Positions 1 through 34,291 of a stretch of 34,291 bases of DNA are shown here, piece by piece (the first letter of the stretch is position 1; every line of letters starts with the position of its first letter). The notes below the pieces were generated by a model. The model saw only the letters and a program-made list of their open reading frames with translations. It did not search any database and was not told the DNA's origin. The position numbers and the translations under genes are program-made. The DNA comes from a virus. Where the stretch lies: positions 1 to 34,291 of IMG/VR virus record IMGVR_UViG_3300028595_000039; one strand, written 5' to 3'.

Positions 1-1253
1 AGCATCGAATTCATTTCAGTCGGCGTGTCTATCTGGCTCGTGGCGCCAAATGTTATTTCCATTGGGCGCACGCCGTACTTCGCCTGGCTTGTTAGATCCT
101 CTTTTGTGATCTTGGTCAACTGACCCGTCGTGACTGTGACGCCAACCTGGCTACCGCCGCCAGCGGTTAGTGTGTCGTCGGTCGAAAGCGTTAGCACGGT
201 GTTTGTCACGCCGGCGATCGTGTATCGCCCGTCATTGTCGGAACTACCAGAGACATCAATCACCTGTCCGACCAAAAACCCGTCGGTCAGGAAACTCTCG
301 CCGCCACCGGCCGCGCGCGTGATCGTGTCTGGATTTGCGTCGGCGAATGTGAAGCCGTCGCCGGCCGTAGACGTGGCCTCGACTCCAGTGCGGTCGATGA
401 AAAAACCAACCGCTCTGTTGCGGATGTCGTGAATTGAGATCTCGAGCTTGCTCAGCTCATAGTATTCATCCGTGCTCGCGAGAGTAAAGTCGGCGGTAGC
501 CTTGCTGTACTGCGGCTCATACAGAGTCAGCTCGTAGTCGCCTGTGCTGCTGTTGTAGACGTAGCGCAGGTTGTAGCCGATCTGAGCCGCAAGCGTGCGC
601 AGCGCCTCACCGACGGACTGCTTGCCCTGATAGTATTCGAAAATGTTCCAGCCTGGCGAGTCGCCAGCCTTGAATGCGGTGCCGCCGTCTCCCGTGATTG
701 AGTATAGCGTCTCGGTTGCGGCCCAGTCGTCTAGAATGTCCTGCATCAGGTCTTCGACGGCCTTTGTCGGCACGCCGCCGGCGCTTGCGCCATACTCTGT
801 TTGGTCCTCTATTGTCAGGTCGTCAATCGTCGCAGTTTTATCTCGGCACGTCAGCTTGATTGGAGACTCGGTCCAGTCCACCTTGTCGATGTAGCCCTGA
901 AACTTCACCTCCCAGTCGGCGCTAGCAGGAATCGTGTCTTTTGGGACCACGGCGATGTCGATCTGCACAGCCTTTGCAATGTCGACCAGAGTGCCGCTTG
1001 CGTTTAGCTTGCTTCCGTCCACAAAGGTCGCAAGCGATAGCAGCGCGTGCTCGCGGATTAGGCGTACCTCAGCCGTGCTAGCGGAGTCCTCTGACTCACG
1101 GATGCGCACGCTATGCACCCAGTCTCTGCCATCCAGCGATGACAGGTCCGTCATCGTCGTGAAGTTCGCACCAATCCAAACCCTGGCCCACGTCGCTTGC
1201 GACCCACTTCGCCACAGGTCCTCTTTGGCTTGGCTTATGGTCCTCAGGCTCAC
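1..1253 (-). CDS. Tail-tip / baseplate-hub-like protein, cut by left edge
   Basis: An open minus-strand frame runs from a GTG at 1253 to the left edge, about 417 residues without a stop. The GTG overlaps the TGA of the upstream LamG-domain gene (GTGA), which supports this start; no ATG lies nearby. The product has alternating beta-rich segments (RIRESEDSASTAEVRLIRE, then AVQIDIAVVP, then WEVKFQGYIDKVDW) and a stretch with EALRTLAAQIGYNLRY. This resembles the hub or tail-associated proteins encoded just after the tape measure and distal tail genes in siphoviruses. Position supports the role; the family assignment is inference. The C-terminus is outside the window. Confidence 0.7.
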   Translation of the reverse strand, partial: MSLRTISQAKEDLWRSGSQATWARVWIGANFTTMTDLSSLDGRDWVHSVRIRESEDSASTAEVRLIREHALLSLATFVDGSKLNASGTLVDIAKAVQIDIAVVPKDTIPASADWEVKFQGYIDKVDWTESPIKLTCRDKTATIDDLTIEDQTEYGASAGGVPTKAVEDLMQDILDDWAATETLYSITGDGGTAFKAGDSPGWNIFEYYQGKQSVGEALRTLAAQIGYNLRYVYNSSTGDYELTLYEPQYSKATADFTLASTDEYYELSKLEISIHDIRNRAVGFFIDRTGVEATSTAGDGFTFADANPDTITRAAGGGESFLTDGFLVGQVIDVSGSSDNDGRYTIAGVTNTVLTLSTDDTLTAGGGSQVGVTVTTGQLTKITKEDLTSQAKYGVRPMEITFGATSQIDTPTEMNSM

Positions 1254-2815
1254 TTGGGTTGCTCCCTGATCTTCATTGAGATCTCGCGCAGGTTGACCTG
1301 GTATCCGTCATCCTCGTCCGCGACTCCGTCGACAAACTTCGCGCCTGTTACCTCACCCATGGCCTTGACCGTCATGGCTGGATTCATCATGAGGTCGCCG
1401 TCAATGTAGTATTCCGGCAGCGGGCTCATAGCTTGGCCCATCCCGTAGATTGCCGCGATCTGGTCCGCTGTTGCGGCGTAGGGGAGGATGATGACGTCTG
1501 AGATTTGGCCGTAGTGGTAAAAGGTCGACGACGACAGCCCGCCTACCTGTACTTCGTCGATCAGCGTAACGTCTGGGATCTGCGTTCCGGACGGGCTTAC
1601 CGCAGTGCCAGATTCAGATCCGTCAACATATATAGAAATCTCCGGCGTTCCTACAACGTACCTGGCCACCAAATGATGCCAGTCATTGTCCGCAAACACA
1701 CCGGTCGACGTAACAAGAGAAGACCCAGTAGTGCCCTTGGCCTGTAGTATTATGTTGTCTGATAGCCTGCGGAATTCTACCCTGTTGTTAGATGCGGCGC
1801 TCTCCCTGAATCTGCAGAGCGTACCGCCGGCATACTCGCTCCCAACAATGGCAGACGACTTCGCCCAGCACATGAACGTAATTCCGGATAGCCTCTGATT
1901 GAAGCTAACCGGGTACTTTAGTCCGCCGGCGCTGCTCCGACTCCCATCAACCCACGGCGTGCGGTAGGCTGTGTTTTCGAGTTGGAAGTCATCTACCGAA
2001 AACGCGGCCGTCTGAGAAGTCGACCTGTATATTTCGAAATAAACATTCTCGGCTGCGCATGATCCGCTAAAGGTAAAAAGTTTCCAGGAGCCAGAGACGG
2101 ATACTTTGCTTGACCCTCCTATGACCCCGCTTGAATCACCAACGACCCGGAAAGTATAGGTCTGACCGGTTGCGTCGTAGACCCTAGCGCTGCAAGTCAC
2201 ATCACCGGAAGAAACAGCAACCGCGCTAGTGCGCACACCTTTCAGCTGTCCGCCGGCGTCCACCTGTACCGATTTTGTGCCCCTGTAATAGTTTGTGGTG
2301 TCGTTGCTTAGTGTCGCACCGCCAAATGCCGTGTAGTCCGTCGCAGGGTCACCCTCTGCGTCGCGCTCTGCGTCTGGCAATAGATTCGTCGCCGCCGGCG
2401 CGCACATGACCCCGAGGTCGTAGTACTTCTTGTCGCTGATTCCGTTCTCATCGTACGACGCTTTTCCGTCCGCAGCGACGCCCAAAATATGGTCGCAGTC
2501 AGAGTCAGCCGGCGCAAGCCCATCGTGAGAGTACAGCTGGTCTGTGTCCGTAGCGCCAGTCGTAAACGGAGTCGTGCCGCTAGGGTCAGCGTCGCTCATT
2601 GGGATAACGTGGCCAACGCCCTGTATCTCGCCAATCAGCGCAATCGCCTCATCCTCAGGGACCTGATTCGTCGTGCCCTCCCACTGGCGCAAAATGTTGC
2701 GCCGCTCCAACATCTGCTTTCCGGAGTAGGCATTGCGGCGCGAGCCTATCTCTAGCTGCTTTTCATCGCAGTCAGAGATTGGCACTTCATGGCCGTTGAT
2801 CCGCAAGAACGCCAT
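1250..2815 (-). CDS. Tail protein with LamG/concanavalin-like domain
   Basis: This 521-residue protein lies directly after the tape measure gene (2 bases apart), the usual place of a distal tail protein. Residues 1-100 look like a structural tail domain. Residues about 165-285 form a beta-rich, CBM-like stretch ending in FSVDDFQLE, and residues about 300-445 match a LamG/concanavalin-like jelly roll (FMCWAKSS, then NDWHHLVARYV and ISIYVDGSESGT). Such domains usually bind glycans, so host-surface recognition or virion decoration is inferred. The C-terminal 75 residues (YYIDGDLMMNPAMTVKAMGEVTGAKF) return to a tail-structural character. Confidence 0.75.
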   Translation of the reverse strand: MAFLRINGHEVPISDCDEKQLEIGSRRNAYSGKQMLERRNILRQWEGTTNQVPEDEAIALIGEIQGVGHVIPMSDADPSGTTPFTTGATDTDQLYSHDGLAPADSDCDHILGVAADGKASYDENGISDKKYYDLGVMCAPAATNLLPDAERDAEGDPATDYTAFGGATLSNDTTNYYRGTKSVQVDAGGQLKGVRTSAVAVSSGDVTCSARVYDATGQTYTFRVVGDSSGVIGGSSKVSVSGSWKLFTFSGSCAAENVYFEIYRSTSQTAAFSVDDFQLENTAYRTPWVDGSRSSAGGLKYPVSFNQRLSGITFMCWAKSSAIVGSEYAGGTLCRFRESAASNNRVEFRRLSDNIILQAKGTTGSSLVTSTGVFADNDWHHLVARYVVGTPEISIYVDGSESGTAVSPSGTQIPDVTLIDEVQVGGLSSSTFYHYGQISDVIILPYAATADQIAAIYGMGQAMSPLPEYYIDGDLMMNPAMTVKAMGEVTGAKFVDGVADEDDGYQVNLREISMKIREQPK

Positions 2816-2817
2816 CG

Positions 2818-5800
2818 CTATGCTCCCTCTGACGGAGTGGAGAATTGACTACCTACGCCAACCGAAGTTCCGCCTTGCGCGATGGATTCCTCGACGCCCA
2901 TCTCTCGCATGCTTCTGAAAATACTGCTATGGTCGGTCGCCGTAATGCTGATGTTGTTGACCGTCGCTGGATTGCCACCGCCGCCGGCCCCTGGCCCTTC
3001 TGCGTCCGTGGCTCTGAATGCCGCAAGCGCAACCTTGAAACCACTTGGGACGTTGCGAAGCTCGTCGTTGACCTCAGCCATTGTCGCGGCCATGTTCTCC
3101 ATCTCGTCCGTGACGTCGCCCATGGCGTCGGTCGCCTCGTCGCTGGGGTGAAAATAGAAGTGGTCCTGCCTAGGCCCCTCGTACTCAGTCTCGAGGTCAG
3201 AGAGCATCTTCTGCTGCTTCGCCTCCATCTCGAGTTCCCACTCCCGGATCTTTTCCCGCTGGGCAATGCGGGCCTTGAGGTCGATCCCGAACACGCCCAG
3301 CACGTCATCGATCACGTCAACTACCGTGTTGACCATGTCAGCGAACACCTTGATCACCTCGGCGAACGCGCCCATGATCTCTGGCAGCACGTCAATTGAG
3401 TCGAGCGCTGTAACTATTTCGAGCACTAGCTCCATGAGCACCTCTAGCAGAGGCTCAAGCGCGTCGAATACCTGGCCAAGGATCCTTGCGAAATTCATGG
3501 CGAAGCGAGTCAGCGGTTGGAACACCTTCGTGAGTATCGGTCCGAGCATGCTAAGGATCGGCTCCATACCGTCCAGGAAAGCCTTAAGGACTTCGTTGAG
3601 CGCGTCGTTCATCGGCTGCAAAAATTTGAAGATCGGGTTGAGCGCCTCAATGATTATGTCCATGCCTTCGCCCATTTGGTCAAAGGCCTTCTGCACTGGC
3701 TCGAGCTTCATTACCAGTGCCATGATCGCGCCCATGATGGCGCCAATTGGGCCGCCCGCTGCGGCGCCCTGTACGCCGCCCTTGAACACGTCTCCAAACG
3801 AGCCAGCGCCCTCTACACCAGACTGGAACATGCTTCCGGCAACGCCTGCACCTGCGGCAACGTTCGGGTCAATGCCGCCGCCACCGCCGCTAGCACCGCC
3901 ACCATCTTGGATCTTCTTCCTTATCGCCTCCACCATCCCATTGCCAGCTTCGCCGAGCGAGTCGGCAATCGCCTCAGCATTCGCCAGTATCCTCGGCTTC
4001 AGCGTGCCTTCAAAATAATTAGACGCGTCAGATGAGATCGCGTCTAGCTTCTCAGCTACACGGCCAATTGCGTCTATCTGCCTGTCGTAGCTGTCGGACG
4101 ACTCAGACACAAGCTTGTCGGTGAAGTCGTTTATTGCCGACCCGGACTCGCTAAGGCCATCATCAATCAAGCGCCCAAGCGAGTTTCCAATATCAGCCCA
4201 GTCGTCCATGACATCGGCAGTTGCCTCGCTCGCCTTATCGGCTATCTCCTGCGAGCCTTTCTTCTCAACGGCAAACTGCTCGTCTTTGATTGCCGCAAGC
4301 TCGCTCATCTGCCGCTTGACGCTTTCAACAAGGCCGCTGGCTGACGACTTCTGCGACGTGCCGGTGTCGATCTCTTTCATCTGCTGCCTGGCGATCTCGA
4401 GTCTTTCACCCTGCTTTGACCCCGAGAAGTCACCGCTCAACATATCGCCGACCTCCGTGGCGATAAAGCCGATCATAACACCGAGCTTTTTGAAACTCTT
4501 CACCACATCGGAAACACTGATGTCGAAAGTACCCATTGCCAGCGCCGCACCGGCCGCCAGCGCCGCGATGCTGATCCAAACAGGGGCGCTTGCCAGTCCA
4601 AGCGCGCCCATCCCAACGGTCAGTGCCGCAACTGCTGCCGTTACACCGACGACTGCGCCTGTCACTAGCACTACGTCACCGATTGTCTCTTTGGTGCTTT
4701 CATCGAGTCCGTTGAATAGATCGATCAGGTCTCCTGCTGCGCTTGACACGGTAACGATAGCAGGCGCCATCGCAGACCCAAGCGCGATTGCTACTTCCTC
4801 AACCTTGCTACCAAGTGTAGCAAATGTGAAGCTGCCAGTTTTTTGCATCTCGGCCATAATGCCTTGGACGCTTCCTGTTTTGCTTACCTCGGCCTGGTAC
4901 TCTCGCAGGGCAGACCCTCCGGTTTGCGCCAGCTTGATCATTGCCTTTGCGCCGCGAGCACCGAAAAGGATAGATGCGTCGCGGGCCATGTTTTCTGACT
5001 TGGCCAGAGCGTCAATTACTGGGATCAGGCTGCGGCTGCCGTCCTCGGCGGCATCGAAGCTTATGCCAAGGCTTTTCATCACGCCTGCGGCCTTTTTACC
5101 TGGATTGAGAATCCGCTGCATGGCAATAGAAACCCCTGTTCCGGCCATGCTCGCCTGAATCCCTGAGTCGCCGAGCTTAGCCATCATTGCGGTTAGCTCG
5201 CCAATGCCTATCCCGGCCGCGCTTGCCATTGGGCCGGCATACTTGAATGCCTCACCCAACTGCGGGATGCTTGTGTTTGCGCTAGTGCTCGCGTTGACAA
5301 GCATGTCCATCGTGTCATTGAGCTTCTCAATCGGCACATTCATGCCGGACATGATGTTCGTCGTGATGTCGGCAGCGTCGGCAACTTCCATCATTGCTAC
5401 AGACGCCAGGTTGGCAACTGCCGGCATTGCCGCAATTTGCTTCTCCGCGTCAAAGCCGGCCTGCGCAAGGAATTGGAAACCGCCTGCGATCTTGCTTGCG
5501 CTATGCTCTGTCTTAGCTGCGAGGTCGCGCGCAGCGACCTGTAGCTGACCGTAGACTTCGCTTATCGACTGGCCACCGCCTGCGCTGATTGCCGCAACGC
5601 GAGTCATGGATCTCTCAAAGTCTGCAAACTTCCCAACCGACGCAGCCACGCCGCCGCTGATTGCGGCAAACATTGCCCCGCTGGCAATTGCGGTGCCGGC
5701 GCCAGCTTTAGCGAAATCGACGTTGCTTTCTTTCAGGCGCCTCTTTACGCCAAGCATCGCCCTGTGAAATTGAGACGCGTCGGCGCCGATTATGGCTCTG

Positions 5801-5823
5801 AGTGTTCCTAGGTTTATGGCCAT
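2818..5823 (-). CDS. Tail tape measure protein, TP901 type
   Basis: The 1001-residue protein is the longest in the window and sits after the tail chaperone pair. Residues 60-330 carry the TP901-family core, with an Ala/Gly-rich region, KFADFERSMTRVAAIS and MMEVADAADITTNIM. Hydrophobic segments lie near 380-430 (VLVTGAVVGVTAAVAALTV) and near 690-710 (GGPIGAIMGAIMALVM). A Gly-rich linker (GGGASGGGGGIDPN) lies near residue 640. At the usual ratio of about 0.15 nm per residue the tail would be near 150 nm; this is an estimate from the family rule. The start overlaps the end of the chaperone T frame by 10 bases. Confidence 0.95.
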   Translation of the reverse strand: MAINLGTLRAIIGADASQFHRAMLGVKRRLKESNVDFAKAGAGTAIASGAMFAAISGGVAASVGKFADFERSMTRVAAISAGGGQSISEVYGQLQVAARDLAAKTEHSASKIAGGFQFLAQAGFDAEKQIAAMPAVANLASVAMMEVADAADITTNIMSGMNVPIEKLNDTMDMLVNASTSANTSIPQLGEAFKYAGPMASAAGIGIGELTAMMAKLGDSGIQASMAGTGVSIAMQRILNPGKKAAGVMKSLGISFDAAEDGSRSLIPVIDALAKSENMARDASILFGARGAKAMIKLAQTGGSALREYQAEVSKTGSVQGIMAEMQKTGSFTFATLGSKVEEVAIALGSAMAPAIVTVSSAAGDLIDLFNGLDESTKETIGDVVLVTGAVVGVTAAVAALTVGMGALGLASAPVWISIAALAAGAALAMGTFDISVSDVVKSFKKLGVMIGFIATEVGDMLSGDFSGSKQGERLEIARQQMKEIDTGTSQKSSASGLVESVKRQMSELAAIKDEQFAVEKKGSQEIADKASEATADVMDDWADIGNSLGRLIDDGLSESGSAINDFTDKLVSESSDSYDRQIDAIGRVAEKLDAISSDASNYFEGTLKPRILANAEAIADSLGEAGNGMVEAIRKKIQDGGGASGGGGGIDPNVAAGAGVAGSMFQSGVEGAGSFGDVFKGGVQGAAAGGPIGAIMGAIMALVMKLEPVQKAFDQMGEGMDIIIEALNPIFKFLQPMNDALNEVLKAFLDGMEPILSMLGPILTKVFQPLTRFAMNFARILGQVFDALEPLLEVLMELVLEIVTALDSIDVLPEIMGAFAEVIKVFADMVNTVVDVIDDVLGVFGIDLKARIAQREKIREWELEMEAKQQKMLSDLETEYEGPRQDHFYFHPSDEATDAMGDVTDEMENMAATMAEVNDELRNVPSGFKVALAAFRATDAEGPGAGGGGNPATVNNISITATDHSSIFRSMREMGVEESIAQGGTSVGVGSQFSTPSEGA

Positions 5824-6182
5824 TGATCGCCTTCCAGTTCAGCGTCAGTGTACCACTCCCCTAGGTCGTTGGGCCAACCTTCGTCTAGCTCAGCCGCGCG
5901 CCTAGCCTCGCGCTCTTCCTCCTCTGTCTGCAATTGCGCCATTAGTGCAGCCTTGCCGTCCTCTTTTCTTGCTTTCAGCGGCGCCTCGATGGCGGCCTTC
6001 TCCTCTAGGCCCCAATTCACCATTAGGTCGCCGGCGCTTTTCTTGCTGCCGCCCATGGTTGCGCCAATGTACGAGGCGACTATTGCCGTCTGTCTGTACG
6101 AGTGCCTAAGCGACTCACGGTGCGCTTTGATCGCCTCTAGCAGTGTGCCGAGCGAATGCTGCTCAAACTCGCTCGGCGGCAT
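5814..6182 (-). CDS. Tail assembly chaperone, second (T) frame
   Basis: This is the downstream reading frame of a G/GT tail chaperone pair. It has an ATG at 6182, but the same frame is open further upstream to the slippery heptamer at 6269-6275 and reads smoothly across the ATG (FDLRAARSAAIAIGMPPSEFEQ). It is therefore most likely made as a -1 frameshift extension of the 147-residue G protein, giving a fusion of about 273 residues. The region ends in a charged coiled-coil stretch (QTEEEEREARRAAELDEG). In lambda-like phages the GT product recruits tail tube subunits to the tape measure; that role is inferred from family and position. Confidence 0.85.
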   Translation of the reverse strand: MPPSEFEQHSLGTLLEAIKAHRESLRHSYRQTAIVASYIGATMGGSKKSAGDLMVNWGLEEKAAIEAPLKARKEDGKAALMAQLQTEEEEREARRAAELDEGWPNDLGEWYTDAELEGDQWP

Positions 6183-6190
6183 CCCGATCG

Positions 6191-6634
6191 CTATGGCTGC
6201 GCTTCTGGCGGCTCGCAGGTCGAATCCGTCGTCGGAGTTTCTGGCTGCTCCGGCGGCGGCTCGTCTGCTAAAGGGTCTGGCGTATCCTCCGCGGCGGCCT
6301 TGTCCATTGCTTCGACAACCTCAGACTGGCCGCGGAAGTCAAACACCAGCCTGATCGCAGCGAGCACGCACTCGTCAACGCATGCAGGGTCGCGGTCCTG
6401 CAGCGCGGCCATCATGCTCGGCGTCGACTTGCGGCCATACTGGTGCCGCAGCGCCAGCGCCAGCAGTGTGTTAACGTCGAGAAACTGCGGCTGGTCGTTC
6501 GACTGAAGCGGTTTGAGAATTGCCAACACAAGCGACTTGTTACGAATCTTCTCAAACTCCATGGCCTCTTTCATGCCGAGCTTGCAAAGATACGTCTTTC
6601 CGCTTGCCTCAAACGTAGCGGTGCCCTGAAACAT
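6191..6634 (-). CDS. Tail assembly chaperone, first (G) frame
   Basis: The 147-residue protein begins with a beta hairpin (TATFEASGKTYLCKLGMKEAMEFE) followed by helical segments, like tail chaperones encoded between the tail tube and tape measure genes. The last 30 residues are a low-complexity Pro/Glu/Thr tail that is replaced when ribosomes shift at codon 122. The start has AGGAGGATC directly upstream, a strong ribosome site. Its products act in the cytoplasm during tail assembly and are not expected in the finished virion (family knowledge). Confidence 0.85.
   Translation of the reverse strand: MFQGTATFEASGKTYLCKLGMKEAMEFEKIRNKSLVLAILKPLQSNDQPQFLDVNTLLALALRHQYGRKSTPSMMAALQDRDPACVDECVLAAIRLVFDFRGQSEVVEAMDKAAAEDTPDPLADEPPPEQPETPTTDSTCEPPEAQP
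6269..6275 (-). other. Programmed -1 frameshift slippery site CCCTTTA
   Basis: In the zero frame of the 147-residue chaperone ORF the codons read GAC CCT TTA, which is C CCT TTA, a canonical X XXY YYZ heptamer at codons 121-122. After a -1 slip, the next codons (AGC AGA CGA) stay open to the stop at 5814-5816. A small stem CGGAG/CTCCG with a 10-base loop begins 16 bases downstream; that spacer is longer than usual, so the stimulator is uncertain. Confidence 0.85.
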
Positions 6635-6661
6635 TGGATCCTCCTGAATGTGTGTCGCAGA

Positions 6662-7084
6662 TTAGGACTGCGTTGCCGGCGTGGCGGTACCAGTGACCTG
6701 AATGCTGATGTCGAGCATGCTCACGTCGTCATTCGGCGCGCTCTTGCTGATCGACTCAACCAGGCCCTTGAACTTCCACTCTTCCTCGCCGGCGACAGTT
6801 TGGAAGCGGAACTTGTACCACAGCGCCGTGTCGTTGTAGAACGCGTCGACAATCTGCGTCAGCTGAGTGTCATCTTTGTTCCACACGGCCGGGAAGCTAA
6901 CGGAGCCGTCTTTGCGCCCGTAGATCTTCTTCTGCCATTCGCCATCGCCGCGTGACCACGAATTGATGATCGTCCGGTTGACGTCAAACGTAGCCTCTCG
7001 CGCTGCGCTGATTGCCGTGTACGTGCCGCCCTCGGTTGCACTGACGAGTAGCTCGCCAACGTCTCCACTCTTTGGGTCTGCCAT
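6662..7084 (-). CDS. Major tail tube protein
   Basis: The 140-residue protein has the small beta-sandwich pattern of TP901-1-like major tail proteins: TYTAISAAREATFDVNR near the N-terminus, YGRKDGSVSFPAVWNKDDTQ in the middle and a terminal strand (SMLDISIQVTGTATP). It lies between the tail terminator block and the chaperone pair, the standard siphovirus place. It is inferred to polymerise around the tape measure. The start at 7084 follows AGGAGACTGAC. A role as a minor variant tube subunit is less likely because no second copy is present. Confidence 0.88.
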   Translation of the reverse strand: MADPKSGDVGELLVSATEGGTYTAISAAREATFDVNRTIINSWSRGDGEWQKKIYGRKDGSVSFPAVWNKDDTQLTQIVDAFYNDTALWYKFRFQTVAGEEEWKFKGLVESISKSAPNDDVSMLDISIQVTGTATPATQS

Positions 7085-7093
7085 GTCAGTCTC

Positions 7094-7441
7094 CTATCGA
7101 GGCGCGCTCTTGATGACCGCGATCGTGATTGAGTCGTCGGCATCCATGGTCAATTCCACGTTGCCGCTCGAATCGTTGAAAATTGCCGGGTCAAACGGCC
7201 CGAGCACGGCGATCTCGTCTTGGCCGATCGAGTATGCCGCTCCACTCTCGGTGACGAGTCCGCCGCTATCCTGGACCACCGTCGCCGTGCACGTATGTGC
7301 TCCAGTCCCCGCATTCCAGACTAGGATCAGAGTCTTCCCGTCGTTCGCAAACTCGTTCTCGAATGGGCTCGCCCCGCTCGCTGTCCAAACAATGTCCGCT
7401 GCTCCATTCTTGGTCAGCGTCTGCACAGGTAGTGTCGCCAT
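7094..7441 (-). CDS. Small virion structural protein (putative)
   Basis: I choose the ATG at 7441 over the one at 7459 because GAGGAG lies 6 bases upstream. The 115-residue product (MATLPVQTLTKNGAADIVWT at its start) is beta-rich, with LILVWNAGTGAHTCTATV and a GPFDPAIFNDSSGNVEL motif. Small proteins of this pattern are common in phage head-tail regions and are probably an Ig-like or decoration-type structural subunit. The exact role is unknown. It is one gene upstream of the tail tube in the operon and overlaps the tail of the small ORF 7266-7601 in another frame. Confidence 0.75.
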   Translation of the reverse strand: MATLPVQTLTKNGAADIVWTASGASPFENEFANDGKTLILVWNAGTGAHTCTATVVQDSGGLVTESGAAYSIGQDEIAVLGPFDPAIFNDSSGNVELTMDADDSITIAVIKSAPR

Positions 7442-7601
7442 GGTCTTGCTCCTCAGCAAATTGAGCCACGCCGCTCTCGACCAGCAAGCATGCGGCCCGG
7501 CGCGACAACGTTACACGACCAGGATAGTAGGACAACGTTCCACCATTTGGCAAACTTACGTCACCCTGGCCAAAAATCTCGATTGTTGTTTGCTCACTCA
7601 A
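7266..7601 (-). CDS. Small hypothetical protein, TTG start, overlapping next gene
   Basis: A frame opening with TTG at 7601, overlapping the TGA of the tail terminator gene, reads LSEQTTIEIFGQGDVSLPNG and continues with LSYYPGRVTLSRRAACLLVESGVAQFAEEQ. This first part (about 52 residues, to 7446) looks like real coding sequence and fills an otherwise empty 150-base gap between two genes. The rest overlaps the 115-residue structural gene for 176 bases and has shadow-like composition (repeated Arg, Glu and Ser). Either a true long overlap exists or the C-terminal half is incidental. Function is unknown. Confidence 0.5.
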   Translation of the reverse strand: MSEQTTIEIFGQGDVSLPNGGTLSYYPGRVTLSRRAACLLVESGVAQFAEEQDHGDTTCADADQEWSSGHCLDSERGEPIRERVCERREDSDPSLECGDWSTYVHGDGGPG

Positions 7602-8034
7602 AGTACACCGCCCTAGCGTTGAAGCTGTAGTTGTGCCGTCCGTCCCCATCCTCGCCCTGGTAGAACGGCGAGGCGTCAATCGACTTGACGTCGGTGTAGC
7701 CGGGCAAGCTGGCATTAGGCGTGTCGAGCAGCTTCAAGCACTCCCACGCCAAATCAAGCGCGCGCTCATGTCCGTTTGTGCGGCGAGGCCCGCGCACCCT
7801 GATCTGCAAGTGCACCGCGTATTGCCGCGTTCGGTTGCTTGACGACAGGAATCCGCTCGGACTCTCACCGCCGTATGCCGTGACAAACACCGCGAGCTCG
7901 TCTACCACACCGTCTTCCGTGGGTAGGTCGACGCAGTTGAACGCACTCCGGCCCTCGACAAGCGACTCGGTCGCGACGTTGGAAACAAGGTACCGCATGA
8001 TGTCGCGGTCAGGACGCTTGTAGCCAATCGTCAC
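7594..8034 (-). CDS. Tail terminator protein (putative)
   Basis: The 146-residue protein lies between the HK97-gp10-like gene and the tail tube gene, where siphoviruses encode the tail terminator or minor capsid protein. Its layout fits that family: an N-terminal helix (DIMRYLVSNVATESLVEG), a strand pair (VVDELAVFVTAYGG), YAVHLQIRVRGPRR followed by a helix (ERALDLAWECLKLLDT), and a final strand (NYSFNARAVYFE). The start overlaps the upstream stop by 4 bases. The role of capping the tail tube is inferred from family and order. Confidence 0.8.
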   Translation of the reverse strand: MTIGYKRPDRDIMRYLVSNVATESLVEGRSAFNCVDLPTEDGVVDELAVFVTAYGGESPSGFLSSSNRTRQYAVHLQIRVRGPRRTNGHERALDLAWECLKLLDTPNASLPGYTDVKSIDASPFYQGEDGDGRHNYSFNARAVYFE

Positions 8035-8495
8035 TTGTCACCCCTTGGCGGGTTTTTCGGGTGCTTGCCGCCGCCCTTCCTGCGCCTGACTCCGGTCTTG
8101 TACGCCGCGCCGACGTTGCGCGCAATGATCTTCAGGATGTCGTTTTTCATCCGCAACAGCGGGCGCTCGAGAAACTTCGGCCCGGTGCCGGCCGTGGTCC
8201 AATTTGTGGCGGTGAACCGCTCGTGTACATACGGCGCGTATTGCGCTGAAAAGCCAAGCTCCGACTGTGGTTTCTCTAGGTGCTCAGGCTCAGTGACGTA
8301 CTTTGTGTTGCGCAGCCAGCCTCCATGCTTAGACTTCGGCGTAACGCGCACGGCCGCAGTCATTACCTCCTCGGCCGCAAGATACACACCGGCCGCACCG
8401 GCGCGCATGGCTGCCTCGCCGTGCTTTTCCAGCTTGCGCAGCATCTTATCGACGCCCTCGAATTTGACGCTGACTCCGAGTCCACGAGCCATCAC
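8031..8495 (-). CDS. HK97 gp10-like head-tail joining protein
   Basis: The 154-residue protein matches the HK97-gp10/minor head family in layout. It has VSVKFEGVDKMLRKLEKHGEAAM near the N-terminus in two short helices, AAVRVTPKSKHGGWLRNT in the middle (the VP..TG.L type loop), YAPYVHERF, and a C-terminal basic tail (RRRKGGGKHPKNPPRGDK). Such proteins join head connector and tail. Its start overlaps the stop of the upstream gene (ATGA at 8492-8495), so translation is coupled. Confidence 0.82.
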   Translation of the reverse strand: MMARGLGVSVKFEGVDKMLRKLEKHGEAAMRAGAAGVYLAAEEVMTAAVRVTPKSKHGGWLRNTKYVTEPEHLEKPQSELGFSAQYAPYVHERFTATNWTTAGTGPKFLERPLLRMKNDILKIIARNVGAAYKTGVRRRKGGGKHPKNPPRGDK

Positions 8496-8833
8496 AGCAC
8501 CACCATGTACTCAGTCCACGCGCCGCCTCGCACGGCAAGCGCCGGCGACGACTCGATCCGCTTTGGTACGTTTCCCTTGTCGACGTCGGTCTGGTCTTCG
8601 TCTGGCAGCCACACAATCGCGCCGACCGGTACAGCCGTATCCGTTAGCACGGTCGTCACAACGTCGCGAGTGCGGCCGTCTGCAGACGCGCTGTCCAAAA
8701 CACCCGTCTCAACGCGGCATAGAAACGACACAGGCGTGCCGTACGTCGGCGCACCGGTGCCGCTGCGTGACTCAATCTCAGCATAGTGCGCCGTCTGACT
8801 GTACGTCTTGGCTATGGTCCGCGGGGTAGCCAT
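8492..8833 (-). CDS. Head closure / stopper protein (putative)
   Basis: The 113-residue protein lies between the connector adaptor (8833-9288) and the gp10-like gene, the usual position of the head-tail stopper. It is beta-rich: TYGTPVSFLCRVETGV, then VVTTVLTDTAVPVGAIVWLPDED, ending WTEYMVVL. This looks like the small barrel of SPP1 gp16/HK97 gp-like stoppers. The assignment rests mainly on gene order. The start codon shares one base with the upstream stop (TGATG). Confidence 0.7.
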   Translation of the reverse strand: MATPRTIAKTYSQTAHYAEIESRSGTGAPTYGTPVSFLCRVETGVLDSASADGRTRDVVTTVLTDTAVPVGAIVWLPDEDQTDVDKGNVPKRIESSPALAVRGGAWTEYMVVL

Positions 8834-9288
8834 CAGCTCACGTCGTATTCGTCCTCAGCCTGTAGCGTGCGCACGGGGCTTGACGTTCCGAATGCGTCGG
8901 TCATGCCAACCGTAAACGCAGACTGTCTGCGGTCAGAGTCCTGGTGCAGCGCCTCGATTTCATCGACCGACTGCCCGCCGACAAAGATGCTTGCCGACGT
9001 GCGCCCAGCCTTAGCCCGCAGTCGCTCGGCCATCGCGGCGTACTGCTTGCTCCGCTGGCTGGCGTATTCGTACGCCTTGCCGTTGCGCACGTCAACGTCA
9101 AGCGCAAACTTACTGGCAAGCGATTCGCAGACCACGGCTGCGGCCAGAGCAGGGCTTCCCTGGTCGGCAAGCGCCCAAGCAATTTCCTCGTCCGTCACGA
9201 GCGCAGTGTCCGAATCTGTGTCACCGCACAAAAACCGCACCTCGTCGCGCGTGTTGTCGCTCGGGTCGCCGCCGTAGGTCCAGGTCAT
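8833..9288 (-). CDS. Head-tail connector adaptor protein
   Basis: The 151-residue protein begins WTYGGDPSDNTRDEVRFLCGDTDSD and continues LVTDEEIAWALADQG with several helices, the typical opening of phage head-tail adaptors (a small four-helix protein that binds beneath the portal). A later stretch (VGGQSVDEIEALHQDSDRRQ) may form the extended arm. It overlaps the preceding 63-residue gene by 4 bases (ATGA). The role in linking portal to stopper is family inference. Confidence 0.78.
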   Translation of the reverse strand: MTWTYGGDPSDNTRDEVRFLCGDTDSDTALVTDEEIAWALADQGSPALAAAVVCESLASKFALDVDVRNGKAYEYASQRSKQYAAMAERLRAKAGRTSASIFVGGQSVDEIEALHQDSDRRQSAFTVGMTDAFGTSSPVRTLQAEDEYDVS

Positions 9289-9476
9289 TTGCGCCCCTTG
9301 CCACGCCGCTTTGCTGGCTGCGGCGTATCAGGAATGTACACCAACACAATCTCAAGACCGCGCACAGCAGCCTTGAGCCCGCGCCACCCGGCGGCCTCTG
9401 GCACGAGGTCGCCGGACTTGCGGTCGTCATCGGGGCCGGGCCTGTAATTAGGCCCGGCCATGTATCCGATTGCCAT
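9285..9476 (-). CDS. Small protein after major capsid gene
   Basis: A 63-residue protein begins 8 bases after the capsid gene and overlaps the adaptor gene by 4 bases, so it is part of the operon. The N-terminal third is Gly/Pro rich (MAGPNYRPGPDDDR), the middle has a strand (GLEIVLVYIPDTP) and the end is basic (AKRRGKGRK). I do not recognise a family. Many phages have a small head-completion or capsid-associated gene here. A perfect inverted repeat lies within its first 45 bases. Confidence 0.68.
   Translation of the reverse strand: MAIGYMAGPNYRPGPDDDRKSGDLVPEAAGWRGLKAAVRGLEIVLVYIPDTPQPAKRRGKGRK
9434..9459 (-). repeat. 9-bp perfect inverted repeat just after capsid gene
   Basis: GGCCGGGCC and GGCCCGGCC flank an 8-base AT-rich loop. 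On the minus-strand transcript the hairpin forms about 25 bases after the capsid stop, inside the start of the 63-residue gene. No U-run follows, so it is more like an mRNA-stability, processing or partial-attenuation element than an intrinsic terminator. Its function is not shown by sequence alone. Confidence 0.6.
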
Positions 9477-9484
9477 ATTGATTA

Positions 9485-10456
9485 TCAGGTGTCGGTTGCC
9501 AGGAACAGCATGCCGAGGTCGGCGGCGGTGATCTCAAAGTCGAACGCCTGCTCGATCTCGTAGATGTCCGCGCTGCGGTCCAGGCTGTAATACTCTTTGA
9601 TGACCGCGCCAAACTCGTTGGCGCCGCCATTGAGAGTTGCCCAGGTGAACATACGGCCAGCGCTCGGCAGCATGGGGTTGGCGGCTGGGCTGACGTAGCA
9701 CAGCAGCGCTCCGTCCTCGTCCGCCAGCTGAGCGGTGGTTGTGCTAGACGCAGACTCATTGCTGGTCACGTTGGTGACGGACATACGATAGACGTTATCC
9801 AGGCCCAACGCACTGGCAAGAGCGCTGTCGGTCACGGCCGGGTTGCTCAGCCCGCTGATGTGTTTGATGCGGTCAACCACCTGCTCGGCGTCCTGCAAGA
9901 CGTCGTGTGTCTTCTGGCCGCACACCAAAGTGTTTGGCCGGAAGCCGGTCTTGGTCTCGATGTCGGACATCTTGTCGCGGATGTCGCTCACCGGAGTACC
10001 GCCGCTTGCGTCCCACTTGGTGCTTGGCGTGGTGTCGATCGCGCCAGTCCAAGTCGAGGTCGCGAAAAACGTCGACGCAAACTGAGACTCGCAGTTGAGC
10101 ATGGCCTGCTGCATCAGGAATTCGGCGTGGAATCGACCGAGGTCGAAGTCGCTGGTCGCGTCGTCCTGGTTGGACTTGGCCATGAACTCGGCCCAAACCT
10201 CACACTCGTAAGTATTTGTCAGGTCGATGCCGTACGCGCCTTCAGCCGCAAAACCGCCAGGGGCGCGCTTCTGCATGTTGTTGCGCAGCCAGTATTCTTT
10301 GGTGAACACCGGGTAGTAACCGGTCTTCTTGCTGACCGGAGTCGTGCCGAAAACACGGTGGCCAACAAACTTGGCCATGTCCTGCGCGTAGACCTGCGCG
10401 ACGTCCGTCAACAGTGGGTTGACGTACAGGTTGGAAGTCAGTGGTTGATTGGGCAT
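9485..10456 (-). CDS. Major capsid protein
   Basis: The 323-residue protein opens MPNQPLTSNLYVNPLLTDVA, a capsid-like N-terminal arm with no long cleaved prohead domain, followed by YYPVFTKEYWLRNN (E-loop-like). The central part has RDKMSDIETKTGFRPNTLVC and QKTHDVLQDAEQVVDRIKH, the helical P-domain style of HK97-fold capsid proteins, and it ends with beta strands (YYSLDRSADIYEIEQAFDFE). It follows scaffold and decoration genes. The ribosome site GGAGAG lies 8 bases before the start. A separate scaffold gene is consistent with an unfused capsid subunit. Confidence 0.88.
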   Translation of the reverse strand: MPNQPLTSNLYVNPLLTDVAQVYAQDMAKFVGHRVFGTTPVSKKTGYYPVFTKEYWLRNNMQKRAPGGFAAEGAYGIDLTNTYECEVWAEFMAKSNQDDATSDFDLGRFHAEFLMQQAMLNCESQFASTFFATSTWTGAIDTTPSTKWDASGGTPVSDIRDKMSDIETKTGFRPNTLVCGQKTHDVLQDAEQVVDRIKHISGLSNPAVTDSALASALGLDNVYRMSVTNVTSNESASSTTTAQLADEDGALLCYVSPAANPMLPSAGRMFTWATLNGGANEFGAVIKEYYSLDRSADIYEIEQAFDFEITAADLGMLFLATDT

Positions 10457-10468
10457 CTCAATGCTCTC

Positions 10469-11344
10469 CTACAGCTTGGTGTACTCAAGCCACGCATCCC
10501 GCAAGTAGATGTCGTCGTTGGCATGAGTGCCTGGTTTGAGGGTTAGTGCCAGAGGCGCGTGCGCCGTGATGTCTGCGGCTGCCAGAGTCACGGTGTACTC
10601 TGCCTCGGTTGCGACTGCGAGCGCTGCGGTGTTGCCGCCGGCGTTTGAGTCGCCGGTGCCGACAAACGCGCCAACAGCGATAACGGCCGCAGTGTCGGTG
10701 TTGCTGCCCTTGGCGAGCTTCAAATGCACGGTCACATCCTGAGACGCGTCAAGGTCGCCAGGCAAGTGGTTGTGGCCAAACTGAGCCTCTGCCTCGTCGG
10801 TGGCAACCCACTTGATCTGCAGGCCCTTGTCGGCCGCGGCGCTGATCCGCTCAAGGATCGGCGTGCTGTCGCTGGCCATGATCCCGCCGTGACCGGCGAG
10901 GTTGGTGATGTCGTCGCTGTTGATCTCGCGCAAGCTGTCGAGCGGAAGATTGACGCGGCCGTACTTGGCCTCGCCCCCGCACTGCAGCGCAACGCTGATC
11001 TTCTCGCCAGCGCCGCTGGCTGCAAAGATCGCGTAACCCAACACGCGGCCACCGTCCGCTGCGGTGATGCAGCGACCAACCGAGTCGGTCATGACTGCGG
11101 CACCGGCCGCAACAGCAGCACCGGCCTCAACCTTGGCGACGCCGCGGTACGCAACGTTTGCGGCGTCGCCGGCGGTGTCTGGCGCGTCGGTCAAAACACC
11201 GACCGCATTCATGCCCTGCGTGGCGCAGTACGACACCTTTTTGGCGGCTGCCAGGTAGACGAATCGATGCTGGTACGAGCTCAGGTCTGCATTAGCCTGC
11301 AGCCCGCCGAGCATCCCGATGTCAGAAGTCCAAGCGGCGGTCAT
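10469..11344 (-). CDS. Capsid decoration protein: DUF2190-like plus C-terminal beta domain
   Basis: The first about 120 residues of 291 match a DUF2190-type capsid cement protein (QHRFVYLAAAKKVSYCATQG, VLTDAPDTAGDAANVAYRG, VEAGAAVAAGAAVMTDSVGR, ISVALQCGG). The last 160 residues are an extra beta-rich domain (LQIKWVATDEAEAQFGHN, YTVTLAAADITAHAPLALTL, IYLRDAWLEYTKL) that looks like a jelly-roll. DUF2190 proteins are normally about 110 residues, so this is a longer, two-domain form. It probably sits on the capsid surface; a ligand for the outer domain is not shown. AAGGGG precedes the start. Confidence 0.75.
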   Translation of the reverse strand: MTAAWTSDIGMLGGLQANADLSSYQHRFVYLAAAKKVSYCATQGMNAVGVLTDAPDTAGDAANVAYRGVAKVEAGAAVAAGAAVMTDSVGRCITAADGGRVLGYAIFAASGAGEKISVALQCGGEAKYGRVNLPLDSLREINSDDITNLAGHGGIMASDSTPILERISAAADKGLQIKWVATDEAEAQFGHNHLPGDLDASQDVTVHLKLAKGSNTDTAAVIAVGAFVGTGDSNAGGNTAALAVATEAEYTVTLAAADITAHAPLALTLKPGTHANDDIYLRDAWLEYTKL

Positions 11345-11347
11345 TGA

Positions 11348-12184
11348 CTAGCCCCTTTCTTTTGCGAGCTCAGCGTAGAGCTCAGGGTTTTGCTTCACGG
11401 CGCGGATGCGAGCCCTCGCAGCGTCGAGTTTCGGGTCGGCCGCCATGAGCGCCTTGGCCGCTTCCTCGAGCCTGGCCTTGCCCTCGCTCACTGCGGAGCC
11501 GCGCGTACCGACGGTCTTGAGCGCTTCGCTCTGAGCAACGGCCTTGGAGCTGGCCTCGAGCGTCGCAAACAGCGCCTCGGCTGCCTCTGCACTCTGGCTC
11601 TTCTCGGTGCCGTAGAGCAGCTCAGCCAAGTCCTCAGTCGTGCTGCCTGGCACATGGGCCAGCGACTTCTCTGCGCGGGCTTGCCAAATTTCCTTGGCGC
11701 GCTTGGCAGCGAGTTCTTGCAGTGCGTCGGAGGTTGCCTTGTTTTCCTTCTCCAGCGCTGCGATCTTGTCGGCCTGGGCCTTGAGCGCAAGCTCGTAGTC
11801 CTTAGCGGCCTTGGTTTCGGCTTCCATGTCTTTTGCTTTCTCGGCCGGCACTTCCGGCGCAGCGGCTGGCTCGGCAACCTCTTGGGCTTCCGGCTCGCCA
11901 AACGTGATTCGAGCACCGGCGAGCTCATCCTGATACGCGTCAACGATCCGGGTGAGTGCGGTGGCAACGGTGCGGCCCTGCTTCGACATACCCTTCGGTA
12001 GGTTCAAGGCCTTCTCTGCCGGGCACGGTGTTTCCAATGCCGCGGCGAAACCTTCGACGTCAATCTTAGGCACGGTGGTTTCTCCTGATTCAGACTTGGT
12101 CACTGGATACCGGGGCTTTTTGTTGGCGCCCGCATCAACAGCGCTGACCTCGTCGACCTCAAAATGGCGCACGCGTCTTGGCAT
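11348..12184 (-). CDS. Capsid scaffold protein
   Basis: The 278-residue protein sits between the protease gene and the decoration/capsid genes. Its N-terminus (HFEVDEVSAVDAGANKKPRY) resembles the conserved leader found next to XkdF-type proteases in phages. The centre is a long charged helix (KAAKDYELALKAQADKIAALEKEN) and the C-terminal half is Ala/Glu/Lys-rich helix, as in scaffolds. The N-terminal motif may be a protease recognition or leftover protease segment. The start has only a weak purine stretch (AAGAAAG) upstream. Confidence 0.8.
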   Translation of the reverse strand: MPRRVRHFEVDEVSAVDAGANKKPRYPVTKSESGETTVPKIDVEGFAAALETPCPAEKALNLPKGMSKQGRTVATALTRIVDAYQDELAGARITFGEPEAQEVAEPAAAPEVPAEKAKDMEAETKAAKDYELALKAQADKIAALEKENKATSDALQELAAKRAKEIWQARAEKSLAHVPGSTTEDLAELLYGTEKSQSAEAAEALFATLEASSKAVAQSEALKTVGTRGSAVSEGKARLEEAAKALMAADPKLDAARARIRAVKQNPELYAELAKERG

Positions 12185-12264
12185 GCGATTGCTTTCTTGC
12201 TTGGTTGTTTAACCCGCTTTGATCGCGAGCGCTCAGGCGCATTGGATCGCGCCGTGTTCTGGCC

Positions 12265-12294
12265 AGCCTATTTGTCTGTTGATTGGTTTGTCAA
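12265..12294 (-). promoter_or_regulatory. Candidate promoter before the scaffold gene
   Basis: On the minus strand TTGACA (12289-12294) is followed after 18 bases by TAGGCT (12265-12270), about 80 bases before the scaffold ATG. The -35 match is exact, the -10 is only fair (TAnnnT pattern), and the spacer is one base long. The site overlaps the end of the protease gene. Confidence 0.4.
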
Positions 12295-13139
12295 GTGTTT
12301 GTTTGCTGGGCTAGTTCCACAACAGTGACCTCAGGCATCTCCGACTCTGGCATGTCCTCTCGAGTCAGCATGCCGCCAGGCGAGAACGCGTTGATCTTTC
12401 CGTCGAGGTACGCTTGCCATAGAGACTCAGGCAAATACACGCCGAGCCACCATGATCCGCTGTGGGCATAGCTGTCGCCGAATGGCCTGCGCCAGATAGA
12501 GTGCGGCTCGCCGTCCATTGCGGCTCGGTAGTCTTCTGGCGTGGGGTACTGCTCGACCCACGACTCAACAACCTCTGCGTCGTACGCAACGCCCATGTGC
12601 TGGATTCCAACAACGCGGCTGCGGCAGAGATAAGCATGCGCCGCCCCCTGCACGGCCTTAGGGTCAACCCAGTCGTCGTGTGCATCCGCCTCCGGCGAGC
12701 CCGTGTTGCCGTATGGGTCGAGCACTGCGCCGTATACGATCTGCAATGCGTCAGACTTTGTCGCGCGCACCGGGTTGTCGCGCAATGCCGCACGCAGCTT
12801 GCGTGCCTTGCGGGCCATTTGCCCGGTATCGCCAAGCTTACGGACTGCGGCGGGATGCGGCGCGCGGATATCAGCCATGCCACCAAGTGCACGCGCAGCA
12901 TCCCGCCCAAGCGCCACCACGACACGCGGCCGGCGCTTTTCGATCTGCTCTAGCAAGTCCTCCGACAGCACAGCGAGCGACACGTCGGACCGGCGCAGCC
13001 CGGCCGGCTCCAGCAGCGTGCTGTACAGCGCGCGCCCATCGGCGCCGCTGAATGGCTCGCCTGTAGCGATGTCGTCTCTGCTGGCGACGCTGCCGACTAG
13101 CAGCGCCTGCGCGCCTTCGTTCCAAACTGCGTCAACCAT
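12291..13139 (-). CDS. Capsid maturation protease XkdF-like, fused to UDG-like domain
   Basis: The start is ATG at 13139, with GAGG 5 bases upstream; a GTG six bases earlier is an alternative. Of 282 residues, about 10-122 look like a uracil-DNA-glycosylase fold: LLVGSVASRDDIATGEPF, SGADGRAL, then a mid-domain strand (RRPRVVVALGRDAARALGG) and APHPAAVRK. Spacing from the VG to G.PF matches family 4 enzymes, but motif A reads VGSVAS where active enzymes have VGEAPG, and the four Fe-S cysteines are absent. Residues about 128-256 match XkdF: QIVYGAVLDPYG, VVGIQHMGVAYDAEVVESW, GSWWLGVYLPESLWQAYL and a GFSMGG-like AFSPGGM. H181 and S253 are candidate catalytic residues. It lies just before the scaffold gene, where capsid proteases normally are. 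Confidence 0.85.
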   Translation of the reverse strand: MVDAVWNEGAQALLVGSVASRDDIATGEPFSGADGRALYSTLLEPAGLRRSDVSLAVLSEDLLEQIEKRRPRVVVALGRDAARALGGMADIRAPHPAAVRKLGDTGQMARKARKLRAALRDNPVRATKSDALQIVYGAVLDPYGNTGSPEADAHDDWVDPKAVQGAAHAYLCRSRVVGIQHMGVAYDAEVVESWVEQYPTPEDYRAAMDGEPHSIWRRPFGDSYAHSGSWWLGVYLPESLWQAYLDGKINAFSPGGMLTREDMPESEMPEVTVVELAQQTNT

Positions 13140-13152
13140 ACTCACCTCAAAA

Positions 13153-13217
13153 GACGCGCGCCGTGGTGGGATGGGTTTGCCGCAGGAGGGGACGGCCAGG
13201 AGGCCACGGCGCGCGTC
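13153..13217 (-). terminator. Perfect 14-bp inverted repeat, possible terminator/leader hairpin
   Basis: GACGCGCGCCGTGG and its exact complement flank a 37-base loop between the HNH endonuclease stop and the protease gene. On the minus transcript the stem is followed by TTTT and then the GAGG ribosome site of the protease gene. It could terminate the HNH transcript or hide the protease ribosome site. Four U is short for a strong terminator, so either is possible. Confidence 0.55.
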
Positions 13218-13226
13218 AATGCTAGG

Positions 13227-13865
13227 TTACTTGGTTGGTTGGGTTGTGTCAAAGTTAGCTAATCTATCCAGCAACCGACGCGCCGCCGCTTCGCCCTTTG
13301 CTGGCGCCGCTTTGCATTCTTCGCAGCCGCACTGTGGCGGGTTGTTCAATCGGATGAATTCGGCGTCGTATACCAACAATGCGCCTGCGTCCCACGCGCG
13401 CGCGGCTGCGTGTTCGCATGTGTAGCGGCCGCATGACGTGCTTAGCTTCTTGCCTACGGAACGGAAGATCCGCGCGTGATACTTGCCTCCGTCCTTACTG
13501 TAGCAGGAGACTCCCCTGTATTTCCCTTTATGGCTACCCTTGTTGGCCATGTTTTGCCTCTGGGTGCAGACGCGCAGGTTCGATTTGCGGTTATCCAGGC
13601 CGTCACCATTGACGTGATCCACCTGCTCTCCGACCCGCGCTTTAGCTACCACCCTGTGAAGCAATACCCATACGTGCCCACTGTCATCCGTCCGTGACAA
13701 CCTCTGGCAATAGCACGTTCTTTTGCTACTGTGCGCGTGCCACCTATTCTCACGAATCGCCAGCCACGTGTCATAGTCGACAACGCCCCACCGGCCAAGC
13801 GTCAACTTCATGTAGACGCCGCTTGGTCTGATAACAGCCTCATTCGGCCACCTGGCATCAATCAT
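13227..13865 (-). CDS. HNH homing endonuclease with AP2-like domain
   Basis: The 212-residue protein has an HNH-type nuclease (LLHR near 68-71, QVDHVNGDGLDNRKSNLR at 81-98) followed by an AP2-type DNA-binding domain (KYRGVSCYSKDGGKYHARIF and EHAAARAWDAGALLVYDAEF, about 115-173). This is the usual domain order of free-standing phage homing endonucleases. A CxCxxC stretch (QCGCEECK) near residue 178 is extra. The start overlaps the upstream stop by 4 bases; a Met at 13811 is an alternative. It sits between the methylase-helicase and protease genes, so it is likely a selfish insertion in the morphogenesis operon. Confidence 0.88.
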   Translation of the reverse strand: MIDARWPNEAVIRPSGVYMKLTLGRWGVVDYDTWLAIRENRWHAHSSKRTCYCQRLSRTDDSGHVWVLLHRVVAKARVGEQVDHVNGDGLDNRKSNLRVCTQRQNMANKGSHKGKYRGVSCYSKDGGKYHARIFRSVGKKLSTSCGRYTCEHAAARAWDAGALLVYDAEFIRLNNPPQCGCEECKAAPAKGEAAARRLLDRLANFDTTQPTK

Positions 13866-16075
13866 TCGAACAACCCCAACTGTGGCTTGGTTGATGGGTC
13901 CGCCTGATTAAGGTTCGCTACCGCCTGTTGCCAGTAGGACCGCTTCAACTCGACGCCAACGAACCGCCGTCCCTTGCTCACGGCAACATACCCCTCGCTT
14001 CCGATTCCGCCAAACGGACTCAGCACCGAATCACCAGGAGCGCTCCACAGGTCTATTCCGCGCTCGATCACCTGTAGCTGCAGAGGGCAGATATGCCGCT
14101 CATCATCCTCTTCGCGCGCGCTCCTGTGCTGCAGTGTCTGACTTGGGTTAATGTCCGTCCAAACGGGAGAAGCGTACCGCTGCCATACCTCGACGGGGAA
14201 TTCATCGTGCGTGTGGCTTACCGGTGCCGCGTTTTTTCCTGGCTTGCGCATTGTGACGAGATAGTCCGGGATGCCTTGCCGGCTCATCGCTGAGTCTTTC
14301 CTTAGTTGCTTCCACAGCAGCCCGAGCGCCTTTGTGCGTTGCATCGCCGTAACTGGGTCTTTCCAGATGCAAACCTCGCTATGGTAAATCCATCCGGCGC
14401 CCTCAAATGCACGAATCATCTCGCCGCGAAAGTCGCGGATGCCGATGTACCCGTGGTGGAATTTCGACGTCGGAAGGTTCATGCAGTGGAATGAAAGTAG
14501 CCGACCCGGCATGGTCACACGATACAGCTCCGTGATTAGAAATCTGAAGTGATCGTAGAACTCATCGTTGGTCTTACAGTTGCCCATGTCTCGGTCGCTG
14601 TTGCTGTATGTGTAAAGCGATGCAAACGGCGGGCTGAATATCGTGTATCCTATCGAATCGTCGTGGAGACTTCTTGTTTCTTCGACGCAATCTCCTAGCC
14701 TCATTTCCCACATGTCGCCGGTCGCAACTTCTGTTTCGTACTCCGACACGTCCCTGCTGGCGCCTCGTATCTCGCCACGCACGATATCGTTCGTCTTGCT
14801 CGTCATCTCTTGCGACATTCGCTCAGCGTCCCTTTCTTTCCGGTTCAGATTCTCAATCACCGCGCCCTCCATATCGGCGCTGATTCTGTAGACGTCTACC
14901 GGGTTCTTTTGCCCAAACCTCCAGCACCTGCGTACTGCCTGATAGTAGCCCTCCCACGAATCATTCATCCCGACAAATGCCATATTGCTGCAGCATTGCA
15001 GGTTAAGGCCAAAGCCGAAGATAGAACTCTTGCTCACCAGTACGCGAATATCACCAGCCAGGAAGTCTACGATTGCCTGCTCCTTTTTCTCGCGCGAATC
15101 GCTACCTCGGATCTCAACAGCCCCGCTGATTGTCTTTCGGCACGCCTCAGATTCCGCATTTAGGTTGCACCACACAATCCACTGGCCGTCTTGCCCATTC
15201 ACTATATCGGCGCACTTCTCAACTCGAGCAGATGTTGAGTCTCTCCGTGCTCTAATTCTCTCCTGCAGCGTAGCAGCTGGTTCGGCAAATAGCTGGCCAT
15301 CCTTTGCGTCTGATTCTGTCTCGACGACTACATCGTGGACTCTCAGCGGCGGAAGGATAAAACCATCGTCGCTGTACCCTAGATCTGACGGGCTCTTCAC
15401 CATCGCGGCCCATGAGCACATCCACTCCCAGAACCTTGACTGAGCGTGTCCCTTTAGCCTCCATTTCTGCGTCTCGCCGCCGTCGTGCACGAAGAACATA
15501 GACAGCATCTCTGAACGAGACATAGCACCAATAAACTCGGAGTGATTGCCTAGCTCCATATGGTCGTTAGGCGCTGGAGTCGCTGTGCAGGCTAGCTTAT
15601 ACGCCGTTTCCGCGAATGTCTCTATTATGAGGCCCCTGGTCTTACCGTCGTACGCCTTCAAGATCGACGACTCGTCCAGTACAACGCCGACAAACTCCGA
15701 TGCGTCGAAGTGTTCCAGCATCTCATAGTTTGCAACCGTAATGCCGTCCGTTACGTCTGACTGGCTGCGACGATAGCAGACATTCGGAATGCCAAACTTT
15801 ACGGCCTCGCGTACGGTTTGCGGCGCTACTGCCAGCGGAGCCAAGATTAGTACTTTGCCTCCGGATTGCTCGCAAACCCGGCGAGCCCACTCCAGCTGCA
15901 TCGCCGTCTTTCCCAGTCCTGTATCGCAAAACAGAGCCGCACGGCCACGCCGCAATGCCCAGCGAACTATGTCGGCCTGAAACGGGAACAGCTTTTGATT
16001 GAGCTCTCCGGCGTCAAATCCGGTCGGAATGTCCTTGATTGCCTTGCGCTCCAGGAAGCGCTCGTATGCATCCAT
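13862..16075 (-). CDS. SNF2/DEAD-type helicase fused to N4/N6 DNA methyltransferase
   Basis: The start is ATG at 16075 with AGGAGGA 7 bases upstream, giving 737 residues. The N-terminal half is an SF2 helicase: Walker A DTGLGKT (51-57), motif II LDESS (133-137), motif III-like CTATPAP (163-169) and motif VI QAVRRCWRFGQ (379-389). The C-terminal half is a beta-class methyltransferase: SPPF (481-484) and, after it, SPFGGIGSEGY (686-696) with GRRFVGVELKRSYW (702-714), i.e. IV before I. The first residue of the motif I DPF is Ser here. The last residues PQLGLFE resemble a beta-clamp binding motif. Such fusions occur in phages; modification of viral DNA, possibly for anti-restriction, is inferred. 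Confidence 0.9.
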   Translation of the reverse strand: MDAYERFLERKAIKDIPTGFDAGELNQKLFPFQADIVRWALRRGRAALFCDTGLGKTAMQLEWARRVCEQSGGKVLILAPLAVAPQTVREAVKFGIPNVCYRRSQSDVTDGITVANYEMLEHFDASEFVGVVLDESSILKAYDGKTRGLIIETFAETAYKLACTATPAPNDHMELGNHSEFIGAMSRSEMLSMFFVHDGGETQKWRLKGHAQSRFWEWMCSWAAMVKSPSDLGYSDDGFILPPLRVHDVVVETESDAKDGQLFAEPAATLQERIRARRDSTSARVEKCADIVNGQDGQWIVWCNLNAESEACRKTISGAVEIRGSDSREKKEQAIVDFLAGDIRVLVSKSSIFGFGLNLQCCSNMAFVGMNDSWEGYYQAVRRCWRFGQKNPVDVYRISADMEGAVIENLNRKERDAERMSQEMTSKTNDIVRGEIRGASRDVSEYETEVATGDMWEMRLGDCVEETRSLHDDSIGYTIFSPPFASLYTYSNSDRDMGNCKTNDEFYDHFRFLITELYRVTMPGRLLSFHCMNLPTSKFHHGYIGIRDFRGEMIRAFEGAGWIYHSEVCIWKDPVTAMQRTKALGLLWKQLRKDSAMSRQGIPDYLVTMRKPGKNAAPVSHTHDEFPVEVWQRYASPVWTDINPSQTLQHRSAREEDDERHICPLQLQVIERGIDLWSAPGDSVLSPFGGIGSEGYVAVSKGRRFVGVELKRSYWQQAVANLNQADPSTKPQLGLFE

Positions 16076-16096
16076 CCGTTTTCCTCCTGAGCCCGG

Positions 16097-16124
16097 ATAG
16101 TAACATATATGCAATAATAGTCAA
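16097..16124 (-). promoter_or_regulatory. Promoter before the helicase-methyltransferase gene
   Basis: On the minus strand TTGACT (16119-16124) and TACTAT (16097-16102) are 16 bases apart in an AT-rich stretch, about 20 bases before the AGGAGGA site. This places a transcription start inside the otherwise continuous head-gene operon. Confidence 0.6.
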
Positions 16125-16495
16125 GTCGCAGACTTGTGTTGCACAAGCCCATCAAACCGGTCAAAAAACAGCGCCGCCTCTTCGCGCCAGGACCAGACGT
16201 CAACCGGGCCATACCAGTGCTCGACCTCTTTCGCTATGCGCGTTCCGATGCCTTGTCGCCTGTGCGATGCGCGCACGTAAAACGCAGCCCTTGGCCTCAA
16301 CCCTGGCCAAAATACCAGCGCCCACCCTAGCACCATGCGGCGGTCCTCTGCCACAACGACGCGGCCCTTGAGCTCGCCACGCCTGCATTGACGCAGCCGC
16401 CCGAGCATTGTCCCGTCGCCTCGCATGTTGAGCGAAGCCAATGCCTTGTATTCATGGGCCGACAGGTCTTGTACCTGTGCGCGGTATATCAGCAT
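16121..16495 (-). CDS. GNAT-family acetyltransferase
   Basis: The 124-residue protein has the GNAT fold order: beta strands with VVVAEDRRMVLGWALVFWPGL, then AFYVRASHRRQGIGTRIAKE whose RRQGIG (79-84) is the acetyl-CoA-binding motif A, then VEHWYGPVDVWSW and a short C-terminal helix-strand. Length is near the lower limit of the family. Its substrate cannot be read from sequence. It begins 2 bases after the MuF gene stop, so it is co-transcribed with head genes, where a virion or host-protein modifying role is possible but not shown. Confidence 0.82.
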   Translation of the reverse strand: MLIYRAQVQDLSAHEYKALASLNMRGDGTMLGRLRQCRRGELKGRVVVAEDRRMVLGWALVFWPGLRPRAAFYVRASHRRQGIGTRIAKEVEHWYGPVDVWSWREEAALFFDRFDGLVQHKSAT

Positions 16496-16497
16496 GG

Positions 16498-17460
16498 CTA
16501 CCTCGCACGAATAGGGTGCAACGCCTCAGCGCAACGACAAGACGGGTGTTTCGCTGGCCCGTCCGATCCGTCCATGTACTGGCCAAACAGCGGCGCGCGT
16601 GTCCTGTCGAGAAGCGCACACTCAGGGCACGCCTTGCCGTCCGCGACCCACTCGCGCTCGGCGTCAAACCCTAGCCTCGTCGCTCGGTCGCGCCAGGTCT
16701 GGCGCTGAGAAAACGCCTCGGCGTTGATCATTTCGGTACGCGCAATGTTTTCGGCCCGGCGCTTCACGAGTTTGGCGCGGTACCTGTCAACTGCCTTGTT
16801 GAGTTTTGCACCAGACAGGCCGGCGTCAGCCTGGGCGGCGCGGAAACGCTCGACCATAGCCTCGTTGTACGGCCCACGGTTGCCTGGCAGCACGCCGACG
16901 CTCTGCCTAATGTCGCGCGCGATCGTCGTCGGGTGTATGCCAGTATCAATGCCGCGCTGAATCTGCGACCGTATCAGCCTGCGCTGCGCAACGGCAACGT
17001 CCTGATACACGAGCCGAGTCGCCTCGGCCTGCACGTACGTCGTCGCAGCCATAATCCTGTCAGGGTCAACGTAGTCGCCGGCGTAGACGGCTGTCTCGCC
17101 AACGTACGCAATAGGCTCTTCACCAGGCTCCGCTTTGCCAGCCGCCCGTAGCTCGGTCGCAAATGCCTTGTCGAAAACCTTGTCCGCCTCGTCTGCAGAC
17201 TCTTGCCAGACGCCGAGCATTGCCTTTGCGACACGTCCCTCGAGGTCGCGGTACGCCTGCTCGCCTCGCTCATCGTGTACCGCCACGCCTTCGCCGGGCG
17301 TGAGCACTCGCCGCATTGGTGCCTCGATAGCCTTGCCGAGCTCGTCAGCCCACCCGCGAAAGGCCTTGTCGACTGCGTCTGCGTAGCTGTCCGCAATCTG
17401 ATACGCACGCACGACTTCGAGCGGCGCGGTCCTGAGCGTTACCCACGGCTGACGTGGCAT
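16498..17460 (-). CDS. MuF/SPP1 gp7-type head morphogenesis protein
   Basis: The 320-residue protein follows the portal gene directly (TAG then ATG). It has the head-morphogenesis domain of SPP1 gp7/Mu gpF proteins: RRLIRSQIQRGIDTGIHPTT, QSVGVLPGNRGPYNEAMVER, VKRRAENIARTEMINAEAFS, then a C-terminal metal-binding-like CPECALLDRTRAPLFG and HPSCRCAEALH. This minor head protein is packaged with the genome in its relatives. The tail beyond the motif is only a few residues, so no toxin or enzyme domain is attached. Confidence 0.88.
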   Translation of the reverse strand: MPRQPWVTLRTAPLEVVRAYQIADSYADAVDKAFRGWADELGKAIEAPMRRVLTPGEGVAVHDERGEQAYRDLEGRVAKAMLGVWQESADEADKVFDKAFATELRAAGKAEPGEEPIAYVGETAVYAGDYVDPDRIMAATTYVQAEATRLVYQDVAVAQRRLIRSQIQRGIDTGIHPTTIARDIRQSVGVLPGNRGPYNEAMVERFRAAQADAGLSGAKLNKAVDRYRAKLVKRRAENIARTEMINAEAFSQRQTWRDRATRLGFDAEREWVADGKACPECALLDRTRAPLFGQYMDGSDGPAKHPSCRCAEALHPIRAR

Positions 17461-18753
17461 CTACTCGTCCAACGCCGGCGGGGTTAGACCGGCGAGCTCA
17501 GTCAATTCGCGCTGCGTCTCAGGTCTTGTTAGGTCAACGCCAACCCCAGAGATTGCGGTCAAAAATTTCGACAGCCGCTCGAGGTCAATCTTCTCAATGT
17601 CTGTGTGGACTAACTCGGGCCACAGCGCGCGCGGGACTTTGTTGATGCGCATCAGCGGGTTGATTAGCTGCGCCTGCAACGTTCGCCGCAGGTTGCTAAG
17701 AATTGCTGACAACGCAAGCGTGAATAGGTTTGTGGCGCTGTCCGCAAGCGCAAATGACCCGTGCTCATTAACTCCGAATTGCAGGAACTGGGCGAGGCAC
17801 GCCATGAGTATGCTTGCCTGGTAATACTTCTTGACCTTGTCCGTGTCGTACAGCTTGCGCGAAGTCTCACCGCCGTACTGCCGCAGCCGGAATCCACTGT
17901 ACGTGCCGTCCGGGTTTCTCTCCGGCGGCGTGATCGCATACAGTGCTTCGCTTTGCCGCATATCTGCCAACATGCCCTTGATCGCCGCAAGCGCCTGCGA
18001 CTGCGAGCTGCCTGTGCTGGCCGTCAAATACTCGAGCGGCACCTCCATATGAGGCATACCGGTGGCGTCGCGCTCAATGCCGACGGCCTCCATTTCTTCG
18101 ATGCGTTTCAGGAAGTACCACGCCCGATAGCCAGACCGGAACCCGCTGCGTCCCTCTGGGTTGTTTTTGGTCTTGTCGAGCCGGAAGTGCACGCATTTCT
18201 CCAGCGGGACAATTGCGCGTGTGCGCCCGGCGGTTGAGCCGGTGACAAACTGCTCGAACGCAACCGGACGGTCGCCGTCAAAGATCCATTGCCAAATTGA
18301 GTCTTGGCCTCGCAGGTCAATGCATCGCCATCCGTAGCGGCCGTCGTTGTAGTCGCTCCGCAGGGAGTCGTCCTCCTGCTCAGGTCCCTTGCGCAGTTTG
18401 TACGTAACCTCTGACTCGGCGTGCCCAAAGATGTACGCCGTCGCCTGCTCGCCGACCATGTCTTTCCAATGGTGGCTCATATCGGACATACACGATTCAA
18501 CAAACGCCGCCTCGGCATACGCAATGTTGGACTCGTCTGCCGGCTTGAGTCGCCAATCAGGCGCCAACATCAGCGTACGCACGACAGACCAAATTCCGCC
18601 AGCTGGCGCGCAGTTGTCAACCATCTCGCGAAAAGCGATCGCGCCCTTGCGCCCGTGCAGCGAGCGCAGTACGTCCTCTGTTACGCTGCCTCCGGACCTA
18701 CTTAGGCCCGACAGCCCTGCGATTGCTGTTGGCTCTGGCTTGGGAGTTTCCAT
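17461..18753 (-). CDS. Portal protein
   Basis: The 430-residue protein lies between the terminase block and MuF, the conserved place for the portal. It has a portal-type layout related to Mu gp29-like/DUF935 portals: helical N-terminus (AIAFREMVDNCAPAGGIWSV), beta segments around DLRGQDSIWQWIFDGDRP, IVPLEKCVHFRLDKTKNNPEG, SGYRAWYFLKRIEEMEAVGI and a helical C-terminal stem (RRTLQAQLINPLMRINKV). It forms the dodecameric ring through which DNA enters the capsid (family knowledge). There is no clear ribosome site at 18753, so a nearby alternative start is possible. Confidence 0.88.
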   Translation of the reverse strand: METPKPEPTAIAGLSGLSRSGGSVTEDVLRSLHGRKGAIAFREMVDNCAPAGGIWSVVRTLMLAPDWRLKPADESNIAYAEAAFVESCMSDMSHHWKDMVGEQATAYIFGHAESEVTYKLRKGPEQEDDSLRSDYNDGRYGWRCIDLRGQDSIWQWIFDGDRPVAFEQFVTGSTAGRTRAIVPLEKCVHFRLDKTKNNPEGRSGFRSGYRAWYFLKRIEEMEAVGIERDATGMPHMEVPLEYLTASTGSSQSQALAAIKGMLADMRQSEALYAITPPERNPDGTYSGFRLRQYGGETSRKLYDTDKVKKYYQASILMACLAQFLQFGVNEHGSFALADSATNLFTLALSAILSNLRRTLQAQLINPLMRINKVPRALWPELVHTDIEKIDLERLSKFLTAISGVGVDLTRPETQRELTELAGLTPPALDE

Positions 18754-18791
18754 TAGCGCAGTCTAGTCCATCCATGCAGCATTGGGCAAGG

Positions 18792-19307
18792 TTACAGCGT
18801 GCCTGGCTCAGGCCCAACTACAATCGGCTGTAGCGCGTTCCACTCGCACTCGTTCTGATCGTTGTAGTTTTCGTTGACGCGCGCAACCTCGTTCCATGCG
18901 CGCGTGTGGCTGTGGTCTCCGTCGGGGTCCTGCTGCTCGAGGTACAGCAGTGGGTGCATTAGCTCGTGCGCAAGCGCGCCAAGGTTGAGGCACGGCCTCC
19001 ACCACACCCACGTCCTGAAATGCACGCGGTCCTTTACTCGGGTAGACCTGGCGTAGCCCCAGACTTTCTTGCCGTCTAGCACCGGCACGTCGCCCTGAAA
19101 ATGGATCGCTCCAGTGATCTCGTCGTTGTGGTGGCCTGACAGCACGGCGTCAATGATTAGTGCCATTTCCTCTGGCTCGTAGCAGAGCCCGTCGTGGCAA
19201 AAGATGTTAATTCCGCGGTAATGGTAGTCCGGGCCGCAGCCTTGCGACAGCGCCGCAGCGACTGCGATTGATGCGATGCACAGGGCCCTTGAAATTGTTC
19301 GTTCCAT
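18792..19307 (-). CDS. Lipoprotein with HExxH metalloprotease-like motif
   Basis: The start is ATG at 19307, with AGGAGGA 9 bases upstream. The 171-residue product has a signal peptide (RTISRALCIASIAVAAALSQGC) whose lipobox-like end places the lipid on C24. Mature protein has several Cys and an HELMH motif at 114-118 with later H132 and H134 (DGDHSH) as possible third zinc ligand. It sits between the terminase and portal genes but has its own promoter. A moron-like envelope protein, e.g. superinfection exclusion or a protease, is inferred. The putative active site is a motif match only. Confidence 0.75.
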   Translation of the reverse strand: MERTISRALCIASIAVAAALSQGCGPDYHYRGINIFCHDGLCYEPEEMALIIDAVLSGHHNDEITGAIHFQGDVPVLDGKKVWGYARSTRVKDRVHFRTWVWWRPCLNLGALAHELMHPLLYLEQQDPDGDHSHTRAWNEVARVNENYNDQNECEWNALQPIVVGPEPGTL

Positions 19308-19328
19308 GTAAAATTCCTCCTGAGACAA

Positions 19329-19356
19329 ACCATACCACGGCTGGAGATAAGCGCAA
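19329..19356 (-). promoter_or_regulatory. Phage-type promoter before the lipoprotein gene
   Basis: The minus strand has GGGGGCTTGCGC (TTGCGC at 19351-19356), a 16-base spacer containing CAGCCGTGG, then TATGGT (19329-19334), ending about 22 bases before the ATG. The same GCTTGCG...CGTGGTAT pattern recurs at 27840-27867 and 23056-23084, so it looks like a recurrent phage promoter. Confidence 0.6.
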
Positions 19357-19361
19357 GCCCC

Positions 19362-20810
19362 CTATCGAGGCACGACTGCGCCCCCCATCGCAACCACCGG
19401 CACCCAGTCCGTCGGCGCGGCCACTGACCTCGACAGTCTGGTAAGGCAGTGGCTTGTCGCGTCAACCTGGTCATCGCTTCGCCCGGCAGGGAACGTAACC
19501 AGCTCCTCGACGTAGTCATCGACCCATGGCGCGCTATGCGGCACGTAGACTTGGCCAGCCTCGAATAGAGGGGACACGGCGTCTAGGCGGATGATCTTGC
19601 TGCCCTTCGCCGGAACCAAAACCAGCCCAGGCACGTCGCCTTTTAGGTCGTCAACAAGCGGCCTACCGCTGGCCGCGTCCTCAATCAACACAGCCTCGCA
19701 GCTTGGCCAGCGCTCGCGCAGGCATTTGACCCGGCGCTTGTTTTCGCCGTGTCCCCAGCGCCCGCGCACAACCTCCAGCAAGTAATACTTTGACCCAACC
19801 GCACCAAAGCAAACGCCGCAGACGTAGCTCGCGGCTGCGCTCTTTGCCCGACCGCCAAAGTTAAGGTCCCACGCCTGCATGATGCGCATATCCGCCACAG
19901 GCGGCAGCGAATGGTAGCGCTGGATATTGGCTCGCTTGATTATCTCTCCGGCCTCTGAGCTTGGGCGTTGTTGGTACAGCGCCGAGAATATCCGGCCGCT
20001 GCGCGCCTTCTCTGCCTCGAGTTCATCAGCCGGCATGACGTCTGGCCATAGCGCCTCGCCGATATCACGCGGGTCCTCTGGCGACTGGTCACGGTCCTGT
20101 AACGCCGGGAACTCCAGGTGCACCCACTCCTCGTCGTTCAGCATTCTGGAATATGGATCGTCATGGTGCCACCGTGTGCCTATGACCCCAATCGGCACAT
20201 CGGCATGTGCACGCCTGGTGCGTATGTCGGCCCTAACCCAATTCCACGCGCGGTCGCGAGCTGTGGCGCTGTATGCCTCTTCCATATTGCGCATGATGTC
20301 ATCAAGCAGTATCACGTCGCCACGGAAGCCGGCAACGCCTACCCCAACGCCTACCCCGAGGTACATGCCGAGCGTGGCGCCACCGAAAACATTGAAGTGT
20401 GCCGCCTCGTTGATGACTGACTTGTCACGCGGCGTCGGCGCCCGTGCCGCAAACGGATACTCGACCTCGGACATGATACGCTTGACGTCGCGCGACATCT
20501 CTTTGGCTAGCTTGACCGTGTGGCTCCCGCCAAGTATGCGTGTGGTTGGGTCGAGACCTAGGACGTATGCCGGGAAATACCTACTGGTATACTCTGATTT
20601 ACCGTGTCCAGGTGGGAGATTTACCATCAGGCGCTTGATCTCTCCGCGCGCCAGGCTGGTAAGTGCGTCGCACAGCTGGACATGAAACGGCTGAAACACA
20701 TAGTCAGGCCGCATGAGCCGGACGAACTCAAGCAGATTCGGCGGCTCGTCGTTGCGCCCTACTCCGCTCGCGCCGAAGTACGGCCCCAAGCTACTCCTCA
20801 GATTCCGCAT
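19362..20810 (-). CDS. Terminase large subunit
   Basis: From ATG at 20810 the protein is 482 residues (an ATG at 20846 and a TTG near 20788 with GAGGAG are alternatives). The ATPase part has Walker A LPPGHGKS (65-72) and Walker B VILLDD (166-171). The nuclease part has MQAWDLNFGG with D315, VLIEDAAS with E377/D378, and RSDDQVDATSHCL with D450, the acidic RNase H-fold residues. It packages DNA through the portal. A GVGVGVGV stretch before Walker B is unusual and comes from a 12-base tandem repeat in the DNA. The gene overlaps the small-subunit gene. Confidence 0.92.
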   Translation of the reverse strand: MRNLRSSLGPYFGASGVGRNDEPPNLLEFVRLMRPDYVFQPFHVQLCDALTSLARGEIKRLMVNLPPGHGKSEYTSRYFPAYVLGLDPTTRILGGSHTVKLAKEMSRDVKRIMSEVEYPFAARAPTPRDKSVINEAAHFNVFGGATLGMYLGVGVGVGVAGFRGDVILLDDIMRNMEEAYSATARDRAWNWVRADIRTRRAHADVPIGVIGTRWHHDDPYSRMLNDEEWVHLEFPALQDRDQSPEDPRDIGEALWPDVMPADELEAEKARSGRIFSALYQQRPSSEAGEIIKRANIQRYHSLPPVADMRIMQAWDLNFGGRAKSAAASYVCGVCFGAVGSKYYLLEVVRGRWGHGENKRRVKCLRERWPSCEAVLIEDAASGRPLVDDLKGDVPGLVLVPAKGSKIIRLDAVSPLFEAGQVYVPHSAPWVDDYVEELVTFPAGRSDDQVDATSHCLTRLSRSVAAPTDWVPVVAMGGAVVPR

Positions 20811-21339
20811 CGTCGTCCTGCGCGCCGTCGCGTATTGCGAGCTCAATCTGTATCAGGTCTGGCAGCGCCCGGATGACGGCAGCGCTCGGCTTGTGCTGCG
20901 GCGGCACGTAGACCTCTGCGCTCGGGTTGCGTTTCATTTTCGCGAACGCCTCGTCGCGCTCGCGGTTGTTTCTGTACCACGACTCTGCGTCAGCCGTTAT
21001 TGCCCTGTGCAGCTTGCTGGCCAACTGCGACATGCGCCTGCGGCTGCGGTCAGCATCAACCTTGGCGCTGCCTGAGTTGACAAAGCACAGCGGGTCGTCG
21101 TCAAGTTGCGGGATCGGGTCGGCCGATCGCGCGAATGAGTCCGCCCTGTCTTGCCACACGTTGTTCTCGGCCAGAGCTGTCAGGTGTTTCGCGCTTCTGC
21201 CCGTTGCGTGGCTGGCTGCCTCAATCGGCGCTTTGCTACCAGTCGCGCACGCCCGCAGGTAAGACAAAAAGTACGAATAGTCGTCCGTAGACTCGAAGTC
21301 CTGTCTTGCCCACGGTGGTACGCAGCTGGAGAGGATCAT
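20791..21339 (-). CDS. Terminase small subunit (putative)
   Basis: The 182-residue protein is directly upstream of the large terminase, where the DNA-recognising small subunit is encoded. An HTH-like segment (AIEAASHATGRSAKHLTALAE followed by NNVWQDRADSFARSA) fits the DNA-binding part. The middle is helical (ADRSRRRMSQLASKLHRAI) and the C-terminus is acidic (IRDGAQDDDAESEE), as in other small terminases. The start overlaps the upstream stop (ATGA). Confidence 0.75.
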   Translation of the reverse strand: MILSSCVPPWARQDFESTDDYSYFLSYLRACATGSKAPIEAASHATGRSAKHLTALAENNVWQDRADSFARSADPIPQLDDDPLCFVNSGSAKVDADRSRRRMSQLASKLHRAITADAESWYRNNRERDEAFAKMKRNPSAEVYVPPQHKPSAAVIRALPDLIQIELAIRDGAQDDDAESEE

Positions 21340-21662
21340 TTTGGTTTCTCCTCTGGCTCAAAGCACTCGCAGTTTTTTCCGTAGTCCGACCCAGTAACCG
21401 ACGTCGTGTCAAACCACTCTGGCGTGATGACGGAATCCTCCCACAGACAAGCGCCAGAAGATTCGTCCCATAGCCGACAGTTGCCACATCGACGCTGACT
21501 GCCCGCTAGGACTTCCGACGAGGGCACATCACGTGCCGCGCTGAACCCAGCCTCAGTGCTTATGTCAACGGTAACTCTTTGTTGATACGAACGCTCCACA
21601 ACGCCCTTGTACCACCTGTCGCCCATTTTGACCAAAACGGCGTTGCCTGGTTTGTACGTCAT
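21336..21662 (-). CDS. Small SH3-like and Cys-cluster protein
   Basis: The 108-residue protein has an N-terminal SH3-like stretch (YKPGNAVLVKMGDRWYKGVVE) and a C-terminal Cys cluster, CGNCRLWD, then GAC and CECFEP, which looks like a zinc-binding motif. Other Cys-cluster proteins occur at 21940-22353, 29330-29653 and 30374-30622. No family is recognised and no function is assigned. It is coupled to both neighbours by ATGA overlaps in the small-gene operon upstream of terminase. Confidence 0.7.
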   Translation of the reverse strand: MTYKPGNAVLVKMGDRWYKGVVERSYQQRVTVDISTEAGFSAARDVPSSEVLAGSQRRCGNCRLWDESSGACLWEDSVITPEWFDTTSVTGSDYGKNCECFEPEEKPK

Positions 21663-21943
21663 CCCTCATCCTCCAAGCAGTTGCACCAATACAGCCCGCA
21701 CAGGTCGCAGGGTATCCCGCCGCTCGCCTCGCCACGCTCCTCTGGCGACAGCGCTGCATACAGCATAGCCAAAGCCAGGCACCCGGCATGGCCCTCACTC
21801 TTTGCCTGCTCGATGCAAAAGGCCACACTGTCATCGTCGAGGTTTTGGTCTTCCACTACGATGTGCAGACAGCAGCCACCTTCGCCGTAAGGCAGCGAGC
21901 GGAGGCGCTCGGTTAGTTGCTTCGCCCGTTCAACCTTGCTCAT
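21659..21943 (-). CDS. Small hypothetical protein
   Basis: From ATG at 21943, which overlaps the upstream stop (ATGA), the protein has about 94 residues: MSKVERAKQLTERLRSLPYG, then GCCLHIVVEDQNLDDDSVAF, and IPCDLCGLYWCNCLEDEG at the end. The C-terminal CxxC...CxC could bind metal. A GTG three codons earlier (21952) is an alternative start. Function is unknown. Confidence 0.65.
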   Translation of the reverse strand: MSKVERAKQLTERLRSLPYGEGGCCLHIVVEDQNLDDDSVAFCIEQAKSEGHAGCLALAMLYAALSPEERGEASGGIPCDLCGLYWCNCLEDEG

Positions 21944-22353
21944 CGCCGCCACTCATCCTCAATCAGGTCGCCAATGGCCCGCTCGATCTCCAACAGCCGC
22001 GCAACGGTCGTCTCGCCTGGCAGCGACTCAACCAGATACGCGCGCAGCTTGTGGTGCCGGCGCTTTTTCTCGGCCTCGTCAGAGTGTCCTCTGTTGCAGC
22101 CTCCGCCGCAGCAGTTGCGTTCGTCGTCTAATGGGTCCAACGCGTCGAGGCACAGCCTTGGCGGCTCCTCCTCGTGGTCCATCCTAGACGGGCCGTCGTC
22201 GTCGTCTGCCGCTTCCCACATATCCAAACAGCAGCACACGCTGCATGGCTCTTCTTCCTCGGACAGGTCCACGTACTTGCACGTCTCGCAGTCGAGCTCG
22301 TCGTCATCCACCATAGCCACACCCATTCCACTTACACTCTCGTTCTCGCTCAT
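21940..22353 (-). CDS. Cys-rich acidic hypothetical protein
   Basis: The start is ATG at 22353, preceded by GGAGGAAACGG and overlapping the TGA of the upstream VRR-NUC gene, giving 137 residues. It has a Cys cluster CETCKYVDLSEEEEPCSVCC and a later ERNCCGGGCNRGH, so it could be zinc-binding. The C-terminal third is a helical, charged segment (HKLRAYLVESLPGETTVARL). I recognise no family and assign no function. Confidence 0.65.
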   Translation of the reverse strand: MSENESVSGMGVAMVDDDELDCETCKYVDLSEEEEPCSVCCCLDMWEAADDDDGPSRMDHEEEPPRLCLDALDPLDDERNCCGGGCNRGHSDEAEKKRRHHKLRAYLVESLPGETTVARLLEIERAIGDLIEDEWRR

Positions 22354-22706
22354 CCGTTTCCTCCAAATCCGAGGCCAGTCAGCAACCGGACCGCCTCTTG
22401 TTTCGTGCGCACAACAGCGCAGACCCAACCTTCGCCTTGCATCATATCTAGCCACGACGACTGCTCCGGTCGCAGCCGTCCCTTTGCCGACTTGAGTTCG
22501 AGCGCCACGCCACGTACATCTGGCGCCGCCGGGCAGCGCTCGAGTATTAGCAGGTCAGCGACGCCTGGTTGCATCCCCGCCCGATTTGCGATTGCGGCCT
22601 GCGCCGCATTGCGCACGTGCTCATTCGCCACGTGTATCGGCCTGAGCCCGCGCCTGCGGCACCATGCTACGATCGTCTCCTGTAGTCGCGCCTCCTCTCT
22701 GTTCAT
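22350..22706 (-). CDS. VRR-NUC domain nuclease
   Basis: The 118-residue protein matches the VRR-NUC nuclease family in length and motifs. It has an N-terminal helix (EEARLQETIVAWCRRRG), then GMQPGVADLLIL with D51, ALELKSAKGRL with E70 and K72, and Q82 in RPEQSSWLDMMQ. These are the PD-(D/E)xK-type catalytic residues. Phage members act on branched DNA or related intermediates; the substrate here is not known. Its start overlaps the upstream stop (ATGA). Confidence 0.82.
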   Translation of the reverse strand: MNREEARLQETIVAWCRRRGLRPIHVANEHVRNAAQAAIANRAGMQPGVADLLILERCPAAPDVRGVALELKSAKGRLRPEQSSWLDMMQGEGWVCAVVRTKQEAVRLLTGLGFGGNG

Positions 22707-22861
22707 TTGTCGAGCGCCCTGATGAGCAGCATCGTCGCCACAGCGGTCGGCGTCGACCCTCGCCGCTCTGCCTCGGCGTGCAGTTCCTGATACTGCTCGA
22801 CTGTCAGTCGGACCGTGAGCGCCTGTTTTTGCGGCCCCGGCTTTCGCCCGCGCTTAGCCAT
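22703..22861 (-). CDS. Small ribbon-helix-helix-like protein
   Basis: From ATG at 22861 the product is 52 residues: a basic start (AKRRGRKPGPQ-like: MAKRGRKPGPQKQ), a strand (ALTVRLT), and helices (EQYQELHAEAERRGSTPTAV). This matches the short ribbon-helix-helix DNA-binding pattern. The gene overlaps the previous one by 8 bases. A transcriptional regulator is likely but no target is known. Confidence 0.65.
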   Translation of the reverse strand: MAKRGRKPGPQKQALTVRLTVEQYQELHAEAERRGSTPTAVATMLLIRALDK

Positions 22862-23033
22862 GACTAGCCTCCCATTCGTACCGCACGCGCCCGTCAAAGC
22901 GTAGGGCGTAGAGCCCGGGACCGTGCTGCTCTGCGTCCTGTTTGACCAACTTGGCGATCCACTTGTCGCTGGGCCTGTGCGTCAAAGCCGCGACCGTCCG
23001 GCCGTCTGTAGTGATCTTCCAACGTCGTCTCAT
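22854..23033 (-). CDS. Small hypothetical protein, first gene of minus operon
   Basis: From ATG at 23033, with AGGAGG 6 bases upstream, the product is 59 residues: MRRRWKITTDGRTVAALTHR followed by PSDKWIAKLVKQDAEQHGPG. The longer upstream in-frame stretch lies in the promoter region and is not used. I recognise no family. It opens the minus-strand operon that contains the terminase genes. Confidence 0.7.
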   Translation of the reverse strand: MRRRWKITTDGRTVAALTHRPSDKWIAKLVKQDAEQHGPGLYALRFDGRVRYEWEASHG

Positions 23034-23055
23034 GTAACCTCCTGTGATGGGCACC

Positions 23056-23084
23056 AGTATGCCACGTGCCATCAATTTGTGCAA
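23056..23084 (-). promoter_or_regulatory. Minus-strand promoter of the terminase operon
   Basis: Minus strand: GGGCTTGCAC (TTGCAC at 23079-23084), 17-base spacer, CATACT (23056-23061), then the AGGAGG of the first gene. GGCAC and GTGCC flank the -10, an operator-like dyad. The element belongs to the GCTTGCG promoter family of this phage. Confidence 0.6.
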
Positions 23085-23129
23085 GCCCTGCGCTATTATA
23101 TAGTTGCAGGTATTGTGCCAATGTCGATT

Positions 23130-23160
23130 GCAAAAAAACGACACGGGATGTCTTTTTTGC
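23130..23160. promoter_or_regulatory. Dyad between divergent promoters
   Basis: Between the minus and plus promoters, GCAAAAAA(AC)GACA and TGTCTTTTTTGC form an inverted repeat with one AC bulge and a 5-base loop. It ends directly before the plus -35 box. It could be an operator or a bidirectional terminator. Confidence 0.5.
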
Positions 23161-23201
23161 TTGCGCAAATATCCGCAGTATGGGATAACAGAATCAGGAG
23201 G
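23158..23201 (+). promoter_or_regulatory. Plus promoter-leader, repeat copy 1
   Basis: TTGCGC (23161-23166), 17-base spacer, GATAAC (23184-23189), then the AGGAGG ribosome site. These 44 bases are repeated at 24940-24983 with three mismatches, so promoter and leader were duplicated as a unit. Upstream of it lies the dyad at 23130-23160. Confidence 0.65.
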
Positions 23202-23208
23202 AACGAAC

Positions 23209-23397
23209 ATGAACAACGACACAACTTACACGATCCGGTTTACGCGCGAAAACGGCGACACGATGTGGGAGGGCGCTGGCTCCATCGAGCTCGCCGAAGA
23301 GACGGCGCGTAAATGGGCCCGCGACTGGGACAAGGTGGAGATAACACAAGGCGGCGAAGTTGTCGCCACCTGGCACGACGGGGATAGAACCTGCTAG
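23209..23397 (+). CDS. Small hypothetical protein, first of plus island
   Basis: ATG at 23209 with AGGAGG upstream gives 62 residues (MNNDTTYTIRFTRENGDTMW, then a helix ELAEETARKWARDWDKVEI). No family is recognised. It is the first gene after the plus promoter in the divergent island. A short GC-rich stem (GGCCCGCC/GGCGGGCC, 23410-23428) follows before the next gene. Confidence 0.7.
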   Translation: MNNDTTYTIRFTRENGDTMWEGAGSIELAEETARKWARDWDKVEITQGGEVVATWHDGDRTC

Positions 23398-23409
23398 AGC
23401 AACAGCCAC

Positions 23410-23428
23410 GGCCCGCCTCAGGCGGGCC
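23410..23428 (+). other. Short GC-rich hairpin between plus genes
   Basis: An 8-base stem with a TCA loop follows the first plus gene. Only two T follow, so it is not a strong terminator. It may slow or stabilise the transcript. Confidence 0.4.
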
Positions 23429-23449
23429 TTCGGCGGTAGGAGGAACGAC

Positions 23450-23683
23450 ATGTGGACACGACGGGTCAAGGACATCTCAGGCACCTACAAACCAATACAC
23501 TGCGCAGCGAGCACGCTGTCGGCGCGACACGCAGCGCTGCAGCTGTACCGTCTCGGCTGCCCGCTCGAGTATCTGCAATTCCAACGTCTGCGCAACGACC
23601 GGTGGGAGGACTACGGCCGCGGCATGGCCGCTGCCGACCACGTCGTCGACTGCCTCGGCGCCGGCCCGGTTGTGGCGCCGTGA
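23450..23683 (+). CDS. Small hypothetical protein
   Basis: ATG at 23450, with AGGAGG 7 bases upstream, gives 77 residues: MWTRRVKDISGTYKPIHCAA and later HAALQLYRLGCPLEYLQFQR. It contains helices but no motif I recognise. The stop overlaps the GTG of the next gene (GTGA), so the two are translated together. Confidence 0.65.
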   Translation: MWTRRVKDISGTYKPIHCAASTLSARHAALQLYRLGCPLEYLQFQRLRNDRWEDYGRGMAAADHVVDCLGAGPVVAP

Positions 23684-23892
23684 TCGCCTACACGGTCGAG
23701 GAGTCGCTGAGCGGCCTGTGGGAGGTCTGGCTGACGCAGGACGGTGAGCGACCGCACAGCGTGGCATGCCGGCGATCGCACAACGCTGCCGTTGAGCTCG
23801 CGCTTGAGCTCGCCAGGCTGGCCATGGACTCGTTTCAGTCGGTCGAGGTCTACGATGGCTCGAAAAAAATACTAGAGTTTTCGCCGGGTTAA
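23680..23892 (+). CDS. Small hypothetical protein, GTG start
   Basis: The GTG at 23680 overlaps the previous TGA. The 70-residue product has a beta hairpin (YTVEESLSGLWEVWLTQDGE), a helix (AAVELALELARLAMDS) and a last strand (SVEVYDGSKKILEF). It looks like a small alpha/beta fold; no family is recognised. Confidence 0.65.
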   Translation: MIAYTVEESLSGLWEVWLTQDGERPHSVACRRSHNAAVELALELARLAMDSFQSVEVYDGSKKILEFSPG

Positions 23893-24032
23893 GAGCGTGC
23901 CCTCGCTCGAGATGGGCCCGGCGGTAGGGTAGCGACCCTCGCTCGGCTGGCCCACGAGACGGGCCACCTTCAATTGTGCGTAATTGCTGGGCTTTTGTCT
24001 CGGCAAAAAAAACGCTTTCACTGTGCTTTTTA
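23893..24032. other. Gap with direct repeats and stem in plus island
   Basis: No gene is seen here. CCCTCGCTCG occurs twice (23900-23909 and 23936-23945), followed by a GGCCC/GGGCC stem (23949-23965). A tract of A (24006-24011) follows. These may be end-of-transcript signals before the next promoter. Nothing else is supported. Confidence 0.45.
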
Positions 24033-24077
24033 TGCTTGCGGCAATTGGTTGGGTGTGCCAGTATAAGTCTTAGGAGG
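24033..24077 (+). promoter_or_regulatory. Plus promoter-leader, diverged copy
   Basis: TGCTTGCGG starts the element, as in the two 44-base copies, and AGGAGG ends it. The -10 is TATAAG (24062-24067) at a spacing of 20, or CAGTAT at 17. The half-conservation suggests the same ancestor with drift. Confidence 0.45.
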
Positions 24078-24085
24078 AAACGGAC

Positions 24086-24265
24086 ATGACGAAAAAAGCA
24101 GAAACATTCGAAGTCCACTGGTTTGGCCCGCTGGTCTACACCCCGGCAACAATCCCAATTGGCACAAAGCGCTATGCGGTCCACGCAACGCGCGACGCAG
24201 AAATCACACGGCCTGTCGGCCTGTGGCGCTTCCCGCAAATCCTGACAATCGCAGAAGCTCGCTAA
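24086..24265 (+). CDS. 59-residue hypothetical protein
   Basis: ATG at 24086 follows AGGAGGAAACGGAC and opens a frame of 59 residues (MTKKAETFEVHWFGPLVYTP, then IPIGTKRYAVHATRDAEI). It ends with TAA at 24263-24265, 12 bases before the next gene. It is Lys/Thr and aromatic in composition and has no recognisable domain. The strong ribosome site and its own promoter support it as real. Confidence 0.7.
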   Translation: MTKKAETFEVHWFGPLVYTPATIPIGTKRYAVHATRDAEITRPVGLWRFPQILTIAEAR

Positions 24266-24277
24266 CAGGAGAATCCA

Positions 24278-24586
24278 ATGCAGACACGAATCACGATCTC
24301 GAGCTGGTGCGGAACACACCAGGCTACACAAACGGCCGACACTGGCAACGGCCCGTCCCTGGCGCTCGCAGCCGCTGCCCTGCTTGCTGCGGCGTACGTC
24401 ACGCACTCGATGCGTGACGACGACGTCATGTGCTGCAGGGGCCATGTGACCGTGACGTCCGGCGGGTCGTGCACAGCGGCCGGCACAACGCTCGCCGTAC
24501 CGCTCGACTCACGCGACTGTTGCCGAGACGCAATGCACCTTGCCGCCGAGTTGGCCAACCGTCTCACCGGCGAGGTGTCGCCATGA
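24278..24586 (+). CDS. Small hypothetical protein with Ala-rich helix
   Basis: The ATG at 24278 follows CAGGAG. The 102-residue product has an Ala-rich hydrophobic helix (SLALAAAALLAAAYV) near residue 27-41 and four or more Cys (MCCRG, GGSC, RDCCRDA). It might be a small membrane or DNA-metabolism protein; no family is recognised. It overlaps the next gene by 4 bases. Confidence 0.65.
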   Translation: MQTRITISSWCGTHQATQTADTGNGPSLALAAAALLAAAYVTHSMRDDDVMCCRGHVTVTSGGSCTAAGTTLAVPLDSRDCCRDAMHLAAELANRLTGEVSP

Positions 24587-24930
24587 CTCGCCTCACGCTC
24601 GCCCCGCGCGAAATCGGCGCCCGCCTGAGCCACGTCGACGTCCACCACGGCTGCGTGACCGACCCGAGCGGGCGCATAGTCGGGCTGTTTGACGACGGCG
24701 TCGTTACGCTCGAGCGCACGGCCGAGGCCGCCCTCGCGCCGGCGGACCTGTCAGGCCACCAGGTTGACGTGCTCGAGCCGGGCCAGGCGCCTAGGCGCTG
24801 CGCCATGGTGCGAGATGTCCTGTACTGTCGCGGCAAGGCCACCTACTGGTTGGACGACGGGATCCTGTGGAGCGACAAAAAACCGTTGCCTGGCGCGCGG
24901 TTGCGGAGGCTGCAACCTACAACCAAATAG
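24583..24930 (+). CDS. Hypothetical protein in plus island
   Basis: The ATG at 24583 overlaps the previous TGA (ATGA). The 115-residue product starts MTRLTLAPREIGARLSHVDV and has beta-rich segments (GCVTDPSGRIVGLFDDGVVT, KATYWLDDGILWSDKKPLPG). It is followed by the second promoter-leader. No family is recognised. Confidence 0.65.
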   Translation: MTRLTLAPREIGARLSHVDVHHGCVTDPSGRIVGLFDDGVVTLERTAEAALAPADLSGHQVDVLEPGQAPRRCAMVRDVLYCRGKATYWLDDGILWSDKKPLPGARLRRLQPTTK

Positions 24931-24939
24931 GCAAAATAA

Positions 24940-24983
24940 TGCTTGCGGAAATAGTCGCAGTATGGGATAACAGAATCAGGAGG
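24940..24983 (+). promoter_or_regulatory. Plus promoter-leader, repeat copy 2
   Basis: TTGCGG (24943-24948), 17-base spacer, GATAAC (24966-24971), then AGGAGG. It matches copy 1 (23158-23201) at 41 of 44 bases, so it would give independent transcription of the Cys-cluster gene that follows. Confidence 0.65.
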
Positions 24984-24988
24984 CAATC

Positions 24989-25345
24989 ATGTGCGACAAC
25001 GGAGACTGCGAAAACTGCATCGAACTAGGGACACTAGCCGGAGCGTACTACAAGCGCTTCGACTCAATTCAGGACGCGATCGCGTTCCGCAAGGCGATGC
25101 ACTGCAGAACCGACCTGCCGGGCTACGTCGCCCTGGCGCGCGGCGGGTCCGAGCCGTCGCTCGCGTACTGGTGCTGGCTGATAGTCCAGCACGCAGAGGC
25201 GCCTCGGTGCAGCTGCTGCGGCAGGTTCGAGCTAGACATGTACCATTGCGACTGCTGCGACAAGCCCGCGTGCTCGCGGTGCCTTGGCACTGGCGGCGCA
25301 TACGGGCTAGAGACGACTTACTGCGAGGAGTGCACCGATGGTTAA
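24989..25345 (+). CDS. Small Cys-rich zinc-finger-like protein
   Basis: The 118-residue protein has its own promoter-leader and AGGAGG. Its C-terminal 50 residues hold many paired Cys (CSCCGRFELDMYHCDCC, CSRCLG, YCEEC), a treble-clef or RING-like metal-binding pattern. The N-terminus has MCDNGDCENC and a helical region (DAIAFRKAMHC). Function is not known; phage zinc proteins of this kind often act as host-takeover factors, which here is only inference. Confidence 0.7.
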   Translation: MCDNGDCENCIELGTLAGAYYKRFDSIQDAIAFRKAMHCRTDLPGYVALARGGSEPSLAYWCWLIVQHAEAPRCSCCGRFELDMYHCDCCDKPACSRCLGTGGAYGLETTYCEECTDG

Positions 25346-25553
25346 GTACCAAACCTCAGTAGACGGCTCCCTTAGAGACCTCAACGTCCCGCATCAATAC
25401 ATGGCCGAGTCAATCTGCCAGCGCCTGTCTGGCGTACTTGCCGACACGTTCGGTAGAGTGGGGTGGGATTCGCCCGTGGTAGAGCTATATGGCGACGGGC
25501 GTTTTCTCGGCTCATGGCAACGCGGAGTCGAGCTCGCCGGCCCTGATGCGTAA
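25338..25553 (+). CDS. Small hypothetical protein, last of plus island
   Basis: The ATG at 25338 overlaps the previous stop by 8 bases. The 71-residue product (MVKYQTSVDGSLRDLNVPHQ, then ICQRLSGVLADTFGRVGWDS) has no recognised motif. Its last 42 bases overlap the end of the convergent metzincin-like gene on the minus strand. Confidence 0.65.
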   Translation: MVKYQTSVDGSLRDLNVPHQYMAESICQRLSGVLADTFGRVGWDSPVVELYGDGRFLGSWQRGVELAGPDA

Positions 25554-26084
25554 AAACCGCACTGTGTCTGGCCCGGCTCTTGGGTCTCCAGCAACCTCGG
25601 CCATCAGCCCGTGCATCGTATGCGGACACCCAAGCGCATGGCACAGCTCATGCCGCACAACGCATTGCCGGTGCTCTGGTCGCAGCGTCTCTCGTATCTC
25701 AATTAGCGACCCGTCAAGGCACCCCACTCCTGACCCGTAGTGCAGGCCTCCTGTGTGAGTTGTCGCCGACACGTCAAAGTGGTCCGGCTCGCCGATACGC
25801 ACCAGGGCAAGCCCATACGGTTGTCCGCTCGTGCCAATGTGCCTCACGCCGCGGTAGCGCAGCAGCCGCGCGCCTGCGACGTGGTTGAGGTAGAGCACGG
25901 CATCGGCGGTGTGCTCTCGTAGCCAGTCAGGTTGCCCGTCCTGCACTACAACCCATACCGGGTACGCGCACGGCCGCTCGTATCGGCTCGCCGCTGGCCC
26001 GGCGCAGCCGCACAGCGCAAGCGCGAAGAACAGCAGGAACGCCAGCACCAGGACGGCGAATGCTACTCGGCCTGTGTCGATCAC
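25512..26084 (-). CDS. Metzincin-like lipoprotein
   Basis: A GTG at 26084 overlaps the TGA of the dUTPase gene, giving 190 residues. A hydrophobic signal (AVLVLAFLLFFALALCGC) is followed by a lipobox-like LCGC with C28 as likely lipid site. Residues 145-155 read HELCHALGCPH, the full metzincin HExxHxxGxxH signature, and M161 (HGLMAE) fits the Met-turn. A zinc metalloprotease anchored in the host envelope is the direct reading; the target, or a role in superinfection exclusion or release, is open. The longer upstream frame is inside the dUTPase gene and is not used. Confidence 0.8.
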   Translation of the reverse strand: MIDTGRVAFAVLVLAFLLFFALALCGCAGPAASRYERPCAYPVWVVVQDGQPDWLREHTADAVLYLNHVAGARLLRYRGVRHIGTSGQPYGLALVRIGEPDHFDVSATTHTGGLHYGSGVGCLDGSLIEIRETLRPEHRQCVVRHELCHALGCPHTMHGLMAEVAGDPRAGPDTVRFLRIRAGELDSALP

Positions 26085-26503
26085 GTCCCAGTGCTCCCAA
26101 ACCCGCCACCTCCGCGGGACGTTTCGGTTAGCTCGTCCGTCTCGATCAGCTCCGTGTATGGCACGCGTTGGAACACGATCTGCGCGATGCGGTTGCCGGG
26201 CGCGATTTGGCACAGGCTGGAGCCGTGGTTGCGCAGCAGGACGCAGACCTCGCCGCGATAGTCGCTGTCGATCGTCCCCGGCGAATTCGCCGCGACAACC
26301 CCATACCGAGCAAGCCCGCTCCTGCTTCTGATCTGCCCCTCCCACCCTTCCGGTATCTCAAGCCTGATTCCCGTGCGGACCTTTACGCACCCGCCCGGAT
26401 TGACGCCGACGTGCTCAATCGCCACAAGGTCATAGCCCGAGCTTCCCTCTGTCGCCTTCTGCGGCATAACCGCGCCGTCATCGAGTTTCACTTTGATTTG
26501 CAT
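26081..26503 (-). CDS. dut: Deoxyuridine triphosphatase (dUTPase)
   Basis: The 140-residue protein has the five motifs of the trimeric dUTPase family in order: SSGYDLVA, IRSRSGLARYGV, ANSPGTIDSDYRGE, NRIAQIVFQR and the C-terminal RGGGGFGSTG. It hydrolyses dUTP to dUMP and pyrophosphate, which keeps uracil out of DNA and supplies dTMP synthesis. All key residues look intact. It is one of the few enzymes in the small-gene operon and overlaps the downstream lipoprotein gene by 4 bases. Confidence 0.95.
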   Translation of the reverse strand: MQIKVKLDDGAVMPQKATEGSSGYDLVAIEHVGVNPGGCVKVRTGIRLEIPEGWEGQIRSRSGLARYGVVAANSPGTIDSDYRGEVCVLLRNHGSSLCQIAPGNRIAQIVFQRVPYTELIETDELTETSRGGGGFGSTGT

Positions 26504-26688
26504 GCTTCCTCCGCGGCGGCGATTGCCGCCTCTCGTGTCTCACAAACCCCACGCGCCAGAGTCTTCCCGCCATTCGTTGTCGACACTACCCAGCGCCACC
26601 CGTCCCACCACGCCCAAACATCTGCGTCAATGCCGCGCTTCGCGTCATGCGCGAAGTTGGCGGCCATCTTTGCGTTCCACTTTAGCAC
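26488..26688 (-). CDS. Small hypothetical protein
   Basis: The 66-residue protein (MLKWNAKMAANFAHDAKRGI, then VWAWWDGWRWVVSTTNGG and a C-terminal helix EAAIAAAEEACKSK) is small, aromatic and Ala-rich. It overlaps the dUTPase start by 16 bases and the previous gene by 7 bases. No family is recognised. Confidence 0.6.
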   Translation of the reverse strand: MLKWNAKMAANFAHDAKRGIDADVWAWWDGWRWVVSTTNGGKTLARGVCETREAAIAAAEEACKSK

Positions 26689-26978
26689 GTCAGATACTCC
26701 TGTAATCTGCCAGCAAGGCGCTTGTGGTGGTACTCCTCTACCTCCGCGAGCACGGCTGAAATGCGCTCGTCGTCAACGCGCTCAAACAGCAGCTCGATCC
26801 CAAGCTCACGCACCTGCACGCACTGACCGTTGTACTCATCGTAGTAGGCCGAGGCCTCGATCGTCTGCCAGCCGAAAGTCCACACGCCGTCGATGTGTGT
26901 CCACCCCTGTGGTGGCGTTTTCTGTGCTGCCTGGATTGCCAGGTCTAGGATTTGAAGCTCTAGGGTTGTTCGGTTCAC
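26682..26978 (-). CDS. Small hypothetical protein
   Basis: The 98-residue product has two helices around a strand region: LELQILDLAIQAAQKTPP, then TFGWQTIEASAYYDEYNG and a C-terminal helix (AEVEEYHHKRLAGRLQEYL). It is coupled to both neighbours by short overlaps. No family is recognised. Confidence 0.65.
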   Translation of the reverse strand: MNRTTLELQILDLAIQAAQKTPPQGWTHIDGVWTFGWQTIEASAYYDEYNGQCVQVRELGIELLFERVDDERISAVLAEVEEYHHKRLAGRLQEYLTC

Positions 26979-27166
26979 TTCGGGACCCCCAGCAGGTCAA
27001 GGATCTTCTTTGACTCATCGGCGGCCATCTTTGCCAGCCGCAGCGCCTCGATCTTCTCAGCTCGCTCGCGCTCCAGCCAAGTGTCGAGCCTGTGCAGCGC
27101 TGCCCTAAGCAGTCGCACTTCGGCGCGCAGTTGGTCGTTCTCTTCCTGTAGCTCCTCTGGCGTCAT
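26975..27166 (-). CDS. Small coiled-coil protein
   Basis: The start is ATG at 27166 (AGGATACGAA before it and overlapping the upstream TGA). The 63-residue product is almost all helix with heptads, ELQEENDQLRAEVRLLRAAL and ERERAEKIEALRLAKMA, so a coiled-coil dimer is likely. No function is known. Confidence 0.65.
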   Translation of the reverse strand: MTPEELQEENDQLRAEVRLLRAALHRLDTWLERERAEKIEALRLAKMAADESKKILDLLGVPK

Positions 27167-27510
27167 TTCGTATCCTCCGCCGGGTAGAAGTTGGTGCCAA
27201 GGTTCCATTCGCCCATACGCAATGAGTCACCGGTGCCATAATATGTCCACCCAAAGCGGTTATCCCAAACAACAGCAGCTTCGCGCACGGACACAGCCCG
27301 CGTAATCCCCTCCGCGCGCAGGTCTTCTAGTTTGCGTGGCTCGACTTTGATGCGGAATCTGTACGTTGCCGCAGCGTCAAGCTTCGGCGGGACATCGGAC
27401 CACGACCTCCAGCAGCAGCCGGCGACAGACCATTCCACGTCACCGTGCGTGATCTGGCGTTCCACCGCCCACTTGGCGCCCTCAGTTCCTGACTTCTCGA
27501 TGTGCTTCAT
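27163..27510 (-). CDS. Hypothetical protein
   Basis: The 115-residue product is rich in Trp and has beta stretches (TYRFRIKVEPRKLEDLRAEG, RFGWTYYGTGDSLRMGEWNL). I do not recognise a family. It overlaps both neighbours by 4 bases (ATGA), consistent with coupled translation. Confidence 0.65.
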   Translation of the reverse strand: MKHIEKSGTEGAKWAVERQITHGDVEWSVAGCCWRSWSDVPPKLDAAATYRFRIKVEPRKLEDLRAEGITRAVSVREAAVVWDNRFGWTYYGTGDSLRMGEWNLGTNFYPAEDTK

Positions 27511-27821
27511 TCCGCACCCTCCTTTTTAGCCAGCCGTTTGCAGATAGCCAGCAGCGCCTCGGCCGGCCTCAACTCAGTCACCCTGGTGAATTTCCCACTC
27601 ATGGCGTTAACTCCGTGATACATGCGCAGGATCCTCCCACCGTGCGTCGGCACGCCGGCCTTGCGGGCAAGGTCGTACAACTCCTCCTGTTTGCAGTCGC
27701 CTGGCGCAGTCAGAGCCCAGCCCCTGTCGCCGTATGCTGTCTGCCTGTGCTCTTCGAGAGTGTATCCGCCTCCCGTATCGACGATCCGCAAGCTGCCCTG
27801 CTGCAGTGCTACTCTTGGCAT
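27507..27821 (-). CDS. Hypothetical protein
   Basis: The 104-residue product starts MPRVALQQGSLRIVDTGGGY and has a helix with KQEELYDLARKAGVPTHG followed by basic residues. No family is recognised. A phage-type promoter lies just upstream, so a transcription start inside the operon is likely. Confidence 0.68.
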   Translation of the reverse strand: MPRVALQQGSLRIVDTGGGYTLEEHRQTAYGDRGWALTAPGDCKQEELYDLARKAGVPTHGGRILRMYHGVNAMSGKFTRVTELRPAEALLAICKRLAKKEGAE

Positions 27822-27830
27822 GTTGTTCTC

Positions 27831-28103
27831 CTAGTCCAGACAATACCACGCTGGCAGATTAACGCAATAGCCTGGCACGACTCGGCCGCTGGCCCACATC
27901 TGCCTGGCGGCTGGCATCCTGCGCGACGTGGTGTACGAGCCGCAGTTCATGCAGTGGATCACGTGCCAGCCCTGCTCATCTCTTGCAATGGCCGGCCCGC
28001 CGCACACGTGGCATGCCGGCGGCTCACCGTGGCCGTACACAATCCACCAATTGGTGGTGTCGTCTACAAGGGACGGCCTGCGCCTTGAACCTTTGCCGTT
28101 CAT
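27831..28103 (-). CDS. Small zinc-ribbon-like protein
   Basis: The ATG at 28103 overlaps the upstream TGA (ATGA). The 90-residue product has CHVCGG and, about 20 residues later, CMNCGS, the CxxC...CxxC spacing of a zinc ribbon. The start is basic (NGKGSRRRP). A nucleic-acid-binding role is likely but not shown. Confidence 0.65.
   Translation of the reverse strand: MNGKGSRRRPSLVDDTTNWWIVYGHGEPPACHVCGGPAIARDEQGWHVIHCMNCGSYTTSRRMPAARQMWASGRVVPGYCVNLPAWYCLD
27840..27867 (-). promoter_or_regulatory. Phage-type promoter inside the small-gene operon
   Basis: Minus strand: TTGCGT (27862-27867), 16-base spacer with CAGCGTGG, TATTGT (27840-27845), about 18 bases before the next ATG. It matches the element upstream of the lipoprotein gene at 19329-19356 across both boxes and part of the spacer. 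Confidence 0.55.
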
Positions 28104-28345
28104 TCCACACACCACCAAAGCGGATCAAACAACCCACCGATAGGGCCGGCCGGCGCGACGCCAGCATGTGCCGGGTAGTACACGTGGTGACCTGACTCAG
28201 TCACCTCGGCGCGCAGCTTCCCGGACGACCTCAGCTCAATAGTGACCCGGCAGTACGTCGACTGCGGCATTCGGCCGCCGAAGTCAGACCACCGGACAGA
28301 CCCGTGTTTCTGCGCGTAGGCTAGCACCTTGGCCCTTGCGCTCAC
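28100..28345 (-). CDS. Small helix-turn-helix-like protein
   Basis: A GTG at 28345 overlaps the previous TGA (GTGA). The 81-residue product reads VSARAKVLAYAQKHGSVRWS, then YCRVTIELRSSGKLRAEVTE, an alpha-helix then beta-wing pattern of a winged HTH domain. It ends in an aromatic tail (LFDPLWWCVE). A DNA-binding role is inferred. Confidence 0.6.
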   Translation of the reverse strand: MSARAKVLAYAQKHGSVRWSDFGGRMPQSTYCRVTIELRSSGKLRAEVTESGHHVYYPAHAGVAPAGPIGGLFDPLWWCVE

Positions 28346-28557
28346 TTCCGGGTCTCCTCGAAGACAAACGCGATCGGGTCCACGTCGCAACCGTAGACGG
28401 TGAAGCACTCCGTGTGCTCTGCATACGCTTGCAGAGCTTGCGTGAGCTCGACCGGGTTGCTGCCGCTTGCGACCTGCACCGGTCCTTCCGTCGTCCATGC
28501 CGTGATTGACCACGGACCTTGGCCGTGGATTGTGATTGTTGCTTGTGATTTAGTCAT
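28342..28557 (-). CDS. Small hypothetical protein
   Basis: The 71-residue product begins MTKSQATITIHGQGPWSITAW and contains a mid-region helix (PVELTQALQAYAEHT) with one strand at the end (CDVDPIAFVFEE). It overlaps the preceding micro-gene by 8 bases. No family is recognised. Confidence 0.62.
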   Translation of the reverse strand: MTKSQATITIHGQGPWSITAWTTEGPVQVASGSNPVELTQALQAYAEHTECFTVYGCDVDPIAFVFEETRK

Positions 28558-28639
28558 CCCTTTTCATCTCCCGTTTCAGGCTCAGCTTCTCACCGATCGA
28601 CCCGTAAAGCACCTGGAGTTGCGGCTGCTGTGACCGCAT
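28550..28639 (-). CDS. Micro-gene, 29 residues
   Basis: ATG at 28639 opens a 29-residue frame (MRSQQPQLQVLYGSIGEKLS) ending in TAA that overlaps the next gene by 8 bases (ATGACTAA). The only ribosome-site-like stretch is GAGTGA before an A-rich tract, so it is weaker than the others. It could be a leader peptide coupling translation to the next gene. Confidence 0.45.
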   Translation of the reverse strand: MRSQQPQLQVLYGSIGEKLSLKREMKRDD

Positions 28640-28645
28640 TTTTTT

Positions 28646-28837
28646 TCACTCTGACCCGATACAAACGCCCAACATGGGCATGGTTGCGCCGGTTTTGTAG
28701 CTTGCTCGACCAACCGATGCGGCAAATACGTACAAATCCTCGTCATAGTCATAGTCATTGTACACCGTAACTCTCAGCATGACACGGCTGTCCTGGTCTT
28801 CTTTCTCGAGCGCGTCAATCAGTTCTGCTACTGTCAT
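28646..28837 (-). CDS. Small hypothetical protein behind a hairpin leader
   Basis: The 63-residue product starts MTVAELIDALEKEDQDSRVM, then VTVYNDYDYDEDLYVFAASV, an acidic, mixed alpha/beta protein. AGGAGG lies 7 bases before the ATG, and a long inverted repeat lies just upstream of that. No family is recognised. Confidence 0.7.
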   Translation of the reverse strand: MTVAELIDALEKEDQDSRVMLRVTVYNDYDYDEDLYVFAASVGRASYKTGATMPMLGVCIGSE

Positions 28838-28854
28838 AGATTCCTCCTGTAGTA

Positions 28855-28902
28855 GACGGGCAGCGGCTGCGGTGGAAACGCAGGTTATTGCCGCTGCCCG
28901 TC
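28855..28902 (-). promoter_or_regulatory. Leader hairpin, perfect 13-bp arms with nested stem
   Basis: GACGGGCAGCGGC and its exact complement flank a 22-base centre that holds a second stem CTGCG/CGCAG (loop TTTCCAC). It lies between the candidate promoter and the ribosome site of the 63-residue gene. It could be an attenuator or a translation-control element. Confidence 0.65.
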
Positions 28903-28922
28903 TGTGTTACTAAGTGTCTCAA

Positions 28923-28950
28923 ACCCTACCACACAGCGCGAAACTGTCAA
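28923..28950 (-). promoter_or_regulatory. Candidate promoter before the hairpin leader
   Basis: Minus strand: GGGCTTGACA (TTGACA at 28945-28950), 16-base spacer ending TGTGTGG, then TAGGGT (28923-28928). The surroundings fit the phage consensus GGGCTTG...GTGGTAT although the -10 is GC-rich. Confidence 0.5.
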
Positions 28951-28953
28951 GCC

Positions 28954-29160
28954 CTACCGCCGCAGCCACCAAGTTGCCCGGCGGTTGGCCATGCGCGCTC
29001 GCTCGGCTCGTCCAGGGAAAAACTCCTCGGCCCACTCCGCAAGCTCACTGTGGTCGACGCCCATATCTCGAGCCAGGTCGCCGCGGCCGATCTCGCCCTC
29101 CTCTATCAGGCTGCAAAACTTGTCGGCAGCGATGCGGCGTGCGCGGTTCGTGTAGCGCAT
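28954..29160 (-). CDS. Small helix-turn-helix-like protein
   Basis: The ATG at 29160 overlaps the upstream stop (ATGA) and has CAGGTGG before it. The 68-residue product has a helical repeat with GRGDLARDMGVDHSELAEWA, a typical helix-turn-helix spacing, and basic ends. It may be a DNA-binding regulator. Function is not established. Confidence 0.62.
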   Translation of the reverse strand: MRYTNRARRIAADKFCSLIEEGEIGRGDLARDMGVDHSELAEWAEEFFPGRAERARMANRRATWWLRR

Positions 29161-29333
29161 CACGGCCACCTGAGCAGGCTGCACTCGCCGTCTTCGTCAG
29201 ACAGCACTGCCGCGTACGTGCCGCGGCGTTTGACTACGACACCGCCATAGAAGATGCTAGCGACTGTAACGGACACCCAACCCGTGTCGGTCGCTAGCAT
29301 GAGGACGTCGCCTGGCTGGAGGTAGTCGCTCAT
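29160..29333 (-). CDS. Small SH3-like hypothetical protein
   Basis: The ATG at 29333 overlaps the upstream stop. The 57-residue product (MSDYLQPGDVLMLATDTGWV, then ASIFYGGVVVKRRGTYAAVL) is a small all-beta barrel-like protein. No family is recognised. Confidence 0.6.
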   Translation of the reverse strand: MSDYLQPGDVLMLATDTGWVSVTVASIFYGGVVVKRRGTYAAVLSDEDGECSLLRWP

Positions 29334-29653
29334 CTGATGATCTCCCAATGTTTTCCAGTGGCGCGCAACGTGACCGCAAATGTGCCGCCACGGAGCGCGT
29401 ATTTTAACCGCCTATCCCTTTCCAGCCTGTGAACTTCGGCAACGATGCCGCCCGGCGCATGGTAACGAAACTCCAACGCATCCGATTCAAGCGCTTCTTG
29501 TAGCGTGACCAGCTTCGGCGGTGCTAGCTCGTAGCACTTGCAGTATTTACACGTCCCACCATGTACCCGGTTCACTTTGTGCACGTAGTGCGGTGCGTTG
29601 TTCTGATCGGCCCAGATACAGCAGTTGCTCTTTAGGTACTTGCAATCCCTCAT
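29330..29653 (-). CDS. Cys-cluster hypothetical protein
   Basis: The 107-residue product has CKYLKSNCCIW near the N-terminus and, about 20 residues later, CKYCKCYE, a Cys arrangement like the other Cys-cluster proteins of this genome (21336, 21940, 30374). The rest is basic and beta-rich (RLKYALRGGTFAVTLRATGK). A metal-binding role is likely; no further function can be given. Confidence 0.68.
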   Translation of the reverse strand: MRDCKYLKSNCCIWADQNNAPHYVHKVNRVHGGTCKYCKCYELAPPKLVTLQEALESDALEFRYHAPGGIVAEVHRLERDRRLKYALRGGTFAVTLRATGKHWEIIR

Positions 29654-29838
29654 CGTCCATCCCTTCCGTTCTCACACCCAACGCGGCACGCCGAGTGCTC
29701 TTCTGGAGCCATGAATAGGTTGTAGCACACTGAGGCGCAGTCGTCCACAGGGCGCGCCGTCGTTACGCCCCACGCTACCAGGGCAAGCAGAATGAGTAGC
29801 AGGACGAAAGCGATTGGTGCTTCTACTGGGGGTTTCAT
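29650..29838 (-). CDS. Small membrane protein with Cys pairs
   Basis: The 62-residue product has one N-terminal hydrophobic segment (IAFVLLLILLALVAWGV, residues about 9-25) and then four Cys (DDCASVC, SACRVGC) in the exported part, which suggests two disulfides. A membrane or periplasmic role is inferred. It is coupled to its neighbours by ATGA overlaps. Confidence 0.65.
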   Translation of the reverse strand: MKPPVEAPIAFVLLLILLALVAWGVTTARPVDDCASVCYNLFMAPEEHSACRVGCENGRDGR

Positions 29839-30377
29839 CGGTTCGCGCTCCTAAGCAGTTTGACGACGTAGGCCGTCAGCACATAGTTGCCTGGCGCATA
29901 CTCCCACTGTTCGCCAAACAGGTCGAGCAGAGCACCGCTTGGCGCCTGCATCAGCGTGAGGTCGTCCGACAGTGTCACGTCCTCCTCGCCCAAGCGCTCT
30001 ATGCTCGCAATCCGTTTTCCACCCAAGTAGAAGTCAAGTGGTTCTTCTCTAACGTGCAACGTTTTTGCCTCCTTTGGTGAGCCAAGCCGCAACGGCCCAT
30101 CGCTAGCGCCGTAAAAGTACGTGTCCATATCTGCGTCTAAGTAGAGTACATCGTCAACCCTAAGCATGCCGCCGACGTAGATATCACCGCCGGCGTTGTG
30201 TATCGTTTTTGCCGTGTTGCCTAGGCGCAAAGGCCCAAAGTCCACGTCGCGGATCAATATGACTACGGCGATGGCCAAGAATGCGGCTTGAACGATTGCC
30301 AACCCATGGCGCTGATGCCATGGTTCTTCGTCGATCGGCTGCGGCTCTGTGGCTGTGTTACGTTCTTCGTCCATCAT
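29835..30377 (-). CDS. Membrane-anchored beta-repeat protein
   Basis: The 180-residue protein has an acidic cytosolic start, one hydrophobic segment (LAIVQAAFLAIAVVILI, about 26-42), and then an exported part with repeated beta motifs, GPLRLGNTAKTIHN and GPLRLGSPKEAKTLHV, 45 residues apart. The intervening GGDIYVGGMLRVDDVLYLD resembles fibre-like beta repeats. It may be a membrane-held surface protein. Function is unknown. Confidence 0.65.
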   Translation of the reverse strand: MMDEERNTATEPQPIDEEPWHQRHGLAIVQAAFLAIAVVILIRDVDFGPLRLGNTAKTIHNAGGDIYVGGMLRVDDVLYLDADMDTYFYGASDGPLRLGSPKEAKTLHVREEPLDFYLGGKRIASIERLGEEDVTLSDDLTLMQAPSGALLDLFGEQWEYAPGNYVLTAYVVKLLRSANR

Positions 30378-30622
30378 TCACCTCCGCACCGGCAACCGTG
30401 CACCATAATCGTCTCAAGCGCGCACGTGCACTCCTCTGGCCCCGACTCCGGCAAGTCACGCGCCGCCCAAACTGGGCACAGCGAGCCCTCGTAGTACTTT
30501 GTGGCGAGTCTGTGTTCGACCACTGCGTGCGGCCGCGATCCTGTCGGTGCCTCGCACTCGCCGCTAACACGCTCGTCGCTGTGAGGCCGCCAATGTCGGC
30601 ACGTCCCGCAGAGGCTAATCAT
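30374..30622 (-). CDS. Cys-cluster hypothetical protein
   Basis: The 82-residue product begins MISLCGTCRHWRPHSDERVS with a CxxC...W motif, then GECEAP, SLCPVW and a C-terminal ECTCALETIMVHGCRCGGE. It belongs in the same loose family as the proteins at 21336 and 29330. Metal binding is likely and no further function is assigned. It overlaps the previous gene by 8 bases. Confidence 0.65.
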   Translation of the reverse strand: MISLCGTCRHWRPHSDERVSGECEAPTGSRPHAVVEHRLATKYYEGSLCPVWAARDLPESGPEECTCALETIMVHGCRCGGE

Positions 30623-30992
30623 CCTCGCCCCCGATCACCACGAGCACCCTCCTAGCCCCGACGCGCTCGTCAGCGGTCACTTCGCCGATGATCTCGCGGC
30701 CATCCTCGGTGACCAGCTGGACAGCCAGCCCGGTCAAGCTCGCCTCGTCGTGATCGACGGCGCGGACCAGCTCAAGGTAGCCAGGCTCGCCATACCTCGC
30801 GTACATATTACTGGGCTGTGGCCACCACCACATGTCGGCGCGAAACAGTTCTGCGCCCGAATCCACAGCGTCGACCGTTCCCACCACGTGCCCATCCGTG
30901 TGGACGTGGATCCTTTCGACGCCGTCCCACACCGGCTCGCCGTCCTTGTTGACACCCCATCGCACCCGGTCGCCAACTCGAAACTTGCGCAT
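30615..30992 (-). CDS. SH3-like hypothetical protein
   Basis: The 125-residue product starts MRKFRVGDRVRWGVNKDGEP, a small beta-barrel start like that of SH3-type domains, and has AGGAGG 6 bases upstream. The middle has an Asp/Trp-rich stretch (RADMWWWPQP) and the end a helix-strand pair. No family is recognised. Confidence 0.65.
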   Translation of the reverse strand: MRKFRVGDRVRWGVNKDGEPVWDGVERIHVHTDGHVVGTVDAVDSGAELFRADMWWWPQPSNMYARYGEPGYLELVRAVDHDEASLTGLAVQLVTEDGREIIGEVTADERVGARRVLVVIGGEDD

Positions 30993-31004
30993 GACTTCCT
31001 CCTG

Positions 31005-31436
31005 TTAATCAGCCATCATCTTGAGGGCCTCGCCCCAATTTTTGAGTGTCTCTGCGGCGATGAGATCCCTGTGCCCGGCGATCTCGAGCCCGAGCCCGGC
31101 AAGGTCTGACCTTGTCATCTTGCGGCCGCATATCTTAGCAGTGCCGTCGTCGCAGACCGTCAAGTATCCGACGGACAGACACAGCGCACTTGCCAGTGCC
31201 TCTGCGGCCGCCGCACTGCCACCGTAGCTCGCGACGTTGATTGCGGCGGGTAGATGCATCCACGGCAGACCGGCATCGTCGTGATCGCCCTCCGAGATAA
31301 ACTCGCCCCGGTCGACATCCCACACTTTGCCGTCGCCGGCCAGCTCTACGGACCTGCGCGTCCTGGTTGCTACGTCTTGCGCTGCAATCGCTGGTGAGTC
31401 GTATGCCTCAAGGTGCAGTATCGCCGCCTTGCTCAT
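31005..31436 (-). CDS. Hypothetical protein
   Basis: From ATG at 31436, with AGGAGG 6 bases upstream and overlapping the micro-gene stop (ATGA), the product has 143 residues: MSKAAILHLEAYDSPAIAAQ, an Ala-rich middle (GGSAAAAEALASALCLSVGY) and a C-terminal helix (AAETLKNWGEALKMMAD). No family is recognised. The longer frame into 31589 is not used because the sequence upstream is promoter-like. Confidence 0.7.
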   Translation of the reverse strand: MSKAAILHLEAYDSPAIAAQDVATRTRRSVELAGDGKVWDVDRGEFISEGDHDDAGLPWMHLPAAINVASYGGSAAAAEALASALCLSVGYLTVCDDGTAKICGRKMTRSDLAGLGLEIAGHRDLIAAETLKNWGEALKMMAD

Positions 31437-31510
31437 GATTGCCTCCTGTCGCCGATACCGATTCGCCGAACAGCTCTTGAATCTGGGGGGCATTCCTCGT
31501 ACGGCTTCAT
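31433..31510 (-). CDS. Micro-gene, 25 residues, with strong ribosome site
   Basis: ATG at 31510 follows AGGAGG by 6 bases and opens a 25-residue frame (MKPYEECPPDSRAVRRIGIG, then DRRQS) whose TGA overlaps the next start (ATGA). A good promoter lies upstream. This arrangement is what a translated leader or small coupled protein would look like. It is below the usual length cut-offs. Confidence 0.55.
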   Translation of the reverse strand: MKPYEECPPDSRAVRRIGIGDRRQS

Positions 31511-31530
31511 TCGTACCTCCTGTGCGGCCC

Positions 31531-31558
31531 ATCATACCATATTGCGCAAGCGGGTCAA
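31531..31558 (-). promoter_or_regulatory. Promoter before the 25-residue micro-gene
   Basis: Minus strand: TTGACC (31553-31558), 16-base spacer containing GCTTGCGCAATATGG, then TATGAT (31531-31536). The spacer also holds the phage GCTTGCGC motif. It lies about 20 bases before the ribosome site. Confidence 0.6.
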
Positions 31559-32046
31559 GTGGGGCCGAGTTGGCGCCAGACCGGCTCAAATGCGTTAGCG
31601 CGGGTGAGCTGGACCGGTGTGCCGTCTTGCCAATGCATGTGGCCGAGCGCGTTCATTGTTGCCGTCCCGCCTGCGATGTGCTCTGCCACATCACCGTCCT
31701 TAAGCCGTATCATTGCAACTGGCCGCGCGCCGCCCCCATTCAGCACGGAATCGACAGCGGGGAGAGGCATCACAACCACACGCACCCTTTCACCGTTGCG
31801 GATCCGTTTCCTGGTGTATCTATTACCGTGGTCTGCATCCACGCACCCGTGCGCCCTGAGCCAGCGCATGGCGAAGTTCGGGTTCACACCGGCAGATTCA
31901 AAAAACCCGCGCAGCCACTTGCGCCGCAGGCACACCTCGTTACTCCACTCATCGTACCACCCGTGGTCTAGGCCATCGGTCCAGGCCTTCAGGTTGCTGT
32001 TAACCTCGCTTCTTAATGAACCTAGCGCGTCGATTGGTTTGGACAT
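31555..32046 (-). CDS. Hypothetical protein, first gene left of the origin-like gap
   Basis: The 163-residue protein (MSKPIDALGSLRSEVNSNLK, helical, then ANPNF-like and DADHGNRYTRKRIRNGERVR) is basic in the middle. It has AGGAGAG before the start and a near-consensus promoter upstream. I recognise no family; a DNA-associated role is possible from composition only. Confidence 0.68.
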   Translation of the reverse strand: MSKPIDALGSLRSEVNSNLKAWTDGLDHGWYDEWSNEVCLRRKWLRGFFESAGVNPNFAMRWLRAHGCVDADHGNRYTRKRIRNGERVRVVVMPLPAVDSVLNGGGARPVAMIRLKDGDVAEHIAGGTATMNALGHMHWQDGTPVQLTRANAFEPVWRQLGPT

Positions 32047-32072
32047 TCGTTCTCTCCTTTAAGTCCAGAAGC

Positions 32073-32101
32073 ATCATATGCAAACAACACCTCGTTGTCA
32101 A
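32073..32101 (-). promoter_or_regulatory. Near-consensus sigma70 promoter left of the origin-like gap
   Basis: Minus strand: TTGACA (32096-32101), 17-base spacer, TATGAT (32073-32078). This is the best promoter match in the window. It drives the small-gene operon leftwards from the gap. Confidence 0.75.
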
Positions 32102-32109
32102 CGGGGCAC

Positions 32110-32576
32110 GTGGTCATAGCATCGCGCCCCGCAAGGCGTTCATTGCGCCCCGCCTGCTCGTGTAGTCACATGTGTGGCCTCGTGTGTTAATGCATACACT
32201 GGTAAAACAAGTGTGTGTAACCACACACAGTGTGTGACGGAATTAGCGGGGCATCTCCCCGCCTGCTCCCCGCGTTGCTCCCCGCATGTTTTTGGTCAGA
32301 CCACCGGCCTAAATAGTTGCTTCTGTTTATGTTTTTGTAATATACTTATTATATGCCCCGCCCTCCCCGCCTATTTACTAACCTACTAATAGCGACTGTT
32401 AGACGCGTCTAACACCTACATTTCCATACACACCCCCATATAAATTTTTATATGTTGTTCAGCAAAAGGCGGGGAAGGCGGGGAAGATTGCGATTGCATA
32501 AATGTAACACAGTGAATCTACTTCGTTTTTTTCGAGATTCGTGATTTAGCGCAGGCGGGGAGCCGGCGGGGCGCGA
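32110..32576. other. Iteron cluster, candidate replication origin
   Basis: No gene is supported here. GCGGGG or its complement occurs about twelve times: 32126, 32147, 32246, 32256, 32267, 32279, 32355, 32364, 32469, 32478, 32555 and 32566. Three CTCCCCGC copies are spaced 11-12 bases apart. Between them are AT-rich blocks, a palindrome at 32397-32414, a GTGTGTG/CACACAC pair at 32211-32228 and CATATAA/TTATATG at 32437-32454. Together with the neighbouring primase-helicase gene this suggests an origin. Confidence 0.6.
32397..32414. repeat. Perfect 18-bp palindrome
   Basis: TGTTAGACGCGTCTAACA reads the same on both strands. It lies in an AT-rich part of the iteron gap and could be an operator or replication protein site. 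It is unlike the GCGGGG iterons. Confidence 0.6.
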
Positions 32577-34291
32577 CTATTCGACGTCGTTGATTGCCGA
32601 GCGCTTGATTGCGATCACTCTTGGCCTCGAGGCTGGTCCGGTTCGCTTGACGGTGTTGTGGCCAGACTCCGACACCAGCCATCCACTGTCCGCCCAGTGA
32701 CGCAATATTGCCCTTGGATCGTGGCCAAGCTTGCGGATCTGCTCCCTTAGCGCCGGAGGATACCAGCACAACTCCTCCCACTCACCGGCGTGGTCGTGCC
32801 ACACTCCCCACCACCCGCCGTTGGCCGGCTCTTCCGTCTCTAGCTGGGACTTGACGTCGAAAAACCGCTTGCGGTTGGCCAAGGCAACGGAGTAGATGTC
32901 GGCTAGCGCCCTGGCGTGCAGGCAGTCGTCCCCATTGGCGATAGACTCAGACTGGATATGGTCCGCAACGTACGCCACTGCATCACCAGGCCATGGCAGC
33001 CCTAGGGCCTCTTGCGCCAGCTCTGCTGCGAGATGTACAGTAGCCAGGTAATTGGCTAATCGCCCCAGGATCGACGCTGAGCCCTTTTCGGCCCCATCTG
33101 TGAGTACTGACCCCAACGTGGCCGCAGCAAGCGCGTGACGGGCTGCCCAGGCCCCGTATTGACTACTTCTGGACGCCAGGTATTCCACCCACTCGCGGGC
33201 CGCGTGCCCATGGTGCTCATAGAGTGCCCGCTTTAGTCGGTCTGGTACGTCGCCGGCATGCCCGCCAAAAGGGTTGCCCCATAGCGTCAGGACACGCCCA
33301 CGGGTGCCAGCGGACTGGTCAAAGTCCACAAGTCGACCCTCTCCGCTCGTCAGGACAACGGTACGCCATGAGCGCAGAGCCTGTTGCCCTGTCTTACTTC
33401 CCCTTGTCTTACCCTGGCCATTCGTTAGGCAATAGACAATCTCTGGCACTACGGACTTTGCCCCGTATGACTTGGCGCGCTTGCTGTCGTCAATCAATAG
33501 CGGGAGGTCTGTGAGGTTTGCCGCCCTCCGCTCTATCCCAACCTGAGTTGTATCCCAGCTGGAGATCAGCGACGTCGGGCTCTGATCGTCAGGGTCACCC
33601 CAAGCGCTTGCTGCGACGGCCAGCGCGGTTGTCTTTCCGGAGCTCGTCAACCCGCTGTAGTCTACAACAAAGTTACGCGCGCCGGGTATCAATCGGAGCA
33701 GCGGCGCGGCGAGCGAGGCGTACAGCCCAAACTGTATCATCGGGTAAGGTCTGACCAATTCCATCGCCTCGAGCCAGCCAGTAATCGTGCCACGTGTCGC
33801 AAGGCAATCCTCTAGGTGTGCGTCGCCCTTGTCGGTTGGTGAATATCGGACCGGTGAGCGGCCTGGGTCTGTCGCAATGTGGTCGCCGCCAACCAGGTAC
33901 CCCTGCTGGCCGTCTTTGCCTTGCCAGCCGAAGTGGTTGCTTCCCTTGTGTCTCGGCGTGACATTCATGTTTGCGGCCTGGTACGCTTCGAGGTATTGGA
34001 TCACCAGTTTCGCGTTCGTGGCATTGACCTGCAGGCCCTTCGGGCTCAGGATCCGCGCTGTGTCTGCGGCGCTTGCTAGTGCTTCCCTCGGTACAAGCTG
34101 GCTGTGCCATCGCTTTCGCCAGCACCAGCGCACGTCAATCCACACGTCACCTGTGTCTACATCGGACACGGAGCCGGCGACGACAATCGGGCACGGGCTC
34201 GCCTCGACACGGCGAGCGCCTTGGTTTGTTCGCGTTAGCTTTGCGACAGACCCGTCTGGCCCTATGCTCCAGCCATCTGGTATCGTCGCGT
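32577..34291 (-). CDS. DUF927-type primase-helicase, cut by right edge
   Basis: An open minus frame runs from TAG at 32577 to the right edge, over 570 residues; the GTG at 34169 is not the true start because the frame continues upstream with PDGWSIGPDGSVAKLTR. The DUF927/virulence-E-like layout is clear: that N-terminal beta domain, then VDYSGLTSSGKTTALAVAAS (Walker A at about 33630-33653), LLIDDSKR (Walker B) and a C-terminal helical, winged part. Such proteins are phage or plasmid replicative helicases, often paired with a primase. The adjacent iteron gap fits this role. Confidence 0.88.
   Translation of the reverse strand, partial: ATIPDGWSIGPDGSVAKLTRTNQGARRVEASPCPIVVAGSVSDVDTGDVWIDVRWCWRKRWHSQLVPREALASAADTARILSPKGLQVNATNAKLVIQYLEAYQAANMNVTPRHKGSNHFGWQGKDGQQGYLVGGDHIATDPGRSPVRYSPTDKGDAHLEDCLATRGTITGWLEAMELVRPYPMIQFGLYASLAAPLLRLIPGARNFVVDYSGLTSSGKTTALAVAASAWGDPDDQSPTSLISSWDTTQVGIERRAANLTDLPLLIDDSKRAKSYGAKSVVPEIVYCLTNGQGKTRGSKTGQQALRSWRTVVLTSGEGRLVDFDQSAGTRGRVLTLWGNPFGGHAGDVPDRLKRALYEHHGHAAREWVEYLASRSSQYGAWAARHALAAATLGSVLTDGAEKGSASILGRLANYLATVHLAAELAQEALGLPWPGDAVAYVADHIQSESIANGDDCLHARALADIYSVALANRKRFFDVKSQLETEEPANGGWWGVWHDHAGEWEELCWYPPALREQIRKLGHDPRAILRHWADSGWLVSESGHNTVKRTGPASRPRVIAIKRSAINDVE

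Follow-up and report, generated by a model that had tools for sequence, protein, structure and literature searches.

A uracil-DNA glycosylase (UDG)-like domain and an XkdF-type capsid maturation protease domain are fused in a single gene (12291–13139) of the window, by which we mean the whole stretch of DNA analysed: 34,291 bases, an entire IMG/VR virus record, which possibly covers only part of the viral genome. All window coordinates given here refer to features on the minus strand. The fusion is genuine and not an artefact, and dozens of uncultured viruses have it at the corresponding place in their head operons. The window gene is best read as the short end, or a reduced member, of a fusion family whose long members carry repair modules. 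To the fuller claim, that it is a reduced member of a multidomain head-protein family in which repair modules stand N-terminal to the XkdF protease, and that the UDG of the window is non-excising, we give about even chances.

Domain make-up and position of the fused gene

The gene encodes 282 amino acids in one uninterrupted frame, from an ATG at 13139 to a stop at 12291. An alternative GTG at 13145, two codons upstream, overlaps the GAGGTG ribosome-binding site, and ATG 13139 is therefore the likelier start. According to Pfam, a UDG-superfamily domain (residues ~1–122, 12774–13139) is followed by an XkdF (Peptidase_S78_2) capsid maturation protease domain (residues 127–257, 12369–12761), with both matches above their cut-offs: UDG PF03167 at residues 9–100 (E=2.2e-8, 34.7 bits against 24.3) and XkdF PF14550 at residues 127–257 (E=2.1e-11, 44.3 bits against 24). 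The AlphaFold2 model of the protein, calculated with 37 aligned sequences, has a mean pLDDT of 88.9, the blocks of residues 1–120 reaching 90–97, and its comparison with the PDB by Foldseek retrieved Tth UDG (1ui1) as best match (E=2.9e-7, probability 1.00), with UdgX entries close behind. The best 38 matches all belong to the UDG superfamily, as do 48 among the 50 matches listed, the other two being a phage family-A DNA polymerase (9qhs, rank 39) and a tRNA synthetase (6aa0, rank 49). A profile built from the UDG domain of the relatives likewise retrieved a family-4 UDG (4zbx, 1e-15) and UdgX (~1e-11). The preliminary description, which had read a UDG-like fold and an XkdF domain in one gene and had named structure prediction of both parts as a check, is thus borne out by Pfam and by the fold. 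Among the fold matches in BFVD, the best two extend over ~289 columns of the alignment to the window model, and therefore the UDG–XkdF fusion probably has unnamed counterparts there. Matches to the window model also include phage family-A DNA polymerases (9qhs; A0A7S5RHC2 and A0A6J5MU99), as would be expected if some phage polymerases contained a UDG-like domain.

Within the XkdF domain, His181 (12597–12599) and Ser253 of the FSPGG stretch (12381–12383), kept in 101/102 and 102/102 relatives, respectively, may be the catalytic residues, by analogy with Ser–His prohead proteases. Two XkdF proteins from ordinary cultured phages, of Lactococcus and Rhizobium, were found by Pfam to consist of XkdF alone, with no extra enzyme domain, and the label 'DNA methyltransferase' of phrog_1530 looks like a misnomer, since these proteins show only XkdF.

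The neighbouring genes constitute a head operon. Upstream are a portal protein (17461–18753; Pfam PF06074, E=3e-20) and a MuF-type head morphogenesis protein (16498–17460; Pfam PF04233, E=4e-8, and synteny). Downstream are a gene in scaffold position (11348–12184), syntenic with the relatives in spite of a weak family assignment, a head scaffold/cement-like gene (10469–11344; phrog_673, E=8e-18) and the major capsid protein (9485–10456; phrog_1005, E=2e-56). The fusion, placed between MuF and the scaffold and major capsid genes, occupies the usual protease place, as had been claimed from the window alone, and the relatives show the same order of portal, MuF, fusion, scaffold and major capsid protein, in many cases with MuF directly upstream of the fusion. 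In the window three genes lie between MuF and the fusion (13227–16495), where many relatives have no gap: a GNAT (16121–16495), an SF2 helicase with an N6_N4_Mtase DNA methylase (13862–16114) and an HNH endonuclease (13227–13865). Outside the fusion, the dUTPase that had also been reported for this genome was recovered (26081–26503; Pfam PF00692, E=9e-28), as would suit a phage whose DNA is kept free of uracil. A VRR_NUC nuclease (22350–22706), a Lar-like restriction alleviation protein just below cut-off (27831–28118) and a DUF927 protein (32577–34289) were also observed.

Residues lost and retained in the UDG-like domain

In family-4 UDGs, the catalytic glutamate of motif 1, the uracil-reading asparagine and the histidine of motif 2 have functional roles. 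The family-4-like motif spacing proposed earlier for the window domain holds (G-x-P-F at residues 27–30, VVVALG at 73–78 and HP at 95–96), and so do the losses then listed, namely the replacement of the catalytic Glu by Ser and the absence of the Fe–S cysteines. Motif 1 reads LLVGSVAS (residues 13–20, 13080–13103) where family 4 has hhVGEAPG, with Gly16–Ser17 in place of GE, so that the pattern GE[AG]PG with its Glu is absent and Ser17 stands for the catalytic residue; there are no cysteines in residues 1–125, and hence none for a 4Fe–4S cluster. That list was incomplete, having overlooked two further losses apparent from the alignments: Val57 (12969–12971) occupies the site that in the long relatives (TNAVP) is taken by the uracil-reading Asn, and a loop of ~24 residues that follows this site is missing. 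Because the motif-1 Glu, the uracil-reading Asn, the loop and all the Fe–S cysteines have been lost, uracil excision by the window copy is unlikely; judged by these residues, an active family-4 UDG in the window was rejected as a candidate, and the earlier idea of uracil reading or excision during packaging finds no support for this copy. In the ligase-bearing relatives described below, position 2 of motif 1 is Ala or another non-acidic residue, with Ala in most long relatives, which suggests that even those may not excise uracil.

Other positions have been retained. The motif-2 stretch Pro94–His95–Pro96 (12852–12860) is intact, its His being present in 79/80 relatives, and Phe30 is also conserved in the window domain. 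Arg110–Lys111 (12807–12812), a pair of invariant alignment columns, lies in the basic helix at the C-terminal end of the UDG-like domain, and residues 97–127 carry a net charge of +7. Most short forms show the same combination, with Asn and motif-1 residues lost and the motif-2 His–Pro and basic tail retained. With Glu, Asn, loop and Fe–S cysteines gone but His–Pro and the Arg–Lys tail kept, the window domain is most likely a non-excising binder. The reuse of the domain as a DNA- or capsid-binding part, suggested in the preliminary description, is accordingly the best supported of the options given there, and the window gene provides a case of a repair-enzyme fold retained after loss of its likely activity.

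The same pattern can be read differently. The UDG-like domain could be a purely structural propeptide that, through protein contacts, directs the protease to its place in the procapsid or assists its folding there, without contacting DNA, in which case its repair history would be irrelevant to its present job. The maintenance of the fold in the window and in most short forms, while catalytic residues were lost, agrees with such a role, and the SPN3US protease does have a targeting propeptide of its own (PMC7411985). However, the Arg–Lys tail and the motif-2 His–Pro are among the best kept positions, as expected for contacts with nucleic acid rather than with protein, and we consider the purely structural role possible but on the whole unlikely.

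UDG families 5 and 6 have non-acidic motif-1 residues, and the existence of such families, together with the retention of Phe30 and His95 and with a dUTPase suggesting that uracil matters to this phage, could be taken to mean that the domain still recognises uracil in DNA, by binding or slow excision through non-classical residues, either during packaging or after entry. Against this stand Ser17 in place of Glu, Val57 in place of Asn, the loss of the following loop and the lack of Fe–S cysteines, which make continued uracil recognition quite improbable. A domain that binds without excising remains the reading that we favour, and it is the one considered below in the light of the longer relatives.

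Relatives carrying ligase and putative DNA-end-cleaning modules

We collected relatives from IMG/VR by scanning with the window protein (15 loci) and with an XkdF alignment (64 loci). Further loci were added by scans with alignments of the 3'-phosphoesterase (3'-PE) and UDG segments, which inflates the counts of those architectures and biases the sample. A search of GTDB genomes retrieved only two MAG contigs, and in a tblastn search of cultured phages with the window protein and two parts of a long relative (L017) no record covered 80% of the query. Among 102 non-redundant XkdF proteins, partly picked by UDG and 3'-PE patterns, 45 have the UDG–XkdF architecture of the window. Another 29, of ~1000–1600 amino acids, contain in order an NTase-like segment, an ATP-dependent DNA ligase, UDG, a putative LigD-type 3'-phosphoesterase and XkdF; the others are UDG–PE–XkdF (7), NTase–LIG–PE–XkdF (4), XkdF alone (5, some of them cut by the contig end) and various architectures (12). 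UDG is present in 76/86 proteins whose 5' side is uncut, in this same pattern-biased set. Some relatives lack UDG and every other module, and the protease can therefore do without a fused part in some cases. In a tree of the protease domain, the presence of ligase requires many changes, at least 7 of which are forced by supported branches, indicating that modules were gained or lost repeatedly. The preliminary description was correct in recognising two domains, but it overlooked the long members of the family with their ligase, 3'-PE and NTase-like segments, which make DNA repair the likely origin of the UDG-like domain.

The evidence differs between segments. Pfam matches in representative relatives reach 7e-20 for UDG and 2e-24 for DNA_ligase_A_M, and in Foldseek the AlphaFold model of L017 retrieved ATP-dependent DNA ligases (best E=2.4e-17). 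All of the 50 matches listed are ligases or ligation complexes, and therefore this comparison gives fold evidence for the ligase and for no other segment of L017. The ligase motifs are nearly invariant, with the motif-I Lys and EG each present in 34/34 relatives. For the segment after UDG, LigD_N is the recurrent Pfam match (16/20 3'-PE members, best E=2e-4), at scores below cut-off where bits are given (one member at 18.7 against 31.1 bits). The 3'-PE profile retrieved five PDB entries (best E=7e-4), with alignments over the HxDLRLE and ...LxGxY... stretches; three of these (3p4h, 3n9b and 2lj6) are labelled ATP-dependent DNA ligase and two (5dmp and 3p43) uncharacterized. His and HxDxR of the 3'-PE are conserved in 48/49 relatives. 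The NTase-like segment is a motif reading only (G[GS]..DxD in 37/38 and the third Asp in 32/38): Pfam NTP_transf gave no match in 11 members and a weak one in a single relative (E=0.035), and the structure model is poor in this region.

The uracil-reading Asn is present in 23/28 ligase-bearing and 9/52 other relatives (Fisher p=2e-8, kinship ignored). When corrected for relatedness, this link is not significant (3.1 independent pairs in the same direction and 0.1 in the opposite one, median p ~0.25), and with so few independent pairs we treat it as suggestive only. In L049 (4622–7702 of that locus), a long fusion, the ligase is matched in part and has motif I altered to RYGG, and the UDG lacks the Asn and the loop; ligase and UDG look to have decayed together.

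Several relatives show additional segments. In L007, L010, L128 and L133 a methyltransferase-like segment is inserted between the NTase-like segment and the ligase, matching Pfam Methyltransf_11 in L007 (E=1e-8) and recognised by eye in the other three. L064 (5892–8459) and L070 (4545–8423) have a 2H phosphoesterase (PF13563) ahead of UDG and XkdF on the chain, L064 having also a DUF5661. Another conserved stretch (RGGTEVGVARARDLKNG...) separates the UDG-like domain from XkdF in L040–L062 and loci like them, and the UDG and XkdF protein of L162 (5005–7518) has an acidic composition, as in halophilic viruses.

The occurrence of a ligase, a putative DNA-end-cleaning domain and a better kept UDG fold on one protein suggests that a set of repair enzymes is packed along with the genome in some viruses. 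The N-terminal modules could instead be conflict effectors, injected to disarm a host defence, such as one that senses nicked or modified DNA, and not to repair the phage genome. Methyltransferase and 2H phosphoesterase domains added in relatives would suit this role, and polyvalent proteins, in the part of their description covered here, combine domains of this kind with a C-terminal assemblin-like peptidase (PMC5512222). Nevertheless, taken together the ligase, 3'-PE and UDG folds look like a single set for mending DNA, in which the ligase and 3'-PE motifs are nearly invariant, and we regard an effector role as very doubtful. The joining of two genes by a frame or assembly error, raised in the preliminary description together with a search for the same fusion in other phages, is negligible as an explanation, since nothing was found in its favour, the frame is uninterrupted and dozens of independent contigs show the domains fused in this order at the same head-operon place.

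Proposed working and comparison with known systems

We tentatively propose, at somewhat less than even chances, that the family constitutes a virion-borne, single-chain DNA-mending kit, freed by its own protease and widespread in tailed viruses, of which the window lineage keeps only a non-excising UDG. What the sequences suggest about packaging, cleavage and activity is the following. The fusion protein would be made with the late head genes and would enter the procapsid together with the scaffold. During maturation the protease domain may cut itself loose and cut other head proteins; no cleavage site was identified. Once released, the repair modules of the long forms would remain with the genome and pass into the next cell, where they may repair nicks, blocked 3' ends and, possibly, deaminated cytosines of the incoming DNA. 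The UDG-like module, the only one left in the window, would not excise uracil but would bind DNA or the assembling head and help to place the protease. If the long forms work as proposed, a repair set would be carried in the particle, released by the shell protease and handed over with the genome, which would explain how phage DNA that has aged or broken in the particle becomes usable at entry. The family would then offer a specific example, open to testing, of a multidomain phage protein that is injected, as well as a source of single-chain ligase and 3'-end-cleaning enzymes of possible laboratory use.

Parts of this scheme have precedents. In T4, the prohead protease cuts the internal proteins and Alt, which are retained in the head (PMC7411985). 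Polyvalent proteins of phages and conjugative elements, in the part of the description by Iyer et al. (2017) covered here (PMC5512222), are large, multidomain and presumed to be packaged and injected; an assemblin-like peptidase, for which a role in virion assembly was proposed, is always C-terminal, and the domains include Pol-beta NTases, GNATs and 2H phosphoesterases. A C-terminal prohead protease on injected multidomain proteins is thus known, whereas a fusion family with UDG, ligase or 3'-PE was not found described in the literature searched, as far as covered: titles and abstract openings, mostly off-topic, contained no UDG–, ligase– or LigD–protease fusion, and the portion of PMC5512222 consulted describes no uracil glycosylase, DNA ligase or LigD 3'-phosphoesterase, the word 'uracil' occurring once in its main text, in the reference list. 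As in the polyvalent proteins, at least two domains of different activity are placed on one protein with a C-terminal prohead-type peptidase, UDG-like and XkdF in the window and up to five segments in the relatives; the UDG, ligase and LigD 3'-PE modules belong to the fusion family and not to the polyvalent proteins as described in that portion of the source.

Each module also has its own closest known system. Family-4 UDG and UdgX are the nearest solved structures by profile and fold, and the window domain has their motif spacing and motif-2 His in common with them; unlike them, it lacks the Fe–S cysteines, the motif-1 Glu, the Asn and one loop, is ~70–80 residues shorter and is fused to a protease. 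The protease domain agrees with the XkdF/Peptidase_S78_2 family in scoring above the Pfam cut-off, in its conserved His and Ser and in its usual head-operon place, and differs from the two ordinary cultured-phage members in carrying the UDG-like domain. Bacterial LigD, an end-joining enzyme, has a 3'-phosphoesterase and a ligase on one chain, as do the long relatives with their ATP-dependent ligase and putative LigD-type 3'-PE, but the long relatives have additional UDG-like and protease domains, a different domain order and an insert before HxDxR, and no LigD polymerase domain was seen in them. A protein of the archaeal virus record ANMV-1, annotated as 'ATP-dependent DNA ligase' (AJP62006.1), also joins ligase and 3'-PE and is encoded in the head region, adjoining a gene that reads as the portal, but is devoid of UDG-like and XkdF domains. 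Finally, gp87 of Arthrobacter phage Ottawa, like the fusion family, has a nucleotide/RNA-processing enzyme domain N-terminal to XkdF, although this is a 2H phosphoesterase instead of a UDG and the protein is smaller.
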